Of a DNA stretch of 64,000 bases, positions 1-64,000 are shown piece by piece. The position numbers were made by a program, and so were the translations under genes. The stretch lies in the IMG/VR virus record IMGVR_UViG_3300007760_000001, positions 1-64,000 of that record, one strand, 5' to 3'. The notes under the pieces were generated by a model. It was not told where the DNA came from, searched no databases, and saw only the letters and a program-made list of their open reading frames with translations. The number at the start of each line of letters is the position of its first letter. Within the stretch, counting starts at the first letter, position 1. This DNA comes from a virus.

Positions 1-25
1 ACCCTGCTTCTAAGGAAGCCTTCAT
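1..25 (-). CDS. 5' end of a CDS leaving the window at the left edge
   Basis: An ATG at 25 follows immediately after the stop codon of the small lipoprotein gene (28-26) and the frame stays open for the eight codons left in the window (MKASLEAG). Tight head-to-tail spacing, as in the rest of this operon, is the only support. No ribosome binding site of its own is visible and nothing can be said about function. Confidence 0.25.
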
Positions 26-112
26 TCAAAAGCGTTGTATGGCTGGTGTGTCATCAGGACACCCCATTAGGGCGAATAGACAAACAGCAAGTGTTAGGCT
101 TCGTAGGTTCAT
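26..112 (-). CDS. 28-residue predicted lipoprotein
   Basis: The product has a hydrophobic core and a lipobox LMGC with the acylated Cys at residue 18, leaving a mature peptide of only 11 residues. The ATG at 112 overlaps the stop of the preceding 297-aa gene in an ATGA, so translation is probably coupled. Tiny lipoproteins of this kind occur as entericidin-like or lysis-associated peptides; that role is an inference. The gene is too short to be certain, but signal peptide and coupling agree. Confidence 0.55.
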   Translation of the reverse strand: MNLRSLTLAVCLFALMGCPDDTPAIQRF

Positions 113-1002
113 GCTTCGGCAAACCAGTTTACGAGGGTTTCCAAGTTCTTGCGAGATAACCATGTGAGGGGTGCCTTTTGCATACGCCAATCACGTTTCA
201 CGTCCACTCTCAACACACCTGGCGTTCCTTTGGGAAGGACTTCCACACGACCGTCCAAGTCAGTTTTCCCTGACGTCCAGTTCGTGGTCCGAAGCGGATC
301 TTCATATCTCACACTTCGGAGGCTTGGGTGGGTCGATTTCTCCCCTTTCCCGTGGATTGCTGAGTCGAGGGATATGTAGGGGGAATCGGGAATGTCTTTC
401 TTGATCGTAAGGCCGTGGGTGTGGTTCTCCCACTCAATAGGAACGAAGAGATTTCCTGTGATGTTCCCGCCCTTGATCTGGATAGTACAGTCATCACCAC
501 CACCCCAATCGTTCATGCGGGGATTATCTCCGATAGCGTACTGATCAACACCCCTACGAATGAGGGGCCAGAAGATTTCTATAAAATCGTCCTCATCCTC
601 GTAGCCCTGCTTTTTGCGACCTTCGAGCAGGGCGTGAAGTATCTCATCCGAGTATTGACCCAAACCACCCATCTTCTTGACGAAGGTGCTGAACTGAGGG
701 CCTTTCAGAGCTTTGAAGGGAATGTCCTTGATCCTATCAGCAGGTATTTCGGCCAAAAGGCTCGGTGTATCGAACAACAGCTTCAAGGACTCCTTTGGAG
801 GAGCCTCGGCTAAGACTTTGCTCGGAGGGACAACCACAGACACAGTGGCCTCAACTACAATGCCCTCAGGGACCACCGTGTAGCCCCCGACCTTGGGTTC
901 ACCTACAAGGTTCCCTGATCTCAACCCCTCTTTAACAGCTTCCGCTAAAGGGCTGGCTACACGCTTGGAGAACCATACGGCTTGGAGTTGTCTTGGGTTC
1001 AT
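109..1002 (-). CDS. Hypothetical protein with MNxRQLxxxWF N-terminal tag (297 aa)
   Basis: First of four linked proteins that begin with the same tag (here MNPRQLQAVWFSK). The ATG at 1002 is preferred over an upstream in-frame TTG at 1017: it gives an ATGA overlap with the gene at 999-1373, a GGGAG ribosome binding site and alignment with its three paralogues. The rest is acidic and soluble, with no recognised domain. A central stretch (roughly residues 110-150) is rich in DEIL and EDEDD and ends in an FWP motif that is also seen in the 155-aa protein at 1704-2171, so the two may be distant paralogues. Context suggests a virion or virion-associated protein; function unknown. Confidence 0.75.
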   Translation of the reverse strand: MNPRQLQAVWFSKRVASPLAEAVKEGLRSGNLVGEPKVGGYTVVPEGIVVEATVSVVVPPSKVLAEAPPKESLKLLFDTPSLLAEIPADRIKDIPFKALKGPQFSTFVKKMGGLGQYSDEILHALLEGRKKQGYEDEDDFIEIFWPLIRRGVDQYAIGDNPRMNDWGGGDDCTIQIKGGNITGNLFVPIEWENHTHGLTIKKDIPDSPYISLDSAIHGKGEKSTHPSLRSVRYEDPLRTTNWTSGKTDLDGRVEVLPKGTPGVLRVDVKRDWRMQKAPLTWLSRKNLETLVNWFAEA

Positions 1003-1373
1003 ACCAAACTCTCCCAAAGCCTGAGTAGCTTGCTACCCTCGGCCTTGATGCGTGGCTTTGGTTTCCACTTGGGATCGTGAGTCACATCCCACCTCATTTC
1101 GCCCAAGTTTCCGAGTAACTTGTACATCTTGAACATCTCATTGACGAACCCAAACCATGCCTCACTATCAACACGGGGAGCATCGTAGTAACGATCTGCC
1201 CAGTCATCAATCGTTTCTCTCAGAGCCAGCCAGTCATCTTCAAATCCGTCGTACAAAGGCGAAGTGCCCTCCGCTAACTGCTTGAGGAGTTTCTCCATTT
1301 TCTGATAGTTTACGGGAGGTGGAATTCGGGCGGTCTTACCGAACCATGTAGTTTCGAGTTGTCTCGTGTTCAT
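999..1373 (-). CDS. Hypothetical protein with MNxRQLxxxWF tag (124 aa)
   Basis: Starts MNTRQLETTWFGKTA, matching the tag of its neighbours. Two ATGs stand side by side at 1376 and 1373; the second matches the family, the first gives an ATGA overlap with the upstream gene. The remainder is a mostly helical, tryptophan-rich protein with no recognised fold. It sits in the same head-to-tail operon, so co-expression with the flanking genes is likely. Confidence 0.7.
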   Translation of the reverse strand: MNTRQLETTWFGKTARIPPPVNYQKMEKLLKQLAEGTSPLYDGFEDDWLALRETIDDWADRYYDAPRVDSEAWFGFVNEMFKMYKLLGNLGEMRWDVTHDPKWKPKPRIKAEGSKLLRLWESLV

Positions 1374-1702
1374 CATCTCACCACCATGTAAGCAATCGCT
1401 GCACCTACAATCAGAGCAGCAATATGGGTTACGACCGCATACAAGAAAGACATTGAAGCTGAAGGCTTGTCCTTTTCAGCCTCACTCTCGTCCTTTTCGT
1501 GATCCAAGAGGGCCGTGCGGTGCTTTTGTTCCAGCTTCGCCAATTGAAGGCCAAGTACCTTGATCTGTTTTTCTAAAGCCTCAATGCGCTCTTTGTAGTA
1601 GCTGGACTTATGAACACCGCAGTAACGATTCCCGTATTCGGGCTTGGCGGCATGGTCGCATTGTTCATGCTCACAGTCGTAGTGCTGGCAGGTGTCGCTC
1701 AT
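1373..1702 (-). CDS. Tail-anchored protein with N-terminal Cys/His cluster (109 aa)
   Basis: The first 30 residues hold a Cys/His cluster (C5, H7, C10, C15, H17, C28, H31) that could bind zinc. A coiled coil follows (about residues 36-65), then an acidic linker and a C-terminal hydrophobic helix (about 85-107). The order soluble zinc knuckle, coiled coil, single membrane anchor suggests a small membrane-tethered protein facing the cytoplasm. No family was recognised. It lies between two tagged proteins but lacks the tag itself. Confidence 0.7.
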   Translation of the reverse strand: MSDTCQHYDCEHEQCDHAAKPEYGNRYCGVHKSSYYKERIEALEKQIKVLGLQLAKLEQKHRTALLDHEKDESEAEKDKPSASMSFLYAVVTHIAALIVGAAIAYMVVR

Positions 1703-1703
1703 T

Positions 1704-2171
1704 TCATGCCTGCTTCCAGCCGTTTCGGGCTAACCAATCGATTAGGTCATCGGCGTAGGTTTCATCTTCGGCAGGGTTGAAGTTCCCCTTATCTCCCTCA
1801 CCCCTTCGCAAAGGCATGATGTCTTGGACCTTCACACGAACGACCAGTTTGGCTCCGAAAACCCCGCCCTTAGAGGCCGTAATGCTCGGTTCCTTGAACT
1901 TCGCTTGTCCAATGGGCTTCATTGTGGGGGCGACCATCTTGGGCCAAAAGCTCCCAACCGTTCGATAGGCTTCTTCAAGCCCCATCTCAGCCATACCCCC
2001 ATGGCTCTTGACGGTTAGGTCTGCCAAAAAAGTAAGGAAGAGGTCGCTTGAATTATCTCCCACAGAGATGTGGTTGATCCCAACCCGCTTGTTCGTCCAA
2101 GCGGGAGCAGCAGCCTTACTATGACCAGCTTGGTTCATAAACCATTGAGCTTGTAGTTGTCGGGTGTTCAC
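1704..2171 (-). CDS. Hypothetical protein with MNxRQLxxxWF tag (155 aa)
   Basis: Begins MNTRQLQAQWF with a GTG start codon at 2171, preceded by GGAGG at good spacing. The middle contains an EAYxxxGSFWPK stretch that recalls the IFWPL motif of the 297-aa protein, and both proteins end in a short Trp-containing helix. Probably a paralogue of that protein. Function unknown; operon position suggests a structural or ejected protein. Confidence 0.7.
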   Translation of the reverse strand: MNTRQLQAQWFMNQAGHSKAAAPAWTNKRVGINHISVGDNSSDLFLTFLADLTVKSHGGMAEMGLEEAYRTVGSFWPKMVAPTMKPIGQAKFKEPSITASKGGVFGAKLVVRVKVQDIMPLRRGEGDKGNFNPAEDETYADDLIDWLARNGWKQA

Positions 2172-2194
2172 AGGGGGCCTCCATCCGGGATCGT

Positions 2195-2428
2195 CTACTC
2201 TCCCCGTTCCATAGGCGAGTTACCGTTCTTAGTGAGATTCGCCAGCGTGAGGCCCATATGTTCGCCCCACCCTTCGCAGATTTCTGCGGTGCTTACCTCG
2301 ATTTCATCGCCAGGTTCCCAACCCAACTCAGCCATCAATTCGAGGGACAGCATAATGTACTGTTCCCCGTTCTCATCTTCTTCAACCTTAGCTGTGTGTA
2401 CACACTCAGTCGGAACACAGAATGTCAT
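2195..2428 (-). CDS. Small AbrB/SpoVT-like protein (77 aa)
   Basis: Residues 25-45 read LSLELMAELGWEPGDEIEV, which matches the pattern of swapped-hairpin AbrB/MazE domains (a short strand, a helix with GxxxGD, then a strand). Such domains bind DNA as dimers, often as antitoxins or transition regulators. The start at 2428 is chosen because AAGGAG sits six bases upstream, whereas the ATG at 2434 directly abuts it. The acidic C-terminal half is unlike a toxin-binding tail. No toxin partner is visible next to it, so a regulator role is only possible. Confidence 0.55.
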   Translation of the reverse strand: MTFCVPTECVHTAKVEEDENGEQYIMLSLELMAELGWEPGDEIEVSTAEICEGWGEHMGLTLANLTKNGNSPMERGE

Positions 2429-2681
2429 CGTCATCTCCTTGCCACTCGTCGTTTGTTTGCTCTCTTCCGTTGGGGTTATTCTTTATTGTTAGTCCACCCT
2501 GCCATTTAGACTGAAAGTATCCATCAAAGGCTTCCCATAGGAGGTTTTTGAGGCTTTCAGAGGAGGGGGCATCATGTGTTTCGCTATCCTCGAAGACCAA
2601 TTGGCGATCAGCGAGGTCATCGTCTTCATCAGGAAGGATCAATAACCATCCGTTTTGGACTCTTTCGATAATCACAGTCAT
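2406..2681 (-). CDS. Hypothetical acidic protein (91 aa)
   Basis: A small beta-rich, acidic protein. The ATG at 2681 overlaps the stop of the upstream gene in an ATGA and is preferred over an upstream in-frame GTG. Its 3' end overlaps the AbrB-like gene by about 23 bases. The last quarter is unusually rich in Asp. No family recognised. Confidence 0.65.
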   Translation of the reverse strand: MTVIIERVQNGWLLILPDEDDDLADRQLVFEDSETHDAPSSESLKNLLWEAFDGYFQSKWQGGLTIKNNPNGREQTNDEWQGDDDDILCSD

Positions 2682-3124
2682 GGCGTGTCCTGTTCGTGGC
2701 ACGATTCACATAGCGTTTTTATCCACGCTGTATTGCGAGCTTTGCCAAGGTTCCCACAGCGTTCACAGGTGTGGTCGGACATGGCTTCAGCCATACGGAC
2801 CATACCCTCGATGTAGTGGTCGCCGCCGTGGTAGTAGAAACGAAGCCCACCGAACTTCTCTTTGACCTGTGTGGCTTCTACTTGAGCGAGGGGAGCGTAG
2901 TTCTCGTCCTTCTCGTTGTACTTGCGGTTGTGCTCGTACTTACCCTCTGCGTTGTGCCAATCCAGATGGTGCTGGATGTTGGCGCATAGGGTATCAAGGA
3001 TGGAGTACCAGCCATCTCCACACTCCATGCCCCAACACATAGCGGTTTGGGTCATGGGCAGATTGACTTGACGGAAGATTCTCGGATGCGCTTTCAGCAG
3101 CTTGGTTTCGAGTTCAGCTTTCAT
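2678..3124 (-). CDS. Zinc-ribbon protein of the phage KEKFGGLRFY type (148 aa)
   Basis: Carries the phrases ECGDGWYSILDTLC and QVKEKFGGLRFYYHGG followed by a four-cysteine site (CERC...CESC). I know this combination from a widespread family of uncharacterised phage and prophage proteins. The four cysteines should bind one zinc. Start at 3124 is chosen for the GGGAGG nine bases upstream; an in-frame GTG at 3133 is too close to it. Function of the family is unknown. Confidence 0.75.
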   Translation of the reverse strand: MKAELETKLLKAHPRIFRQVNLPMTQTAMCWGMECGDGWYSILDTLCANIQHHLDWHNAEGKYEHNRKYNEKDENYAPLAQVEATQVKEKFGGLRFYYHGGDHYIEGMVRMAEAMSDHTCERCGNLGKARNTAWIKTLCESCHEQDTP

Positions 3125-3157
3125 AGTTGCCACCTCCCTCAGTAGAGGGAGGATAGG

Positions 3158-3325
3158 CTAACTATCTCTACGCCTTTTAGTTACTCGTTTGCGTATCGGA
3201 CGGAGGGTGGCACGACGGAGTGAGTGTGCGATTTGGTCAATAGAATCAAGGAAGATTTTGCCGATGGCTTGGATGAGGACAACGGAGATGATCAGTACAG
3301 CTATGAGGACTTCAAGGCCACCCAC
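3158..3325 (-). CDS. Small basic membrane protein (55 aa)
   Basis: A GTG start three bases after the stop of the gene at 3329-3649, with GAGAGG upstream. The product has one hydrophobic helix (about residues 4-30, LIAVLIISVVLIQAIG) followed by an arginine-rich tail that should stay in the cytoplasm. It fills what would otherwise be a gap in the operon. A holin-like or membrane-adaptor role is possible, but nothing specific shows it. Confidence 0.6.
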   Translation of the reverse strand: MGGLEVLIAVLIISVVLIQAIGKIFLDSIDQIAHSLRRATLRPIRKRVTKRRRDS

Positions 3326-3328
3326 CTA

Positions 3329-3649
3329 CTACCTCTCGCTCCACCCGTATCGGCTCGGATCGCTTGGGTTGCGGGGAATTTTCTTTACCACCCCGTCATC
3401 AAACTCCATGTCGTGATCTTCATAATCTTGGAACCAAACCCTCTTGCGAAACATCCCCCGTGCAAACTCTTCCATCGACTTTCTATCGGGAAATGGCCCG
3501 TAGTAGTCGATCAGGCGGTCGTAGTCGTAGCCCGTTTCTTCGCCATGTACCAAATAGTATTCATTGGGCCGACCCTTCCAACCCTTGGCATATTCGTTAT
3601 TGCTTGCGGTCTTACCAAACCATGCTGCTTGTAGTTGCTTTGCGTTCAT
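3329..3649 (-). CDS. Hypothetical protein with MNxRQLxxxWF tag (106 aa)
   Basis: Begins MNAKQLQAAWFGKTAS, the fourth copy of the tag. The rest is rich in Tyr, Asp and Arg with no recognised domain. It follows the 561-aa protein by one base, and so joins the MNxRQL-tagged group to the group carrying the LRxxLIRLA tag. Confidence 0.7.
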   Translation of the reverse strand: MNAKQLQAAWFGKTASNNEYAKGWKGRPNEYYLVHGEETGYDYDRLIDYYGPFPDRKSMEEFARGMFRKRVWFQDYEDHDMEFDDGVVKKIPRNPSDPSRYGWSER

Positions 3650-3650
3650 C

Positions 3651-5336
3651 CTAATACTCGCTTGGGAAGAGGATTGTGGTCACAGATCGATCCCATTCAG
3701 TGATGATCCAGATATCGCCCTCACTGGTCGGGTAAACACCCATGATGCGGTCATCCCCGCTCTTTACAGCAGCATCGTTCATGCGCTTGTCTTTGCTGAT
3801 CCCCCAGTCGCCCCGTATGTATTTGCTCAGGGCCGCCTTGATCTCATCACCAAACCCATCATTTGTACGGGTTTTGTGGTCTACCCCACGAGTCTGTACG
3901 AGTCGGCCAAGGGAGAATCGGCCAGCGGTCTTGGTGGAGGCCAGAGACATCTGATTGTAGGTGGCTTGATCCTCGTAACGAATCTCGGCTTTCCCTTTCT
4001 GGAGTCCATTCCACATCGGTCCAAGTAGACCTCGGATTTTAGGCTGCTCCCAAAGCTCCTCTCTGAGCCGCCCCCCTTCTGGAGTCCAACCCGTGATGCT
4101 TGAGCGATACTTCCGCATAAAGTCTTTCTCGGTGTACCGCTGTGGCTTGTTACCTTGGGTAACGACCATGTAAGTGAACTCGCCAGCATATGTGGCGGCC
4201 CGTCTCCCTGTTAGGTTGCCACCAACGCCACCAACGCTCTTCCCTCGCAGGGATTTGATTAGGTCGGCAGCCGATGCGTTTTTGACCTTCTTTGGGGGCC
4301 GTAAGGAATCGGCAACTTGAATGATTTGGGAGTCCATCTTGCCTCCACGAACCTTGCTACGAAGGGTCTCAAGGAGCTTTTCCGCACTCCCCTTCATGGC
4401 ATCTTCCTCTCCAACGAGAAGCCAATCAAAAAGGCGAGGTGTCTTATTCGTACCCCAAGGGTCGGATCGCACGTCATGCCCACTGTCGGTTTCTAAACCA
4501 GCGTAAGCAACGAGTTTGGTTCCACCCGCCTGTTTCAAATGGGGGAGGATCTTGGAACGAAGCTCAGGGTTCTCATGGGCTAAGTGGATCAATTTGGTTC
4601 TGTTTGAGGTCATTGTAGTCTCCGTAGCTCTTTTCTTAAGTTTGGACCGAGTAGAATTGAGCATGTAGTCCTTAGTGAACTCCTCACAGAATTTCTTGAC
4701 GTCTCGATCCCCATACCGTTTTTCCAGCACATGCCTTACACGCCCGCCGGTGACATCATCAAGATCCTCTAAGGCAAACTCATCAAGATCCTCACCGGGA
4801 CAGGTGTACTCGAAGGCGTGGGTGATGAAATCGTCCACATCGACCTGCTCTTCCTCATACCCCGTTTCGCTCTCGCCCTCGTAACCATAGAAATTCATGA
4901 GTAGGGTCGGAGATAGGGGTCGATCCGCCGTGATCTTCTTCCCCCCTAATTGCAGCGTTTGGCCCGCCTTTAAGGACATCTCCAAGGACACCATAGCAAT
5001 CCACCTATCGTCATCCTTATCTCGGTCATCCACATCGAATCGGTCTACTTTCCAGCCTTGACGCTTGAACTCGTTCGCTATCTTTTTGAGGTTTTTGCGA
5101 GTCTCTTTTTCAAACGCCTTGAAACTGTACTCCTCCTCATCCTCTGGACATTCGCCTGAAGGCATTTCCATGTAGTCGCTTGGGTCGGGGCGGTCATCGT
5201 AGTCATCGTAGTCATAGTGACCGTAAGCCTGCTTGGAGATCGCCTTTGCTCGTTTGAGTAGGTCCAAGATATCGCTGCGATGCTCTGGCTGCGTGTGCGC
5301 CAAACGGATCAGCTTGGTTCGTAGGTCGTGGCTCAT
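3651..5336 (-). CDS. Two-module protein with two LIRLA tags (561 aa)
   Basis: The protein is two modules in tandem, each opening with the same tag: residues 5-28 (LRTKLIRLAHTQPE...) and about 243-268 (NRTKLIHLAHENPELR...). The first module is very acidic with a run of Tyr-Asp repeats. The second has a basic, glycine-rich middle and a C-terminal beta-rich part. An internal copy of a normally N-terminal tag suggests fusion of two genes or a precursor cut into two. Start at 5336 is preferred over 5351 because GGAGAG lies just upstream of it. No enzyme motif was found. Likely virion-associated. Confidence 0.75.
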   Translation of the reverse strand: MSHDLRTKLIRLAHTQPEHRSDILDLLKRAKAISKQAYGHYDYDDYDDRPDPSDYMEMPSGECPEDEEEYSFKAFEKETRKNLKKIANEFKRQGWKVDRFDVDDRDKDDDRWIAMVSLEMSLKAGQTLQLGGKKITADRPLSPTLLMNFYGYEGESETGYEEEQVDVDDFITHAFEYTCPGEDLDEFALEDLDDVTGGRVRHVLEKRYGDRDVKKFCEEFTKDYMLNSTRSKLKKRATETTMTSNRTKLIHLAHENPELRSKILPHLKQAGGTKLVAYAGLETDSGHDVRSDPWGTNKTPRLFDWLLVGEEDAMKGSAEKLLETLRSKVRGGKMDSQIIQVADSLRPPKKVKNASAADLIKSLRGKSVGGVGGNLTGRRAATYAGEFTYMVVTQGNKPQRYTEKDFMRKYRSSITGWTPEGGRLREELWEQPKIRGLLGPMWNGLQKGKAEIRYEDQATYNQMSLASTKTAGRFSLGRLVQTRGVDHKTRTNDGFGDEIKAALSKYIRGDWGISKDKRMNDAAVKSGDDRIMGVYPTSEGDIWIITEWDRSVTTILFPSEY

Positions 5337-5388
5337 GTATATCTCTCCCATCGCAACGGCGGTCTACTTTGTCCGTGCGATAGGATGA

Positions 5389-5526
5389 TTACCGTTTGCC
5401 AACCAACCATAAGAAAAGCGATTGGAGGCCCCTCCATACTCCGTGGATCATAAGACAGACCCGTAACACCGTAACGAGGGTGAAAAAGAGTAGATAGGCC
5501 ATGCAGTCTTTGAAGAAGTCCCACAT
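5389..5526 (-). CDS. Small membrane protein (45 aa)
   Basis: An ATG-started frame in the gap between the 561-aa and 85-aa genes. The product has a hydrophobic stretch LLFFTLVTVL and a second amphipathic half ending in LFLWLVGKR, so it could span or lie on the membrane. A longer frame on the same strand (up to 5575) shows no protein-like pattern. Support is composition and the fit into the operon; the ribosome binding site (AGAG) is weak. Confidence 0.45.
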   Translation of the reverse strand: MWDFFKDCMAYLLFFTLVTVLRVCLMIHGVWRGLQSLFLWLVGKR

Positions 5527-5598
5527 GCTCTCTATGGGTGATAGCGGGGGTAAAGCCTCTGTACCTCAAACCCATAGTGCGATGGGCGAAAGCCTGTC

Positions 5599-5856
5599 TT
5601 AATCTACGATCCGCCGCCCAGACCTTGTGGGCTGACGCTTTTTGTCTGTTTTGGGGACTCTCCGTAATGCTTCCATCATCGTGTATTCAGCTACACCAAT
5701 GAGATCATAGCGGTCATCTTGTGGGAGGTCGGGTAGGAGGCCATGCCGAAACGCATGGGCGGAGGCTTTGAATAGATAACACCCTAATCCAAAAGCGTAT
5801 TTTAGGTGCTGCCAGTAGGACTCACCAACGGATGCTGGATGGGTCCACAGCGGCAT
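5599..5856 (-). CDS. Small membrane protein, DUF6356-like (85 aa)
   Basis: The segment HPASVGESYWQHLKYAFG, followed by a hydrophobic helix and HAFRHGLLPDL, resembles DUF6356, a short membrane protein family known to me as HPxxxGExYxxHxxxA plus one helix. The ATG at 5856 shares bases with the stop of the 253-aa gene (TAATG), which sets the start. Role unknown. Confidence 0.6.
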   Translation of the reverse strand: MPLWTHPASVGESYWQHLKYAFGLGCYLFKASAHAFRHGLLPDLPQDDRYDLIGVAEYTMMEALRRVPKTDKKRQPTRSGRRIVD

Positions 5857-6617
5857 TACGAACTGGCCCACCCGTAGAACATCCAGCCAAGGGACTTGCC
5901 TAAGACAACTTGGTAGCGAGTTCCTACTACTTGCCAAGTCGGGAGTCGGGTAGCTTCACTGAGCTTTTCCACATATCCCAGCCTCTTTACTTGATAAATT
6001 GGAGATTTGGTCCCTACTCCCCATCGGGTATCGGCAAGGAGAGCCTTTGCTAATAGCAGGGCTTCTTTACGAGTGGGTGCTTTATCCGACCCGTGTAACG
6101 ACCCAACAAGAAAGTAAGACACATCTTCTTTGATGAATCCTGTTTTGGGAACGCCACCCTCTCGGATCTTCTCGCTTTTCCGACTATCAATATCGACTTG
6201 GACGGTAGCCCCTTGGCGACTACGGCCTTTCGCAGCGATAGCTTCTTTCCCCTTTGCCTGTGCTTCGTTCCAACTTCGAGCTTGGACTTTGACTGCATAT
6301 TCCTTTTTTCCGACCACTTTGGACTCAGCAATTTGGATAGCGAAGGCTGGCCCCCACTTATCGTTATTGTCCATATCCTTATCAATGAAATCGTTGGCTT
6401 GCGCTCGTGTCATTAGGGTTCGGCTTCGGATCTTGAAGCCGTCCTTTTCAGCGATTGTTCCCGTGTATCCTCGGTTGCCGTTTTCATACCGAGCTTCTTC
6501 TACACATTCGGCAAAAGCCCGGTGTGGGTCAGTTTGGCGAGAACCGTCCACAAAGGTTGTGCCACCAGCGGTCTTTTTCATCAGGTGTCGTGAGGCGACT
6601 CGTTGTGCCAAACTCAT
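5856..6617 (-). CDS. Hypothetical protein with RVASRxL tag (253 aa)
   Basis: Opens with MSLAQRVASRHLMKKTAGG, a short basic amphipathic helix ending in KTA, which recurs in other proteins here (84-aa, 1042-aa and 452-aa products). The body is a mixed alpha/beta protein with no known motif. It ends in a coupled TAATG with the next gene and overlaps the 270-aa gene upstream by four bases. Probably a virion-associated protein. Confidence 0.7.
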   Translation of the reverse strand: MSLAQRVASRHLMKKTAGGTTFVDGSRQTDPHRAFAECVEEARYENGNRGYTGTIAEKDGFKIRSRTLMTRAQANDFIDKDMDNNDKWGPAFAIQIAESKVVGKKEYAVKVQARSWNEAQAKGKEAIAAKGRSRQGATVQVDIDSRKSEKIREGGVPKTGFIKEDVSYFLVGSLHGSDKAPTRKEALLLAKALLADTRWGVGTKSPIYQVKRLGYVEKLSEATRLPTWQVVGTRYQVVLGKSLGWMFYGWASS

Positions 6618-7426
6618 TTCAACTCCTTGAAGCCCATGTTGTCCACGAACCAGAGCTTTCGACCTTGCATGACAATATCGCCCACACTCATAGAGGTATG
6701 CCCCGATCCCGACTTAGAAATCAGGCCACGGGCTTCCCCACGAGGCGACCACATTTCGCCTTGCATCATCGTAAAAATGCTATCGAGGTTGCGTTCACCA
6801 ATCTCACCAATCAGAACATGGGTTTCGGCAAGGGTCTTATAGGTGGGAACATGGGGGACGTTGCCCATTCCAGCATCTTCACCGCCCCGCTCAACCAACC
6901 ATTCGTAGCCCATGCCCATGTCACGGCCCATACGAGCCTTGTAATACCAAATCTTTGATCCCGATCCCGCATACGCTGGATTGCCCGTCGCTTCGGCAGC
7001 ATCACTGAGCTTGCGGTATTGAGAGGCCCCCATCTTTTGAAGCACTCGTTCAACAGAAACGGAGGCTTGCTTCTTTTCTAACACTCGCTCAACAGAAGCC
7101 ATACGCAGATACCATCCTGTGTGGGATTCAAAGGTTTCAACCAACATATCGAAGAACAAGCCTTTGAATTCTTTGACCTTCTTCTTCCCTCGTTTTGAGA
7201 CATTGAAAAAGGTCATGTCGTAAAGGTCGGCACCCGTCAACTCGATCTCAACGTAGTTACCTCTGGAGCGTTGCTTGTTGGGCCACTTGAAGCCCACACC
7301 ACGCCCACGAAGATCAATGAACTGCCGAACACCAAGCATCGCAGTCAGGCGGCCAGCGCCACCCATCTGTTTGAGAATGGTCTTGCCGACTGAGGCTTGC
7401 TTTGATGTTTGAGGGCTTGTGTTCAT
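6614..7426 (-). CDS. Two-part phage protein (270 aa)
   Basis: The N-terminal part (about residues 15-75, KTILKQMGGAG, then GNYVEIELTGADLYDMTF) resembles a short phage family I know with the wording MIGAKNFV...VKITLNGxDLYDMEF. The C-terminal part (about 190-270, SMSVGDIVMQGRKLWFVDNMGFKEL) resembles another small phage family that normally stands alone. Between them two SVERVLxK repeats form a basic linker like the RVAxRxL tag. So this looks like a fusion of two common phage accessory proteins. Neither has a known function. Confidence 0.65.
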   Translation of the reverse strand: MNTSPQTSKQASVGKTILKQMGGAGRLTAMLGVRQFIDLRGRGVGFKWPNKQRSRGNYVEIELTGADLYDMTFFNVSKRGKKKVKEFKGLFFDMLVETFESHTGWYLRMASVERVLEKKQASVSVERVLQKMGASQYRKLSDAAEATGNPAYAGSGSKIWYYKARMGRDMGMGYEWLVERGGEDAGMGNVPHVPTYKTLAETHVLIGEIGERNLDSIFTMMQGEMWSPRGEARGLISKSGSGHTSMSVGDIVMQGRKLWFVDNMGFKELK

Positions 7427-7427
7427 T

Positions 7428-8108
7428 TTAGTGTCCGTACATTGGGTGGGTTTTGCGTTCAGGTTTGCCGCCCCAAGGAGTGAGATAGATAGAACTGTTT
7501 AGGCTTACGCCGTTACTCTGATCGACCTTCTTCTTATACACCTTGTTATCCCACCAACTGTCCTTGGCAGGCATTACAAGTAGCTCTTGTCCCCGATCAC
7601 CAACGACTTTGTGGTTGATACGCCTGACTTCGACCATCTTGCTACCAACGAGCTTGGTGACTTGAGCAAAGGTTACGTTCGTCTGGTCATAGCCCCAACT
7701 CCCACTAAGAACGTCTCCAACCTTTAGTGAGTGTTGGAAAGCGGCTCTCTCGTCACGCTGCTGCTTCTTTTCATCCAAACGCTTTTTCACGTTTAGGATA
7801 AGGGTCTTGTAAGCCTTGTTTCTTTCAGCTTCGCTTCTGTAAGACTTGAAGCCTTTGACACGCCTCGCTCGCTTGTTCGATGCCCAAGCCAAGTAATACA
7901 CGCCCCGCACTTCATCGGGCCAAGCCCAAATGCGGAGATTCTTTAGAGGTTCCGTTAACTTACCGCCCGCTTGATCTGTCCAGCGTTGCACGGATGAAAT
8001 ATCAACTTCTTTATTGTAGCCCCACGCCTCTTTCAACAAAGGACGCAGCTTGGCCCTCAATTCAGGCTTCTCGTAGGCAAGTCGAATGATTTGATCCCGC
8101 AAACTCAT
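7428..8108 (-). CDS. LIRLA-tagged protein with SWGYDQTNV domain (226 aa)
   Basis: Residues 3-28 are the tag (LRDQIIRLAYEKPELR...). Residues about 130-226 carry LKVGDVLSGSWGYDQTNVTFAQV and later KPERKTHPMYGH, wording I know from an uncharacterised phage protein family that usually occurs alone. The protein therefore shows the tag attached to an otherwise independent accessory domain. Function unknown. Confidence 0.7.
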   Translation of the reverse strand: MSLRDQIIRLAYEKPELRAKLRPLLKEAWGYNKEVDISSVQRWTDQAGGKLTEPLKNLRIWAWPDEVRGVYYLAWASNKRARRVKGFKSYRSEAERNKAYKTLILNVKKRLDEKKQQRDERAAFQHSLKVGDVLSGSWGYDQTNVTFAQVTKLVGSKMVEVRRINHKVVGDRGQELLVMPAKDSWWDNKVYKKKVDQSNGVSLNSSIYLTPWGGKPERKTHPMYGH

Positions 8109-8109
8109 A

Positions 8110-8304
8110 CTATTTCCCTGCCGGTGTGTTCTTTATTTGCTCAATCAAATGAGCACGAAAGGTAGGGTTCTGCCGAGAGAGGGCCGATAACTTGGCTCGG
8201 ATATGCTGCTTTTGCTTTTTTGGGTCACCACTAATATCGATTTTCAAGTGGGTTCTCAGGGTTGGCGAGCCATACACCCGCTGGACGATTTCATTTAGGT
8301 TCAT
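8110..8304 (-). CDS. Small helical protein with degenerate LIRLA tags (64 aa)
   Basis: Almost the whole protein is made of two weak copies of the tag: SPTLRTHLK near residue 13 and NPTFRAHLIEQIK near residue 47, each with the NPxxRxxLI core. One base separates it from the next gene. It may be a stand-alone tag or scaffold partner. The 75 bases between this start and the stop of the next gene (8380) hold only a 16-codon frame. Confidence 0.6.
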   Translation of the reverse strand: MNLNEIVQRVYGSPTLRTHLKIDISGDPKKQKQHIRAKLSALSRQNPTFRAHLIEQIKNTPAGK

Positions 8305-8379
8305 AGTAATACTCCATGGACAGTTCTTGGCCGCCCTTCACAAGCGAACGGGATCTACTCTGGCCGTTCAATCGAGAGG

Positions 8380-9042
8380 TTATCGAGCCTTACTTCGACA
8401 GTTGCAGCGTTCCACAACATGCCTCACGCTGGCGGAACGCCCGCCGGGGCTGTAGATGCCCCGTTCTCTGGCCCATGTTTTTAGTTCTGCCTCGAACATC
8501 TTGAACTGAGGGCCATGATTCATATGCCGTAGGTGAGCAAGTTCGTGGATCATGGTGGACATGATGGCACTGTATTTACGGAGCTTCATGGGGTTCCGCT
8601 TTTGGCGGACGTTCAGGGCGATAATCCTTCGCCCTCGATTAAACCCCAATGATCCCTCGGCCACCGATTCCTTCAGTGTCTGAAAGGACAGCTTGAACTC
8701 TCGAAGGATGGGCTGAACGTCTCGTTGGGCTTTCGCCAAGATCGCCGCAACCTCTTCCTTACCTTCCAAGTCGTACACGGAATAGCCATCTTCAACTGTT
8801 CTGCGCCACTCTTTCTTGGTTTGGACCCGTTCGGCTTTCTGACCCAACTTCTTTTTGGCCCACTTGACCCACTTAGGTAGGTACTTGGTGCGAACGTGGC
8901 TGCCTTCGGGAGCATCTAAACCCCACTTGATAAGGAGCTTGTTGCCTCGAATGGATGCGTTGGAACGCCGATTGTCGGTAGAGACTTGTGTGACCTTCAG
9001 GCCATCGATCTCGGAATCTACATAAGGACCAATAGCTGCCAT
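8380..9042 (-). CDS. WLM/SprT-like zinc metalloprotease (220 aa)
   Basis: Contains the zinc site MIHELAHLRHMNHGPQF near residues 175-195: HExxH, with a third His six residues on and the HGPxF that typifies WLM (Wss1-like) proteases. Members of that group cut proteins crosslinked to DNA, including trapped topoisomerases. The N-terminal 150 residues are basic with many Lys and Trp. The ATG at 9042 shares bases with the stop of the 548-aa gene (TGATG). Two type IB topoisomerases lie at 49-55 kb in the same window, so a link to crosslink repair is possible. A virion maturation protease is the alternative. Confidence 0.65.
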   Translation of the reverse strand: MAAIGPYVDSEIDGLKVTQVSTDNRRSNASIRGNKLLIKWGLDAPEGSHVRTKYLPKWVKWAKKKLGQKAERVQTKKEWRRTVEDGYSVYDLEGKEEVAAILAKAQRDVQPILREFKLSFQTLKESVAEGSLGFNRGRRIIALNVRQKRNPMKLRKYSAIMSTMIHELAHLRHMNHGPQFKMFEAELKTWARERGIYSPGGRSASVRHVVERCNCRSKAR

Positions 9043-10688
9043 CAGGAGCCTCCCAATCGAACAACATCTTCTTGCCAAGCCTTGATCTCTGGGATCGCCT
9101 CACGCACTGATTTCTGCAAACCACTCATCGTTCGAGGCTTGAGTTCCCATTTGCTCATGACTTGAAAATCATGCTTCATCTCTCGAACGGAAACGATGTG
9201 GTGTACCCGTGCCGAAGGGCCGGGGACCGATTGAGGGGAGAACTGACGAGAGGCTACATAAACAACTAAAGAGTCCTCTTCCGTACCTTGCCACTTCCAT
9301 GACTTGAGTCCAGGCACACGAGAAGCTGCTTTGGTATCAAACTTGAACCCTAATCGCTTGAGGTCTCGGTCGAAGCTCTCAACGATCTTGCGATACTCAG
9401 CCATCTCATCCTGTGTTTCAGGGTCTTCGGGCTGATAACCCTTCGACCAATCAAGAGAGGCCAATAAGGGCAGCAGATGGGGTCGTAGCTCTGGATTACT
9501 GTTGGCCAAGTAAATGGTTTCAGCACGGAGGCGAGAGGCTTGTTTGAATTCGTTGACGATAGGATTGGATTCTGGATTCAACCAAGTCTTAGTGAGGTTT
9601 TTCCATTTCTTATAGGAGTCCATCATGGTTTTGACTGCCCCATCATCCTTCCTTTTTTGTTTCTTTTTGAAATGTTCGTCGTACTTATCCATCTTATTTT
9701 TGATTTTCTCTGCGGAGTAGCCTTTACCTTCAAGGGACTTTTCATAGTCTGCACGATGGTCTGCCTGTTCTTGCTTTTGCCTCTCTTGGGTAGACATGCT
9801 TTCCGTTTTCTTATCTTTGTCGTACTTGGCCATCTCTTTCTCAAGCCCACGACCAATGGCTGCTTTGTCATCCCCGTGCTCTTCTTGGAGCTTTTTGAGA
9901 GCAGCGTCTTCGTGTTTCTTGCGGGCTTCGGCATCTTGCTTCTTATGGCCCGAAGTCAGTTCTTCACGATCTTGCTTCGCCTTGTCCTCTTTGTCCCGTT
10001 TCTCTTGCTGGTCGTAGTTCCGCATAGCTTCGGAATACTCGGCATCCATTTCGGCTTTGGATTCTTCGGATAAGTTGCCTTCCTCGTCTCTTTCACTGTC
10101 GTACTTCTTGTTCAACGAAGTAACTGTAGCCTTACCGTGCTGCTCACGGGTTTTCTTTTTGGCTTGGCCCACTTCAGTCTTTTTGGGATGGTAATCTTCC
10201 CCACCTTGACCCGATCCTGGTTGAGGCTTTGCCTTTTCTGCGTCGGCTTCCTCTTGCTTTGCAGCGTCCTCTTGAGGCTTTGCGTTGGGGTCTAAGAAGT
10301 CCTTTTCGGTTTTGGTTGTGTCCGGGTGGTCAGCCTTGTACTTCTCGAACATCTTCTTGGCCGCTTCGGGCGTAGCTCCGAGATCATTACGGCTCTTGGA
10401 CTTGGGTTTCGAGTCCCCTTCGGCCTTGGGCTTATCCTCTTTCTTGGTGTCTCCCTTGGGTTTGTCCCCCCAAGGCCCCTTGATAACTTTCCCGCTATCG
10501 CTGTCTCCCCCACCGCTCGGAGGCTTTGCACCACCACCCGTGTCAGGAGAAGGGGCAGGTTTAGACGCTGGCTCTTGTTTGAGAGCGGGGGCCGCACTGC
10601 CTCGACCTTCCTTCAACAAAGGGAGCAACAGAGGTCTGAGTTCTGGTTTGGCGTGGGCCAACCGAATTAGGTGGTTTCGTAGGTTCAT
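9042..10688 (-). CDS. Charged repeat protein with two LIRLA tags (548 aa)
   Basis: Begins with the tag (residues 3-28, LRNHLIRLAHAKPELR...). Residues 30-360 are low-complexity, first Pro/Gly/Ser, then long Lys/Glu/Asp runs likely to be coiled coil or disordered; YKADHPDTTKTEKDF inside recalls the DHPxAD motif of neighbours. A second tag follows near residue 384 (LRAETIYLANSNPELR...), leading into a compact C-terminal domain of about 140 residues. The layout suggests two gene products joined, or a precursor. Highly charged middle regions are common in scaffold-type phage proteins, but that role is not shown. Confidence 0.7.
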   Translation of the reverse strand: MNLRNHLIRLAHAKPELRPLLLPLLKEGRGSAAPALKQEPASKPAPSPDTGGGAKPPSGGGDSDSGKVIKGPWGDKPKGDTKKEDKPKAEGDSKPKSKSRNDLGATPEAAKKMFEKYKADHPDTTKTEKDFLDPNAKPQEDAAKQEEADAEKAKPQPGSGQGGEDYHPKKTEVGQAKKKTREQHGKATVTSLNKKYDSERDEEGNLSEESKAEMDAEYSEAMRNYDQQEKRDKEDKAKQDREELTSGHKKQDAEARKKHEDAALKKLQEEHGDDKAAIGRGLEKEMAKYDKDKKTESMSTQERQKQEQADHRADYEKSLEGKGYSAEKIKNKMDKYDEHFKKKQKRKDDGAVKTMMDSYKKWKNLTKTWLNPESNPIVNEFKQASRLRAETIYLANSNPELRPHLLPLLASLDWSKGYQPEDPETQDEMAEYRKIVESFDRDLKRLGFKFDTKAASRVPGLKSWKWQGTEEDSLVVYVASRQFSPQSVPGPSARVHHIVSVREMKHDFQVMSKWELKPRTMSGLQKSVREAIPEIKAWQEDVVRLGGS

Positions 10689-13279
10689 TTATCCCTCGCA
10701 AGAATCTTCCGAATAGCTGAAGCCCCGCCGTCAGAACTCACATCAATGGCATCCCTGCCGACCTTCTTCGCTATGGCAAGAATCGAAACTACTACGGCAT
10801 CGTATGGTTTGCGGGCGGTTTTACAGAAGTCCCACTCCCCTTTTTTCTGTGTCAGATGAAAGGTCTCGTGGCCCTCTTCGCCTTCGCCGTTAAGCCAGAT
10901 TTCTTTAGAGTTGAGAACAGGTCTTGATCCCGCCTTCCCCGACCCATCAACAATAGTGATGCCTTTCCCTTTGGCGGCTCGGATAATCTTCTTCGCAGCA
11001 GCGACAATCGTTGACCACTCCTCTGGGAGGAAGTCTCTCGACTGTTCCCAATAGTGGGTGTAGCCAGCCTTCTTGATGATGGGAAGCAAGTGTGGGCGAA
11101 GCTCAGGGTGTGCGTAAGCAAGCCGAATGGTTTGAGGTAGGAGTGAGGCCCATGGCCCTTGGATGACGTTCCCACCATCCTCTTCATCGTCATCTCCCAT
11201 GGCTCCGAGAGCCGCTTCGGGATCAAAGTTAGGCTTCTTCGATTGCTCGATGGCCTTCTTTTTGTCCTCTGGGGACATTTTCGATTTCCTGATGGCCTCT
11301 TGGTAATCTTTGACGAGTTCAGCCTTGGACTTCTTCCTTTCAGGTTTGTCCTTTTTCTTGTCTTTAGGCTTATCCTTGCCCTCTTCCTTATCTTTCTTGG
11401 GGCCGTCTTTCTGTTTCTTCTCGGCTTCGGCCTTCTCTTTTTCGGTCTCTTTTTTCTTCTTCCGATACTTCTTTACTTCGGTCTCAGCCTTCGCTTCGGC
11501 CTCTTGTAGGGCCAGTATTTCGTCAGCTTCTTCTTTAGAGAGTTCGATGTGTTTCCACCCTTTGGGTAGTTCGGCTCCAAACTCATCGTCGTGCCAAACA
11601 AATTCGACATCGTTGGGGTCCATATCTCCCCAGCCCGCCTTTTCCATTAGCTTTTTCTTGGCGGCGTTGCTTTTGATGGTCGCCTTTTCTTTTTTCTCTT
11701 CGGCTCCGAACAGGGCTTTGCCGATATCTTTTAGTAGCTTCGCTATGTTGGCAAAGAAGCCGCCTTCGCCCTCGAATTCTGCGGAACCCCCGCCTTCGCC
11801 CTCTTCAACCTTATGATTCTTGGGATCAGCGTTCGGGTGATCTTTCATGTACTCGTCAAGCTGTCCTTGGGAGCTAAAAGCCTTCCCTTCTTTTAGAAGG
11901 GGGAGCAAATGCTCACGGAGTTCTGGATTCTCGTAGGCAAGCCGAATGGTTTGTGCTCGAAAATCAGAGGCTTTCTTTAGCTCCTTCTTCGTTTCCTTTT
12001 TGGCGGCGGCTCCACCCCCGCCTTTTGGAGCATCCCCTTTCGGCTTGGTTGAGGATGCGCCAGACCCTTTACCGCCCCCGCCTTTCTCGTCTTTCTTGTT
12101 CTTTTTCTTGCCTTGGGCGTAGTTCTTAGCGGCATCTTCGGTGTCGTAGGGGCCACCAGCCTTATCCCCCTTCTTGCCGTACCACTTGCCGTTCCTTTGT
12201 TGCCAGACGTGTCCGTCAGGGTGTGCAAGGTCGAGGGGGGAGTCTTCGGACTGAATGTTGTCGTTAATGTCGGCTCGGAACACCCCTGGCTCTTTGAAGC
12301 TCTCTTCGAGGAGTTTGTCCATCGGCATATCGATGACTCGAACATTCATTTCCTTTTCAGGATCCGCCGTTAGTGCCGCCGACCATCGATGGTGTCCGTC
12401 CAAGATATACCCGTCACTACTCACCAAAATAGGGGAGTCGCCAGGATCCCACTCCCCACGAGGATTGTTATCCCCTTCGAGGTATCCCTGCGCCATAGAA
12501 TAGGTTTTCTTGGCTTTGATGTTCGCTTGTGTGGCCTTCAGCCTACCCACAGCCATTTGAGTGATGCCCGCTTCAGAGGTGTCCACATGCCCGTCTTTAG
12601 CCAGCCGATCAATGAACAGATCCATGGGAGATTTGTCGCTTTCGGGGTCGGCCCCCGCTGCGATGGCGGCTTTGGCCTTCCTAACATCCTTGGGATCGTC
12701 GCTCCTGAGCATCTTCTTGATCGGCTCGTCCATAAGCTGTGGCATGGAAGATCGGTCGATGCCCTTGTTCTGTGAACAGATAGGAGGCTTGATCTTACAA
12801 ATGTCCGAAGCGTCCGTGATGCCCGACTGCAAGGTTTCAGCGATGTGGATCGCTCGTGCTAAATCGCCACGAGTCATTTCCTCATCTTCACCCGCCACAA
12901 TGTCCATCTGATAGTTGGCTTTCAGGGCTGCGATGGCGGGGTGTTTGGCGAAGTTTTTGTAGTCTTTCCTTGTGGGTGGGGTTTCGTCTTGGAAGTCTTC
13001 GGAGTTAGGGCTTTTCAGGCGGGAAATGCCGCCGGGCCGTGCTGGATGAACTTTGCCCTTGCCCTTGCCCTTGCCTTCGTCTTTTCCCTTACCTTTTTGA
13101 GCACTTTCAGACACGGAATGGAGGCTCTTGTCGGCCCCCGGATGGTCCTTCAGATACTCATCCAACTCATCCTGTGAGCCGAATTCCTCACCCTTTTTGA
13201 TGATGGGTAAAAGCACGTCCCGCATAGCGGGGTTCTTATGGGCTACCCTGATTAGGGTTCTTCGACTGATATAGGGCAT
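10685..13279 (-). CDS. ParB-like protein with three LIRLA tags (864 aa)
   Basis: Three tags mark three modules: near residues 8-32, 440-465 and 716-740. Module 1 holds a DHPGAD motif, a Lys/Gly-rich linker and then a ParB/sulfiredoxin-like domain with VGRLKATQANIKA and ILDGHHRWSAA near residue 295. That domain is known as a CTP- or ATP-binding nuclease-like fold; the DGHHR core is intact. Module 2 repeats tag plus DHPNAD motif and ends in long charged coiled coil. Module 3 is a compact 150-residue domain. The first two modules share the same build, so internal duplication is likely. A DNA-organising role inside the virion is possible. Confidence 0.75.
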   Translation of the reverse strand: MPYISRRTLIRVAHKNPAMRDVLLPIIKKGEEFGSQDELDEYLKDHPGADKSLHSVSESAQKGKGKDEGKGKGKGKVHPARPGGISRLKSPNSEDFQDETPPTRKDYKNFAKHPAIAALKANYQMDIVAGEDEEMTRGDLARAIHIAETLQSGITDASDICKIKPPICSQNKGIDRSSMPQLMDEPIKKMLRSDDPKDVRKAKAAIAAGADPESDKSPMDLFIDRLAKDGHVDTSEAGITQMAVGRLKATQANIKAKKTYSMAQGYLEGDNNPRGEWDPGDSPILVSSDGYILDGHHRWSAALTADPEKEMNVRVIDMPMDKLLEESFKEPGVFRADINDNIQSEDSPLDLAHPDGHVWQQRNGKWYGKKGDKAGGPYDTEDAAKNYAQGKKKNKKDEKGGGGKGSGASSTKPKGDAPKGGGGAAAKKETKKELKKASDFRAQTIRLAYENPELREHLLPLLKEGKAFSSQGQLDEYMKDHPNADPKNHKVEEGEGGGSAEFEGEGGFFANIAKLLKDIGKALFGAEEKKEKATIKSNAAKKKLMEKAGWGDMDPNDVEFVWHDDEFGAELPKGWKHIELSKEEADEILALQEAEAKAETEVKKYRKKKKETEKEKAEAEKKQKDGPKKDKEEGKDKPKDKKKDKPERKKSKAELVKDYQEAIRKSKMSPEDKKKAIEQSKKPNFDPEAALGAMGDDDEEDGGNVIQGPWASLLPQTIRLAYAHPELRPHLLPIIKKAGYTHYWEQSRDFLPEEWSTIVAAAKKIIRAAKGKGITIVDGSGKAGSRPVLNSKEIWLNGEGEEGHETFHLTQKKGEWDFCKTARKPYDAVVVSILAIAKKVGRDAIDVSSDGGASAIRKILARDK

Positions 13280-13350
13280 CGCAAATCTCTCCTACCACGG
13301 CACGAGCGTCTACCGTTGGCAAGAGATAGCCAAACCATCGAAGCGGGGGT

Positions 13351-13722
13351 TTAGGACTGGCCGAAATCACCCATAAAGAGATCGTACTCCTCTTCCGAGC
13401 AAGCCTTGTCATAAACAGCAGCGAGATCGGGTGCTCCTTGGTGAAATAGGAGGTAAAGGAAGCGGTTGTGGATCTCTTCCAAGAGGCGAAATTGTGCGGG
13501 GCTAAACCGAACCATCGCTGGCATGGATCGGACAGGGGAGCTTGCATCTTCTTCCCCCCCAGACAGAGCACCAATAAGCTCATTGATCCGACCGAACGGA
13601 GTCTCTTTCATCGCCCACTTTTCCTCGTCCGTAGCCACAGAGTCCAAGTCAAACTCTTCCACGGAATGGCCCCCTTGAATGTGTCGCTGAATATGCTCTC
13701 GCATAAAGTGTAGGGCGTTCAT
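13351..13722 (-). CDS. Hypothetical protein (123 aa)
   Basis: The ATG at 13722 has AAGGAG eight bases upstream and is preferred. The same frame is open further up, with another ATG at 13794 and a GHSVEN phrase that repeats GHSVEE inside the gene, so a longer form cannot be excluded. The protein is helical and acidic, ends in EEEYDLFMGDFGQS, and matches nothing I recognise. It follows a methyltransferase-like gene by about 125 bases. Confidence 0.55.
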   Translation of the reverse strand: MNALHFMREHIQRHIQGGHSVEEFDLDSVATDEEKWAMKETPFGRINELIGALSGGEEDASSPVRSMPAMVRFSPAQFRLLEEIHNRFLYLLFHQGAPDLAAVYDKACSEEEYDLFMGDFGQS

Positions 13723-13846
13723 CGTGGTTTCTCCTTCCATGTGCTTTATCGGCTCGGCTTTATCAAGATCGGCAGTATCGTTGGTGTTCTTCATTTCTTC
13801 CTTTACTGAATTTTCCACGGAATGGCCCCGTAAACTCTTTAGTTTC

Positions 13847-14605
13847 CTAAAAAGAGAACTTGCTTGGACTATCGCCTTCCTGAAGATGTTTCTCATCAAC
13901 TGAAACCCACATGGCATCTTGAAGTCCTCTCCACCGTGGGGGACTGTGTTCTCCCACTTGTATAAGACGATACCCTCGTCTGTACTGTTCATCCCAGAGT
14001 TCATTGGCGGAAGAAGTAACCATTCTACGCTCACAGACAAGGATCAAAGGGATATCGTAGACTTTCGCAAACTCGGCCAGACCAACCTCACTGGTTCTTC
14101 CCAAGTTCAGACTCGGCCACGACAGGTAAAGGAAGTCGATTTTCTTTCGGTAGGCTTTCACCGCATCCAAGTAATCTAACACTGGAATTGGGCGAAACAA
14201 GCAGTCGGAAGCGGGGTTGACCTGAACGCCAATCCACTTCACCCCACGGTTGTTCATGGGCATCATCAAACTGCCCCGACCTGCCCCGATTTCTAAAACG
14301 GTCTTACCACGGATCGCAGCCGCAAAGGTGTCCATCCAATCCGTCGTACAAACTGTGCTGTGGACATTGGTGAAGAAAGCGTCTCGTGCGATGCGGTGCT
14401 CTTGCATGTCCAGAGCGTCCCTGATTTCTTCAAAGCGGGCTGTGGTGAGTTGGCCGATTGATCCCTTCTGGATCAACTCTCGAATAAGGTCTCTGGCTCG
14501 TTTGACACGTTGCTCTTTGTAGCCGCCCCGCCGCTCATAGCGGAGAAGATAGTTCAACGCCTGCTTCCAACCATCCCTGTCATCAGTTTGGTTTATCATC
14601 GCCAT
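13847..14605 (-). CDS. SAM-dependent methyltransferase-like protein (252 aa)
   Basis: Residues about 100-125 carry VLEIGAGRGSLM followed by GVKWIGVQVN, the first two motifs of a class I methyltransferase fold (SAM-binding glycine loop, then the acidic-end strand, here with Gln in place of the usual Asp or Glu). An N-terminal helical half precedes it. No catalytic NPPY motif is seen, so the substrate cannot be named. Overlaps the 87-aa gene by 23 bases, so the two are co-transcribed. Confidence 0.6.
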   Translation of the reverse strand: MAMINQTDDRDGWKQALNYLLRYERRGGYKEQRVKRARDLIRELIQKGSIGQLTTARFEEIRDALDMQEHRIARDAFFTNVHSTVCTTDWMDTFAAAIRGKTVLEIGAGRGSLMMPMNNRGVKWIGVQVNPASDCLFRPIPVLDYLDAVKAYRKKIDFLYLSWPSLNLGRTSEVGLAEFAKVYDIPLILVCERRMVTSSANELWDEQYRRGYRLIQVGEHSPPRWRGLQDAMWVSVDEKHLQEGDSPSKFSF

Positions 14606-14846
14606 CGGATGCCGCCAATGAGGTCAGCGTGTCTATAAGCTCATCGCTGGTATCTTGGTCCTCTTGGCATTTCGTCAAGATCACCCCAGCCTCCCCCGGC
14701 TGCAATCCACGAGTTTCATAATCGACCTCTTCTACGATCTGCACGGCTTCCATGGGTAAGGCATCGAATACGCCCTCCATAGCAGTCTGGACATCTTCAG
14801 CCACGACTTTCATGCTGATCTTCAATTGAATCTCGAAGATTTTCAC
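14583..14846 (-). CDS. Hypothetical acidic protein (87 aa)
   Basis: GTG start with GAGAGGTGG upstream. The first 40 residues look like a small alpha/beta domain, then an acidic tail. Upstream lies an AT-rich stretch (about 14860-14900) that could be its promoter; it does not contain the GGGGGCT/TCGGTA motif. No family recognised. Confidence 0.65.
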   Translation of the reverse strand: MKIFEIQLKISMKVVAEDVQTAMEGVFDALPMEAVQIVEEVDYETRGLQPGEAGVILTKCQEDQDTSDELIDTLTSLAASDGDDKPN

Positions 14847-15012
14847 GGTGCCACCTCTCAGTGTTCACATATGCAAAGCTATAGACGGCTAAATGACGAA
14901 GGCCCTACCCTGACCATTTTCACTCGAATTGCGTATTAGAGACACCTACGGCTATTTCGTGGGTACTATGGCTCGACCCAAACGGGTAAATAGACTTCAT
15001 AAGGAGAATGCA

Positions 15013-15207
15013 ATGAGCATCGAGACCGAACTTCAGAGTATTGTGAATACCCTCACCACAGCCATTACGGACGCAAATAAGTTCGATAGTGGTAATGCCA
15101 GTGCTGGCACTCGTGTCCGTAAGGCGGCCATGGAAGCCACTAAGGGCTTGAAGGCTCTTCGGACGACTGTGACTGAGACCAAGAACGCCCGCACGAACGG
15201 GAACTAA
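15013..15207 (+). CDS. Histone H1-like small DNA-binding protein (64 aa)
   Basis: The core AGTRVRKAAMEATKGLK followed by basic residues resembles the Hc1/histone H1-like proteins of Bacteroidota and of several phages, which bind DNA without sequence preference. The start at 15013 has AAGGAG seven bases upstream. The gene is alone on the plus strand between minus-strand genes and is followed by a strong terminator, so it is probably an abundantly made single-gene unit. It may coat or compact DNA. Confidence 0.6.
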   Translation: MSIETELQSIVNTLTTAITDANKFDSGNASAGTRVRKAAMEATKGLKALRTTVTETKNARTNGN

Positions 15208-15231
15208 TCTCGGTTACCGTAAGGTAAATTC

Positions 15232-15272
15232 AAAAACCCCCCACACCCTCTTATGGGTGTGGGGGGTTTTTT
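15232..15272 (+). terminator. Rho-independent terminator of the histone-like gene
   Basis: A 17-base left arm (A5 C6 ACACCC) pairs with its exact complement across a six-base loop and runs into six T. It ends 65 bases after the histone-like gene. The A-rich start of the left arm lets it work in both directions. The sequence up to 15410 holds a weak inverted repeat (GTAGGG/CCCTAC) and no gene. Confidence 0.9.
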
Positions 15273-15410
15273 CTCGAAAAGCGGTGGTAGGGTATCCTCA
15301 CTCGACCACACAATGCCGCCAGCAGCTACGCTGACCTACCCTACGGCCCCGTCCCACAACCTCCGATCCGCTCTCGGTTTTGGCCTTCCGAAAGAACCAC
15401 GGACACCTGA

Positions 15411-15863
15411 TTAGCTAATAGCCTCCTCCATAGGGAGTTTATCCTTTTTCGCCTCATAATGGTGAGCATCTAAAACGACGACCACCCCGGCATAACGGCG
15501 GCGCATGTCTCGTACCAACGATTTGGCGGGGCCGACACCCATCCCATGAAAATGTGGATTCACCGGGAGTTGTTGATCATAGCCTTGACTATGAAGGTAC
15601 ACCAAAGGCCGTGGCCCAAGCTCTCCTTCTTCAGCCCCTTTTGACACAGAGATATACCAGCGAAAACAAAGCTCTTGCTTCAAGATTTCGTACAGTTCTG
15701 GTCCACCAAAACTATGTTCGATGTCCTCTTTGACGCAACAAACAGGCTTACCTCCCACCCATTCTTGAATCGTTTGGTGGAATTGATCCATTCGGATTGG
15801 CCGCTTCTCTGGCACCCCGTCTAATGGATATACAACAGCTTCAATATACTTTGGCTTTCCCAT
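15411..15863 (-). CDS. DUF3846-like protein, copy 1 (150 aa)
   Basis: Starts with IEAVVYPLDGVPEKRPI, has an EWVGGKP turn near residue 35, and LPVNPHFHGMG, then VVVVLDAHHYE near the end. These are the marks of DUF3846: a first strand pair, a VGG turn and NPHF before a final GTVVV strand. Two more copies follow at 15913 and 16655. DUF3846 proteins are common in phages and plasmids; function unknown. Confidence 0.65.
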   Translation of the reverse strand: MGKPKYIEAVVYPLDGVPEKRPIRMDQFHQTIQEWVGGKPVCCVKEDIEHSFGGPELYEILKQELCFRWYISVSKGAEEGELGPRPLVYLHSQGYDQQLPVNPHFHGMGVGPAKSLVRDMRRRYAGVVVVLDAHHYEAKKDKLPMEEAIS

Positions 15864-15912
15864 GTTTTACCCCTTCTAAAATGTTCTGAAAGGGTTACTG
15901 AAAGCTATCGGA

Positions 15913-16308
15913 TCAAGTCGGGTTTAGGTGGGCATTATCTACCAGCACGATATTCCCACGCCACAGCTTGAAGTGTTCGTTGTGGGACAGTTCTGGAAAT
16001 GGGGTCAGGCCAAAGCTCTCCCAAGCCTCTTGATCTCGGCGCAGAGCATCCTCATTCACAAAGACCAGCGGTTGACCTACCTCAGAAATCTGCCAATCGG
16101 TAAGCGCAACCTGTAAGACATCAAGGTAGTAGGTTGGGTGACCACTACGATCCCGACTGTATATCCAGTGGTTCAGTTCTTGATGCTCTTGGCACTCAAA
16201 CGGCCCCCCTACCCATCTCTTTATCGTGGTTCTCCACGCTTCCAGATGGAGGAGACGTTTCTCTGGTTCTCCAGAGATCGGATAAACAACCGCTTCAATC
16301 TGTTCCAT
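15913..16308 (-). CDS. DUF3846-like protein, copy 2 (131 aa)
   Basis: Opens with IEAVVYPISGEPEKRLL, nearly the same as copy 1, with RWVGG near residue 32 and a final NIVLVDNAH strand. The middle differs: it has a longer insertion and lacks the NPHF phrase, keeping only HNEHF. Probably a diverged tandem duplicate. Confidence 0.6.
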   Translation of the reverse strand: MEQIEAVVYPISGEPEKRLLHLEAWRTTIKRWVGGPFECQEHQELNHWIYSRDRSGHPTYYLDVLQVALTDWQISEVGQPLVFVNEDALRRDQEAWESFGLTPFPELSHNEHFKLWRGNIVLVDNAHLNPT

Positions 16309-16361
16309 GGCCCACCCCTTGATTTCTCAATAGGAGACCATACCCTCGACGAAGAGTGTGA

Positions 16362-16634
16362 TTAGGACACCGATGCCTCAATTGAGGTGTGGAAACCTTC
16401 AATCTCCCAGACTTGGACAGCAGCCGCAACCGCAGCATCCATGGTATCAAACCGCAAGGAATCCGAGTTCTCCCACCCCTCGACCACATCAACCTTTCCG
16501 GGAGGCCATGCACGTGACCACTCTGGATCAATGTTGGACACAAACTCGTTCGTGCCTCCGATACGGATGGTGAAGGGACCGTTCTCACGGTCTCCCTCAT
16601 GGAAGGTAACGCCAGTATCCTCGAATCGTGCCAT
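16362..16634 (-). CDS. Hypothetical protein (90 aa)
   Basis: A small alpha/beta protein rich in Trp and Glu, ending in AAVQVWEIEGF. It lies between two DUF3846-like genes in the same direction. GAGGAGATTATC precedes the ATG. No family recognised. Confidence 0.6.
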   Translation of the reverse strand: MARFEDTGVTFHEGDRENGPFTIRIGGTNEFVSNIDPEWSRAWPPGKVDVVEGWENSDSLRFDTMDAAVAAAVQVWEIEGFHTSIEASVS

Positions 16635-16654
16635 GATAATCTCCTCAGGGATGT

Positions 16655-16957
16655 TTACTTGAAGTGCTTGTCGCTGATCACGACAACGGTTCCGACAAAA
16701 GCGGGGAAATGGGGGTTTTTCGGAAGGTTGTAAAGCAGACCTTCTTCGTTCACCAGCCCCATAGGGTGCTTCATCTTCGCCCCAAATGCCGCCAGTAGCC
16801 GTGTAAGGTCCGTTTGGCCGTATTGGTTGTGGAGGTTCACGGGTTCAATCAAGCCCCCGACCAAACGCTGTAGTGAGGGAAGCTCGGCCCCCTTGAGGAT
16901 CGTTTCCTTGAACACTTTCCCCTTTGCGGGGAATACAACGACTTCAAAACCTTCCAT
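16655..16957 (-). CDS. DUF3846 protein, copy 3 (100 aa)
   Basis: The most canonical copy: FEVVVFPAKGK, LQRLVGGLIEPV, LVNEEGLLYNLPKNPHF and VGTVVVISD in the usual order. The ATG at 16957 is chosen because it begins the domain; a longer in-frame GTG- or ATG-start would add residues absent from the family. It overlaps nothing and follows the 153-aa gene by two bases. Confidence 0.75.
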   Translation of the reverse strand: MEGFEVVVFPAKGKVFKETILKGAELPSLQRLVGGLIEPVNLHNQYGQTDLTRLLAAFGAKMKHPMGLVNEEGLLYNLPKNPHFPAFVGTVVVISDKHFK

Positions 16958-16959
16958 GA

Positions 16960-17421
16960 CTATGCCTTTTCTAAAATCCACCGTTTGCGTACTACGCAAT
17001 GGCGGAGAGAGAATTTCTGTTTGGTGTTGATTGGCTCAACGATCTCCCGTTCCACAAAAGCCAACTCACCTGTTTCGATGTTGCGAATGAGGGCCATACC
17101 ACTCACAGGGTTGCCATAGCTCAAACCTCGTGGGGCTACTCTGGCTCGTTCCAACAGGTACACGCTGGCTGTTAGAGGCACGGGCTTGGCCTTGGGGGGT
17201 AGCTTCGGCTCTCCCGCACTGTCTATGCCTCGGTTTCCCGGCTGTGCGTACCACTCTTGTCGTTCTGCATCGGTCATGGGGAACTTGCCACACAGGACAT
17301 TATCCTCTGGATTCTCAGCAAGAGGTCTTTGCACATGGGAGGTCCGAAGCATGACAGTTCGTTCGTTGAATCCTGTGATTAGTGCTGATGGCTTGATTCG
17401 GACCAAATTGCCTTTCTTCAT
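16960..17421 (-). CDS. Hypothetical protein (153 aa)
   Basis: Start at 17421 (MKKGNLVRIKPSALI) lies 72 bases downstream of a GGGGGCT/TCGGTA element. The first 25 residues and the last 45 look like beta-barrel (KOW/SH3-like) strands, with a proline-rich middle. It probably heads the operon that includes DUF3846 copy 3. Function unknown. Confidence 0.65.
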   Translation of the reverse strand: MKKGNLVRIKPSALITGFNERTVMLRTSHVQRPLAENPEDNVLCGKFPMTDAERQEWYAQPGNRGIDSAGEPKLPPKAKPVPLTASVYLLERARVAPRGLSYGNPVSGMALIRNIETGELAFVEREIVEPINTKQKFSLRHCVVRKRWILEKA

Positions 17422-17493
17422 ATTATCTCCATGAACAGGTTGTGACATCTTTCGAGTCCCTAAAGGATTAGTGCTACCGCAAGGTAGTTATTT

Positions 17494-17521
17494 TACCGAC
17501 ATAGGGGCAAATCAGCCCCCC
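17494..17521 (-). promoter_or_regulatory. GGGGGCT-14-TCGGTA element (leftward)
   Basis: Reading leftward: GGGGGGCT at 17521-17514, spacer of 14, TCGGTA at 17499-17494. It supplies the TGA stop codon of the gene ending at 17512 (GGC TGA inside GGGGGGCTGA). First downstream start: 17421. Confidence 0.75.
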
Positions 17522-17913
17522 ACAGTTTGAAGTTTTTGAATCAGAGTTTCGAGAAAGATGCTCTCAATGGAGACATTTTTAGCCGCTCCGTAGGCGTGGA
17601 TAGCTCCGTAACCATAAAACAGGTTGTGGTTGGCCCACCCTTTCGGTGGATCAATGGCTTCCAGTTCAAGGTGTGTTCGACACAAGTTGACCAGCGTAAG
17701 TAGCTTCTCACGGCGTTTACGGCGGCGTTCCCCGCCCCATGTGCCAGCGTTTACCGCCACGGTACAACTTGCCATCCAGCGGTATTCCTTTTGAAGCTCA
17801 CCTTGGAGTCGTTCAAGGAGGCTGATCATTACCTCAAATACATGAGGGGTGGAGGCTTGGGCAGGAATCCCCTGTCCTGCGTATAGTGCTCGTTTGATCT
17901 TTTTCGGTCCCAT
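17512..17913 (-). CDS. Hypothetical protein (133 aa)
   Basis: A helical, basic protein with a Cys-containing middle (RWMASCTVAVNAG, later NLCRTHLELEAI) and an RRRKRR patch near residue 65. It ends in Gly-Gly-stop formed by the promoter element of the next unit. It has a 164-base leader behind its own element at 18078. The leader contains a CCCTCCCCCTTCGGGGA hairpin just before the GGAGG and ATG. Confidence 0.6.
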   Translation of the reverse strand: MGPKKIKRALYAGQGIPAQASTPHVFEVMISLLERLQGELQKEYRWMASCTVAVNAGTWGGERRRKRREKLLTLVNLCRTHLELEAIDPPKGWANHNLFYGYGAIHAYGAAKNVSIESIFLETLIQKLQTVGG

Positions 17914-18077
17914 GATGCCTCCAAAAGAATCCCCGAAGGGGGAGGGCCTTACACCCTCTCGCTTACCTATAGCTTGGGTTACTCACGCAGTTTCTTACTC
18001 CCCCAAGGGAGCGGAATTCTCTAACTCTATGCGCTCAGAATCTACACGATTGGTAAGAACCCTCGATTCATTTAGTC

Positions 18078-18106
18078 TACCGATGGGAGGGTAAATCAGC
18101 CCCCCC
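18078..18106 (-). promoter_or_regulatory. GGGGGCT-14-TCGGTA element (leftward)
   Basis: GGGGGGGCT at 18106-18098, spacer of 14, TCGGTA at 18083-18078, then GACTAAATG. It overlaps the end of the preceding gene (stop within GGGGGGGCTGA) and drives the gene starting at 17913. Confidence 0.75.
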
Positions 18107-18293
18107 TTGGAGCCGTATGACAGACTTTCTCCGTGGGAAGCTGTTTCCAGCCTTTAGCCCCTCTCAGTGTTTCGCTCGATGCAATCCGAGTTTCCACGCT
18201 GGTCCTGACTTCGGTGTTTCCACCGCCCACTTTGAAAGAACGCCCTGTTTCGGTCTTCGGGTTGACCCCCCTGTCCGTAAGCGGGATACGCAC
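18096..18293 (-). CDS. Hypothetical basic protein (65 aa or longer)
   Basis: The frame is open upstream to about 18390 without an ATG and reads like protein (for example DYLDLKRGGDYRAIQ). AGGAGG sits 16 bases before the GTG at 18293, closer to 18310, so the true start is uncertain and may use a rare codon. The body is basic and Thr/Gly-rich and ends in RGG-stop, where the stop is part of the next promoter element. No family recognised. Confidence 0.45.
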   Translation of the reverse strand: MRIPLTDRGVNPKTETGRSFKVGGGNTEVRTSVETRIASSETLRGAKGWKQLPTEKVCHTAPRGG

Positions 18294-18419
18294 CTGTATG
18301 GCCCGGTAGTCTCCTCCTCGCTTAAGGTCGAGGTAGTCCTGTAAGGGGAACCACCGATTTGCGGTCAGTGTTTCCAGCGGTCCCGTTTGGGAGGGCCTTC
18401 ATTCCTCTTACATTTGGTC

Positions 18420-18448
18420 TACCGAGGGAAACCCCAATTAGCCCCCCC
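18420..18448 (-). promoter_or_regulatory. GGGGGCT-14-TCGGTA element (leftward, divergent pair)
   Basis: GGGGGGGCT at 18448-18440, spacer of 14, TCGGTA at 18425-18420, followed by GACCAAATG. It stands back to back, 36 bases away, with the rightward element at 18485, forming a divergent promoter pair. Confidence 0.75.
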
Positions 18449-18484
18449 TACAGCGTTTTTTCGTATGCTGCTTTATTACTATAA

Positions 18485-18513
18485 GGGGGGGCTGTTTTCC
18501 CTATGGGTCGGTA
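18485..18513 (+). promoter_or_regulatory. GGGGGCT-14-TCGGTA element (rightward)
   Basis: GGGGGGGCT, 14 bases, TCGGTA, GTCTGAAC, then the ATG of the phosphatase at 18522. Only eight bases separate TCGGTA from the start codon and no ribosome binding site fits between them, so the transcript is probably leaderless or nearly so. Confidence 0.8.
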
Positions 18514-18521
18514 GTCTGAAC

Positions 18522-19286
18522 ATGGAACAGAGAACTATCATATTTGGCGATGTTCACGGCATGTCCGTGGAACTCAAAGCCTTGGTGGAAACCGTGGCTC
18601 CCACTTCGAGCGATACGCTCGTGTTCGTGGGGGACTTGGTGGACAAAGGGCCAGAGAGTGCCGAGACAGTACGCATGGTTCGGGAAATGTCCGAGCGATT
18701 CAATGTGGTTGTGGTTGAAGGCAACCATGAGGAAAAGCACAAGCGATTCCGAAAGCATGTTGCGAACGCTTCAGGCGTAGCCGACACCATGAAGGGTGCC
18801 GAGGAAATGAAAACGATAACCGAGGGCTTGGAGCCTGAGGATGTGGCCTTCATGGACTCCTTCGTACCTTTCCACAAGGTTGCGGATCACAATGTCTTGG
18901 TGGTTCACGCTGGCATAACGGGAGATATGGCCGAGTTCCCCGCTACGGTGGAGGATGTTCAGGCTATGTCGAACAAGAAGCGGAAGTCCTTCTTCAAGGT
19001 CTTGCGAACCCGATTCGTAAACGCTGAAACGGGCAAGTTCGTTTCTCTCGGTGAGAACACTGAGGCTGACCCTTTTTGGGCTGATGTGTACGACGGACGG
19101 TTCGGCCATGTTGTGTTCGGCCACGAACCCTTCATGGACGGCGTACAGCAGTTCCCACACGCTACTGGCGTGGATACGGGTGCTGTGTTCGGCGGGAGCT
19201 TGACCGCTATGGTCTTGGACGGAGACGAGCGAACCTTCGTGTCTGTGCCGAGCCGAGGCAAGTTCTGCAAACAGTTCGGTGAATAA
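18522..19286 (+). CDS. PPP-family serine/threonine phosphatase (254 aa)
   Basis: All signature motifs are in place: FGDVHG (residues 8-13), VGDLVDKGPES (about 37-47), GNHEEKH (about 67-73), a His in VVHAGI, and VVFGHEP. This is the two-metal site of lambda-type protein phosphatases and Ap4A hydrolases. Likely substrates are phosphoproteins or dinucleoside polyphosphates; the sequence does not decide. The frame is open upstream to 18387, but that region contains the promoter element, so 18522 is the start. Confidence 0.85.
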   Translation: MEQRTIIFGDVHGMSVELKALVETVAPTSSDTLVFVGDLVDKGPESAETVRMVREMSERFNVVVVEGNHEEKHKRFRKHVANASGVADTMKGAEEMKTITEGLEPEDVAFMDSFVPFHKVADHNVLVVHAGITGDMAEFPATVEDVQAMSNKKRKSFFKVLRTRFVNAETGKFVSLGENTEADPFWADVYDGRFGHVVFGHEPFMDGVQQFPHATGVDTGAVFGGSLTAMVLDGDERTFVSVPSRGKFCKQFGE

Positions 19287-19292
19287 CCCGAT

Positions 19293-19321
19293 GGGGGGGC
19301 TAATTCCCTCCCCTATCGGTA
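19293..19321 (+). promoter_or_regulatory. GGGGGCT-14-TCGGTA element (rightward)
   Basis: GGGGGGGCT at 19293-19301, spacer of 14, TCGGTA at 19316-19321, seven bases after the phosphatase stop. It precedes the four-gene run starting at 19383 by 61 bases. CCCTCCCC in the spacer could pair with the G run. Confidence 0.8.
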
Positions 19322-19382
19322 ATCTGAAGGTAAGGGGAATACACCCCACGGATACTAAGGTCATAGACCCAAGGAAACGAAA

Positions 19383-19760
19383 ATGGCTACACGATCAAAT
19401 GTTGGATATGTAAAGGCAAACGGGAGCATTAGCGCAGTCTATTGTCACTGGGACGGATACCCCTCCCACATGGTTTCGGCCATCGAGGGTTTTATCTCTA
19501 ACTTCGGCGTAAAGAAGTTCATGTCCGAGGTCCGTAGGGCGCAACGACAGTGCGGTTTCCGTTCACTGGACTCCAGCGAGTTTGAAACCTACGGCGATAT
19601 GCGTGATGAGCGGTCTGAGGGCGACGAATGGAAGCAAACGGATCGCACAAGGCTGGACAACTGTTACGCCTATCTGGTGGACTCTCGCACAGGTGAGATC
19701 GCTGAGTTCTACGAGTTCGGCCAACGAGCTTCGTTAGAGGCGATGCGAGAGGAAGCGTGA
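19383..19760 (+). CDS. Phage conserved protein, CHWDGYP family (125 aa)
   Basis: Begins MATRSNVGYVKANGSISAVYCHWDGYPSH, a typical opening of a widespread uncharacterised phage protein (ATRSxIG...YCHWDGYPxxxG). The rest fits the usual length. Function of the family is unknown. Translation is coupled to the next gene by a TGATG. Confidence 0.75.
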   Translation: MATRSNVGYVKANGSISAVYCHWDGYPSHMVSAIEGFISNFGVKKFMSEVRRAQRQCGFRSLDSSEFETYGDMRDERSEGDEWKQTDRTRLDNCYAYLVDSRTGEIAEFYEFGQRASLEAMREEA

Positions 19761-20047
19761 TGGAGCGGCCATGGGAAGGCGAATGCCACCGATGCGGCAC
19801 GGCATCCTCGATCCATATTATGTCTATGCTCAACACACAGTTGATTTGCATGGACTGTAAGGACCAAGAGACCAAACTACCGCAATACGAAAAGGCCGTG
19901 GAAGCCGATGTCAAAGCGTATAAGGAACGGGTAACGGCTCAAAACAAGAGCACCACCGATGCCATGAAAGCGAAAGCCCATTGGGACCAGATGCGTCGAG
20001 GCCGATGGCACGACTCTCTGACCGACTGCTACAAGGAAACCCCATGA
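19760..20047 (+). CDS. Phage zinc-finger protein (95 aa)
   Basis: Residues about 9-35 hold CHRCG and CMDCK around SIHIMSMLNTQLI, a four-Cys zinc site. I know this exact arrangement from small phage and bacterial proteins of unknown role. A helical charged tail follows. The ATG at 19760 shares bases with the previous stop, and its own stop overlaps the next start (ATGA). Confidence 0.75.
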   Translation: MERPWEGECHRCGTASSIHIMSMLNTQLICMDCKDQETKLPQYEKAVEADVKAYKERVTAQNKSTTDAMKAKAHWDQMRRGRWHDSLTDCYKETP

Positions 20048-20697
20048 CCGAACAAACCCCTTTGGGGGCCATCAAGAGTTACTTGGAACAGCTTGCATGT
20101 ATGCAAGCCAGCCACAACTTCAAGGGCGACCCACAGTTCAACTACACCTCAACCGAGGACTTCGTATTGGATCGAGGCGAGCCTCAACCAAAGTCAGCCC
20201 CGTTGACCGAAGAACAGCTTGAGTACCTGTTGAAAGTAGCTGGCCGCTGTGCGGGGGTTCCGTTTGAGCCAAAACAATGCTTCCAGAACGCTATGGTGCT
20301 TACGGCGGCGGATCACGAAGACCGTATTTGGTATGTCGAAGGCTACTGTCTTTCAGGGGCGATCCCTGTCCACCATGCGTGGGTTGAGCTTGACGGGAAG
20401 CTGGTTGACCTGACCCGCTCTCTGCGAGGCAGGGAAGCCGTGGATGAGTTTATGGCTGGCAAGCCCCCACAAGAGGATCTGCTGGATCGTGTGTTGGGCG
20501 AGATCCCTAAAGATTGGATGTACCTCGGAATCAAGTTCCCTGTCGAGGCAGTGCGGTCGTATATGTTTGAACACGAAGAAACCAACGCCTTGATCGGCAA
20601 CTACAAACTTGGCTTCGACATCTTCAAGAAGGAACGCAACACACCACGAGATCGGGACGTGTGGGACAACCTTATGAGCAGGGCTGAAACGGCTTAG
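20044..20697 (+). CDS. Papain/transglutaminase-like protein (217 aa)
   Basis: A Cys in KQCFQNAMVL (near residue 77), a His in HHAWVELDGKLVDLT (near 115) and the Asp of VDLT follow the Cys-His-Asp order of the transglutaminase/papain fold. The wording YVEGYCL...HAWVE is typical of a phage-associated family of this kind. It could cut or ligate a peptide bond, but no substrate is indicated. The last codons overlap the stop of a convergent gene at 20694. Confidence 0.65.
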   Translation: MTEQTPLGAIKSYLEQLACMQASHNFKGDPQFNYTSTEDFVLDRGEPQPKSAPLTEEQLEYLLKVAGRCAGVPFEPKQCFQNAMVLTAADHEDRIWYVEGYCLSGAIPVHHAWVELDGKLVDLTRSLRGREAVDEFMAGKPPQEDLLDRVLGEIPKDWMYLGIKFPVEAVRSYMFEHEETNALIGNYKLGFDIFKKERNTPRDRDVWDNLMSRAETA

Positions 20698-21017
20698 TGT
20701 TCGTCAGGTGGGTTCCGAGAGAGCCAGAAGGCTCGATCTTCGGTCATCTTTTCCCGTAAGGCCGTTAGGTTGTCGTTGATCTTATCAAACGCTCTGACAG
20801 TCTCGTGAGAGAACTCGGTCATCTTCTCTACAATGTCTGAGTGGATCTTCTCCCGCATCACCAAGAAATCTTTGGTCTGTTCTTCATGTCGCTCTTCCAT
20901 ACGCTCGATCTGCGATTGGTGTCGCTTCTCGGTAGTGCGCTCACGCCACATCAAGGAGAGCGTCCACATACCAAGAACCCCGTACTCAACGATTTTTGAT
21001 ATGAATGATTCGTCCAT
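20694..21017 (-). CDS. Membrane-anchored coiled-coil protein (107 aa)
   Basis: One hydrophobic helix near the N terminus (about residues 9-25, VEYGVLGMWTLSLMW) followed by about 75 residues of charged heptad-like sequence. This build resembles small phage membrane proteins such as inner spanin or holin accessory proteins, but there is no Cys, Pro-rich or signal feature to confirm that. It overlaps the next gene at a single base. Confidence 0.65.
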   Translation of the reverse strand: MDESFISKIVEYGVLGMWTLSLMWRERTTEKRHQSQIERMEERHEEQTKDFLVMREKIHSDIVEKMTEFSHETVRAFDKINDNLTALREKMTEDRAFWLSRNPPDEH

Positions 21018-21400
21018 TAGCCTTGCCTCTTCACATTGGTCTTTCGACCACCCTTGATGTAACGGTCGGCCACACGCTTGATCGCTGCGACTCGGTAGGC
21101 CGACCCGATCTTGTACTTCTTATCGTTTTCGAGAGAGAAGTTGCGACCCTTACCAGGAATCGGTGCTCGTTCCCGAAGATTAGGCTCTGATCCCAATTCC
21201 CCCGCCGTTTGGCGGTCATACAACTCCCTAAAGATTTGACCTGAAAAGTTGGCCTGAACCTGACCATCCTCAATGGGTGCGTAGATGTGCTTCTCATCGG
21301 GTGGGTACTCAATAGGGCCATCGGCCTCCAACCCAATCAGGGAGGCATCCCATGAGTACGCTTGAAGCACTCGCTTTATGGATGGTTTTTCTTTGCCCAT
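21017..21400 (-). CDS. Hypothetical basic protein (127 aa)
   Basis: Start at 21400 is set by GGAGAGCGG upstream. The protein is basic towards the end (IKRVADRYIKGGRKTNVKRQG) and contains a proline-rich acidic middle. No family recognised. Confidence 0.65.
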   Translation of the reverse strand: MGKEKPSIKRVLQAYSWDASLIGLEADGPIEYPPDEKHIYAPIEDGQVQANFSGQIFRELYDRQTAGELGSEPNLRERAPIPGKGRNFSLENDKKYKIGSAYRVAAIKRVADRYIKGGRKTNVKRQG

Positions 21401-21440
21401 ACACCGCTCTCCGGTTCGCTTTAGGGGACTCATAGGCAAT

Positions 21441-22040
21441 TTAGTGAGTCCAGCCCCCAAGCCGATAGAGATACATAGACATATTCATGGTCCAAGAAGT
21501 AGGCACCTCGAAGTGGCTGACTAAGTGAAGCCTTTTGTAAACGCTGCCAGCGGATCTCATGGAGAGGAAAAACGAGCCTGGTTTCATTTCTTGGCAGGCT
21601 TTGACGAAAACCTTGTTGATCCCAAGGCTTCCAAAGCCACAGTTAGCCGAATAAACAACATCTGCATCGCTCAAGTCGTAGTTGAAGAAATCATCGCATA
21701 CCAACTGGAGCTTCGAGAAGTCCCAAGACTTTGAGGCTCCCTTTACCAATCTTCGAGCTTCATTGTGTCGAGTTTCGGATAGTTCAACACCCACGCATTT
21801 GCCGTAGCCGTAGTTCACGCAGGTAAATGCGGCTACGGCCCCACGACCACTGCCCAAGTCTACGAATTTGCCGCTTCGTATGGGGATGTGGTTCATCATC
21901 GTAACGATCCCGGCCTCTTGAATCTCTCCGTAAACATAAAGACACCCCGTTTTCTTGAACAAAGAAAGTTCTTCGAGAGGCACCGAGTAGATTTCTTTAC
22001 ATTCGGGGGGCCAGTAGTCTTGTAGAGATGCGTAGTTCAT
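21441..22040 (-). CDS. DOT1-like SAM methyltransferase (199 aa)
   Basis: Residues about 38-90 read YGEIQ...FVDLGSGRGAVAAF...CVGVELSETRHNEA, which follows the DOT1-like pattern (YGE before motif I, then VGVE and an Arg/His helix). YSANCGF near residue 130 stands where the catalytic NN/NPPY-like motif lies. DOT1 enzymes methylate lysines on proteins; bacterial and phage members have unknown targets. A four-base overlap couples it to the 64-aa membrane protein. Confidence 0.65.
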   Translation of the reverse strand: MNYASLQDYWPPECKEIYSVPLEELSLFKKTGCLYVYGEIQEAGIVTMMNHIPIRSGKFVDLGSGRGAVAAFTCVNYGYGKCVGVELSETRHNEARRLVKGASKSWDFSKLQLVCDDFFNYDLSDADVVYSANCGFGSLGINKVFVKACQEMKPGSFFLSMRSAGSVYKRLHLVSHFEVPTSWTMNMSMYLYRLGGWTH

Positions 22041-22231
22041 CTGTGTTTCGGCATGGCCAACATCATTAGTCCGAAGCCAACGAGGATTGCAACACCCCCC
22101 GTAGCCGCTACTCCGAATTTCAACACCTTAATCGGAAGGGCTTCTGATTTCTTTTCGGGTTGAGAGGCCCACGCATTAGCGAAGCCTTCAAGATAGTCTT
22201 GATGAACATTGTGTGGATTTCGATGTGACAT
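22037..22231 (-). CDS. Small membrane protein (64 aa)
   Basis: A charged N-terminal half and one hydrophobic helix near the C terminus (about residues 37-59), ending AMPKHR. No motif. It precedes the DOT1-like gene with an ATGA-type overlap. Confidence 0.6.
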   Translation of the reverse strand: MSHRNPHNVHQDYLEGFANAWASQPEKKSEALPIKVLKFGVAATGGVAILVGFGLMMLAMPKHR

Positions 22232-22254
22232 GCCTTACCCCTTGATTAGTCACA

Positions 22255-22881
22255 TCATAGTACCCGTCGCTTCCCTTCCTCACATGGGGGCCAGACCAAG
22301 GGCAAGATATCGGGAGTTTTGGGGAAGTGGTGCTTGTACGCTCTATCGTGTCGGATCATCCATGATTGATGAGACTCGTGAACCAAGGCTTCGTTGTGCC
22401 AGTAAGGAAGATTCGTTCGGGGGTGGGACGAAAACTCCTTTTGCGTGAAGATCATGGCATTCTTTAACCAAGTCTCTCGAACCCCTCGGTCTTGCTGTGT
22501 GACTACATGAAACTCAAGCTCCCCCTTTCCGAGTTCACAGATTGGGCCTCGTCCAAGAGGGGTTTTCCGAGCCAACTGGATCATGGTCATCGTGTACATA
22601 CATAGATGCCATTCGTATCCTCGCCACATCTCTTGGTTCCATTCCCAATAGTTTTCCGCTGCGGGGTCCAGAAATGCTTCGGAACTTACAGTGCCGAAAC
22701 CCCCTGACCCCATGGTGAGGTAGAAATCGTCGGGGTCGCCCGTCTTTTCAAGGATGGTAATTGCCACATGGATCGTGTGGAACAGTAGGGGGGCAGTCAA
22801 AACCCCCGCTGACTCTCCAAAATCCGCATAGGGGAGAAGCACGGGAGGTTGTTTACAGGACAGTGCTAAACTACGGCTCAT
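22255..22881 (-). CDS. Hypothetical protein with endonuclease V-like C terminus (208 aa)
   Basis: The last 45 residues (PYWHNEALVHESHQS, then RAYKHHFPKTP and LVWP) resemble the C-terminal helix of small proteins related to T4 endonuclease V (pyrimidine dimer glycosylase), where ESHQSxLIRK and a final PxxWP occur. The rest, with many Trp and Cys, is not part of that family. A DNA repair role is a weak inference. Start at 22881 is the first ATG; there is no good ribosome binding site. Confidence 0.45.
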   Translation of the reverse strand: MSRSLALSCKQPPVLLPYADFGESAGVLTAPLLFHTIHVAITILEKTGDPDDFYLTMGSGGFGTVSSEAFLDPAAENYWEWNQEMWRGYEWHLCMYTMTMIQLARKTPLGRGPICELGKGELEFHVVTQQDRGVRETWLKNAMIFTQKEFSSHPRTNLPYWHNEALVHESHQSWMIRHDRAYKHHFPKTPDILPLVWPPCEEGKRRVL

Positions 22882-22917
22882 ACTGGTATTACCCAAGAAG
22901 GCCGCAAAACAGGCAGG

Positions 22918-23298
22918 TCAGGCTTCGCCTATCACCGTTTTCCACGCTTGGTGGGCTTCCATCATGCTGGCGATTTCCACCTCATCGTCGTCATCCATGA
23001 TCTGTTCGAGAACGTAGTCCCCGATCTCAATCCTCATGGGTGGGATCAAGGGGGCTGGGATCTCTTCCTTCAAGAATTCTTCCGCCTGAGCAGCCTCTTC
23101 CAACTTCCTCAGTTGGTGGGCTTCCCTCAATTGTTCCCTCAAATGGTAGAACTGGTGCATGATTTCCAAGAGGTTTTGGTCATCGCAACCGCTCATCACA
23201 TCAATCAAGTGCATGACCTTCGCCCGTGTTTCGGGGTCAGGGTGGGTACGAGCCAAATCTTCGAGGTCTTTGATGAGTGGTGTAAAGATGTCTATCAT
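22918..23298 (-). CDS. Hypothetical acidic helical protein (126 aa)
   Basis: A strongly acidic, all-helical product with a coiled-coil stretch near residues 45-75. AGAGG precedes the ATG. The upstream sequence has a TTTGCCTATATGTG stretch that could be a promoter of a kind different from the GGGGGCT element. No family recognised. Confidence 0.6.
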   Translation of the reverse strand: MIDIFTPLIKDLEDLARTHPDPETRAKVMHLIDVMSGCDDQNLLEIMHQFYHLREQLREAHQLRKLEEAAQAEEFLKEEIPAPLIPPMRIEIGDYVLEQIMDDDDEVEIASMMEAHQAWKTVIGEA

Positions 23299-23375
23299 TT
23301 GTGTTGCCTCTTTATGGTACTAAAACGCACATATAGGCAAACAAAAGAGTCTCTTTTTACTATCTGAAATAAGGG

Positions 23376-23426
23376 AGGGGCGAATAGGTGTTCGGGCAAG
23401 TTCAAATTGAACACCTATTCGCCCCT
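23376..23426 (-). terminator. Long perfect inverted repeat, probable terminator
   Basis: An 18-base arm (AGGGGCGAATAGGTGTTC) is exactly repeated in reverse complement after a 15-base loop. Read leftward it is followed by CCCTTATTTC, so it could end transcripts coming from the 23736 gene. It has no long T run, so a protein-binding or structural role is possible. Confidence 0.55.
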
Positions 23427-23735
23427 GAAATACCGAGCTTTCAAGATGCCTTCGCATCCCCTACATTCCACCCTACGCTACTACCGCTCCTCGTAGCAGC
23501 TACCCAACCGAATAACGAGCGTTGACCCCGACACGATTGAAGTCGTCTGTGTGACGCATATCTCCTACAATTAATGGATTGTGTTTGGTGCGTCCGCTAA
23601 ATGCTTCCACACCATAAGCCCGACAACCCAACGGGCATTAACTTAACTAATGTAGGCTTCATATAAGCATGACAGACTCCTCGGTCGGGGTCGGAACTAC
23701 ATTGGATACCACAGACAGACAAAATTGGTCTCCCC
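23427..23735. other. Gene-free stretch of about 310 bases
   Basis: No frame on either strand looks like protein. Read leftward it would form the 3' part of the transcript of the 82-aa gene up to the inverted repeat, and it contains small hairpins (for example CCCG...CGGG near 23622-23636). It may encode a noncoding RNA; no known RNA family was recognised and no GGGGGCT element is present. Confidence 0.35.
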
Positions 23736-23984
23736 TTAGGCATCTCCCCGCTTGTTATGCCCCAACAGTGAGGACAGCGTAGCGGAGGCTTGTTCTAACC
23801 GTTCTTTGTGATTCATGATGTCAGATTCCTTGATTTCGTCCAACATCATCCAAAGAGACTCATTCTCATCAATCAAAATGGACATGGCTTTCGCACACTC
23901 CTCCAACACCATTTGCTTTCCAGCATCTTGTTCCAGCCTCGACATCAGTTGAAGCCTAATTAGTAAGAGGTGTAGATCGTCCAT
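23736..23984 (-). CDS. Hypothetical helical protein (82 aa)
   Basis: An acidic, Met- and Leu-rich helical protein. The ATG follows shortly after a GGTCGTATAGAGAATC stretch on the opposite strand that may be a promoter. No family recognised. Confidence 0.55.
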   Translation of the reverse strand: MDDLHLLLIRLQLMSRLEQDAGKQMVLEECAKAMSILIDENESLWMMLDEIKESDIMNHKERLEQASATLSSLLGHNKRGDA

Positions 23985-24206
23985 GTCTATTAGGCGGTCG
24001 TATAGAGAATCTACCCTCTCATTTTTTGAGCCGAGTTCCCTAATGATTACAGCAAGTCATCATTTCCTTGAATTTAACCTGTCAGATTAGGGGTCGCTAA
24101 TACGACAAGGGGTATATGAAGATGAACAACATTACTCAAAACAGTCCTTGGTCGAAGCCCTTTGAATGCCCCACCGAAAGCCCCTCCCCACCTCGAAAGA
24201 TGTGGA

Positions 24207-24235
24207 GGGGGGGCCAATTTGCAGAGTTGTCGGTA
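24207..24235 (+). promoter_or_regulatory. GGGGGCT-14-TCGGTA element (GGCC variant, rightward)
   Basis: GGGGGGGCC, 14 bases, TCGGTA, then CTACAAGAG. The last T of the first box is C here, as in the copy at 43657. It lies 33 bases before the start of the DUF2325/HTH gene, which has GAGG in between. Confidence 0.75.
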
Positions 24236-24268
24236 CTACAAGAGAACCATCGTTCTGAGGGAAAACAA

Positions 24269-25867
24269 ATGAATGCTCTTATCGTCGGTGGGGAGCGGAC
24301 TTTCATAAAGAATGTACTCGGTCCACGCCTTGAGAAAGAAGGCATTACGATTGGGTCAATCTGGGATTGGGATAAATCAAAACCCATTCAGTCCATCCCC
24401 TCTGGTTGTGACAGTGTGATCGTTGTGAAGGACATGACGAATCACGGACAGCGAGATGCCGTCCGACTACTGGCACGGCGAGGCGGGTTGCCATTTGCGG
24501 AAATCCCACGGAAATGGGCGGTTGCATATAACGATCTGGTTAAAGCTGGTTTTATCCAGCGAGGGGATAGTGTGAGTCGAAACAGAAAAAAGACCAATGG
24601 CGATGCTCTCATTCTTCAAGAGGATTACACCCAAACCTTTGGGCGCATAATCATCTACGCAAAGAAATACTTTGAGAAGAAAGGCCGAAGACCCAAAGCC
24701 AAGGAAGTGTCCACAGCACTCCACATTCCGACCTATCACCCCGGTATGCAAAAGGGCATCAACCAAGGCATTTCCGAGGCGAAAGGCGAGATCGCCCCCC
24801 TCCAAGAAAACCAGAAACTGAGCGAGTTGTTGGATATCGCCCTACAGGACAACCCTGAATGGCTGTTGGAGCCTCGTAACTTTGCCAAGTTTCTGAGCGA
24901 AATGATGGGAAAGGCTAACGATGAGTCTTGGTACAAAGAGGTGCGTAGGCTGGCTCTGGCAACCCAACGGCGATGGAAGCAAGCCAGCGGAGCAGGCCGC
25001 AGATCCCCCGAACGCATTTTCTTGAGTGGTCTGAAAGCTAAGTGGATGGAGCGTCAATGTCGTACCGAGTACGCTGACAAGCAAGTGTTCCCCACTCAGG
25101 CTGAACTCAACCCTCTTTGCCGTAAGATTTTCGATTCTGGATTGCCCGTAAGTGTTGCCGATTCAGTTTTTGCTGAGTTGCAACTGGAACTCGCCCAACC
25201 TGAAGCCAAGGTTGTAGAACCTGAAGCCAAGGTTGTAGAAGCACCCCCTGTGGAAACCAAGGAGGACTCGGTGGAGCCTGTTGTTACCACGAAGCCCAAG
25301 AAGCCCAAGAAGCAGTCGCTACAAAGTGCTGTGTTGAGGGAAGCCATTGGCAAATACATTGACATGCTCGGCAAGACCTACGATTGCAAGATCGCAGAGT
25401 TAGCGGGTTGTAGCTCAACCTCTGTGAGCCGTTATCGCAACGAGCTTGGCATCGCTCCATTCAAGATGGCTAAGACGAAAAAGGAACCCACGGAGCAGGT
25501 TGAAGTCTCCTTGGCACAAGTTGAGGTGGTGGATCTTCGGAATGAGATCCGAAGTCTCCGAGACGACCACTCAGCTTTGCTGGACACTACGGCTCGACTG
25601 GAAGGGTTGATCAACGACAACCGAGAAACCATCACCAAGCTCGAAGAGCGGGTGGAGGCAAAGGACGGTCTTGTGGCCCACCTGACGGATCAGATCGCCG
25701 CTCTAACGGCTTCCACGGGTCAGGATGGGGTTACGCCCCCGACGAACGGAAAGGCCGCTCTCGGCACCGTTGGGACCGCTGTGGAGTCCTTGATTGAAGC
25801 GGGCATGAAGGTTCAACTTGTGGTGGATAACACCGCCCTCTTGGAAAGGGATGACCAGCGGCATTGA
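24269..25867 (+). CDS. DUF2325-like protein with HTH and coiled coil (532 aa)
   Basis: Residues 1-85 (MNALIVGGERTFIKNVL, later VIVVKDMTNHGQRDAVRLLARR) follow the DUF2325 pattern, a small Rossmann-like domain. Basic helical regions follow, with a helix-turn-helix near residues 372-394 (KIAELAGCSSTSVSRYR) and a coiled coil near 415-490. Two EPEAKVV repeats form an acidic linker near 310. The frame is open to 24116, but the promoter element lies inside that part, so the start is 24269. Most likely a DNA-binding regulator or nucleoid protein. Confidence 0.65.
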   Translation: MNALIVGGERTFIKNVLGPRLEKEGITIGSIWDWDKSKPIQSIPSGCDSVIVVKDMTNHGQRDAVRLLARRGGLPFAEIPRKWAVAYNDLVKAGFIQRGDSVSRNRKKTNGDALILQEDYTQTFGRIIIYAKKYFEKKGRRPKAKEVSTALHIPTYHPGMQKGINQGISEAKGEIAPLQENQKLSELLDIALQDNPEWLLEPRNFAKFLSEMMGKANDESWYKEVRRLALATQRRWKQASGAGRRSPERIFLSGLKAKWMERQCRTEYADKQVFPTQAELNPLCRKIFDSGLPVSVADSVFAELQLELAQPEAKVVEPEAKVVEAPPVETKEDSVEPVVTTKPKKPKKQSLQSAVLREAIGKYIDMLGKTYDCKIAELAGCSSTSVSRYRNELGIAPFKMAKTKKEPTEQVEVSLAQVEVVDLRNEIRSLRDDHSALLDTTARLEGLINDNRETITKLEERVEAKDGLVAHLTDQIAALTASTGQDGVTPPTNGKAALGTVGTAVESLIEAGMKVQLVVDNTALLERDDQRH

Positions 25868-25903
25868 GGGGTATTATGAAGGCGAATAAAGCAAGGGAGA
25901 AGT

Positions 25904-26137
25904 ATGAAAACTATCATACACGTCAACCAGCATGTCATTCGTCGCAACACCAAGGAAGGTACGGACGACCCGTGCCTGACAGTCAAGACTTACAAGGATA
26001 ACCGCTATGCCAATAACGCCATCATCCGTGATAAAGACGGCAATGAGGTAGCAAGAGTGGTATATTCACCTCACAAGCCCTTAGGTTGCGGTGCTCGCTG
26101 TTGGATCGAGACACAACTACAAGTAGACGCTGAATAG
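25904..26137 (+). CDS. Phage conserved protein, HVNQHVIR family (77 aa)
   Basis: Reads IHVNQHVIRRN...DPCLTVKTYKDNRYANNA and ends SCG-like with LGCGARCWIET. This is a small family I know from phages and bacteria, with the same opening and the same CGARxWIET close. Function unknown. GGGAGAAGT precedes the ATG. Confidence 0.75.
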   Translation: MKTIIHVNQHVIRRNTKEGTDDPCLTVKTYKDNRYANNAIIRDKDGNEVARVVYSPHKPLGCGARCWIETQLQVDAE

Positions 26138-26164
26138 GGCCGCTTCACTATCATTGGAGTAAAT

Positions 26165-26476
26165 ATGCGAAGGTCAGAACCCATGACCAGTTGGGTTAAT
26201 TACGCCTTGTGGTCATGCAACAAACATCTCCCCGCTGCCAGAATCCCCGCTGATATCGAAAAGTGTTGGTACGGCTGTGGAGATGTTCGCCCATCAATGG
26301 AAGCTCGCCCAAAGGCCAAACAAGTTGAGGCTCCTACAAAACTGGTGGTCCCCAACTCTATGTTTTGTGCGTGGCATGAGTGCAATACTCCGACCCGTGA
26401 AGGCTCGAAGTATTGCTCCCGTAACTGCTCAAACAAAAACGCACGAGCAAGGCATAAGGCCCGTAAAGCCGCCTAA
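26165..26476 (+). CDS. Zinc-finger protein with two Cys clusters (103 aa)
   Basis: An N-terminal part LWSCNKHLPAARIP...KCWYGC is known from small phage proteins. The C-terminal part FCAWHEC...GSKYCSRNCSNK is a treble-clef/FCS-type zinc finger followed by a basic KNARARHKARK tail. Likely binds nucleic acid. Its stop overlaps the end of the giant gene on the other strand by four bases. Confidence 0.7.
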   Translation: MRRSEPMTSWVNYALWSCNKHLPAARIPADIEKCWYGCGDVRPSMEARPKAKQVEAPTKLVVPNSMFCAWHECNTPTREGSKYCSRNCSNKNARARHKARKAA

Positions 26477-29400
26477 GCCTCGTCACCATCTGGAGCTATC
26501 GGGTATGCGGCGAAGTTGGCCGCTACGATTTCTCCTGAAGTGCCAGCATGATCGAAGGTGTCGTCCAACTTCCACGAGAGGCCGTCATTTTCACTGCGGT
26601 ACAGGGTGTGGTTAGAACCCGCCGCAACCCATTTCCCGGAGTCGTCTCCATCCAACACTCGAAGGTCGGTATTGGGCACTTCTAATGAAGGTGTCCAACT
26701 GCCGCCCATATCAAGTGATTTGAACACACAGCCCTTCCCACTTGAGCTTGTTCCAACGACCATCAGTATTCCCCATTCTGGAGAATACTTCGCCATATAC
26801 AGCGTAACGGGGTCGTCGTCGCTGTCTGCGAATGGTTCAATTGTCCACCCTACAAGGCCCGCAACAAGGCCGGTGCTACCGTTTGTGTCTGGGCTGATGG
26901 CGAGGCCCCCAACTTGTGGGATGTACCAATGATCTTCACCGAGGTAGTAGTTGTCCGAAGCGAAACAAGGAGGTCCAGAGTTTACCCATGCTACAGATTC
27001 TGCGACAGGTAGACCCACGGGGGGTCCATCTGAGAATTGAGCGAACACCGTGATTGGTGGGAAGCCCAACTGTGCATCGGTACTTTCGATTTCGGGTCGT
27101 ACCAACAACCGTGTGGTTGTGGCTTGTTGACCCGTGCCGACCCCAAACCATTTCACATTGTTGGGGGAGGACATCGCCGTTGTGGGTGCGGCTGCATCAC
27201 GATAACCTGCCAGAAGGTCATTGCCTTCTTGGTCGGAAGCAAAGATGTTCACCAGACCCGTAGGGGTTCCGTTCAAAATAAGACCTTGAACCAACCAACC
27301 CTCGCCGGAAGGGGCATATGACCCTGAAAAATCAGTAAGGATAACCAATGAGTTATCTGGGCCAGCTACCGTTATACTGCCGAAGTGTGGTGAAGATAGT
27401 GTGCTGGAAGGGTCGATCTCTGCGGCGGCGATCTCGAACTGGAAACCCCAAATATCATCCACATTCCGTAGGTAGATGCCCCAAGTACCGTCTCCCATAT
27501 CCGCCAATTCTACGGCGTTGGGGTTTGGGGTGTAATTCACCCTCGCAAGTACGGGTTCCATGTTCGTAACGGATGGAACCCATTGGTTAGGATCAGCAAG
27601 GTTTGGACCCATTCCAGCGAGATGGTAGCCTAAATGAGACTCAAAAAGGCCCTCGAAACCCGTATCTTTGTTGTCATAAAGTTCGTATTCCTCTCCGGCA
27701 CTATGGACCCACACAGCGTCACCCAACGGTCCAGGGATTTCATCCGTCTGGAAATATGCTGGTAAAGCCAGAAACATGGAAGTGTCTGTCTGGTGCCAAC
27801 CAAAGTCAGGGTCGCCTTCGGTTGCGAGAGCGTTGATATACCAAGCCCCTCTCTCATCTGGTCCATCGTTGTCACGGGTGGTGTAGAGCATCAACGCATC
27901 TGTGACTTGCCCATAACCACTCGAAGGATCAGCGTAGGCCACCCAATAGGGGCTAAGAGGGTCTTGAGAAACGGTTCGATAGCCAAAAGCTAATGGGCTT
28001 GGGTTCAGAAGGCTTCCAACACCCGTCTGGTCTCCCAGAACAGTGGGCATCTGGTTTTGGTTGCCCCAACTTCCCGGCAACCCGCTCTCACTTGAAATCC
28101 AAGTAGCTCCCGTACTGTCTTGAAAGATAGTTTGACCAAAGTTGTGCGTGTCGGTGGAGGAGGCGTAGAGAATACCGCAACATTGTGCGTCTGAAAGAGC
28201 TTCCACTGCTGGAAGATTCTCAAAGGAGTAACCATCATTAAAAGAGATTCCGAAAACACCGTTCTCTCCTCCAACAACCCACACCCCATAACCATTGGCC
28301 CCAACATTTTCGATGCTGATAAGTTTGTCTGGATTCGTGACAACTCGCTCCCAAGATTCCCCACCATCTTCCGAACGGAAAAGGATACCGCCGTTCGTGG
28401 TGTGGCCAACGGCCATCAGAACCCCTTGGCCCTCCCCAAAATTGTAGGAACCGGATATCTCAGTGATCTGAGCGGGTGCTCCTAAGGCATCAAATAGTTC
28501 GATACCGTAATGCCCACTCCCGAACCACTCCTGCCATGGACCCAAGACCACAAGTCCTCGGCTATGCCCCATGAAGATTTTGTACTCAACCAAATCGAAG
28601 TAGGGTTTGGATAGCTCTTTGAGTTCACCATATCCCCACGCCACAGACGGAACACCTAATGCTTCCCAGATCTGAGCATACGAGTAAACAAAAAGATCCG
28701 ACCCGTGCTCCCACCATTCCGTTGTATCGTATTCAAAGAAGTAGGAGGACTCGGTGGAGCCTGTGGGGTCTTCACAAACGAACCAATATATTCCCGTGTA
28801 TGGTTGGACTCCCATAGAAGTCACCTTCAACGAAGAACCTGGGTTGAAACCGTAACCTACTTCGATCTCGTCACCACCGTCATTTGCAAACCTCAGTTCA
28901 GCAACAGGGTTGATAACTAAACCACTCCCCTCTTGTTCCGAGGCCGTGTGGTTGATTACGTGCTTACCAGACCACTCATACAGAGTTCCCGTGAAGGGGT
29001 CGTAGTCCACATCAACCGTTGGGCCATCCGATATGATCCGTAAGCCAACAACTCGATCCGCAAGTGGGGTGCTGTCGGCTGCGCCTTCATAGGTGAACCC
29101 ATAGCCTTCAATGCCAAGGACAGCGAAGGGGGAGTTTGCATAATCCACATTCGGGTTGTCTGGCCTCATAGTCCCATGGCTCGTAAACGTGCCAACATTA
29201 GGGGCTGTCAGAATACTAATTTGGGGTGCCGAATCTGGACTAACCCCCCACAAAGCCTCAATATCGGCGTTTTGGAAGGCAGCCGCATACATACCTTCTC
29301 CAACTTGAGTGACCACCAAAACAGTTTGGTGGAAAGGTTCGGAAACCATGGCCGCTATGGAAGCGGGCTGCGAGTCAATAGTAAGGCTCTCGGTTTGGAA

Positions 29401-32400
29401 TGCCTCTGAAACACCGTCTGAAAGATCACTTACTTTAGCCCAAGCGATCTGATCCTCATGTGTCGTCGGATTTCCAACGACAACGAAGCCCCCGGCTCGT
29501 CCGATTAGGTCACCTTCCGCACTGTGCGAGGAAAAAGTGCCTAAGCCCGAATCTTGAGCAGTGGTTACCGCAGTTTCGCTGGTCCCAGTCGAGACATCGA
29601 GTGTTGCCACTACCCCATCACCGAATAGCATGGTCCATTCGGTTGGGAGGCCGTCAGAACCGTCTGGTGGTCCGAATACTGGTATGTTGGGATCAAGAGT
29701 TCGTTCACTGGGGTCCAATCGCCCAATGGCTGACTCGAAGAGTTCTTCAACATGGACAGTTCGTTCAGCAGTAGCTGTCAGTCCTGTCGTATTGTCCGTC
29801 ACGCTATAGTTGAGTGTGTACTCGCCTTTAGTCGAGGTTCCAGTTCCACCATCTCCGGGAGCAATCCCGTCACCACCTGTGTACTTCTGGCTGGGGACCA
29901 GATCACCACTCAGCGCAGAGTAGTTACCACCCGTACTCGCTTCCCAAACCGTCCCGTCACTTTCAATCAGACGGACACCAGGATCTGAGTATTCCGTTCC
30001 CCATGTGTGGAACATCGGGTTCTGGCCCACGACTTCAAGTCGTGGGGCGGGGTAATCTGCGGGATCAACTGTTGGGACAAAAGCCGTAATCGATCCGAGA
30101 ACAACATTCGGATTCAAGGCCGCATTGTCGGTTCTTGTGAAAGCAGTGCCATTATCGTCGGAGAGGGCCATGCTCCAACCAGCGACATACCAACCACTGG
30201 ACCAATTATGGCCGTAGTAACCATTCTCGTCGGGGGCTGAATCAAATGTGACCGTAGCGATATGTTGGTTTCCTTCGTCGATGTAGACGTAGGGATAACT
30301 GTTATCCCATTGAGCAAGGCGGTTGTCGTCCACTGGGTTATACACGAAGACCCATCCATCTGGGAGGTCTTCGCCAAGTTCCGCAAACACTATGCTTGGG
30401 TTGTAAGCCACATACAGCGAATTCCACCCATCTGAAGCGTAAGGCAGGTCAAGGTACACCTCGTAAGTATAGTCTTGGACAAGGTTTCCATTTGGTGTCG
30501 TGGTTCCTGGTTCGAGTTGAACAAGCGAGACGGTAACTGGTCCTGATGGAACAGCGATGTATCGTTGATTGAGCAGATACGCCCCCGTTGCCACAAACGA
30601 ACTATCCAAATCCTCATTGTCGGTGGCATCATCCGCTAATTCAAAATAGTTAGCTTTGTAAATCCCCGCCTTAGTGAAGTCGGCTACGAGTTCCCACATT
30701 CCTCCGCCATTGGGGTCGGCCACCATGCGGTAAAGGTTTCGTGTTGTAGAGGCGACAACATTACCGTCGCCATCGTACATGGAGGCTCCTGAATCAACCC
30801 AACTGGGATCAGGGGACCAATAGTTCCCGTCCCAAGTACCGGCGATAGAATTGTTTTCACCGTTCAACTGAATCGCATCAGGAACAGCGGCGGCCTCGAC
30901 GATGATGGTTCGGTCAATGTTGCTTACGTTTCCACTATCGTCTGTCCATTCGTATGTGATGGTGTAGGAGCCAGCGGTGTTTTCATCGATGCTCCCACCA
31001 TACGAGAGATTTGCGGGTGTCGCCGTCAGATCGCCGTCCCACACAGTCTTTTCGCCTTTTGGGGGGTCAAGTGCAACAAAGCCCTCTTCAATATATGAGT
31101 CACCTTCGGTGATAGTTACGATGCTGTCTCCTATAAGGTAGAGGATCGCAGCGGCAGTATCTTCTTCAAAGATCGTCTGTACTTCAGTTCCCGAAAGTTC
31201 ACGGGCATAAAGTCGGATATCGTTCATATATCCCGTGAAGCCTTGAGCAGTCTCTTCCCCTTCTTGGGGAGGCATATTGAACACTCGTCCACCGAGAATT
31301 ATTTGGGTTACTTGCTGATCCCCTTGGACAAGGGGCATACCGAGTAGGTGGTAAGCGTGTTCTGAATCAAAAACCCCATTGATGAAAAACTTGATCGTGT
31401 TTCCAGTGTGTACAAAGGCAACGTGGTGCCAAGCAAATCCTGTTGGGTCCACATCCTCGGTAACAAGGTTTGCGGTTGAGGAGGTTCCCCCAAAGTCTGG
31501 ATCAAAGCTCTGGTGAGGGCCATGGCTGGCAGTCAATTTCCCAACATCAGGGCTATCTGAATCCGCAATTAGATAGTAGCCCATGGCATCATTGCCGCCC
31601 ATGTCCTCCTCTACGTTCCGTTGGATGAAAATAGGATAATTCCAAGCCCCCGCCGAGTATATTGGTCGTACCCAAGCCGTTACGGTATGGGGGCCGTAGG
31701 ACATAAGGTTGAGAGCGAATTCGTGGTCAACTTGGTCAGCGTACCAGCCATCCCCGCTCGCAAAGGGGGTTTGAATCACCCCTTCGCTGACTGGAATGGC
31801 GGGCCAGTAAGCCCAATCTCTTGGGCCAGCAAGAACAAGAACGTCTTCCCAAGCAACAGCACCGTCGTTACCCTCGACATTAGTGATACCGACATTAGCC
31901 GTTCCCGGTGTAGCGGCCTCCTCTACATTTGTCTTAATGGCCGCCAAATCTTCTTGGGGGGCATATAACGAAAGCTGCTGAACGCCCTTTGCTCTGATTT
32001 CTGCAATTTCCTGATAAGTAAGAGGACGATCCCAGAACGAAACCTCTTGCATGGCCCCAACAAAATGGTTGGTCGCAACGCCTTGGCTAACACTTGCACC
32101 AATGGCGCAATCCGTTGGTGTTGATTGAGGGTTTCCGCCCGCAACTTCAAGGAGGGGGAGTGCTATCTCTCCAATATTAACCCCATCGACCCATAAGACG
32201 GCCATGGGCGTTGTGTCGTGGGAACTATATCGGGTAAAGGCAATGTGGTGCCACAGACCATCTCGAAGGTCGTGGTTTAGCCGTTCGCCCCCCATGGTCG
32301 CCTGAACCTCTCGGACCAGTAATTCTTGTCCTTGGTTTCCGTACCAAGTAGCACCAATGTATGCGCCGAAGTTATCAGACCACATCCCAAGGCCAAAGTT

Positions 32401-35400
32401 AGCCCATTCCATACAGCGGGCGATGGTGCCAAGGCCGCCATCAATAGGGATATTGATCCAAGCGGAGAATGTCATATCTCCCGTCAACCCATAGATGGCG
32501 GGATTTGTGATTTCCATCCAATCTGCGGTGCCATCAAACATTAGGGCACTGCCGATCATGCCATCAACCATTTGCGGGTTGCCGTGCATGATCCCATTAC
32601 CAGAAATCATCGTCTCAGAAATCTCGGTCCCGGTCGGCATACTCCAATATCCAACTTGGCCCATCCCAAACGGGGTCGTCCACGGGTCAGGCCATGTGTA
32701 GGTGCTGTCGTCCAGTAAATGCTTACCGTGGGTTGCTGAGTGTTGATAAATTTGTGCAATCACCTCATCTGGTAAAGCAATACCGCTCCAAATAGCCACC
32801 TCATCGATGGCGGCGTTTAGAGTATTTCCTTCCCCGTCTTTACCGATCCAGAGAGTGTTTAGCCCGCCAGCACCAATGCCAGCGGTGATGTGGTTCCCCG
32901 CACCATCCAGTGTTTGGTTGCTGGCGTAGCCACCATTGATGATGACCTTCATTTCTGACCCGTCGTACTTCAAAACAACGTGATTCCAACCACCATCATT
33001 CAGTGCAGCGTGGGCTGTTCCAATGGCGGTCGGAGGATTTGCGCCGTCGATGGTATTTACTATGGACCAAGAGCCGGGGCCGCCAGAGGCCACATCGTTT
33101 AAGATCATTGTGCCGAAATTATTTTCGTCGGCTGACCAATGAAGTAGGGGTTCAACGCCCCCGTGACCCATCTGAAGCCAAAGAGAGATTGTGTATGGCG
33201 TGTCTTGGTCAAAGTTTGCGGTTGTGAGAGCTTCCGAGATATCAATGAACTGGCCGCTTCCAACCCCACTGTAAAGGTCACGGGCGTTTCCAGCGATACC
33301 GTAAGCAGTGCCTGAACCTTCAGGGGTCGGTGCGTACTGTCCAGAAACACCGTCAAAGAAGGGTGCCCAACCATTTAGTTGCCAATGAGCCGTCAAACCC
33401 TCCGTGATCCTGGGAGACAACGCATACACCTCATTTGAGGGGAGAGGGTGCCACGAAATATTGGTGCCGTGGATAATGAATTCTTTGTAGTTGTTCGCCT
33501 CCACATCCCAAGCGGATAGGTCTACTTCAACCTCCATTTGTTTCCAACCGTCCCCCCTTTTGGAGTGATCCACCCAACCTTGGCTGTGCCGATCAAATTG
33601 TCCCGTCGTGTGTCCAACTATGTAGTTAGAGTTATCGATGTACCCTTCGGCTGTAATCGGAGTGACCAAGTACGTTAGGTCAAGCGTGGGGGTCTCTCCG
33701 TGAAGGATGATGTGTTCGCCTGGGATCTCAAGTGTGAAGTGAATCTTTCCATCGTAATGGTGCTCAACGCTTCCTTCAGCGATTGCTGAATAGTTTATGC
33801 CAGGGAGAGTAAGCCGAGGGAACGGGCCGCTTAGATCAGTGAGATATTGAGTTAAGGTCCAAGCAAAAGGGTCCATCGTAGGAGGGATGGTCAAAGTATC
33901 CAGTTCAGAAAGACTCCGATTACCAAGAGCACCCTTTGTATAAATAGCTTGGATCGCATCGTCTTGAAGGCCCACCTCAAAAAACGCTACATCATCGATC
34001 CGTCCGGGCCATGCTCCACCCCATTCCTGCGTACCGCCAAGACCGACTTTGTTTTTCCAAACACCGTTGTCGTTGAAGGCTCCCCCAGCGTCCCCCACAA
34101 CTCCCTGAAGATTACTGGTGTCTCCACCACCAAACCACTCATCTGTAGGGTCGATCTTAGCCCCGCCGTGATCCCCAACCTCAGGTGAAGAGCCGTCTGG
34201 GTTCATTAAGTCTAATTTTACGCCATTCCGCCATAAGGCGATGTCATTGTCCATTCGTCGCATTACGATATGGACCAACTCTCCATCGGGGAAGAACCCC
34301 TCGGTGGGATCAACAAAGGATATTTCCCCCCCGGTTCCGTCACCACCGTTTGAACCGTCACCCAACATCACACATAGTTTATTGGGCCATTCAGGGTTGT
34401 CTGCCCTCTCAATGAAAAGAGCCGCATTCCGTCCAGGGACGGACCAGTCCCAAAGAAGTATGGAAGCCTGATCTAAGTTTCGACCAATGAAACCATCCCA
34501 AATAACCCAAAAGGATGCGGTGAAATCACCTTGTCCGATAAGAGGACGATCCGTGACTTGGGTATGGAGCAAACGAGCACCGTCCCCTGAAGACTCTTGC
34601 GGAAGCTCCAAACTCCACCCTTGACCAATCAAAGGTTGGGCCGCACTTGCGGAAGTGTTCGCATTCGCCAACTCCCACTCAAAATGGCCGTCCAGAGGTT
34701 CAGGCCCACTATGAGTCCACAGTGCGGCATCATTAGTGAAGGAGAGGTAAGAAATAAGAGAACTGCCACCATCTTTCCAGTAGCCTTCTGGCGGTCCCAG
34801 AACAGTGTTCGCAACAAGGCTATTGATCCCACCAACCCCACTTCGACTTGCGACTGTGAATTGGAAGGGCATGTTTGAACCAGTCTCAATCGGGCTGTGT
34901 TCACTGGACATCGCAGCACTAATGGTGTCGTTATCCATTGTTGTTGAAGTGGGGGTAAAAGACCAACTGGCCGTTTGCGGCATTGAGGCAACACCGCCTG
35001 TCAGGTCAGCCCAATCGTAAGAACCAAATTCAATGTCTTCTTTAAGAAGAATCTCAACATCAAGATTGGTGTAGGGAACACTGTTGTTCATGAGAACACT
35101 AAAGGTTTCCATGACGAAAAGGGGGTCGCCAAGGTTGCCAATCGTATCGATACTGTCCCGTGTGATCCATAAATAATCGGGTTCGTAATCGGCAAACGGC
35201 CAGAACCTGATACCTGCGAAAGTGACGGGGAAATCAGCATCGTAGGGATATGCGAGGCCAACGATGTTGGTGATGAACCCTGGTTTGGCATCCCCGAAAT
35301 CGAAAGTCATTAATTTGTGAGTCCCTGCGGGAATCACTGTTATGTTGCCTGTGACATCGTGGACACCTACTTTGAGTTCCACGGAGGATTCTCGTGCGGA

Positions 35401-35667
35401 CACAAACCGAGATGACGTATGGGCCGTAACGGTAACGTGACTGTTAATAGAGGCGTTAGCCGTGTCACCCCAATCTTCGTGACGAATAACCTCGCTGTAG
35501 GTAGTACAATCCGCCGGAAAAAGAACTTCCGTTTCTTGGATTTCAAAATTGAGGCAATACAGACCCGAATCTTCAGCGTGATAGTTCAAATCCCATAAAC
35601 CATCTGGACGGCGTTCGAGCCAAATGTAATTAGTGTGGTCAGTTCCGATGGTAACTACTGGTGGCAT
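26473..35667 (-). CDS. Giant LamG/BNR/Ig-like fibre or adhesin (3064 aa)
   Basis: No signal peptide is present, which fits a virion fibre better than a secreted adhesin. Four concanavalin-like LamG modules are centred near residues 382, 822, 1069 and 1332 (phrases such as TPYTISLWLQM, MTFSAWINI, HTVTAWVRP). Two bacterial Ig-like domains of the DUF5011 kind lie near 1490-1600 and 1880-1990 (ITEGDSYIEEG, AGSYTITYEWTDDSGN). Sortilin/BNR-type propeller repeats (SEDGGESW, SLDMGGSW, SENDGLSW) lie near 2436, 2989 and 3032. These modules bind sugars or surface polymers. It is preceded by a TAAGGGGAACAAG leader and is the only gene of its unit. Confidence 0.75.
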   Translation of the reverse strand: MPPVVTIGTDHTNYIWLERRPDGLWDLNYHAEDSGLYCLNFEIQETEVLFPADCTTYSEVIRHEDWGDTANASINSHVTVTAHTSSRFVSARESSVELKVGVHDVTGNITVIPAGTHKLMTFDFGDAKPGFITNIVGLAYPYDADFPVTFAGIRFWPFADYEPDYLWITRDSIDTIGNLGDPLFVMETFSVLMNNSVPYTNLDVEILLKEDIEFGSYDWADLTGGVASMPQTASWSFTPTSTTMDNDTISAAMSSEHSPIETGSNMPFQFTVASRSGVGGINSLVANTVLGPPEGYWKDGGSSLISYLSFTNDAALWTHSGPEPLDGHFEWELANANTSASAAQPLIGQGWSLELPQESSGDGARLLHTQVTDRPLIGQGDFTASFWVIWDGFIGRNLDQASILLWDWSVPGRNAALFIERADNPEWPNKLCVMLGDGSNGGDGTGGEISFVDPTEGFFPDGELVHIVMRRMDNDIALWRNGVKLDLMNPDGSSPEVGDHGGAKIDPTDEWFGGGDTSNLQGVVGDAGGAFNDNGVWKNKVGLGGTQEWGGAWPGRIDDVAFFEVGLQDDAIQAIYTKGALGNRSLSELDTLTIPPTMDPFAWTLTQYLTDLSGPFPRLTLPGINYSAIAEGSVEHHYDGKIHFTLEIPGEHIILHGETPTLDLTYLVTPITAEGYIDNSNYIVGHTTGQFDRHSQGWVDHSKRGDGWKQMEVEVDLSAWDVEANNYKEFIIHGTNISWHPLPSNEVYALSPRITEGLTAHWQLNGWAPFFDGVSGQYAPTPEGSGTAYGIAGNARDLYSGVGSGQFIDISEALTTANFDQDTPYTISLWLQMGHGGVEPLLHWSADENNFGTMILNDVASGGPGSWSIVNTIDGANPPTAIGTAHAALNDGGWNHVVLKYDGSEMKVIINGGYASNQTLDGAGNHITAGIGAGGLNTLWIGKDGEGNTLNAAIDEVAIWSGIALPDEVIAQIYQHSATHGKHLLDDSTYTWPDPWTTPFGMGQVGYWSMPTGTEISETMISGNGIMHGNPQMVDGMIGSALMFDGTADWMEITNPAIYGLTGDMTFSAWINIPIDGGLGTIARCMEWANFGLGMWSDNFGAYIGATWYGNQGQELLVREVQATMGGERLNHDLRDGLWHHIAFTRYSSHDTTPMAVLWVDGVNIGEIALPLLEVAGGNPQSTPTDCAIGASVSQGVATNHFVGAMQEVSFWDRPLTYQEIAEIRAKGVQQLSLYAPQEDLAAIKTNVEEAATPGTANVGITNVEGNDGAVAWEDVLVLAGPRDWAYWPAIPVSEGVIQTPFASGDGWYADQVDHEFALNLMSYGPHTVTAWVRPIYSAGAWNYPIFIQRNVEEDMGGNDAMGYYLIADSDSPDVGKLTASHGPHQSFDPDFGGTSSTANLVTEDVDPTGFAWHHVAFVHTGNTIKFFINGVFDSEHAYHLLGMPLVQGDQQVTQIILGGRVFNMPPQEGEETAQGFTGYMNDIRLYARELSGTEVQTIFEEDTAAAILYLIGDSIVTITEGDSYIEEGFVALDPPKGEKTVWDGDLTATPANLSYGGSIDENTAGSYTITYEWTDDSGNVSNIDRTIIVEAAAVPDAIQLNGENNSIAGTWDGNYWSPDPSWVDSGASMYDGDGNVVASTTRNLYRMVADPNGGGMWELVADFTKAGIYKANYFELADDATDNEDLDSSFVATGAYLLNQRYIAVPSGPVTVSLVQLEPGTTTPNGNLVQDYTYEVYLDLPYASDGWNSLYVAYNPSIVFAELGEDLPDGWVFVYNPVDDNRLAQWDNSYPYVYIDEGNQHIATVTFDSAPDENGYYGHNWSSGWYVAGWSMALSDDNGTAFTRTDNAALNPNVVLGSITAFVPTVDPADYPAPRLEVVGQNPMFHTWGTEYSDPGVRLIESDGTVWEASTGGNYSALSGDLVPSQKYTGGDGIAPGDGGTGTSTKGEYTLNYSVTDNTTGLTATAERTVHVEELFESAIGRLDPSERTLDPNIPVFGPPDGSDGLPTEWTMLFGDGVVATLDVSTGTSETAVTTAQDSGLGTFSSHSAEGDLIGRAGGFVVVGNPTTHEDQIAWAKVSDLSDGVSEAFQTESLTIDSQPASIAAMVSEPFHQTVLVVTQVGEGMYAAAFQNADIEALWGVSPDSAPQISILTAPNVGTFTSHGTMRPDNPNVDYANSPFAVLGIEGYGFTYEGAADSTPLADRVVGLRIISDGPTVDVDYDPFTGTLYEWSGKHVINHTASEQEGSGLVINPVAELRFANDGGDEIEVGYGFNPGSSLKVTSMGVQPYTGIYWFVCEDPTGSTESSYFFEYDTTEWWEHGSDLFVYSYAQIWEALGVPSVAWGYGELKELSKPYFDLVEYKIFMGHSRGLVVLGPWQEWFGSGHYGIELFDALGAPAQITEISGSYNFGEGQGVLMAVGHTTNGGILFRSEDGGESWERVVTNPDKLISIENVGANGYGVWVVGGENGVFGISFNDGYSFENLPAVEALSDAQCCGILYASSTDTHNFGQTIFQDSTGATWISSESGLPGSWGNQNQMPTVLGDQTGVGSLLNPSPLAFGYRTVSQDPLSPYWVAYADPSSGYGQVTDALMLYTTRDNDGPDERGAWYINALATEGDPDFGWHQTDTSMFLALPAYFQTDEIPGPLGDAVWVHSAGEEYELYDNKDTGFEGLFESHLGYHLAGMGPNLADPNQWVPSVTNMEPVLARVNYTPNPNAVELADMGDGTWGIYLRNVDDIWGFQFEIAAAEIDPSSTLSSPHFGSITVAGPDNSLVILTDFSGSYAPSGEGWLVQGLILNGTPTGLVNIFASDQEGNDLLAGYRDAAAPTTAMSSPNNVKWFGVGTGQQATTTRLLVRPEIESTDAQLGFPPITVFAQFSDGPPVGLPVAESVAWVNSGPPCFASDNYYLGEDHWYIPQVGGLAISPDTNGSTGLVAGLVGWTIEPFADSDDDPVTLYMAKYSPEWGILMVVGTSSSGKGCVFKSLDMGGSWTPSLEVPNTDLRVLDGDDSGKWVAAGSNHTLYRSENDGLSWKLDDTFDHAGTSGEIVAANFAAYPIAPDGDEA

Positions 35668-35742
35668 TCTTGTTCCCCTTATGCTCCCGTGAGGGTGCTC
35701 ACGATTTCAATCTACCTATAAGATAGGGACTCTATTCAAGGG

Positions 35743-36219
35743 CTATTTCAAGCAGAGGAAGTTAGCTTCGTAAGGTTCGATCTGCTCATACCGTTCGAGG
35801 GGGGCTTCAATAGATCCCAGAAAATTTCCGACCGATAACAGTACGCCCTCTTTATTTCCTTCGACCTCCAAACAAGCACCACCTTCACTGACCTCAACCA
35901 AACACGGGGCGTAGAAGCCTGCGCCAGAGTCTTGAACTTCCCCTTCCAATGCGTATGGCACACAGGGGTACAAGGGGTGCTCACCTTGGACGATGTACTC
36001 ACCGCCCGTGTGGTAGAACCAGCCCGTCACGTAGCCTGTTTCTTGTTCAAAAAGCTGAATGTGGAGGTCACTGTGGATTTCTATGAGCGGGTCACCGAGT
36101 AAGGACTCTTTAAGGTCAACCCACCCGCTCCACATGCCGGGGAAAATGCCTTGAGTGTCGCAAAAGGGTTCTGCGGTACACCCACACAGGCTAACGAGGA
36201 AAATAACTGAAAAGCGCAT
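35743..36219 (-). CDS. Predicted lipoprotein (158 aa)
   Basis: Start at 36219 gives a short signal MRFSVIFLVSLCGC with a lipobox ending in Cys 14. The mature part is beta-rich, with six Cys residues that could form disulfides outside the cytoplasm. It lies just upstream of the giant fibre gene in the same direction. A surface or superinfection-type role is possible but not shown. Confidence 0.65.
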   Translation of the reverse strand: MRFSVIFLVSLCGCTAEPFCDTQGIFPGMWSGWVDLKESLLGDPLIEIHSDLHIQLFEQETGYVTGWFYHTGGEYIVQGEHPLYPCVPYALEGEVQDSGAGFYAPCLVEVSEGGACLEVEGNKEGVLLSVGNFLGSIEAPLERYEQIEPYEANFLCLK

Positions 36220-36294
36220 CCCGATACTCTCGGTATCCACCTCAGTTGTCCAATAACTAAACTATTTACACTTTCAGTTGTAAAAGGAGGTATC

Positions 36295-36906
36295 ATGTCA
36301 GAGCACATTCCAGCAATTTTGCGCCGAGCGAAACGAGAAGGGCATGTCGTATTCACGGGTGCAAACTACGATTTGAACATCATCGCCCTTCGGACGGCCT
36401 CACGGAAAGCCGGGGTCTACGACGACCATTTATTTGTAGTGTACAAGGATTCTTTGGACGATTGGCGTATCCGCCATTACGAAATTACCACCGATCCAGG
36501 AATTTATTGGCTCGAACACCCCATGAGGGTCAGCGGAGCGGCCATTCTCAAAGCGGGCCAATACCGAGGGGCCTACAAGATCGCCAAGCACCGAGGCAAA
36601 TACGATGCCTTGTGCCAACGGAAGCCTGTGTCTGTGTGGCGAGATGCGAACCGAGATGATTTCTTGGACCACGATCCCGACTCGGTTGAAACTGGGCTGT
36701 TTGGGATCAATATTCATCGCAGTAGTGCATGGAAAGATGCCCACGACCTGCGAGGGGAGAAATCAGATCAGGTCTATAAACACAGTGCCGGATGTCAGGT
36801 GTTCGCCAACCCCGAAGACTTCAAGGAGTTCATGGGGCTGTGTCGCAAGCAGATTGAGCACCATCCATCTTGGACCAGTTTCACCTACACCTTATTGGAG
36901 GACTGA
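36295..36906 (+). CDS. L,D-transpeptidase-like phage protein (203 aa)
   Basis: INIHRSS, about 20 residues, then KHSAGCQVF match the His...S-x-G-C site of YkuD-type fold enzymes in relaxed form. The same wording (GQYxGAYKxxxHRGKYxALxQR, FGINIHR, SAGCQVFxNPxDF) is known from a phage family found near lysis genes. It likely acts on peptidoglycan or another cell-wall substrate. AAAGGAGG precedes the ATG, the strongest ribosome binding site in the region. Confidence 0.65.
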   Translation: MSEHIPAILRRAKREGHVVFTGANYDLNIIALRTASRKAGVYDDHLFVVYKDSLDDWRIRHYEITTDPGIYWLEHPMRVSGAAILKAGQYRGAYKIAKHRGKYDALCQRKPVSVWRDANRDDFLDHDPDSVETGLFGINIHRSSAWKDAHDLRGEKSDQVYKHSAGCQVFANPEDFKEFMGLCRKQIEHHPSWTSFTYTLLED

Positions 36907-37040
36907 TGCCAGTCCTGAAAGCCATCCTCGGATGGGTTCGCAATATGGGAGCATTCTCGTTCGGCTTATTCGTCGGCACCTGCTACGGTGCTGTGGTTGC
37001 GTCTGTAACGAGCTTCTTGATGCTTTCCGCTATTCTTTAG
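36906..37040 (+). CDS. Holin-like small membrane protein (44 aa)
   Basis: The ATG shares bases with the stop of the YkuD-like gene (TGATG). The product is almost entirely hydrophobic from residue 15 on (FSFGLFVGTCYGAVVASV...) with a basic N terminus. Coupling with a cell-wall enzyme makes it a candidate holin or pinholin, which is an inference. Confidence 0.55.
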   Translation: MPVLKAILGWVRNMGAFSFGLFVGTCYGAVVASVTSFLMLSAIL

Positions 37041-37401
37041 GCACCCACCAAAAGCACTTCAGCCAAGAGTACCGCTTCCTCTTTTCGAGGTAGGTGTACT
37101 TTCGCTCGTTTTCGTAGGCTTCTCTTTCAAAGGGGTTCATGTAGTAGGCTTTCTCTCCATTTCGGTAGATACAAAGACCTATTAGCCAGAACAGTCCGTA
37201 GAGAATCCATTGGAACACAAGAGCAAGCTCCAACTGCTGTTGGTAGTGGATGGTTTCGTGTCTGCGAGTGGTCTTGCCCACCGTGCCACGACTCCACACC
37301 CAAAACGCTATCGAGATCGCTCCGATATTGATCGGCGCAATCTTAGATAAGACGATTGGCACATTTGAATTCTCGATAAACTTCGGTTCCCAACTCTTCA
37401 T
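37030..37401 (-). CDS. Membrane protein with HExxH-like motif (123 aa)
   Basis: RRHETIHYQQQLEL, then a membrane helix FQWILYGLFWLIGL and NPFEREAYENE. I know this combination (HExIHxxQQ, a helix, then FEREAYxNE) from phage and Bacteroidota proteins that look like small membrane metallopeptidases, with the final Glu as third ligand. Activity is unproven. The 3' end overlaps the holin-like gene by 11 bases. Confidence 0.65.
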   Translation of the reverse strand: MKSWEPKFIENSNVPIVLSKIAPINIGAISIAFWVWSRGTVGKTTRRHETIHYQQQLELALVFQWILYGLFWLIGLCIYRNGEKAYYMNPFEREAYENERKYTYLEKRKRYSWLKCFWWVPKE

Positions 37402-37461
37402 AACAACCCCATAAATACAGCCCATAAGGGGGCTACCCACATAAGGGTTCGTATAGGGCCG

Positions 37462-37770
37462 TTATTTCCCGTTTTGGTGGGTGTCTTTTTGAATCACAAA
37501 TCCCGTTTTGGGATCACGGGGTTCAGTGTAATCCCATCCAGCGTTTTGGGGGCTTGGAAGTTCATACGGGTCAATGCGAGCATCGAACCGAGTCGAGACT
37601 AACACTTGGTACGCCGCATCCCACACTTGTTCGATGTCGTTGGAGCGAGAAATGACCTTACTGTGGCCCATAGCACTAATGGCGTGGATTTCTGTGTTGC
37701 GTCTAATCAGGCCGAAGCCCTGTCGGATCGCAAGATAGCAAGCCGCTTCCTTCTTTTGTTGGCGGTTCAT
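37462..37770 (-). CDS. Hypothetical protein (102 aa)
   Basis: A basic N-terminal helix (RQQKKEAACYLAIRQG) and a proline-rich C-terminal half. No family recognised. A stretch at 37428-37455 on the other strand resembles the promoter element but has TCGTAT in place of TCGGTA. Confidence 0.55.
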   Translation of the reverse strand: MNRQQKKEAACYLAIRQGFGLIRRNTEIHAISAMGHSKVISRSNDIEQVWDAAYQVLVSTRFDARIDPYELPSPQNAGWDYTEPRDPKTGFVIQKDTHQNGK

Positions 37771-37813
37771 TCGAGGTTCCCTTCATGTGGGGTGAACATC
37801 GAATAATACCCAA

Positions 37814-39172
37814 TCAAAACATGGCGTGGGGGAGCTTCATTCCTAATAGATCCGCAGCCTTAAAAAGGTTGTTGCGGTGCAGCGAGATATCCCAATTAGG
37901 GTTCTGGATACTTTGTGAAAGGCGGTTTAGGGCGGCTCGTTCGTTGTTGGATAGCTTTAGCTTCTGCATGAGGTGAATCCCAACATCCGCCATCATGGTA
38001 GCCGTAGCCGTATCCCCTTGTTTACTAAAGGATCGTGCCAGCTTGAGGTATGCCCGCCTGTCTAAAATGCCCCATAGGATGTTGTTGTCTGAGGCTGCGG
38101 TCTTGGTCTGCCCTAACGCCTTAACGTGTCGAAGTAACTCCGAGTTCGATCTGGCTACCGCAGAAGGGTTTATTCTTCCATGGTTATACTTCTTGAGGAA
38201 TCCGCTCAAGACACCATTAATCTGATCCCTGAAAGCTAAGGCAAACTCCTCCCAATCCATTCTTTGCGGCGTGATATGAAGGTTTGTCGTACCCCCCACA
38301 CCAATTGAAAGCCACACCTTGTACTCCCCACCAACTAATCGTTGAAGCGCATCCCTTTGTTTGTCTCCGTCTTCATGGCTTAAAGCCCCAAGAGGCCAAA
38401 CGAAATCGGGCTTAGATGCAGTTTTTTCGTAGGTGCGTCCAAGCACACTGGCGGTCATACACAGGGACATCTGCTTGGAGAGGTAGCGGGAGAGGGTCTT
38501 GAGTTCTCGGACAGCCTTAGCGGGATCAGGGCGGTGCCGTCCCGTGCCTTGGATTCGATTTAGCGGGCCACGAATCTTCTTCCTGATTTCTTTTGCCATC
38601 GAAGAGGTGCCGAGTTCACTGGTCAGCGAATCGGCTGCTTGGAGGTCTTCGATTACTGCGCTCATATCCTCATTAGCCGCATCAGCCACGGCTTCGTTGA
38701 TCTTTTCTACCAGCTTACGGAGGGCGGGCTTACACGAAAGGATGCTCTGGTTCTGCCACGGGCCAGCGTTACTCTCTAACCCAACAGGGTATTGACCCTT
38801 GGGGAGTTGCTTGCCATCTGGTGTCTTGTGCCGTCTGGAATCGAAAGCATCGATGTACTTGCTTTTTCCGTTCATTTTGGATCGCTTGATCTTCAACATT
38901 GAGGCACGAGCAGAGTCGAGATCCCGATGCTGCTCAATCTTGGTGCGGAACTTATCACCGAGTCGGCCCCATCGACGGATGAGCTTGGCCGATCCATCAC
39001 GGGCTACGAGAATGAGCATTTCGTAGTATTTGGACTTGTTTGATCCAGCCTCAATTGCATAAAGCATAGCGGCTTCGTCGGCCATTACCTTCGACTTGGT
39101 AAGACCCTCACGCTCTAAGTAGGGCTTCCCCGCCGCCACTTTCTCGTATCTGCTGATTACGTTCTCAATCAT
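37814..39172 (-). CDS. WGR-domain protein (452 aa)
   Basis: Residues about 45-115 form a WGR domain: YYEMLILVARDGSAKLIRRWGRLG, then DLDSARASMLKIKRSKMNGKSKY. WGR domains bind DNA ends in PARPs and occur with other DNA repair modules. The rest is helical; no PARP catalytic domain is visible. The first residues (ENVISRYEKVAAG) resemble the RVAxRxL tag. Start at 39172 has AGAGGGATGAA upstream. It could be a DNA-end sensing or protein-sorting factor. Confidence 0.65.
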   Translation of the reverse strand: MIENVISRYEKVAAGKPYLEREGLTKSKVMADEAAMLYAIEAGSNKSKYYEMLILVARDGSAKLIRRWGRLGDKFRTKIEQHRDLDSARASMLKIKRSKMNGKSKYIDAFDSRRHKTPDGKQLPKGQYPVGLESNAGPWQNQSILSCKPALRKLVEKINEAVADAANEDMSAVIEDLQAADSLTSELGTSSMAKEIRKKIRGPLNRIQGTGRHRPDPAKAVRELKTLSRYLSKQMSLCMTASVLGRTYEKTASKPDFVWPLGALSHEDGDKQRDALQRLVGGEYKVWLSIGVGGTTNLHITPQRMDWEEFALAFRDQINGVLSGFLKKYNHGRINPSAVARSNSELLRHVKALGQTKTAASDNNILWGILDRRAYLKLARSFSKQGDTATATMMADVGIHLMQKLKLSNNERAALNRLSQSIQNPNWDISLHRNNLFKAADLLGMKLPHAMF

Positions 39173-39276
39173 TTCATCCCTCTGCCAATGCCTATTTCGG
39201 TATGGTTTCCGTATAAGAGGTAGCAACCATTGTTGCTTATACAGAAACAACCGAACATCGAACGGCGGGAAAGACT

Positions 39277-39546
39277 ATGCCAGACACACAGAAAGGAAAT
39301 CCTTGGGGAGCCATCATGGAAGCGGTGGCCATCTTGCAAATGACCAAGACCTTCGTTCAAGCGGATAATATCCCCATTGAACAGTACATGAGGTTCCAAG
39401 AAATCTTGATGCGCTTGAAGAATCAGGAGGGTGTGTCAGGTGCAGCGATTGCAGTGTCGGAAGCCTTGCTGAACATTTGCCCCCATGGAGAGGCGAAGGC
39501 CAACCATTGTAAACACTGTCTACACGAAGCCCTCGATAGGATCTGA
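39277..39546 (+). CDS. Small zinc-knuckle protein (89 aa)
   Basis: The C terminus has CPHGEAKANHCKHCLHEA, which can bind one zinc through three Cys and a His. The N-terminal part is helical. It converges on the 152-aa gene and overlaps it by 27 bases. No family recognised. Confidence 0.55.
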   Translation: MPDTQKGNPWGAIMEAVAILQMTKTFVQADNIPIEQYMRFQEILMRLKNQEGVSGAAIAVSEALLNICPHGEAKANHCKHCLHEALDRI

Positions 39547-39978
39547 CAGCCCCAACTGGATCGACAACTCATCCAACTCGTCGGTATTGGCTCCCACCAT
39601 GGTTCTCTTCCAACGAGCACGGCGAAGGATTGCCTTCATTTCAGTCATGGAGGCTATGTAGCTTTCAGCGTTCCTCCCTGACACGAACGTGTAGGTAGAG
39701 GAGATCAGCATATAGATTGGGATGATAGCTCTGGATTCTTCGGCCAAGGCTTCAACAAATTGGCTGTGGCCCGGTTGAATCCTTCGCTCGGCCATGGCCA
39801 AACGCTTTTCCTTGCTAAACATGCAAAAGAACCCTTTGAGGAAACAGGCTTTGAAGAAGCCTCCCGTAGCCACCACAAACAGAAAGGCCCCGAAGCGTGA
39901 GTACGTTCCGTACTCACCGATCCTAACCCACAGGTCGGCTTGTCTTTCCAACCAAAGCTCTTGATTCGTTTGTCCCAT
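39520..39978 (-). CDS. Membrane protein (152 aa)
   Basis: Two hydrophobic stretches (FGAFLFVVATGGFFKACFLKG and IIPIYMLISSTYTFVSG) separate a basic loop and a helical C-terminal half. No family recognised. Last gene of the run that begins at the element at 40922. Confidence 0.55.
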   Translation of the reverse strand: MGQTNQELWLERQADLWVRIGEYGTYSRFGAFLFVVATGGFFKACFLKGFFCMFSKEKRLAMAERRIQPGHSQFVEALAEESRAIIPIYMLISSTYTFVSGRNAESYIASMTEMKAILRRARWKRTMVGANTDELDELSIQLGLSDPIEGFV

Positions 39979-39984
39979 GCTACC

Positions 39985-40611
39985 TCAATGCAAGCTATTG
40001 AGCTTGTGTATCAAATCACTATAACTAAGGCTCATAAGAGTGCTGTAATCGAACTTGTTCTTGAACGTGTCAGAGATGTGAATCAAATCCCCCGTCACGC
40101 CCAAACATTGCCTGTCGTACATTATGGCTTCCGCTGGTATGGCGATTTGGTTTTTGGCAAACTGCTCACCTTTGTAAGTAGGTCTCCACATCCCGCTGGT
40201 TCTTTTCGCAGAGTCCTCGTTAGGGCAAGACTCAATCAAATCCCAGTATTGGAGCTTCGTAAAGGTGCGGCTATTTACTAACCACCGATCCGCTTCCGAA
40301 GGAACGTGTACCCACTCCTGTCGAGCCTTGGCTTCCCACGCCCGTAGCAACCAAATAATCGCATGGGCATCCGAATTGTAGATCGGAACAAAACGGTGGG
40401 CGGCAAGTCGATCACAACAAGGACATTCCACAGAGTCCCCTTCTACAAGGTGCTTTTGAAACCAGTCACGGGCATAAGCTAAAGAGCCGTCTGTACCCTG
40501 CACCAACGTGACCTTATCGCCCTTCTTCCTTTTCTTTTTCTTTTTGATCGGCGGCGATATTTGAAGTGGTTCAATACCGAAAAACTCGGATAAAGATATT
40601 TGATCAGACAT
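39985..40611 (-). CDS. Phage CPCC zinc protein (208 aa)
   Basis: A Lys-rich patch near residue 25 is followed by ECPCCDRLAAHRFVPI, later WVHVP and FTKLQYWDLIE, and GMWRPTYKGEQF. This order (CPxC, a helix with LR, YVHVP, KLRYWGLIE, WWRxTxKG) is known from an uncharacterised phage protein. It probably binds zinc and nucleic acid. An eight-base overlap joins it to the SWIM gene upstream. Confidence 0.7.
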   Translation of the reverse strand: MSDQISLSEFFGIEPLQISPPIKKKKKRKKGDKVTLVQGTDGSLAYARDWFQKHLVEGDSVECPCCDRLAAHRFVPIYNSDAHAIIWLLRAWEAKARQEWVHVPSEADRWLVNSRTFTKLQYWDLIESCPNEDSAKRTSGMWRPTYKGEQFAKNQIAIPAEAIMYDRQCLGVTGDLIHISDTFKNKFDYSTLMSLSYSDLIHKLNSLH

Positions 40612-40894
40612 TTGGATCTCCTTTCAAAGTCATAGCCAAGGAAATGACATGCTTGCACGGACCAAAGGTTCGAGCGTTCCTGATGTGGTCTGGACAGTCA
40701 CAGTAGAAACTCCGACCCGTATCCGTGATGGTGATAGACGGGTGCCAAGACACGCCCTCCTTCGCACTCTCACAAGTACCCGTGTACTTCCCCGTGTTCG
40801 GGTTCCAGTTCACGTTTTGGATGGGTCGTGAGGCGGCACGAAAGGCTCGTTTGGCTTGTGCTCGCTTTAGTAGTTCGTTGAATACGTTGGCCAT
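40604..40894 (-). CDS. SWIM zinc-finger protein (96 aa)
   Basis: FYCDCPDHIRNARTFGPCKHVISLAM matches the SWIM pattern CxCx(n)CxH. SWIM domains bind DNA or proteins and accompany recombination factors. The N-terminal 30 residues (LLKRAQAKRAFRAASRP) resemble the RVAxRxL tag. The start at 40894 is 27 bases downstream of a promoter element. Confidence 0.7.
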   Translation of the reverse strand: MANVFNELLKRAQAKRAFRAASRPIQNVNWNPNTGKYTGTCESAKEGVSWHPSITITDTGRSFYCDCPDHIRNARTFGPCKHVISLAMTLKGDPNV

Positions 40895-40921
40895 ATAGAC
40901 TCCCACTGTGTCTATACGTAC

Positions 40922-40948
40922 TACCGACAAACGGGGGAATTAGCCCCC
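40922..40948 (-). promoter_or_regulatory. GGGGGCT-14-TCGGTA element (leftward)
   Basis: GGGGGCT at 40948-40942, spacer of 14, TCGGTA at 40927-40922, then GTACGTATAG. It overlaps the stop of the preceding gene (GGGGGCTAA) and drives the SWIM gene and the genes after it. Confidence 0.8.
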
Positions 40949-42070
40949 TTTCAGTACCTTAATTCCCCAACCGAGAGGGCATAGGTCAGTTAGGCTTGGC
41001 GGCTCCTTGAAAGTGAAGCCCAAACCCGCTTGTTTCATCACATGGGTTTCGTCATCGTAGGTTCCCATCGTCTTGTGGGCCTTCCATGCGGTGACTTGGC
41101 CGGGACTAACATCCAAGAGCATAGCGACTTGGCCTACGGGCAAGCCCACAGCCAGATCGAGGGCATAGTGCTTCAATGCGGCCATACCGAGGCTTCGGCT
41201 CAAGTTGTTGTATTTGAGCAAGCTGAAGTTGTCTACGAGCGTCTGAGAGAGTTGGGCCATGTGGCCCTTACCCGTGACGGCAAGAACGAAGGTGACGAAG
41301 GGGGTGCCTTGTTGTTTCGTTGTGCCGCTGTGGTAGCCGAACACATCGAGGACTTGAACATCCAAGCCGTAGGGCATGACCATCGCTGTTAGGACTTCCT
41401 GTACAGCCATGGCTCGGATCATGGCTGAACCAAGCCCATTGAGCTTGTTGTTCGTAAAGCCCGAAATGTCTTCGCCCCGACTGTTCTTTGGCTTGTTGAT
41501 CGCCCACACATCTCGCAGTCGGCGTTCAGCCAGTACCAGCAGTTCTCGTGGGTCAAAATCTCCGTGCGCCATCATCTTGGCGGCAATAAGGCGTTGCTGT
41601 GCTTGAAAAGTCTTTGCGTATTGTCGCCGCAATTTCCGAGGGGCCTTCACAACGATCTTCCCGTTGTACCCTGTGTGGAACTCACGGCCTTTCAGCATCG
41701 TGACCCCGATCATGACGGGCTTCATAGTGTAGGGGCTGGTCCCTCCGAAGATGACATCCCCAAGGGTCTTGCAGTTGTCCACGCTAAGACCGCCACAAAA
41801 ATCCATATGGGCGACGTTGTACCGAGTGTGCGGCATCTGTGCGATAGCTCCCGCTTCCCCGAAATCGAACTTGGGGTGCAACCCCAAACCCAAGCACTTC
41901 ATCTTCGTATCTGTGATGGCTTTGCGGGAAACATCAACCGCTACGGCCTTGCGCTCATCCATCTTCCAACCGTTGAGGGTCAGAATATCCCCGCCTTCTC
42001 CCGCAAGGACCAATGCGCCTTCGTAGCGTTGTTCCAGTAATGTCATCCAAGTCCGAATAGAGTTCCACAT
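40940..42070 (-). CDS. Rossmann-like protein with C-terminal HTH (376 aa or longer)
   Basis: Residues about 10-50 (LEQRYEGALVLAGEGGDILTL and KAVAVDVSRKAI) form the first motifs of a methyltransferase-like Rossmann fold, with NVAHMDFCGGLS near residue 90 where a catalytic motif would lie. A helix-turn-helix-like segment (VGLPVGQVAMLLDVSPGQVTAWK) sits near residue 320. Start is uncertain: 42070 is the first ATG but lacks a ribosome binding site, and the frame above it up to a TTG at 42169 reads like protein. It ends Gly-Gly-stop, with the stop inside the next promoter element. Confidence 0.6.
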   Translation of the reverse strand: MWNSIRTWMTLLEQRYEGALVLAGEGGDILTLNGWKMDERKAVAVDVSRKAITDTKMKCLGLGLHPKFDFGEAGAIAQMPHTRYNVAHMDFCGGLSVDNCKTLGDVIFGGTSPYTMKPVMIGVTMLKGREFHTGYNGKIVVKAPRKLRRQYAKTFQAQQRLIAAKMMAHGDFDPRELLVLAERRLRDVWAINKPKNSRGEDISGFTNNKLNGLGSAMIRAMAVQEVLTAMVMPYGLDVQVLDVFGYHSGTTKQQGTPFVTFVLAVTGKGHMAQLSQTLVDNFSLLKYNNLSRSLGMAALKHYALDLAVGLPVGQVAMLLDVSPGQVTAWKAHKTMGTYDDETHVMKQAGLGFTFKEPPSLTDLCPLGWGIKVLKGG

Positions 42071-42227
42071 TCGGACACGGACAATCCGTTTACCCGGACT
42101 GTCTCCCTTGTACGTGGATTCCTTAGACTTGACGGAAGGGGCAATCGGAAATGAGTCGTTGGTTCGCAATGTTTTCGACGCTCTCGGAAAATAGACTGTT
42201 GGTGAGATTGATTCCCCACAAGAGTTA

Positions 42228-42256
42228 TACCGAGAACTGTCGAAATCAGCCCCCCC
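42228..42256 (-). promoter_or_regulatory. GGGGGCT-14-TCGGTA element (leftward)
   Basis: GGGGGGGCT at 42256-42248, spacer of 14, TCGGTA at 42233-42228, followed by TAACTCTTG. Just upstream (42252-42271) the G run is part of a CCCCCTAT/ATAGGGGG hairpin that could end the preceding transcript. Confidence 0.75.
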
Positions 42257-42276
42257 TATAGAAATAGGGGGAAAGT

Positions 42277-42612
42277 TCAGACACCCCAACCCATTGAGTG
42301 AACCTTGTCACCACAACAAGGACAGTGGTGCTCACCGTTCTTTTCTACAGCTTCTTGCCCGTCGTGGAACTGAAGCCAGTTACAGTGCTTACCTGAAGTC
42401 TTAGCTTCTTCGATATGCTTGCAGTGCTTACCCTTGCCATACTTATAGCTACGGCAATCACACGAGTAGTCGTATTGGAAGTCAAAGCGGTTCTTGTGCG
42501 CCCAATTGTTCCATTGGACATTGTAAGTAGCACCCTTGGAGCCTTTGATGGTGGTCGCCCAAGTTTCAGAGGTGTTACAGTGCCAGTAATATTGTGTTGT
42601 CAAATCAGGCAT
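42277..42612 (-). CDS. SWIM zinc-finger plus zinc-ribbon protein (111 aa)
   Basis: YSCDCRSYKYGKGKHCKHIEEA is a SWIM motif (CxCx(n)CxH), and HHCPCCGDKVH near the end is a second zinc site. Start at 42612 has AAGGAGAAAGTT upstream, which rules out longer in-frame starts. It is the second SWIM protein within 2 kb. Likely nucleic acid or protein binding. Confidence 0.7.
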   Translation of the reverse strand: MPDLTTQYYWHCNTSETWATTIKGSKGATYNVQWNNWAHKNRFDFQYDYSCDCRSYKYGKGKHCKHIEEAKTSGKHCNWLQFHDGQEAVEKNGEHHCPCCGDKVHSMGWGV

Positions 42613-42781
42613 AACTTTCTCCTTCCTGACAGAGTTTCCGAGACCGCTGACGAAGCGACTTTTCAACCCCTCGTTTATGGGCTTTAGCTTTTTGAGCACT
42701 ACGCCCACCACCGCCACGGTGGAATTGCCCGTCAATATCTTTTCGGGTCTTAAACAGTTTGGCTTTACCTTGTTTCAACAT
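42605..42781 (-). CDS. Small very basic protein (58 aa)
   Basis: Start at 42781 has AGAGGA eight bases upstream. The product is rich in Lys, Arg and Gly (KTRKDIDGQFHRGGGGRSAQKAKAHKR...) and should bind nucleic acid. It overlaps the SWIM gene by eight bases. Confidence 0.6.
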   Translation of the reverse strand: MLKQGKAKLFKTRKDIDGQFHRGGGGRSAQKAKAHKRGVEKSLRQRSRKLCQEGESYA

Positions 42782-42799
42782 TTTATTCCTCTTTTGTAT

Positions 42800-42829
42800 T
42801 ACCGACAAGTGGAAAGATTAGCCCCCCCC
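42800..42829 (-). promoter_or_regulatory. GGGGGCT-14-TCGGTA element (leftward)
   Basis: G8 CT at 42829-42820, spacer of 14, TCGGTA at 42805-42800, then ATACAAAAGAGGA. The ribosome binding site begins only nine bases after TCGGTA, so transcription must start within a few bases of that box. Confidence 0.8.
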
Positions 42830-42852
42830 ACACACGAAAGAGGGGACTAACC

Positions 42853-43500
42853 TTAGAAGGAGTGGATAAGGGCCTTACCCGACCCGTTAATGAACTGAAT
42901 GCCCATTTCAGACACAGACCCTTGGGTCTCGTGAATGTGTCCAAAGAAGTGAGCACAAACCTTGTGATTCTGCCAAGTTAGGGTCGAAGTGATCTGAGCG
43001 ATCCCCCCACCGTGAGCCTTGTCATCCAAGATCCCCGCCGCTGGTGCGTGGGTCACAAGTACGTCAGGGTCGGATGCAAACACACCCTCCACGATGGAAG
43101 TGAAGTCAGGCCCGAAGGTCTCACCGTTCCACTCACCTGCGATCCAAGGCACTTCCCTACAACCAGCGAAGGTCAAACCATTCGTGTTCACAGGGCCGTC
43201 AGACAGGTCGTAAGCCTCTCCACCAGCATCCCGAACCAGAGCCGCCAGACACACATAGTCGTGGTTGCCACCAACGCTAATCAGGGGCCGACCATTGAGA
43301 GCCTTGACGATTCGCTCTCCAAGGTTCTTGAACCCAAACCACTTGGTCTGGTGCCGTACCTCAATAGCCCTCTCGCCACGGGTCTTGTTAGGGAAGAAGT
43401 CCCCCGTGTCAATCCACAGGTCGTACCCGTCAGTAGCCAGTGCCTTGAGCGCAACCTTGTACTGTCCGTGCAGATCCGAAGTGTGAAGAATGTTGACCAT
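42853..43500 (-). CDS. Calcineurin-like metallophosphoesterase (215 aa)
   Basis: Motifs in order: TSDLHGQ (residues 7-13), DTGDFF (about 30-35), GGNHDYV (about 73-79), THAP (about 150) and FFGHIHET (about 187). These form the two-metal site of the family. Substrate unknown; small phage members act on nucleotides, 2',3'-cyclic phosphates or proteins. The frame is open to 43722 but that part contains the promoter element, so 43500 is the start. Confidence 0.85.
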   Translation of the reverse strand: MVNILHTSDLHGQYKVALKALATDGYDLWIDTGDFFPNKTRGERAIEVRHQTKWFGFKNLGERIVKALNGRPLISVGGNHDYVCLAALVRDAGGEAYDLSDGPVNTNGLTFAGCREVPWIAGEWNGETFGPDFTSIVEGVFASDPDVLVTHAPAAGILDDKAHGGGIAQITSTLTWQNHKVCAHFFGHIHETQGSVSEMGIQFINGSGKALIHSF

Positions 43501-43529
43501 GACTACCTCTCTTGTCCTCTCACTTAGAC

Positions 43530-43556
43530 TACCGATAAGAACCCTAATCAGCCCCC
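43530..43556 (-). promoter_or_regulatory. GGGGGCT-14-TCGGTA element (leftward)
   Basis: GGGGGCT at 43556-43550, spacer of 14, TCGGTA at 43535-43530, then GTCTAAGTGAGAGGA. The phosphoesterase ATG is 29 bases on. Confidence 0.8.
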
Positions 43557-43569
43557 ATTTTTGAGGCCC

Positions 43570-43602
43570 CAGAAACCCCTTTACTACGTAAAGGGGTTTC
43601 TG
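43570..43602. terminator. 15-base perfect hairpin between divergent units
   Basis: CAGAAACCCCTTTAC and its exact reverse complement are separated by three bases. It separates the leftward phosphoesterase promoter from the rightward tRNA promoter. The arm itself carries T- and A-rich ends but no free T run follows, so it may be an insulator or a protein site. Confidence 0.5.
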
Positions 43603-43656
43603 AATTGATCCCAGATCCTTCGGGCCGATTGATCTCGGCTGTTCGGGTTTCCCTGT

Positions 43657-43683
43657 GGGGGCCGATCTATATGGGGGTCGGTA
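43657..43683 (+). promoter_or_regulatory. GGGGGCC-14-TCGGTA element of the tRNA unit
   Basis: GGGGGCC, 14 bases, TCGGTA, then GACCAAG. The transcript would begin at or just before the first base of the permuted tRNA helix at 43686. Confidence 0.75.
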
Positions 43684-43685
43684 GA

Positions 43686-43785
43686 CCAAGTGTAAGCGAA
43701 AGGTCGTGGGTTCGAGTCCCATCCCGTCATAAGGCGGGTAGCTCAGTTACCGCTGTGCGGAGGGAGAGCGTTCACTTACACTTGG
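43686..43785 (+). tRNA. Apparent circularly permuted tRNA-Thr(UGU)
   Basis: The 3' half comes first: TGTAA (43691-43695), anticodon-stem strand GCGAA (43696-43700), variable loop AGGTC, T-arm GTGGG/TTCGAGT/CCCAT (43706-43722), acceptor CCCGTC (43723-43728). After four bases ATAA the 5' half follows: GGCGGG (43733-43738), TA, D-stem GCTC/GAGC, G, then TTCAC TT (43771-43777). Joined, the anticodon loop would read TT-TGT-AA. The acceptor has six pairs (one G-U). The two ends of the transcript pair over about 15 bases (one mismatch). The D-loop carries an extra CCGC/GCGG hairpin. CCA is not encoded. No normal-order tRNA fits this sequence. Confidence 0.55.
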
Positions 43786-43860
43786 GCCACTTAGCTCATC
43801 AGAGAGAGCACCTGTTTTGCAATCAGGAGGTGACGGGTTTGAGTCCCGTAGGGTCCACCA
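43784..43860 (+). tRNA. tRNA-Ala(UGC)
   Basis: Acceptor GGGCCAC against GGGTCC is partly mismatched at its base. D-stem GCTC/GAGC, anticodon stem CCTG/CAGG with loop TTTGCAA (anticodon TGC, Ala), five-base variable loop, T-arm ACGGG/TTTGAGT/CCCGT and an encoded CCA. The T-loop has T where C56 is usual, and the D-loop lacks the GG pair, so the core is unorthodox. It starts inside the last bases of the permuted tRNA helix. Confidence 0.8.
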
Positions 43861-43901
43861 ATCATTATCAGTGCGGTCACTCCGCCGCACACCTCCAACG
43901 G

Positions 43902-43946
43902 AAAAACCCTCTGCCCCCTATCTTCGGGTCAGGGGGTTTTTCTTTT
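43902..43946 (+). terminator. Terminator of the tRNA unit
   Basis: AAAAACCCTCTG pairs with CAGGGGGTTTTT around a loop containing CTTCGGG; T-rich sequence (TTTTTCTTTT) follows. The unit from 43684 to here holds only the two tRNAs. Confidence 0.85.
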
Positions 43947-43958
43947 AGGGTAAGCCAA

Positions 43959-43984
43959 GGGGCTGTTCCAAAATGGAATCGGTA
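43959..43984 (+). promoter_or_regulatory. GGGGCT-14-TCGGTA element (rightward)
   Basis: GGGGCT, GTTCCAAAATGGAA (itself a TTCCA/TGGAA palindrome), TCGGTA, then GACCAAGC. The leader that follows (43985-44065) contains an ACAAGG/CCTTGT hairpin before the GGAGGTGATG ribosome binding site. Confidence 0.75.
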
Positions 43985-44065
43985 GACCAAGCACAAGGTA
44001 AAACGCCTTGTATCTTTGACAACTGAATATGAGCCAAAACTAAACCAAAAGGAGGTGATGAGAGA

Positions 44066-44419
44066 ATGGCAAATCGCTCAATGTTTGAGCGAGAGGCAAT
44101 ACGGTTTGAGGAAACCGCAACCGAACCGACGAACCATTGTGTTCGTCGCCAGTGGTGGAGAAAGCAGAGCTTTCAAATCACTGATGATGGTCGATACGAA
44201 GACTACTGTCAGTGTGAGAGTTGCAACTTCGATTACGGGCCTGACCCGTGGTACGAACCTCGGCTATCCCAAATCATTTGGGACTGCATCTTCCACGAAG
44301 ACGGTCGGTTTCGGGAAACGACGGTTAGTCTCGACTTCCTGTCCCCTTACTACTGGGACAGTATCGAGGAGAACCACCCTGAAATCGGGATCGTTTTCCA
44401 CCGTAAGCCTCTTTTCTGA
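44066..44419 (+). CDS. Hypothetical acidic protein (117 aa)
   Basis: AAAGGAGGTGATGAGAG precedes the ATG. The product contains a possible metal site CQCESC near residue 48 and many Trp, Tyr and acidic residues. An overlapping frame (44016-44429) has poorer protein character. No family recognised. Confidence 0.65.
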   Translation: MANRSMFEREAIRFEETATEPTNHCVRRQWWRKQSFQITDDGRYEDYCQCESCNFDYGPDPWYEPRLSQIIWDCIFHEDGRFRETTVSLDFLSPYYWDSIEENHPEIGIVFHRKPLF

Positions 44420-44500
44420 TTCGGGATAGCATCTGGATCAGATCGCTGAGTAAGACTCGGAGTTGACCCCAACTTGGCAACAGAAGGGGATGTAGAATTA

Positions 44501-44531
44501 GGGGGGGGGCTAATCTGAACCCTCGTCGGTA
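44501..44531 (+). promoter_or_regulatory. GGGGGCT-14-TCGGTA element (rightward)
   Basis: G9 CT, 14 bases, TCGGTA, then CTACAAGAG. The longest G run of the set. No convincing gene lies between it and the terminator at 44796-44838. Confidence 0.8.
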
Positions 44532-44850
44532 CTACAAGAGAATCGATATTTGAAAGTTTGTTTGTGGCACCTCCATGGCACCTTCCATGTGCCTGCAATA
44601 GCGAAGTCGTAAGCCTTGCCACTGCATCGAGCCTCCCTGAATAAGGGCACGGGCATTATTCGATGTGCATAGGGCCTCCACAATGGAACGGCAGGTAATC
44701 CCTGTCGTCAGACAAGCTGGTGGAAGCGAGTCTCATGTGGATACACAACTTTGGGTGAAAGAGTTAGGCGTGGCTCTTTATCCCAACCCCTCGATCCCCC
44801 CTCTCTGACCGTGATTCCGGCATGGTAAGAGAGGGGGGTTCTTTATTTGG
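44532..44850 (+). ncRNA. Probable structured noncoding RNA, about 300 nt
   Basis: Bounded by a promoter element and a strong terminator (11-base arms CCCCCCTCTCT at 44796-44806 and 44828-44838, then TTCTTTATTT). The interior has GGCAC/GTGCC and CCCT/AGGG hairpins and a longer TGCATCGA...TCGATGTGCA pairing. The only frames are short; the best (43 codons from an ATG near 44682) has no ribosome binding site and ends inside the terminator. No known RNA family was recognised. Confidence 0.6.
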
Positions 44851-44854
44851 GGGA

Positions 44855-44881
44855 GGGGGCTGATTAACCCCCTCATCGGTA
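44855..44881 (+). promoter_or_regulatory. GGGGGCT-14-TCGGTA element (rightward)
   Basis: GGGGGCT, GATTAACCCCCTCA, TCGGTA, ATCTAAGAG. It begins 16 bases after the terminator of the noncoding RNA unit and precedes the three-gene run at 45044. Confidence 0.8.
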
Positions 44882-45043
44882 ATCTAAGAGAACGGGACAT
44901 AACTCCCAAAACTAAAGGAAAAAACACATGAACAGGATTTAGGGAGCAGGTGGGCTGCTTCCGGGTAAAAGCCAAGGTGCCTTCGGGTGCCGACCCCCAA
45001 GCCCTGAACGGTTCGCCGTTCTGGAAGTGATAAGGAGGACGCA
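44882..45043 (+). promoter_or_regulatory. Long structured leader of the 45044 operon
   Basis: This 162-base leader has a four-codon mini-frame (ATG AAC AGG ATT TAG near 44928) and two hairpins capped by TTC/TTCG turns, the clearer being GAACGG TTCG CCGTTC at about 45007-45022. It ends in AAGGAGG before the ATG. The arrangement fits a riboswitch or attenuation-type leader; no known class was recognised. Confidence 0.4.
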
Positions 45044-45373
45044 ATGCGTCGAGCAGCATTAGAGCGAGATCGCACTCTTCGAGAGTGGCGTAAACATAAG
45101 GCGATTCATATTCGTCATGCACAAGAGATGGGAGCATTTGCTCGTAATTGGGTTCCGGGAGTTTCTCCAGCGGATCTTGTTACTTGCCCTTGTGATCAGC
45201 AAGCGGGTCGTTTTCGTAAAGGTCAGCGTTGGCTTTCTAAAGGTGGTCAGTATCATAATCCTCGTTCTTACGGTGAGCGCACTCGTCAAGAGGCTCGCTC
45301 AGATGCGGATTTTCGAGATCAGCTTCGTGAGTTAGCTTTTGACCCTGACCCTTTTTCGGAGCTTTCAGTATGA
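45044..45373 (+). CDS. Basic hypothetical protein, biased codon use (109 aa)
   Basis: An arginine- and histidine-rich protein with a CPCDQQAGRFRKGQRW centre that may bind nucleic acid. Codon use differs clearly from its neighbours: T-ending codons (CGT, GAT, GGT, CTT, TCT, CAT, TTT) dominate, which suggests either strong expression or recent arrival. Coupled by ATGA to the next gene. Confidence 0.65.
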   Translation: MRRAALERDRTLREWRKHKAIHIRHAQEMGAFARNWVPGVSPADLVTCPCDQQAGRFRKGQRWLSKGGQYHNPRSYGERTRQEARSDADFRDQLRELAFDPDPFSELSV

Positions 45374-45489
45374 CGGGTACTATGACGAAACGAGCGAAGG
45401 TTTTGAGAGACAAGATTCGGAGATTGGGCCGACAAAGCCTGACCCCTGAAGAACGCCAAGAGGCTGTTCAGATAGGACTAATTAGATGA
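45370..45489 (+). CDS. Small basic protein (39 aa)
   Basis: Overlaps both neighbours by four bases (ATGA at each end), which is the main support. The product is a basic helix ending in an acidic one (TPEERQEAVQIG). No family recognised. Confidence 0.6.
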   Translation: MTGTMTKRAKVLRDKIRRLGRQSLTPEERQEAVQIGLIR

Positions 45490-45755
45490 CAGAGTGGTTT
45501 GACAGAGAGCCGGGAAGCCCCGTGGCACAAGGCAAAGATGACCCCACAATGCTTTTAGTGGGCGGGAACAAGCCTGATTGGGTGCGTTTGCCTCGTGAGC
45601 TTGGAGGGGCCAAAGCGAAAGTTTTGGATATTCTTGCTGGTCCGTGTCCGAAATGCGATGGCGAGACCGTTAAACACTTTGTACTCGATCTCGATGTTGG
45701 GGTGGCCGAATGCCCCAAAGAAGGTTTTCTTTGGTATGCGACAAAGGGGGGCTAA
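45486..45755 (+). CDS. Small zinc-ribbon-like protein (89 aa)
   Basis: Carries CPKCDGETVKHFVLDLD and ECPKEGFLWY, a ribbon with a CxxC knuckle and one further Cys; the fourth ligand is not obvious. The stop codon (GGC TAA) lies inside the next promoter element. No known function. Confidence 0.6.
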   Translation: MTEWFDREPGSPVAQGKDDPTMLLVGGNKPDWVRLPRELGGAKAKVLDILAGPCPKCDGETVKHFVLDLDVGVAECPKEGFLWYATKGG

Positions 45756-45773
45756 TTTTTAGCCCTGTCGGTA
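45746..45773 (+). promoter_or_regulatory. GGGGGCT-14-TCGGTA element (rightward)
   Basis: GGGGGGCT, 14 bases, TCGGTA, then GTCCAACCAAGAGG. First box and spacer form a perfect palindrome GGGCTAA/TTAGCCC. The next ATG (45795) is 21 bases on. Confidence 0.8.
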
Positions 45774-45794
45774 GTCCAACCAAGAGGTGATAAA

Positions 45795-46697
45795 ATGACA
45801 GATACAGTTCGATATATTCTTGCTCCAAGTGCAGACCTTTCCAAGACGGTTGAGGCCGACATTACGGTTGAGGCCGAGTACGGTTCGTATGTTGCTCAAG
45901 GTCGTGTTTACACGGCAGCGCACCATCAGCCGGGAATGGAGCACCTTCCCGCACCGTGCAACGATCAGGAGATCCCTGCGTTGGATAGCGGTACGGTTCT
46001 GGTGAGCCATGTTGACCTTGATACCTTTGGTGGGTGTCTCCGAGCGTCAGGTGTGTTCGCTGGCTTGTTTGAGTCCAAGCACCAATCCTTTTGGGATCTG
46101 GCGCAGTTCGTGGACCTCAACGGCCCTCACAAGCTCTCCGAAAGTGGAGCGAGTGAAGAAGACCTGACTCGCTTGTACGCATTTTGGGCATGGAAGACGG
46201 CTCTCCCTCGGTTCAGCCGAGACGAGATCACGGATGTCACGGCCCATGTCATCGCCGCTGGTTCGGCGTTGGAGCACATTTTCGATGGTTCACAGACACA
46301 CATTGACGCTGGTATCGCTATGCGAACGAGCGAAGCGGATCTGAACCGAGCAACCTTCGTTGGCACCTTCGCTGTAGAGGATGGCGGAACCATTTTGGTT
46401 CGTGCTACCAGCACCGAGAGGGGCTTTTGCAACCATTTGTACGCTGACCCTACGGGCAAGGCTCATATGGCGGTAGCGGCTTGGAACAAGGACGATGGTG
46501 GTATCACGATCAGCCTTGCGGACGCTGTGGAAGGCGTGTCTTGCCGTCAGGTAATGCAGGATTTGTTTGGCCCCGAAGCGGGTGGTCACGATGGGATCGC
46601 AGGATCTCCCCGTGAGCAAGCGATGACGGAAGACCAGTTCTTTTCGACCCAAATGGCTTTGAGCAAGGCTCTTAGCATGAAGGGGGGGCTACTTTAG
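45795..46697 (+). CDS. DHH-like phosphoesterase (300 aa)
   Basis: SHVDLDTFGGCL near residue 70 resembles the HxDxDG motif of DHH phosphoesterases, and GGHDGIAGSPRE near 265 resembles their C-terminal GGGHxxAAG (DHHA1) motif. HAIDAG-like segments between them (THIDAGIA) would carry other ligands. If right, it would hydrolyse nucleotides or short nucleic acids. Both motifs are partial, so the call is moderate. The last codons (GGLL-stop) are formed by the next promoter element. Confidence 0.5.
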   Translation: MTDTVRYILAPSADLSKTVEADITVEAEYGSYVAQGRVYTAAHHQPGMEHLPAPCNDQEIPALDSGTVLVSHVDLDTFGGCLRASGVFAGLFESKHQSFWDLAQFVDLNGPHKLSESGASEEDLTRLYAFWAWKTALPRFSRDEITDVTAHVIAAGSALEHIFDGSQTHIDAGIAMRTSEADLNRATFVGTFAVEDGGTILVRATSTERGFCNHLYADPTGKAHMAVAAWNKDDGGITISLADAVEGVSCRQVMQDLFGPEAGGHDGIAGSPREQAMTEDQFFSTQMALSKALSMKGGLL

Positions 46698-46710
46698 AAC
46701 CCTGTCGGTA
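46682..46710 (+). promoter_or_regulatory. GGGGGCT-14-TCGGTA element (rightward)
   Basis: GGGGGGGCT, 14 bases, TCGGTA, then GATATGG. It overlaps the 3' end of the DHH-like gene and stands before the long gene-free stretch. Confidence 0.8.
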
Positions 46711-47462
46711 GATATGGTGTATGGGGAATGAGAGTTCCCGCTGTTCTTTTACAATCGAGTTTTGCTGATTCCGATGCTTGCATTGGATGAAGCGAATGAC
46801 CCTTGCTGTCGGGTCATAAAACCTTCGTACCCTAAGCCGGGTCGTTGGCTCCTTCGGGAGATAGCCAGAACCCCGATTGGGAAAGTGGTCTTCGCAGGCC
46901 ATGCCGCCCAATCTGTGAGGGGGGATGAGTTATGGGCTGTGGTAGGTCCGAGAGTCATCCAGTGGTTCTAAGCATGAGCCGATGTTCCACCATCGGAGTG
47001 CTGCGAAGGGCATCCTCGGACTTGCTGATTCACTGAGGAAACGGTTGCAGGGCAATCCAAAGACGAAAGTCTTGGGAAGGGGGTCGTTCCCCAGAATCGG
47101 ACTGCCGAGTGCAGAAGCCTCTCTGGTTGTTGGAGCAATCTGACAATCGTCCCGAAAGGGGATAGCTGGCGATCTTCCCAAGAGGTCAAAGGTTGTCGTG
47201 TGGAGGAAGGGAGAAGTGTACAGCTTACCCTCCGAGACACAGAATGTAGGCGGCAGTATTGCTTGCTGTTCAGTGGTATGAAAGTGCCGAGAACAGGGAG
47301 GAACGCCGTGAACAGCTTTACTTTGCTGGTGTTCACACTCCTAACCCGGAAGGGGACAGGGCCAAAAGCCTTGGAGGTCACGGTTGGAGGCAAGCGCATG
47401 TGTGCTTGTTTGTCTCTTTTGGGCGGGTCATCCTTACAGGGTGGCCCGCCCTCCTTAATTTG
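46711..47462 (+). ncRNA. Probable long structured noncoding RNA, about 750 nt
   Basis: The region runs from a promoter element to a strong hairpin (GGGCGGG at 47421-47427 with CCCGCCC at 47445-47451, extended to 13 pairs, then TCCTTAATTTG). It is dense in GC hairpins, GAAA-type loops (for example AGACGAAAGTCT near 47050) and G-rich turns. Frames are short; the longest on this strand (46762-46971) starts with TTG, lacks a ribosome binding site and looks like no protein. Size, phage context and nearby tRNAs recall GOLLD and ROOL RNAs, but I cannot confirm a match. Confidence 0.55.
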
Positions 47463-47486
47463 TGGGGTACAGTAGTTGGAGGCAAC

Positions 47487-47768
47487 ATGAAGAATCCTAA
47501 CCTCACAGAAACACAGCGAGAAATCGTCCGAGTGTGTGAAGATATCCAAGCGTTGCTTATCTCTAAGAACAAAAAGTACGGCAACTCTGCATTGGAACCT
47601 GTGCGGGTGTTCTCTAAATCCGATACCGCTGAACAGATTTGTGTTCGCATTGACGATAAATTGTCTCGGATTTCCAAAGGGGCGGGTCTTCTTGCAACCG
47701 ATGAAGATGTAATCAACGATTTGATCGGTTACCTCGTGTTACTAAAGATCGCTATAAGTACGAAATAA
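47487..47768 (+). CDS. DUF1599/Nmad1-like protein (93 aa)
   Basis: ISKNKKYGNSALEPVRVFSK, then ICVRIDDKLSRI and DEDVINDLIGYLVLLKIA, is the pattern of DUF1599 (nucleotide modification associated domain 1), an all-helical MazG-like fold. Such proteins are linked to phage nucleotide metabolism or modified bases. Start at 47487 begins the domain; TTGGAGG precedes it. The frame is open upstream through the RNA region, which is not protein-like. Confidence 0.75.
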   Translation: MKNPNLTETQREIVRVCEDIQALLISKNKKYGNSALEPVRVFSKSDTAEQICVRIDDKLSRISKGAGLLATDEDVINDLIGYLVLLKIAISTK

Positions 47769-47840
47769 GGTAACTGACAGGCCGAAACTCTCGTTTTCAC
47801 GGCTATCGCTTAGGCTAACTGTGAGCCTAAGAGAATACAC

Positions 47841-48152
47841 GTGAGAGACTTCAACCGACGAAAACTAAATCTTCGCAGAATACTCGCAACCGAGTTGTTG
47901 CAACGTGGAGTACCACCCGAAGAAGTTGCTCGGTTATGTAGGCCCACCGCCACAGAGATTCACAATCTCGACAAAGAAATCCATCGAGAGATGCAAGCCG
48001 ATCAAATCGATGCGATTGATGCGGAATTTTGGGACGTGATCCACGATGAGGTGGAAGAGCCTAACCCGCTACTTTTCGAGCCTGTCGTCATGTTCATGCT
48101 CTTTGTTTTGCTCTTGGCTTTCACTTTGGGCGTATTCCTCGGCGGCCACTGA
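47841..48152 (+). CDS. Tail-anchored membrane protein (103 aa)
   Basis: GTG start. A basic N-terminal helical half (RRKLNLRRILATELL), an acidic middle and one C-terminal hydrophobic helix (VVMFMLFVLLLAFTLGVFLG). It resembles small phage membrane proteins without a known role. The upstream GCTTAGGCTAACTGTGAGCCTAAG is a hairpin and may be a terminator or regulatory site. Confidence 0.6.
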   Translation: MRDFNRRKLNLRRILATELLQRGVPPEEVARLCRPTATEIHNLDKEIHREMQADQIDAIDAEFWDVIHDEVEEPNPLLFEPVVMFMLFVLLLAFTLGVFLGGH

Positions 48153-48422
48153 TTTATCAAAATAGAGAATTTTCTATCAGAACATAAAATATCTTATACC
48201 CCCCAACTAACAGTTGGGCCGGGATCAAAGGGGCTGATCTCACTTCCCCCCTTGTTTCGGGACATCCAAGATATAAACTTTCTGTAATTCAGTTCTTGAA
48301 ACCCTTATCTAAACCAATACTGAAGCTATCACTTCCAGTAGTTACGTGGGCCGTTCAGCCCAACGACAGTATGCGATAGACACACACATGAGCAGACATA
48401 GTTTACAAAAACGGAATCTGTT

Positions 48423-48809
48423 GTGTCGAAGGATAAGCAATTACAACCGCTAAACTTTAGCGATTACATAGAGAAACGAGAAAAGTCTCGTGGTATCGAG
48501 GTGTACCGAAAGCAGCAAAGGCTGTGGGATCACCCCGAAACTCTCGATGCAGAAATCATAGAGCTTGTTGCGGCGAAGGAAGCCAAGCAAGCGGAACCTT
48601 CGGTAGTGAACACCCAAAACATTCAGACCCAAAACATTCACTACCACCACTACCACGACCCCGAACGGCCAAGGGCCATACGGACCCCTGAGCCTCAAAA
48701 GAAACCCAATCAAATCTCCGAAGGGGATGCCCTACTCTGGTTCTTCTCTCTCGTAGGGTCTGTTTTCCTTCTTGGGTTGCTTTTATCGGCACTCTTTTCG
48801 GGGAATTGA
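48423..48809 (+). CDS. Tail-anchored membrane protein (128 aa)
   Basis: GTG start. A soluble charged N-terminal part, a NTQNIQTQNIHYHHYHDP stretch, proline-rich linker and a C-terminal membrane helix (LWFFSLVGSVFLLGLLL). No family recognised. Upstream, 48153-48422 holds no gene; it has an AT-rich ATAGA/TCTAT hairpin and a GGGGCTGATC sequence near 48229 that looks like a degenerate promoter box without TCGGTA. Confidence 0.6.
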   Translation: MSKDKQLQPLNFSDYIEKREKSRGIEVYRKQQRLWDHPETLDAEIIELVAAKEAKQAEPSVVNTQNIQTQNIHYHHYHDPERPRAIRTPEPQKKPNQISEGDALLWFFSLVGSVFLLGLLLSALFSGN

Positions 48810-48810
48810 T

Positions 48811-49158
48811 TTGGAAAGGCGTATCAGCATAGCCCTAACGCTGCTGTTCGCTCTGAACGTCACAGATGCTTTACTTACAATTGTTTGGGTACGCCTTGGG
48901 TTAGCCAATGAAGCAAATCCTCTTATGGCTGTTTTGGTAACAGACCACACCGTACTTTTCGTATTGGCTAAAGTGTTCTTGGTGTTGGCCGGGTGCTTCC
49001 TTTTATGGCGTTTCCGAATACAACCTCTTGCACGACACCTACTGGCAGTCTGTGTGCTGGCTTATGCGCTTGTAGTAGCGATACACACCCATATGATCCT
49101 TCAACTGGATCAAGTCCCACTCCAAGAAATCCAACGCTGTATAGAAGCGGCCTACTGA
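48811..49158 (+). CDS. DUF5658-like membrane protein (115 aa)
   Basis: LTLLFALNVTDALLTIVWV, then GLANEANPLMAVLV, fits DUF5658, a small multi-helix membrane family. The likely start is TTG at 48811, one base after the previous stop; the frame is open earlier but that part overlaps the previous gene. About four membrane helices. Its stop overlaps the end of the convergent topoisomerase gene by seven bases. Confidence 0.65.
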   Translation: MERRISIALTLLFALNVTDALLTIVWVRLGLANEANPLMAVLVTDHTVLFVLAKVFLVLAGCFLLWRFRIQPLARHLLAVCVLAYALVVAIHTHMILQLDQVPLQEIQRCIEAAY

Positions 49159-52100
49159 ATAGTGGCCACGTCTTCGGGGGAGCACTCGACTTCATGGGGG
49201 TGCTCGGTTTGTGGGTGAGCAACAAAGGTAACGCCCATCTTCTCCACAAAACTTTGGAAGATGCTCATATGTTGGTCTTCCCAAACATGAACAACATCAA
49301 AGCCATGTTTGACATGGAGTTGGTGGATGACCTTCTTCTTATAGCTTGAAGTGTCGCCCCCTTTATTGAGGTACACCTCATCGAAGTTGAGTCCCGCACT
49401 CTTCAAGAGTTCTGGCACACGCCAACGGAACCTCCCGTCCATCCTACCCGTACAACAGATGGCCCAAACATTTGGGTTCCCTATGCTTCGTTTAGCTTCC
49501 GCTACGGTTTTACCATCCCACCATTCCTTACCTGGAGCGAGAGGAACACACGGAGGACTTAGAGATAATTGGTTTCCCCACCACCCCTTTTGATCCCACC
49601 ACGAAGGTTTATGTGGGGATCGAAACAACGTCCCATCGAAATCAAACAAGTGTAGTTCTTTTCGGCCACTGGCCCTTAGACGGCGGTTTACCACCTGTTC
49701 AACCATGCCGGGATCAAGAACCTCTCCTTGCCTCCTCGCCAGAAAACCCACCTGGCCTCTCAAAACCGGACCATTGATCTTTGTGTATCCTCGACCAAGT
49801 AATTTGTTGCTGTAGGCAGGGGAAACACCGTTCACCGCAACCGTAATATGGGCGACACCCTTGTCTTGTCTTTGAATCCCTCGTGGTTGCACAACAACCG
49901 CTTGCCCGTGCTCGTCTGCGCCGTACCCAACCACTTTGAGTGCAATACTGGCCCCGACAGGGAGATCCATGATTTCTTTATCGGTAGGCCCAAACTTGAT
50001 GGTCATGTGGTGCGCTTTCACAGTTGGGTGAAGCGGCCCCACATTCTTTGTCCACCATCGCAGCAGTGCTTGAGAGTCAGACAAGAACACACCTGAGTAC
50101 ACAGCCTGACCAGCAGTTCTGCTAACGGCGAAGTTTTCGTATTCCCCTTTGATTACTTTCTCGAACCATTCCTTGTGCTCTTTAGGTAGGGTCTTGGTGG
50201 CTCGCATAGAAGCGGCTTCGCAGAGGTGCTCTTCGGCATCGGAAGCTGCGTAAATGGACGGAAACTTGAGTTTGTTCTCCGACTTCTTAAACCAGCCGAA
50301 GAGCGTCATTCGTTCTACTGTGCCTATCTCTTTCTTTGTGGCGATATCTACAAGATGGGCGGCTCCCCCATTACTCCCGTACTCGCTAACCATGACCTCT
50401 TTATTGTTGACCTGCATAGGCAACACTTCGCCCACTTCGGGCAACTTGGTTTCCACCCTCTTTGTGCTCAAGTCGGAATGGTATTGCCGCCACCTTTGCC
50501 AAATCGCCTTATCGAGAAACTTGTTCTTATAGCGATGGGTTAGTTCGTGGATCAGGTTTTGAACAGCACTGACTTCGGAGATGCCTTTACCACTGACCCG
50601 AAAGTAAACGGCATCTTTGGAAGGCATGTACCAAGCAGCCCAATTTGGTCTGCCGATCTTTCCAACGATGTACACATCCCCATAAAGGGTACGAGCAAAC
50701 CTCGGCAACCCTGTTCCTCGCTTCGATTTTCGGACAGCCTTTTCAAGAATCTGAGAGATCCGTGCTCTTTCCGCTTCGTCAGCACCAACCGTGTCGTGAA
50801 CTGTGAATGGCCCAACTGTCCAAATGCCCCCACCTTCGCTGGATCTGTCTTTCCATTTGATACTATCAATCAGGAGGGGCCAACGCTTTTTGTTCGTCCG
50901 ATACCACTTGTCATAACCTTGCCTTGGTCCTTTCCCCCTGCCGTACCGCACGGAAAAAAGCCTCGCAAGCATCTCAACACCTTTAGCCCTCCTTGCGGGG
51001 ATCGCCTTCTTATCGATGACATGCTCAAGCCATTTCCGCCCGATTGCGTAAAACCTTTGCCACGCCATCCACAGTTCTGCCGTATTGCCCAACCCATGAG
51101 CTTCGTTGTAGTCGATGCGACTTTCAAACTCGTAGTAGGTCATCACAAGGGCCTCGGCCACCAGTGAAGGCGTAGCTTTTTTATCCCACTTCTCCATAAC
51201 GGTGCCGTCATGGATGTAGGAGTCCTCCATCTTAGGGACAAGGTACTGTGAGCGTAGCGTTGAGGACTCGTGGCCTACGACTTCTGCGGTCGCTTCAAGG
51301 GCTTTCGTGAACTCGGCTTTGAGGATTTCGTCTTTCTCTTTTCGGTCAGTGGGGAGGGTCTTGCCCTTCTTACGCTGTTCTTTGAGTTGCCTGACCATCT
51401 CATCGTTGGCTCGGAATCCACGAATGTCTTTAGCGGTGATGTCGTACTTCTTTAGGTACTTGTTCACATCCTCTGCTTTGACAATACAATCGTCGCCTTC
51501 ACACAGGACGGTATCTGTACCCGACTTGCCTTTGAGGGCTTTCTTCAACGCTGAAACTGTTGCGTGGTCCGCAACAGTCTTCTTTTGGTCTACGCCTGAC
51601 TTGCCTGTGTAAGTGAGGGTGGCTTTGCTGCCTGTGATTTTTACATGCTTGGCTTGAAGCGTGGTGACCCCGAAATGGCCTCGGTCTTTTACGGATTGGT
51701 CGTTGCCTACTCGCTCACAGGTTTCGTCCATCAGGGCGACTGCAAGGGCTGTCAAACGGACTTCGGGATCATCGGATTTGAGATCAGACTTGTACTGTTT
51801 CCGCAGGTCCAGGATGTTGCCTTTAAGTTTTTGAATCCGCTTCGCTTTTTCACGGTTGCGGTGGTCCACCTGTCCTTTGGAATACTCGTAGACGGTGGTC
51901 TTCCCAGACCCGTCAGCTTTATCCACCTGTTTCTTCTTCTTGAACTTGGCGGCTACTCGGCTGGCGGCTGCGTGAAACGTAGGCTGATAGTCAACTCTGG
52001 GCCATTTCACGAGGTTCAGGTCTTGATTGACCAACTCAAACTCATCTCCGACCTTGGGCTTAGGGTAAGACCAATACTGCTGTGCCATGAGTCCGGGGTG

Positions 52101-52280
52101 TCTCCCGATAGGCTCCAAGTCCTTCGGGTGGATACGCCTGATTTTGAAGACCACTTTATCAACGTAGTCGGGATCGGTGGGGTGTGTCTCGATCCTCAAA
52201 AGAGCAAGCTCGGAACCTTTCAAGGTCTTGAGGATCTGCCCCTTCCTGAAACCAGGGTTCGCATCGTATCGGGTGCTCAT
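49152..52280 (-). CDS. Topoisomerase IB-metalloprotease-2H-HAD fusion (1042 aa)
   Basis: Residues about 100-350 form a type IB topoisomerase: Arg of CERVGN (190), Lys of YTGKSG (227), Arg of IRGFRAN (287/290), His of VVGHESS (337) and Tyr of SQYLVP (346). Around 578-582 is a zinc protease motif LIHELTHRYK with a likely third ligand in EEHLCE (about 687). HHMTIKF (757-763) and HITVAVN (811-817) are the paired HxT motifs of 2H phosphoesterases. From 877, LHLFDFDGTLFRSP, CCTGRMDG and VWEDQ form a HAD domain like the Swiss-army-knife type. An RVAAKF tag lies near 108. So one chain joins DNA cleavage-rejoining, proteolysis and nucleic-acid end healing. All catalytic motifs look intact. Confidence 0.8.
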   Translation of the reverse strand: MSTRYDANPGFRKGQILKTLKGSELALLRIETHPTDPDYVDKVVFKIRRIHPKDLEPIGRHPGLMAQQYWSYPKPKVGDEFELVNQDLNLVKWPRVDYQPTFHAAASRVAAKFKKKKQVDKADGSGKTTVYEYSKGQVDHRNREKAKRIQKLKGNILDLRKQYKSDLKSDDPEVRLTALAVALMDETCERVGNDQSVKDRGHFGVTTLQAKHVKITGSKATLTYTGKSGVDQKKTVADHATVSALKKALKGKSGTDTVLCEGDDCIVKAEDVNKYLKKYDITAKDIRGFRANDEMVRQLKEQRKKGKTLPTDRKEKDEILKAEFTKALEATAEVVGHESSTLRSQYLVPKMEDSYIHDGTVMEKWDKKATPSLVAEALVMTYYEFESRIDYNEAHGLGNTAELWMAWQRFYAIGRKWLEHVIDKKAIPARRAKGVEMLARLFSVRYGRGKGPRQGYDKWYRTNKKRWPLLIDSIKWKDRSSEGGGIWTVGPFTVHDTVGADEAERARISQILEKAVRKSKRGTGLPRFARTLYGDVYIVGKIGRPNWAAWYMPSKDAVYFRVSGKGISEVSAVQNLIHELTHRYKNKFLDKAIWQRWRQYHSDLSTKRVETKLPEVGEVLPMQVNNKEVMVSEYGSNGGAAHLVDIATKKEIGTVERMTLFGWFKKSENKLKFPSIYAASDAEEHLCEAASMRATKTLPKEHKEWFEKVIKGEYENFAVSRTAGQAVYSGVFLSDSQALLRWWTKNVGPLHPTVKAHHMTIKFGPTDKEIMDLPVGASIALKVVGYGADEHGQAVVVQPRGIQRQDKGVAHITVAVNGVSPAYSNKLLGRGYTKINGPVLRGQVGFLARRQGEVLDPGMVEQVVNRRLRASGRKELHLFDFDGTLFRSPHKPSWWDQKGWWGNQLSLSPPCVPLAPGKEWWDGKTVAEAKRSIGNPNVWAICCTGRMDGRFRWRVPELLKSAGLNFDEVYLNKGGDTSSYKKKVIHQLHVKHGFDVVHVWEDQHMSIFQSFVEKMGVTFVAHPQTEHPHEVECSPEDVATIQ

Positions 52281-52531
52281 TCTTGCTCCTCATGCCGAAA
52301 CCAGACTCGGAACAGTTGAATGGCTTTCGTCTGCTTGCGCCCTTTGGGAATAGGGTCTACCAAGACAAGGGGGTTCCCTTTGGGGTCTTTGTCGAACCCA
52401 ACAATCACACCAGCCTTGTTCTTGTATTTGCCGTACCACACCTGATCTCCCTCATTCAGCGTAAGCGTGAGGGCTTCTTTCTTCCGTGCGTACTTAGCAG
52501 CTACTCTGGCAGCCCAAGGGTTCTCTTTCAT
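52277..52531 (-). CDS. Small KOW-like protein with RVAAKY tag (84 aa)
   Basis: Opens with NPWAARVAAKYARKK, the RVAxRxL-type tag, followed by a beta-rich part LNEGDQVWYGKYKNKAGVIVGF resembling KOW/SH3-like folds. The ATG at 52531 shares bases with the previous stop (TGATG), and its stop overlaps the next start (ATGA). It lies exactly between the two topoisomerases and is likely co-translated with them. Confidence 0.65.
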   Translation of the reverse strand: MKENPWAARVAAKYARKKEALTLTLNEGDQVWYGKYKNKAGVIVGFDKDPKGNPLVLVDPIPKGRKQTKAIQLFRVWFRHEEQE

Positions 52532-55014
52532 CACACGCCCTCGTGTTCGAGGATGGACTTGATTTCTTCTTGGGTCAGCCCCTTATCGAATTTTGCGTGG
52601 GCATACTCAACGATCTTGCCGACAAACTGTTCATAAAGTTCGTCGCTCTTGCCCTCTTTAGCGAGGCGGATCATGTCCTTGTCTTCAAGGATGGTATCGA
52701 TTTCGGTAGAAGCAATCGTAGATACGGCGTTGACCATCCATTCCACAGCACTTCCAATACCCCCAAGAGCACCCGTCCCGTAGTTCCCCACAGCTTCAGC
52801 CATCGACCCACCCGCAAGCGTAGCTACATCCTGAGCGCCTTCAGCGTGGAGAAGCATCTTATCCCCTACCGCCGTGTACGCACCGATGCCGATATGGAGC
52901 GTAAGGGAGTTCAGAAAGGCTTTACCACCCACGGCGGCAAAGCCACCCGCAGTTGAAATGCCTCCGGTGGCAATACCGACACCTGTCGCTACTGCTATAC
53001 CTCCCGCATAGATAGCGGAGCCGTATAGAACATCCCTCTCGCTGGCCTCTCCTTCACTACATTCAGTTTTGGAGCCTTCCGCATCACACCCCTTGGGCCA
53101 CTTCTTCTTTTCAGTTGAAGGCACCCGCCCCTCTTTGATGCAATCCATCAGAATCGTGGGTGTGTTGATAGCAACATTCCGAACTTCTCGAACGGTCGAG
53201 CCAGCCAGCTTTTTAACGATGTTTACAGGATTTGCGTGTTCCAGAATCTTCTTAGCAAGGCTTTTTGATTTCTTCTCGTCTGTGATCTGCGAAACGGCTT
53301 CTTGACCTTCCTTGGTCTGAATAGCTTTCGCTGTGGAGGCTGGCAGCTTCGTACCCTCAGGCACCCCCGCCGCTGACAAATGGGCTTTAGAAGGTGCGCT
53401 ACCACCCCCAGAACCACCCCCGCTTTGGCTCTTTACCTTATGGTCACGCTCTTTGGCATTCGGGTGATCTCGCAGATGTTTCTTCATCGCCTCTTCGGTG
53501 GCGTGTTCCATCGCATAGCGATGAGCGACCTTTTGAGCCGAAAGTTTGAGTAAATAGCGTTCGGTTACTCGGTCTTGGCTGGTCTTGATCCCAGCTTCGG
53601 CAAGCTCATCTTCCAGTTCGTCGAGGATATCTTGCAAGGAAGTGGCTCCTGTGGGGGAACTTGACCCAACCTTCCCCATAGCTTTGTTCATAAATAGTTC
53701 AGGGTCGAAAGACAATGTGGGCCTCCCTTGCAATACAGCCCTTTCAAGAGAATCCTCTACTGAAGCTGTTGATAGGAAACGTAAAATAATCTCAGGATTG
53801 ATATACGACTTACGAGTAGTATTCGCAGAGTCGTGAGACAAAGCGGCTTGCGCCACATCAATAGCCCTATTCAAAGTCTCCACAATCGCTTCCACCACCC
53901 TCTGTTTCAGGTCGGTTTTCGCTCCTGTGGAAAAGGCTTTAATCCGATCAAACAAGGCGGCTTGTTCGTCTCGAAGCGCATCTAAAACAGCTTCCGTAGC
54001 CCGTAACTTCCTAAAGTCTGTGGGGGAAACGTCTTTGAACCGCTCTCGAAAGTAGCGTTGAAGGTCAGAGTAGGTGACTCGTTGGCCCTTGCTGGTAACG
54101 AAGATGAACTTACCGCCCTTAGCCTTGTCGGTTTGGGCTTTCAGGATCTTGATGATTTCAGCGTCCGTAAGGGAAGCGAAGTTATGGCCCCCCTTCTTGC
54201 CCAAGAATTCCAGTTCGGCAAAGTTGTCTCGGATGAATCTAACGTGCGATGGGCCAAGCGTAATGGCCCCAAACGTCTCGATCTCAACCTTTTCTCCGTT
54301 CACCGTCTTAATGGCGGCATTTCCCTCTTTACCGGGCCGGATACCTGTCTCCATCATGATCGCAGTAATCAGGGCGGAGAGCTTGATGACCTCATCCCCT
54401 GACTTTAGATCCCGCTTCACCTGCTTGGCGATCTGGTTGTAATCCCGAATCAGGTTGTGCATTTTGTCGATCTTCTTCCCAAGCGTCAGGTGTTCGTTCT
54501 CGAACCGATCTGTGATCCCTTGAACTTGCCCGTTCTCATCGACATCTACGACGATGTTATCGGGCAAGAAATCTCGAAGCTCGGTGGGAAGCACTTCCCG
54601 CATAGGGCCTTGGGCTTCGGCCATTGTGATCGCTTGAAAGCCCTTAAAGGCTTGTTTGTGGACTTCTACCAGAGCATCCCGAATAGTTTTACCTTTTGTA
54701 AGAACATCACGGGCTTGGTAGAGGATGGCTGACCGCCATGAGTAGGCTTTGGGGTGGTCGGCTTCCTTGCCGATATAGGTGTCTAAGTATTCGAGAAAGA
54801 TGGGGTTATTCTTCACCAACTTGACGAAAGCTCTGGCCCTGCGAGAGATCGACCCCTTATCCCGACCAGGGTGCTCCACTTTTGCGGAATCCGCATAGGG
54901 CTGGAGGGTTTTCAGGAGTTTCTTGAACTCCACCCCCGCCTTGCGGACATGCTTCTCCTGATCTTTTTTGTCTCGTTTGTACTGCCGAGACTCGTTAGTC
55001 GGTACTCTTGCCAT
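52531..55014 (-). CDS. Type IB topoisomerase with hydrophobic C terminus (827 aa)
   Basis: Residues about 160-410 carry all five catalytic positions: Arg of METGIRPG (226), Lys of LGKKGG (273/274), Arg of DFRKLR (335), His of LSHDSANTT (393) and Tyr of KSYINP (404). Near 500-530 come an AQKVAHRY tag and a DHPNAK motif, then a Gly/Ser linker. Residues about 660-770 form a long Gly/Ala-rich hydrophobic segment (GGIAVATGVGIATGG...) that could insert into membranes. A topoisomerase joined to a membrane-active tail is not a family I know; it may be carried in the virion and ejected with DNA. Start 55014 is chosen over an upstream GTG. Confidence 0.8.
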   Translation of the reverse strand: MARVPTNESRQYKRDKKDQEKHVRKAGVEFKKLLKTLQPYADSAKVEHPGRDKGSISRRARAFVKLVKNNPIFLEYLDTYIGKEADHPKAYSWRSAILYQARDVLTKGKTIRDALVEVHKQAFKGFQAITMAEAQGPMREVLPTELRDFLPDNIVVDVDENGQVQGITDRFENEHLTLGKKIDKMHNLIRDYNQIAKQVKRDLKSGDEVIKLSALITAIMMETGIRPGKEGNAAIKTVNGEKVEIETFGAITLGPSHVRFIRDNFAELEFLGKKGGHNFASLTDAEIIKILKAQTDKAKGGKFIFVTSKGQRVTYSDLQRYFRERFKDVSPTDFRKLRATEAVLDALRDEQAALFDRIKAFSTGAKTDLKQRVVEAIVETLNRAIDVAQAALSHDSANTTRKSYINPEIILRFLSTASVEDSLERAVLQGRPTLSFDPELFMNKAMGKVGSSSPTGATSLQDILDELEDELAEAGIKTSQDRVTERYLLKLSAQKVAHRYAMEHATEEAMKKHLRDHPNAKERDHKVKSQSGGGSGGGSAPSKAHLSAAGVPEGTKLPASTAKAIQTKEGQEAVSQITDEKKSKSLAKKILEHANPVNIVKKLAGSTVREVRNVAINTPTILMDCIKEGRVPSTEKKKWPKGCDAEGSKTECSEGEASERDVLYGSAIYAGGIAVATGVGIATGGISTAGGFAAVGGKAFLNSLTLHIGIGAYTAVGDKMLLHAEGAQDVATLAGGSMAEAVGNYGTGALGGIGSAVEWMVNAVSTIASTEIDTILEDKDMIRLAKEGKSDELYEQFVGKIVEYAHAKFDKGLTQEEIKSILEHEGV

Positions 55015-55151
55015 TCGCTCTCTCACCGCTTACCCCAATAAAGGCACACTACTCATAGAGTAGGATAAGAAATTTACCGAGATCCCATCCAACGGACTGT
55101 ACCGATGAAGCGGGTATTGTGACCGTCTTACTTGGGATTGAGGAATACACC

Positions 55152-55352
55152 ATGATTTACTTAGTGCTCTACACAATGGCTGTTATTTGGGTCGTTGCGG
55201 GGCTTCTCTACGCTGACAATTACTTAGTACATAGCAAGACCGAAGTGGTTTTTGCCCCTCTTTTACTGGTCTTCACCACCTTCCAATTCATTTTGGAGCG
55301 TGGATACCGTCTTTATCAACGGGGAACACGATCTTATCTATTCAGCAGGTAG
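55152..55352 (+). CDS. Small membrane protein (66 aa)
   Basis: Start at 55152 has TTGAGGAATACACC upstream. One or two hydrophobic stretches (IYLVLYTMAVIWVVAGLLY and VFAPLLLVFTTFQFIL) and a basic tail. No family recognised. The divergent gap to 55014 holds two TCGGTA-like words but no GGGGGCT at 14 bases. Confidence 0.6.
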   Translation: MIYLVLYTMAVIWVVAGLLYADNYLVHSKTEVVFAPLLLVFTTFQFILERGYRLYQRGTRSYLFSR

Positions 55353-55407
55353 CCGTTGGTTGCCCTATTGATCCACTAAAGCAACGGCTGCGGATCAAGG
55401 AGGCCCT

Positions 55408-55896
55408 ATGAGCTATTTAATGAACAAAAAGACCCGGTTTCGGCTTGGGGAGCTTGAAGATGCGGTAGAAGAACTCGCCTTCACACATACAATTTCGGCA
55501 GATCACGGGAGCAATCCCGACCAAATCGTGGTGTTTTCCTATAACGCTTCGGAGTTTCTTGGGGGGACAATGATTGTCTACCTCCGAGATGATGCCACGC
55601 CACCCAATACTGGCGTAGCTGAATACCTGTTCGTCAACGATCTTGCCTCCACACCCAATGCCGAAGCCAGCATAACAAAGGTCGATAAGCGGCATGTTAA
55701 CGGAACCGCAGACCGAGGCACCACAGATCAACCTCTTAGTAATAACGCCGAAGCCCACATCGTAGATGGGGTCGTCAATCTGACGGTCGAACCTTCTAAT
55801 ATAGGTGCTCTCACCGCAGGTACGGTGCTGACAGGGGTTGCTTTAGTTACCCCCATCCCGAACCTGTGGGAAATGGGCGGAGACCCTGGTGAGTGA
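55408..55896 (+). CDS. Hypothetical beta-rich protein (162 aa)
   Basis: AAGGAGG precedes the ATG. The product is beta-rich with many Asn, Thr and Gly and no motif. It might be a minor virion protein. A hairpin AGCCGTTG/CAACGGCT (55351-55389) lies in its leader and overlaps the end of the preceding gene. Confidence 0.55.
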   Translation: MSYLMNKKTRFRLGELEDAVEELAFTHTISADHGSNPDQIVVFSYNASEFLGGTMIVYLRDDATPPNTGVAEYLFVNDLASTPNAEASITKVDKRHVNGTADRGTTDQPLSNNAEAHIVDGVVNLTVEPSNIGALTAGTVLTGVALVTPIPNLWEMGGDPGE

Positions 55897-55898
55897 CC

Positions 55899-56141
55899 CT
55901 ACTTGAACACTCGGTCTTTAGCTGTCTCGAACAACTGTGGAAGAAAGCTCTTTTTGAGGCGTAGAAGTCTCTCGAACTTCACCTTCTTACGAGCATCCAC
56001 ATAGAGTTGTGTAGGCTTCTTAATCTCGCCCTCAATAAGCTGATCCGAGAAATCATAGAACTTGGTACGCTCAGGGGGCTTCGCATAAGCATTGGTGTGG
56101 AAAAAGCTCAGAGCCAAGACCATCAGTAAACCCCTAATCAT
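55899..56141 (-). CDS. Secreted small protein, Myxococcota-type (80 aa)
   Basis: A signal peptide (MIRGLLMVLALSFFHTNAYA) with a likely cut after AYA. The mature part KFYDFSDQLIEGEIKKPT...LLRLKKSFLPQLFETAKDRVF resembles, from memory, short periplasmic proteins of Myxococcota linked to envelope or motility clusters. That link is an inference. Its ATG overlaps the 58-aa gene upstream. Confidence 0.55.
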   Translation of the reverse strand: MIRGLLMVLALSFFHTNAYAKPPERTKFYDFSDQLIEGEIKKPTQLYVDARKKVKFERLLRLKKSFLPQLFETAKDRVFK

Positions 56142-56310
56142 CGTCTGGCTCCTCTACCCAAGAGGAAAAGCTCAAACCAAGACCACAACATGCCATGCTG
56201 ATTAGACCTAAAAGCATTAAGTCCGTATTCCCCATGGCGGTCGCTAACCCAAACAGGGCTAAGTTCATGCCCAAAGCACCAACCACAAGATCCCTGAACA
56301 AGCGTCTCAT
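56134..56310 (-). CDS. Small membrane protein (58 aa)
   Basis: ATG start, two hydrophobic helices (LVVGALGMNLALFGLATAM and LMLLGLISMACCGLGLSF) and an acidic end. It overlaps the next start by eight bases. Position between the Gly/Ala-rich gene and the secreted protein suggests one operon. No family recognised. Confidence 0.55.
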   Translation of the reverse strand: MRRLFRDLVVGALGMNLALFGLATAMGNTDLMLLGLISMACCGLGLSFSSWVEEPDDD

Positions 56311-56313
56311 GGC

Positions 56314-56649
56314 TCAACCCTCTTTGTTCATGGCTTCCATCAACTTGATAGCCATGAGCCACTGAAGCATCTTTTGAAGGTCCATTTCAGGGGACTCTTC
56401 AGTAGGCGTAGCGGCTTGGGTTCTAAGAGAGCACCAATCTTGGGTGGACATTTGCGGGCCGTAAGCACCGCTTGAAAAATCGGCGGCCCCCATTTCGGCG
56501 GCCTTCGTGTCCCCACCCGAAGATGACGACCCCGTGTTTACAGCAGGGGTAGCTTCCGCACCCCCAACAGCGGCGGCTCCTGAACCAGCACTAACTGATC
56601 CGCCAGCGTTAGCTGCGCCTCCCGCTCCTCCAACTCCTCCAACATTCAT
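56314..56649 (-). CDS. Gly/Ala-rich protein with helical C terminus (111 aa)
   Basis: The first 50 residues are a Gly/Ala/Ser-rich low-complexity stretch (GGVGGAGGAANAGG...), followed by STQDWCSLRTQ and a C-terminal amphipathic helix MDLQKMLQWLMAIKLMEAMN. I recall similar small proteins from Myxococcota envelope clusters. Role unknown. Confidence 0.55.
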   Translation of the reverse strand: MNVGGVGGAGGAANAGGSVSAGSGAAAVGGAEATPAVNTGSSSSGGDTKAAEMGAADFSSGAYGPQMSTQDWCSLRTQAATPTEESPEMDLQKMLQWLMAIKLMEAMNKEG

Positions 56650-56658
56650 AACCTTCTC

Positions 56659-56895
56659 TCACTTTGGTTTGTTCCATGGCTTTTTGCCCCAAGCGATGAG
56701 AAGTGCTTTACAAAGAGTCAAAACGATTCGATTGTGGTTGTGGAAGATATTCAACTGCTGTCTACCCGACAGCGACAACCATTCTCTTACTTGTTCTTCC
56801 GAAAGAGTTTCTGGGTCCCAGTTTGGTTCTTCAGATTTCTTTCGATAGGACACGACCTCACCTTTGGAAAACCCACATCGTTGGGATGAATACAT
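56659..56895 (-). CDS. Hypothetical protein overlapping the VWA gene end (78 aa)
   Basis: The frame reads like protein (RKKSEEPNWDPETLSEEQVREWLSLSG, then ALLIAWGKKPWNK) better than the overlapping end of the VWA gene does. It starts with an ATG at 56895 but has no ribosome binding site; an in-frame GTG at 56946 is the alternative. So either this gene overlaps by about 109 bases or a frameshift has extended the VWA gene. Confidence 0.4.
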   Translation of the reverse strand: MYSSQRCGFSKGEVVSYRKKSEEPNWDPETLSEEQVREWLSLSGRQQLNIFHNHNRIVLTLCKALLIAWGKKPWNKPK

Positions 56896-59111
56896 TGTTG
56901 TGTAGGTAGGTGCAGCCACATTTCTTGTGTTTGGTGTGTACCGCACTGCGTTGGTTTATGTTTCAGTTTTGAGAGAGATTGAAACTGAAACACTCCAAAA
57001 GCAGCGGGAGAGAACCGCATAGTTCTATGAATAGGTAACAATAGGGGATCAATCGAATAACTGTCCCATAACCAAGCCCCTTGCTGGGCATCTTCGCCAC
57101 CACAAGCGGTTTCTTCAAGGATATCCATAAGGTTGTCGAACATCACTTGTGGGTTCGCAGTAAGCTGAAACCAAGACCCGCCAACGGAAACAGGCTCCCA
57201 CCCAAGAGGGCCAATTTGCCCCCCACCACCCGATTTGCTGAAAGTGTAGATGGATAAATCATCCGCAGCGGCGGCCCACTCTTGGATAAGGGGTTGTGTT
57301 GTCATGGGGTTAAGAAAACTTTGGCCGTGTTCATCAGAGAAGATAATTACGACGTGGTGAACATCCTCTCGCCAATTGATATGCCAGTTATCAATGCTGG
57401 GATCAGACCCCACTCCGAAGCCCCCCCAATTCAGTGGGGGTAGTGCGGGCACATCTCCAGGCTCAACCAGATTTCTAATGCTCAAAAGCAAAGCATCGTA
57501 AAGCATCTCGCTGCTCGTGGGTTCATCATCTACCGTCGCCAAATGCCCCAAGAACTGATTGAAGGGAACGAGATTGGTAGCCAAATGAAGAGTGTCATCG
57601 AAGTTTTGATCGATTGGCCCAACCACCAAACCCCATTGGACAACTTCTTGATCCGCATAATGGGTTGAAAACATACCCATCGCTTGCTGAACAGCATTGA
57701 TTGTAGAGGACATGGAGCCAGAGGTGTCCACGATGAAGAGGACATCGGTGTCTTCTAAGACATTTTCAATGACTCCATCACAGTTGTCATCCTGACCTGT
57801 GCATAAGTCTTCTTCCAGCGGCGTAACTTCTCCCAGACACATGTCTTCAACGAAAAACTCGTCTACAAAGTTGCCCCACTGACCACTTACGCACAACATA
57901 TCCCCAGGAGCGCAAACCCCAACATTCACGGTTCCTTCTGGCCCTGTGTAGCATTGGGCCATCAAATCCTCATCGATCAGTTCGTCGCAATCGTCATCAA
58001 AGTTGTTGCAAATCTCCTCCACAGGAGTCCCGCCTGTTGGGTCACACACTTCGTTTGGTTCGGGCAACCAATGGCACATAGCAAAACATTGTGTCATTTG
58101 AGTTGTTACACAGTTTTCATCGGCGCACTCGCAGGACTTGAACCCTTGTCCACAAAGGAGCGGGTCTTCCATGCACGGGATCAAGAACCCGATCATTTCG
58201 GGCGGGCAAGCACAATCCAGCCCATCATCGATCAGCCCATTACAGTCGTCATCTAATCCGTTGCACTCTTCGGGCATCGGGGGCTGTGCGGTGCATCCTG
58301 TCCAAGCTCCCTCAATGCAAAATTCAACCCCTTGCTCACAGTCGGTTTCACACCCTTGAAGCAACTCTTCGTCTGTCAATGCGTCACAGTCGTTATCGAG
58401 GCCGTCACAAACCTCTGGGACGGGTAGAGGGGCATCGCAAAGGACTAACTCGCCTTCGATGCAAAGAGCGTTTCCTGGCCCACACTCGGACTCACAGGGG
58501 TACTCCCCTTCGTCCACGACTCCATCGCAATCGTTATCTATCGCATCACAGATTTCGACCTCACACGGAACACAAGGGCCAGCCATGATCTGCCCCTTCT
58601 CGCAGGTGAAGTCTTGAAGTCCTGTATATTCCTCCCCGTTCTCATCTATGTCCGTGCAAGGGACATCTTCATTGACGATGATATCTGGGTTGGTGGGATC
58701 ACACTCAAGCCAATTTTCACACTCTCCCATACTGACCACTTGCCATTGGCAGTCGGGGTCGTTGGCGAAAGCGGGGGTACAAGGCTCTCCGTTGGCATCG
58801 CAGACATCTAAAACCAAGGCTTGCATATAGAGGGCGGGATCGTCTCCGGGAGGGTGGCCGTCAGGGGTGCAAAAGAACATTTGGGTTTTCCAGCACTGCT
58901 GCTGGTATTCATATTCTTCCCCACAATGACAAGGTACGCCGCAGCATCCCGAATCCGCTTCCTCATCGGGGGTATCCGCATCTATGAAGGGAATGTCGGC
59001 ATCTGAAGGGGTGGATATTCCCCGTTCAGGCACATCGGCTTCGTTCCCGCTTCTGTTTTCCGTACACCCGAAAACGGCCAATACCGCCAACAACCACAAT
59101 GTTTTCTTCAC
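56787..59111 (-). CDS. Lipoprotein with MopE-type repeats and VWA domain (774 aa)
   Basis: Signal peptide and lipobox VFGC (Cys 16). Residues about 20-180 are rich in Cys and Asp. From about 185 to 450 five repeats of the CDxxDNDCDGxxDE motif occur, as in MopE-type surface proteins, which bind metal. A VWA domain follows at about 455-660 with an intact MIDAS (DTSGSMS). The chain resembles surface adhesins of Myxococcota (CglB, the gliding motility adhesin, also is a VWA lipoprotein). The last 40 residues overlap the next gene and lack protein character, so the true end may have been shifted by a frameshift. Confidence 0.7.
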   Translation of the reverse strand: MKKTLWLLAVLAVFGCTENRSGNEADVPERGISTPSDADIPFIDADTPDEEADSGCCGVPCHCGEEYEYQQQCWKTQMFFCTPDGHPPGDDPALYMQALVLDVCDANGEPCTPAFANDPDCQWQVVSMGECENWLECDPTNPDIIVNEDVPCTDIDENGEEYTGLQDFTCEKGQIMAGPCVPCEVEICDAIDNDCDGVVDEGEYPCESECGPGNALCIEGELVLCDAPLPVPEVCDGLDNDCDALTDEELLQGCETDCEQGVEFCIEGAWTGCTAQPPMPEECNGLDDDCNGLIDDGLDCACPPEMIGFLIPCMEDPLLCGQGFKSCECADENCVTTQMTQCFAMCHWLPEPNEVCDPTGGTPVEEICNNFDDDCDELIDEDLMAQCYTGPEGTVNVGVCAPGDMLCVSGQWGNFVDEFFVEDMCLGEVTPLEEDLCTGQDDNCDGVIENVLEDTDVLFIVDTSGSMSSTINAVQQAMGMFSTHYADQEVVQWGLVVGPIDQNFDDTLHLATNLVPFNQFLGHLATVDDEPTSSEMLYDALLLSIRNLVEPGDVPALPPLNWGGFGVGSDPSIDNWHINWREDVHHVVIIFSDEHGQSFLNPMTTQPLIQEWAAAADDLSIYTFSKSGGGGQIGPLGWEPVSVGGSWFQLTANPQVMFDNLMDILEETACGGEDAQQGAWLWDSYSIDPLLLPIHRTMRFSPAAFGVFQFQSLSKLKHKPTQCGTHQTQEMWLHLPTQQCIHPNDVGFPKVRSCPIERNLKNQTGTQKLFRKNK

Positions 59112-59114
59112 AGC

Positions 59115-59426
59115 TTACCCCTTCTTCTTTGCTCCCTTACCCGAAGATTTTTTCTGAAAGCCCGACACAAAAACTTGATGTAGCAACACCCCAAAGGTCT
59201 GGATGGTCTTGTGCTCCATCTCGGCTTCCGCAAAGTGATTGAGGGCTTCAATCACCTCATGCCAAAAAGTTTCCCAAGCAAGGGAATCGGAGAGGCTTTT
59301 GTCCAAGTAGATCGACATCTTGTCCAGATCCCACATTCCGTAGGCTTCGGAATGTTCTACAAGGTCTTGTTTCATAACGACCTTTATTTCATGGCCGCCA
59401 ATTTGAATTTTGCTTGGGATTTCCAT
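59115..59426 (-). CDS. Putative HExxE-type metallopeptidase-like protein (103 aa)
   Basis: IQIGGHEIKVVMKQDL, then WHEVIEALNHFAEAEMEHKTIQTFGV. This wording (IxVGGxxYxV, WHExxEA, HxxIQT) is known from small phage proteins that look like gluzincin peptidases with HExxE in place of HExxH. Activity is uncertain. Three bases separate it from the VWA gene. Confidence 0.6.
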   Translation of the reverse strand: MEIPSKIQIGGHEIKVVMKQDLVEHSEAYGMWDLDKMSIYLDKSLSDSLAWETFWHEVIEALNHFAEAEMEHKTIQTFGVLLHQVFVSGFQKKSSGKGAKKKG

Positions 59427-59428
59427 CT

Positions 59429-60238
59429 CTAATCTGCCTCTTTCTCCTTTGTAGGAGGACTTTTCATGGCCTTATCTTTGACAGATTCCATGACTGTCCG
59501 AATTCCTGCATAGGGGGGAGAAAAAGCGATATTCTCAAATCCGACCAGAGTGCCACTGGTGACTCCCACTAATTCACCGTTCTCATTAACGATGGGGGAA
59601 CCAGAGCTACCGCTTTTTGTTGGGATTGTGTAAACGTCGTATGGGATCGGCACACCGCCCAAATCTGGGTTTGGTGGGGGGTATTCCGAAGTCGTTCCAG
59701 CACTCAAACCTTCCAGTATGGGCAGAAGGTCGGAGCCGAAGGTTCCTAAAGGAGCGGCCATGGCAAAGACTCTTTCGCCTCGCTTAGTGGGCCGTGGTGC
59801 CATTTCAAGGATGGCGGGAGGTCGCATACCTCTGATCTTTAGTACGCAAAGATCCAAACTCGGATAAATGTCTTCAACAGCCGCTTCGTAAGCGACACCG
59901 CCAAGAATCATTACTCGAACATAGGAACTGGTTTCGGGTTCAAAGAGTTCCCCATCAGGCCCTTGTAAGATAACTTTGTTCGGGGCACAGACATGGCCCG
60001 CCGTGATCCCCCATGAATCAAAACCATTTGTGGCGGCTATAAAACCAGAGCCAGAGAAGGAAGCCCGCCCAAGCTCCATGCACTGATCTCCCACACACGT
60101 AGAGAATACGACTCTCTTGATTACAAAGAGAAAGCTGTTGTGGGCGAACTGAGAGGGGTTCATCCGAGCGGTGCGAGCACAGGATGTGGTTAAAATAAGC
60201 AGTAGCATGGTGCTGATTATTACAATTTGCCGTTTCAT
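59429..60238 (-). CDS. Trypsin-like serine protease lipoprotein (269 aa)
   Basis: A lipobox LTTSC after a hydrophobic stretch (Cys 20). The catalytic triad is readable: His in ITAGHVC, Asp in SLDLCV and Ser in SGSSGSPIV. This is a secreted protease of the DegP/trypsin-like class, anchored to the outer membrane. Translation is coupled (ATGA) with the phosphoesterase upstream. A role in processing the neighbouring surface lipoproteins is possible. Confidence 0.75.
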   Translation of the reverse strand: MKRQIVIISTMLLLILTTSCARTARMNPSQFAHNSFLFVIKRVVFSTCVGDQCMELGRASFSGSGFIAATNGFDSWGITAGHVCAPNKVILQGPDGELFEPETSSYVRVMILGGVAYEAAVEDIYPSLDLCVLKIRGMRPPAILEMAPRPTKRGERVFAMAAPLGTFGSDLLPILEGLSAGTTSEYPPPNPDLGGVPIPYDVYTIPTKSGSSGSPIVNENGELVGVTSGTLVGFENIAFSPPYAGIRTVMESVKDKAMKSPPTKEKEAD

Positions 60239-61836
60239 TCTTCCCTCACAGGGCAAAACATGGTCCCGATAGGACCGTCTTCGAGATCCACTAAAACACC
60301 CATCAAACCAGCTTCACTGGTGACGTAGCCTTTGCCCGAATGCCATGCGTCTGGCGAAGCAAGGGAGGGCAATAGATAGTGTCTAATGCCGCCGATTTCT
60401 TGGATGCGTTGATGATGTAGGTGGCCGCCAAAAGCGACGTGGTGCCGAGCTTTGCCCCAATCGGCCCGCCGTTCTTTTGCCATAATAGGCCCCAGGTCTT
60501 TGACCTTGGCCGTATCGCCATGTGTAAAACAAGCTAAGGTAGTGCCAATAGACTGATACACACGCATCTGGTGGTTGCGAACCACCTCTACTCGATTGCT
60601 GCCCTCATATGCAGCGTGGAGATAAAGTAGGAGTGCGTGAGAGTTAGCCCGGTCATGGTTACCGGACATGAGCACAACTTTCACGGGAGCAACCTGTGAA
60701 AGAATATCGATATGCTCTCGTTGAAGTTCACAACCCGTCAAAAGAATCTCCAAAGCGGAGCCTTCCGAATCTTGGGGGGTGCCTTTCGTAGTCGCTTTCT
60801 CTGGCCCGATCCCATCAATGTGAAAGAAATCTGACCCTACGGCGACCGTAATACCTTGTGGTTGACCGGGTAATCGAGAGATCAAGTCTTCCGTACTTTG
60901 CATCAATCGTTTTCGGGCAATGGTTCGATTGTAATCGTGACCACTCTCTCCCGCCCATGAGTACATGCCCCAATGAAAATCTGTGGCTGAAGTGACTAAC
61001 CAGTAAGGCTTATCCGCCCGATGGAGCTTCAACTTCGGGACCGTGTACTCGGTGTGGAAATCTCCAACCCAACCTCGAATACGATTGAGAACTGTGGCCT
61101 CAAAATCCCACCAGCTTCGAGCGGCGGAGGCAGTCTCTCTGGCACCAAGCTCTTCCGTCTTGGTCGCCAAGGCTCCAAACTTTAGAGCTAAAGCGTCTTG
61201 CGCCAGTTCATCAACACCACGCTTTGCTACCTCTTCGGCTGAAAAGGGGGCTGAATCATGTGTGATCCCATGTGACTTAAGGTAGCCGACAACCCAGTTT
61301 CGAGGGAGGCCCGTGCGACGAGAGATCCCGTTCAGCGAAACAGGTTGTCCATCCCAATTTGAATACCAACGAAGAATAGAGCGATGGGCTTCACCAGATG
61401 TGGTTACCCATCCCTTTGCCTGTTGGATATATGTTTTGTAGGAGTCGCCCGCTTCGTCAAAGACATAGAGATTGTGCTCTACATCTATTGGCTCAAAGGC
61501 AAGGTCATCCGAGTTAGAGGCTTCTACCTCTAAGTCATCCTCTTCTAATGTGTTATCGGACGAGGCTTGTAGGGCCTCGAAAAACCGGATCGTTGTTAAA
61601 CGGTTCGGTTTGGTTGTTGGAGGGTTTGTATTTGGACCGCCCTCCTGCTTCACTCGTTTGATGCACAGGTCAACGTCCCATCGTTTCGGTTCGCTGCCCT
61701 CGGTCAGGGCCACTAACTGTATTAGGCCAGTACGACCTAATGGTACAGTGGCAACCTGATCTCCGTACTTCTCCCAGAGTAGGTCGGATCTTTCGCTCAA
61801 AGTAAAACCCCCATCCCGTAGCTTCGGGGTAGCCAA
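60235..61836 (-). CDS. Phage metallophosphoesterase with N-terminal HTH (533 aa)
   Basis: The C-terminal half has the calcineurin-like motifs in order: SATDFHWG (about 290), GSDFFH (about 340), SGNHDRAN (about 395), and HVAFGGHLHHQ (about 475). A helix-turn-helix-like segment (SLNGISRRTGLPRNWVVGYLK) lies near residue 170. This layout is known from phage phosphoesterases of unknown substrate, probably acting on DNA. The start appears to be a TTG at 61836, with an in-frame stop just upstream and no good ribosome binding site. Confidence 0.75.
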   Translation of the reverse strand: MATPKLRDGGFTLSERSDLLWEKYGDQVATVPLGRTGLIQLVALTEGSEPKRWDVDLCIKRVKQEGGPNTNPPTTKPNRLTTIRFFEALQASSDNTLEEDDLEVEASNSDDLAFEPIDVEHNLYVFDEAGDSYKTYIQQAKGWVTTSGEAHRSILRWYSNWDGQPVSLNGISRRTGLPRNWVVGYLKSHGITHDSAPFSAEEVAKRGVDELAQDALALKFGALATKTEELGARETASAARSWWDFEATVLNRIRGWVGDFHTEYTVPKLKLHRADKPYWLVTSATDFHWGMYSWAGESGHDYNRTIARKRLMQSTEDLISRLPGQPQGITVAVGSDFFHIDGIGPEKATTKGTPQDSEGSALEILLTGCELQREHIDILSQVAPVKVVLMSGNHDRANSHALLLYLHAAYEGSNRVEVVRNHQMRVYQSIGTTLACFTHGDTAKVKDLGPIMAKERRADWGKARHHVAFGGHLHHQRIQEIGGIRHYLLPSLASPDAWHSGKGYVTSEAGLMGVLVDLEDGPIGTMFCPVREE

Positions 61837-61864
61837 ACTTGGTTATTCTCTGTGCTTGCTTTAG

Positions 61865-61920
61865 TTTGGCCGCCCAAAAAGGGGGGAGATGTTCATTTGG
61901 CCGCCCAAGGGGGGGAGATG
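61865..61920. repeat. Two direct repeats in the promoter region of the 61836 gene
   Basis: Copy 1 (61865-61891) and copy 2 (61896-61920) share TTTGGCCGCCC, an A/G run and GGGGAGATG. Each contains a short palindrome-like TTGGGCGGCCAA on the other strand. They lie just upstream of the phosphoesterase start, so they may be operators. No gene spans them convincingly. Confidence 0.5.
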
Positions 61921-62015
61921 ACATGAAGCCACCGTTCATACACAGGGGAGCATAAAGGCCCTATCGAAACGAGGGTGGGGGCAGTACCCCCCAATCAACC
62001 CCCCTAAAGACTATC

Positions 62016-62043
62016 GGGGGGCTGATTTGTTATCGAAACGGTA
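62016..62043 (+). promoter_or_regulatory. GGGGGCT-14-ACGGTA element (rightward)
   Basis: GGGGGGCT, 14 bases, ACGGTA. The only copy with A instead of T at the first base of the second box. A CCCCCC run 10 bases before it can pair with the G run. The next gene starts 64 bases on. Confidence 0.65.
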
Positions 62044-62107
62044 AACTGGATAGTCCTCGAATTTGAGGATGGATAGCTCTTTGAAAAGGAGAAAAGGAGA
62101 AGATGGA

Positions 62108-62452
62108 ATGGAAAATAACCAGCAATTTTGGGAACTTTGGGGCAACTCAGAGGGCCAACGCTACTACAACTGCTCGAAATACAAGCGGATAGAAGGCTAT
62201 ACAGGAAACTCTTTGCATCGGTTTATTTTTGAGGATGAGGAAGGCATGAGGCTAAACGCTTGCTTTGAAGCGTATAAAACAAGCACTTCAGATGCTCCCA
62301 TTATGGGGCTACGAATGCTTTCTCTAATCCGAGAAGATACGGGTGAGGCCGTAAAGGTTGCCCCCACTTTGCAACAGTCCTTGTTTGGATTGGCTTTGGC
62401 CGCTGTTGCAGAACAGGACAAAGAGATTTTGGAAAACCTACCTGCTTGGTGA
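62108..62452 (+). CDS. Hypothetical protein (114 aa)
   Basis: GGAGAAG precedes the ATG at 62108. The product starts NNQQFWELWGNSEGQRYY and ends in an acidic helix. No family recognised. It precedes the deoxynucleoside kinase by 14 bases and is likely co-transcribed with it. Confidence 0.6.
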   Translation: MENNQQFWELWGNSEGQRYYNCSKYKRIEGYTGNSLHRFIFEDEEGMRLNACFEAYKTSTSDAPIMGLRMLSLIREDTGEAVKVAPTLQQSLFGLALAAVAEQDKEILENLPAW

Positions 62453-62466
62453 CGGTATGATTCCCT

Positions 62467-63123
62467 ATGCGGGGACGACTTATCACAGTCTGTGGTTTGA
62501 TTGGGTCTGGCAAATCCACTTTCACAAGGGATTTGGCGGATATACTCAAAGCTGTCCCATTAAGCGAACCTGCTGGTGATGAGCGCAACCCCTACCTTCC
62601 GCTGTTCTATGCGGATCGAAGGCGTTGGGCCTTCACCATGCAGACGCACCTTCTCCAGCAACGGAGTGAAGTCCACTGTCGGGCGTTCGAGGAAATCGAA
62701 CGAGGGCGAGATGTGGTGATGGACTCCTCAGTGTGGCAAGACATGGCCTACGCTGACATGCTGCACCGCATGGGGCATCTGAATAAGTATGAGTACGACA
62801 CCTACCGAGCTTTGGCACGGATGGTAGGTCGAGAAGCTATGCCGCCCGATGTTTGTGTTTTTCTCGAAGTGTCTGTCGAAGAGTGTTTCCAGCGAATCCA
62901 AACCCGAATGGGTGAGCAGGTTGAACGAACCTGTGAGGGCGGTATCGACCTCAATTACCTTAGGCACCTAAAAGATGCCATTGGCCACAACATCAGCAAA
63001 TTAGAGAACCGAGTTATGTTCCCTTGGGGTGACTATCTACCCTGCAAAGAGGAGCGAATGAGCCGTATCTCAAATCTTATGGTTCTCATTGAGGATGTCT
63101 GTCCTACCGTTTGCTTGCATTGA
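62467..63123 (+). CDS. Deoxynucleoside kinase (218 aa)
   Basis: P-loop GLIGSGKST (residues 10-18), the substrate-site SEPAGDERNPYLPLFY, a Q in the helix THLLQQRSEVH, and MDSSVWQDMAYA in place of the usual DRSxxxD are all in family order. A lid region with Arg (about 145-160) follows. It phosphorylates deoxynucleosides in the salvage pathway and is common in phages and eukaryotes. With the Nmad1-like protein it suggests the element shapes its own nucleotide pool. Confidence 0.8.
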   Translation: MRGRLITVCGLIGSGKSTFTRDLADILKAVPLSEPAGDERNPYLPLFYADRRRWAFTMQTHLLQQRSEVHCRAFEEIERGRDVVMDSSVWQDMAYADMLHRMGHLNKYEYDTYRALARMVGREAMPPDVCVFLEVSVEECFQRIQTRMGEQVERTCEGGIDLNYLRHLKDAIGHNISKLENRVMFPWGDYLPCKEERMSRISNLMVLIEDVCPTVCLH

Positions 63124-63332
63124 GGGGCAGTTTTTAACGGGGGTTTTATTCGGGTTTGATTTTGATCGAACCACAAAAACTCAGAATAACTTTTAGACTT
63201 AAAGTTCCAAAGCTGGGATCAAATAACGGGCCGCACCCCCCGAAGTAGCGGTTAGAGCAAGGCTTTAGCTCGATCCCGCTTGGGATCAATTCCCCTCATT
63301 TTTGCACCTTCGCAGATTTTGCCCCTAAACCC

Positions 63333-63413
63333 TTTATGGGGGGTTGCGGCAGAAACCCCCCATAAACAAAACAAAAGACCCCCGGCCCACTTATAGTAGG
63401 AAGGAGGTCTTTT
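63333..63413 (+). terminator. Tandem terminators after the kinase operon
   Basis: First hairpin TTTATGGGGGGTT/AACCCCCCATAAA (63333-63366), second AAAAGACC/GGTCTTTT (63373-63413) followed by TAGTTG. The second can act for both directions since the minus-strand gene at 63434 ends here. The stretch 63124-63332 holds no gene; only weak GC hairpins near 63230-63290. Confidence 0.8.
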
Positions 63414-63433
63414 TAGTTGTTGTGTTTAGGAAC

Positions 63434-64000
63434 TTACTTGTCGTCTTTTTCTTCGGGCGGGTCGTTGGAGAGAAGCACTTTGACTTCATCCTTCAACGCA
63501 CTGTCCCAACCACCAGGACGACTGTTCATCTGACCCACATACAAGAGCTTCCCCTTGGTGGGGTTGATTGAAGTTGGTCGAGAACGCTGGTCACTTGAAA
63601 GCTGAAAGTAGAGTTCGCCTTTTTGACTGTAAGCGAAACGAGTCAAGCGACCTGTGTAATAGATGGCCTCTCGGTCCTCGCCCTTGGAGATACCTCGTTT
63701 GATGTACTGAGCAAAAGATTGCTGATCAGACATGCTCGGTGGATTAGACCCACCTCGGAGATAGACACACTCAAGCACAAGACCGCTACGCTCCGAGCCA
63801 GAGGCCCCGATGCGAGCCATAGGAGTATGGCGATACATACCAGTAGACTTACCTGTCTTCGTACCCTCAATCCGAACGGGAGAGCCAATCTTTGACCCGC
63901 TGGACTTATGGATTTGAACAAGGCAGCCGTCGCTTTCGACCTTGGTGACTACGCCGTACTCTTCATGGTCGGCATAGTTGAACCTGTCGCAGATGTCTTG
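63434..64000 (-). CDS. Partial CDS at the right edge (188 residues seen)
   Basis: The frame is open from the stop at 63434 to the right edge, so the start lies outside the window. The first part (GVVTKVESDGCLVQIHKSSGSK..., later TPMARIGASGS) looks beta-rich; the last 90 residues start with SDQQSFAQYIKRGISKG and end in a proline-acidic tail. A fragment of a larger, probably structural or DNA-binding protein. An internal ATG at 63733 without a good ribosome binding site is an unlikely start. Confidence 0.6.
   Translation of the reverse strand, partial: QDICDRFNYADHEEYGVVTKVESDGCLVQIHKSSGSKIGSPVRIEGTKTGKSTGMYRHTPMARIGASGSERSGLVLECVYLRGGSNPPSMSDQQSFAQYIKRGISKGEDREAIYYTGRLTRFAYSQKGELYFQLSSDQRSRPTSINPTKGKLLYVGQMNSRPGGWDSALKDEVKVLLSNDPPEEKDDK

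Follow-up and report, generated by a model that had tools for sequence, protein, structure and literature searches.

A permuted tRNA-like locus in a phage contig probably encodes a cut-down RNA of the YrlA lineage

We identified a locus in a phage contig at which the parts of a tRNA are encoded in permuted order, and we conclude that it very probably specifies a tRNA-mimic RNA of the YrlA (bacterial Y RNA) lineage. The first-pass annotation had interpreted the same arrangement as a circularly permuted tRNA-Thr(UGU) gene. The observation is confirmed; the interpretation is in part correct as regards shape but mistaken as to the kind of RNA, since the order of the arms is shared with a group of related RNAs, but the architecture of YrlA requires no splicing. 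The locus RNA is a cut-down variant of a known RNA family. Taken as a whole, our best explanation, a tRNA mimic of the YrlA lineage and no spliced tRNA gene, is one that we consider likely. The window analysed is the first 64 kb (64,000 nucleotides) of a linear virus record of 152,523 bp, which is possibly a fragment (IMG/VR record IMGVR_UViG_3300007760_000001). The record encodes a family A DNA polymerase, helicases and topoisomerase IB proteins, and has a weak match to a sheath initiator of contractile tails. One of its genes (49,152–52,280, minus strand) encodes a topoisomerase IB fused to a HAD domain (PF10307) of a type known in RNA repair proteins.

YrlA RNAs are 90–150 nt long, have ends that are paired in a long stem, carry D, T and acceptor arms, and are substrates of DusA and TruB (PMC8394870). 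The structure of YrlA (6CU1) superposes on tRNA via a circular permutation (PMC11472068). Both YrlA and Ro60 have already been described in phages (PMC7824862, PMC12282133, PMC7765460, PMC8190616).

Results

The arms of the predicted RNA, all on the plus strand, are arranged around a capped acceptor hairpin. A short segment, AGGTC (43,701–43,705), aligns with the variable region (positions 44–48) of tRNA, where GGTCG is the consensus in our alignment of phage YrlA RNAs. It is followed by the T-arm (43,706–43,722; stem GTGGG/CCCAT, loop TTCGAGT), which is supported by covariation across 51 sequences, and by the acceptor hairpin (43,723–43,738) of 6 bp, including one G-U pair, in which the 3' strand CCCGTC (43,723–43,728) is joined through the tetraloop ATAA (43,729–43,732) to the 5' strand GGCGGG (43,733–43,738). 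After two further bases, TA, the fold and the alignment place a D-arm (GCTC ... GAGC, 43,741–43,769), whose 21-nt loop holds an inserted hairpin of 11–13 nt (CCGC-TGT-GCGG, 43,750–43,760) 5' of the conserved GG. This insert is found in none of the 50 other aligned sequences. Thus, every part named in the first-pass annotation is present in the sequence, with the T-arm and acceptor 3' strand ahead of the acceptor 5' strand and D-arm, and with four bases between the acceptor strands. Its description of these arms as textbook does not hold for the D-arm, the loop hairpin of which it overlooked, and the acceptor has six rather than seven pairs. As had been stated, no normal-order reading exists: neither ARAGORN nor Rfam detects such a tRNA over either half. 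An encoded CCA is absent from the permuted locus.

The sequences flanking this module, CCAAGTGTAAGCGAA and TTCACTTACACTTGG, are complementary at 14 of 15 positions, with a single C-A mismatch, in agreement with the earlier claim that the transcript ends pair for about 15 bases. In the resulting closing (Y-type) stem, the 5' strand (CCAAGTGTAAG-C-GAA, 43,686–43,700) pairs with the 3' strand (TTC-A-CTTACACTTGG, 43,771–43,785), the last two bases of which are G1 and G2 of a downstream tRNA-Ala gene. The stem consists of an 11-bp helix and 3 further bp, and the pair probability in the predicted fold is ~1.0 over the 11 bp. The minimum free energy fold of positions 43,684–43,785 is the permuted cloverleaf, at −44.3 kcal/mol compared with −29.3 ± 3.1 for shuffled sequences (z = −4.77); none of the shuffles was equally good. 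The flank duplex was equalled at 18 of 8,154 placements of the same geometry in the genome and in 4 of 5,000 shuffles.

The first-pass annotation placed the locus under its own promoter. A consensus scan for sigma-70 promoters gave no match at the locus, but a recurring phage promoter-like motif ends where the RNA starts. This candidate promoter (43,657–43,689, plus strand) consists of box 1, GGGGGCCGAT (43,657–43,666), and box 2, TCGGTAGACCAA (43,678–43,689). We found the repeated motif, GGGGGGCTRATT-N11-TCGGTAGWCYAA, 16 times in the contig, always with the two boxes exactly 21 nt apart from start to start; nine sites are on the plus strand (18,508, 19,316, 24,230, 43,678, 43,979, 44,526, 44,876, 45,768 and 46,705) and seven on the minus strand (17,488, 18,072, 18,414, 40,916, 42,222, 42,794 and 43,524). 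The sites cluster at 17–19 kb and 40–47 kb. In total, the promoter-like motif was counted at 18 sites, as against 3 in a reversed-sequence control. Directly 3' of the permuted locus lies a tRNA-Ala(UGC) gene with an encoded CCA (43,784–43,860, plus strand; Rfam score 49.5 bits), the only ordinary tRNA that ARAGORN detects in the record. Its acceptor stem has an apparent bulged A if the gene is taken to start at the G needed for a G3-U70 identity pair. Further downstream, a long hairpin followed by a T-rich tail (43,900–43,946, plus strand; −29.9 kcal/mol, z = −3.57) is the probable terminator of a two-gene transcript; our consensus scan, with a loop limit of 8, missed it.

We propose that the RNA and tRNA-Ala are co-transcribed from the candidate phage promoter. 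If box 2 acts as a −10-like element, transcription would start near 43,688–43,691, and an RNase P cut freeing tRNA-Ala, at 43,783/43,784, would create the 3' end of the RNA. Based on the promoter-like motif at the 5' edge and the start of tRNA-Ala at the 3' edge, the predicted product is an RNA of ~96 nt which, in the predicted fold, would have a blunt closing helix of 9 bp.

The Rfam model for YrlA (RF02553) matches positions 43,683–43,791 over its full length (model positions 1–114), with a score of 41.2 bits (E = 6.4e-9). This is the only RF02553 match in the 152.5-kb contig, and it falls below the default cut-off, a gathering score of 69 bits. That cut-off is too strict for phages, since phage RNAs from records that also encode Ro60 miss it as well, scoring 48.4 (L102), 43.1 (L147), 40.7 (L167) and 40.0 bits (L114). 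Nonetheless, the score by itself is not decisive, because the same model gives 28.6–40.6 bits for junctions between ordinary tandem tRNAs. A covariance model restricted to the module (R1) was rejected as proof, as it gave 58.6 bits for the window RNA but 60 bits for tandem-tRNA junctions. What distinguishes the locus from tandem tRNAs is that its halves belong to no complete tRNA, whereas both halves do so in the tandem controls; that its flanks pair; and that TGTAAGCGAAAGGTC resembles TGTAAGCGAGAGGTC of the Ro60-associated relatives L088 and L147, being identical at 14 of 15 positions. The match to these relatives extends beyond the bases that are invariant in tRNA, in the shared stretch TGTAAGCGARAGGTC, and the spacing from TTCGANTCC to TAGCTCAG is 19 nt in the window, as in many relatives.

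A pattern scan of IMG/VR identified ~70 phage loci with the same module, in most of which the acceptor consists of 6 bp and a tetraloop. The first scan imposed no condition on loop sequence, and several of the acceptor loops that it recovered were of the GNRA type (GCAA, GAAA, GTAA); an exact scan for the form with an ATAA loop returned no further copy. In an alignment of 51 sequences, including that of the window, compensatory substitutions, with both partners altered, occur in each of the six acceptor pairs and in three pairs of the T-stem, and 99.3% of cells pair (98.4% for the acceptor pairs). The covariation score was 0.751, compared with 0.171 for shuffles and at most 0.165 for slid controls. 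The module also occurs in the phage isolates BONAISHI, CcrPW and Phabba, the genomes of which encode TROVE; in BONAISHI, the gene directly 3' of the RNA, annotated as encoding an "RNA binding protein", is the TROVE gene. A search of IMG/VR for relatives of the phage itself, using the polymerase and a neighbouring protein, found none. The register of the closing helix is unusual, and our searches gave no close relative of the RNA or of the phage by which to gauge its covariation; both points count against our reading.

Besides the D, T and acceptor arms, many of the phage RNAs retain further parts of a tRNA. We scored an anticodon arm as at least 4 of 5 pairs enclosing a 7-nt loop, and additionally required U33 in a strict form of the test. 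Just 5' of the variable region, 41 of the 71 phage RNAs tested have such an arm in tRNA register (for example, L088:7994, L147:449, L155:862, L144(-):10540, L181(-):2036 and L168(-):7397), and U33 is present in 39 of those 41 (39 of 71 RNAs), whereas both requirements are satisfied at 3.8% of random positions. The anticodon seen most often is UGU (11 of 39); UGG, GUU and others also occur. RNAs that have such an arm are therefore almost complete tRNAs whose chain is open between positions 26 and 27. ARAGORN recognised 59 of the 71 relatives as tRNAs after computational reversal of the permutation, but random anticodon arms passed at 58%; hence, we did not use this result and relied on the strict stem-plus-U33 test only. 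Retention of anticodon arms across the family points to a mimicry of tRNA by phage Y RNAs that goes beyond the three arms usually described.

The window RNA retains only the 3' half of a UGU arm, the partner strand now being located 3' of the D-arm. Hence, the anticodon that the first-pass annotation assigned to threonine is best read as a relic of the UGU arm of the relatives: it matches the 3' half of their UGU loop, but its position is set by an arbitrary cut within a continuous helix, and for this reason a charged tRNA-Thr is not supported. L088, L147 and L155 share with the window RNA the 6-bp acceptor with a tetraloop and the 19-nt spacing; unlike it, they have not lost the 5' strand of the anticodon arm, their stem is longer and bears the motif, and Ro60 is encoded in the same record.

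Using PF05731, we detected TROVE in 51 of 66 phage records that carry such RNAs, and a phage-specific profile detected more. A GTTACTTC-like stretch in the stem, a motif that we defined from the relatives rather than from published binding data, is present in 47 of the 51 TROVE records and absent from the window RNA. PF05731 is blind to divergent Ro60-like proteins encoded near or adjoining the YrlA-like RNAs of L023, L052, L095 and L157, which an iterated profile finds; when divergent Ro60 genes are added, the association between motif and Ro60 is weaker (p = 0.017). Profile searches also yielded candidates in L036, L161 and LR756508, of which the L161 match is partial and the other two may be other vWA proteins. 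Because PF05731 misses such divergent proteins, a claim that several of these phages form a Ro60-less class was weakened. In the 152.5-kb contig, we found no Ro60 gene with PF05731, with the iterated phage-Ro60 profile or with a third profile, that of alignment A2. The best match to a Ro60 profile in the phage's own genome (56,787–59,111; E = 0.18) was discounted, the product being a vWA protein with a lipoprotein-like start.

Discussion

In its order of arms (T, capped acceptor, D), paired ends, permuted relation to tRNA, length of ~100 nt and occurrence in phages, the window RNA resembles Salmonella YrlA (RF02553, 6CU1). It differs in that its short, uninterrupted closing helix lacks the motif of the Ro60-associated relatives, its D-loop carries a hairpin insert, it abuts tRNA-Ala, its score is below the cut-off and its contig has no detected Ro60 gene. 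We have not filed it as a full Y RNA, because the features associated with Ro60 are missing. A full Y RNA is nevertheless a serious minority possibility, in which Ro60 would come from the host or from a missing part of the phage, perhaps in a RYPER-like complex with PNPase. It would account for the homology to YrlA and for the presence of Ro60 genes in most phage records with such RNAs. Moreover, the contig is classed as linear and may be a fragment; the closest match to its DNA polymerase, at 56% identity, comes from a 485-kb phage, and given a possibly incomplete record, Ro60 could conceivably be encoded by the host or on unsequenced parts of the phage genome. Against this, the stem is short and without the motif, the promoter and tRNA-Ala appear to bound it and so leave no room for a longer one, and LR745208 lacks TROVE and contains just ordinary tRNAs in tandem.

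A true permuted tRNA-Thr(UGU) gene would require trimming and ligation of the paired ends within the anticodon loop, then opening of the ATAA loop by RNase P and RNase Z, and addition of CCA. Such genes, in which the 3' half is likewise encoded before the 5' half, exist in unicellular algae and in the archaeon Thermofilum pendens. The permuted halves at our locus do have matching acceptor strands, joining them gives a possible anticodon loop, TT-TGT-AA, and ARAGORN calls tRNA-Thr(tgt) once the D-loop hairpin is deleted. However, without that deletion the joined molecule is not accepted by ARAGORN, there is an A-C mismatch in the anticodon stem, and the junction shows neither the bulge-helix-bulge of the algal and archaeal genes nor any sign of a joined product; it is instead an uninterrupted helix, inside which any cut site is arbitrary. 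Profile searches of the contig found neither RtcB nor RNA_ligase (PF09511 is uninformative, as it was silent in the controls too). The relatives, many of which adjoin Ro60 genes, keep the acceptor capped with varied tetraloops, often GNRA. We regard a permuted tRNA gene as very improbable. We attach similarly little weight to functionless decay, in which the first of two tandem tRNAs would have lost its 5' half and the second its 3' half. Covariance models do see tandem-tRNA junctions as alike, but the T, acceptor and D helices are intact, G18-G19 and TTC are kept, an 11-bp flank complementarity is not expected from a deletion product, the 5' edge carries a phage promoter-like motif and the arrangement is conserved in many phages. 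That the locus is part of a permuted (two-piece) tmRNA is the least credible reading: such tmRNAs exist, one of them just upstream of a YrlA-like module in phage RcXuper, but there is no Rfam tmRNA match in the window, and the locus has the full 4-bp D-stem that tmRNA lacks.

Given a tRNA mimic of the YrlA lineage, we ask what it might do. The absence of the stem motif of Ro60-associated relatives, together with the failure to find a Ro60 gene in the contig, argues that the RNA acts without a phage Ro60, a view that we hold about as readily as its opposite. Its most likely role, which we propose with low confidence, would be to keep tRNA-binding enzymes occupied during infection as a stand-alone mimic of tRNA; the leading options are a decoy for nucleases that cut tRNA, at the anticodon or elsewhere, and a tether for host PNPase. 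YrlA has been suggested to inhibit an anticodon nuclease by competition, and the SOS-induced nuclease of Salmonella does not cleave YrlA itself (PMC7790460). A decoy role for the window RNA is a tentative suggestion. Equally tentatively, the phage may have pared a Ro60-binding Y RNA down to a free-standing, blunt-ended permuted tRNA mimic that is made together with a tRNA, trimmed by RNase P and able to work without Ro60, for example as a decoy against a host defence that cleaves tRNA. If the RNA is independent of Ro60, the tRNA-mimic function of Y RNAs is separable from their Ro60 function, and the locus offers a small system for the mimic alone.

With the locus read in this way, one seeming exception disappears from the rule that spliced permuted tRNAs are lacking in bacteria and phages. 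Our analysis also indicates that routine annotation, with ARAGORN and with Rfam at its cut-off, overlooks phage YrlA RNAs. Other structured RNAs were observed in phage sequences that carry YrlA-like RNAs. In Rhodobacter phage RcXuper (L190), a match to a permuted alphaproteobacterial tmRNA (2,528–3,061) is positioned just upstream of the YrlA-like module; Ro60 was not found in this 147.7-kb isolate genome. Two other phage contigs carry, in addition to a YrlA-like RNA, a ROOL RNA (L036:3148–3722) and a bacterial-type RNase P RNA (L070:3063–3440, minus strand), respectively.
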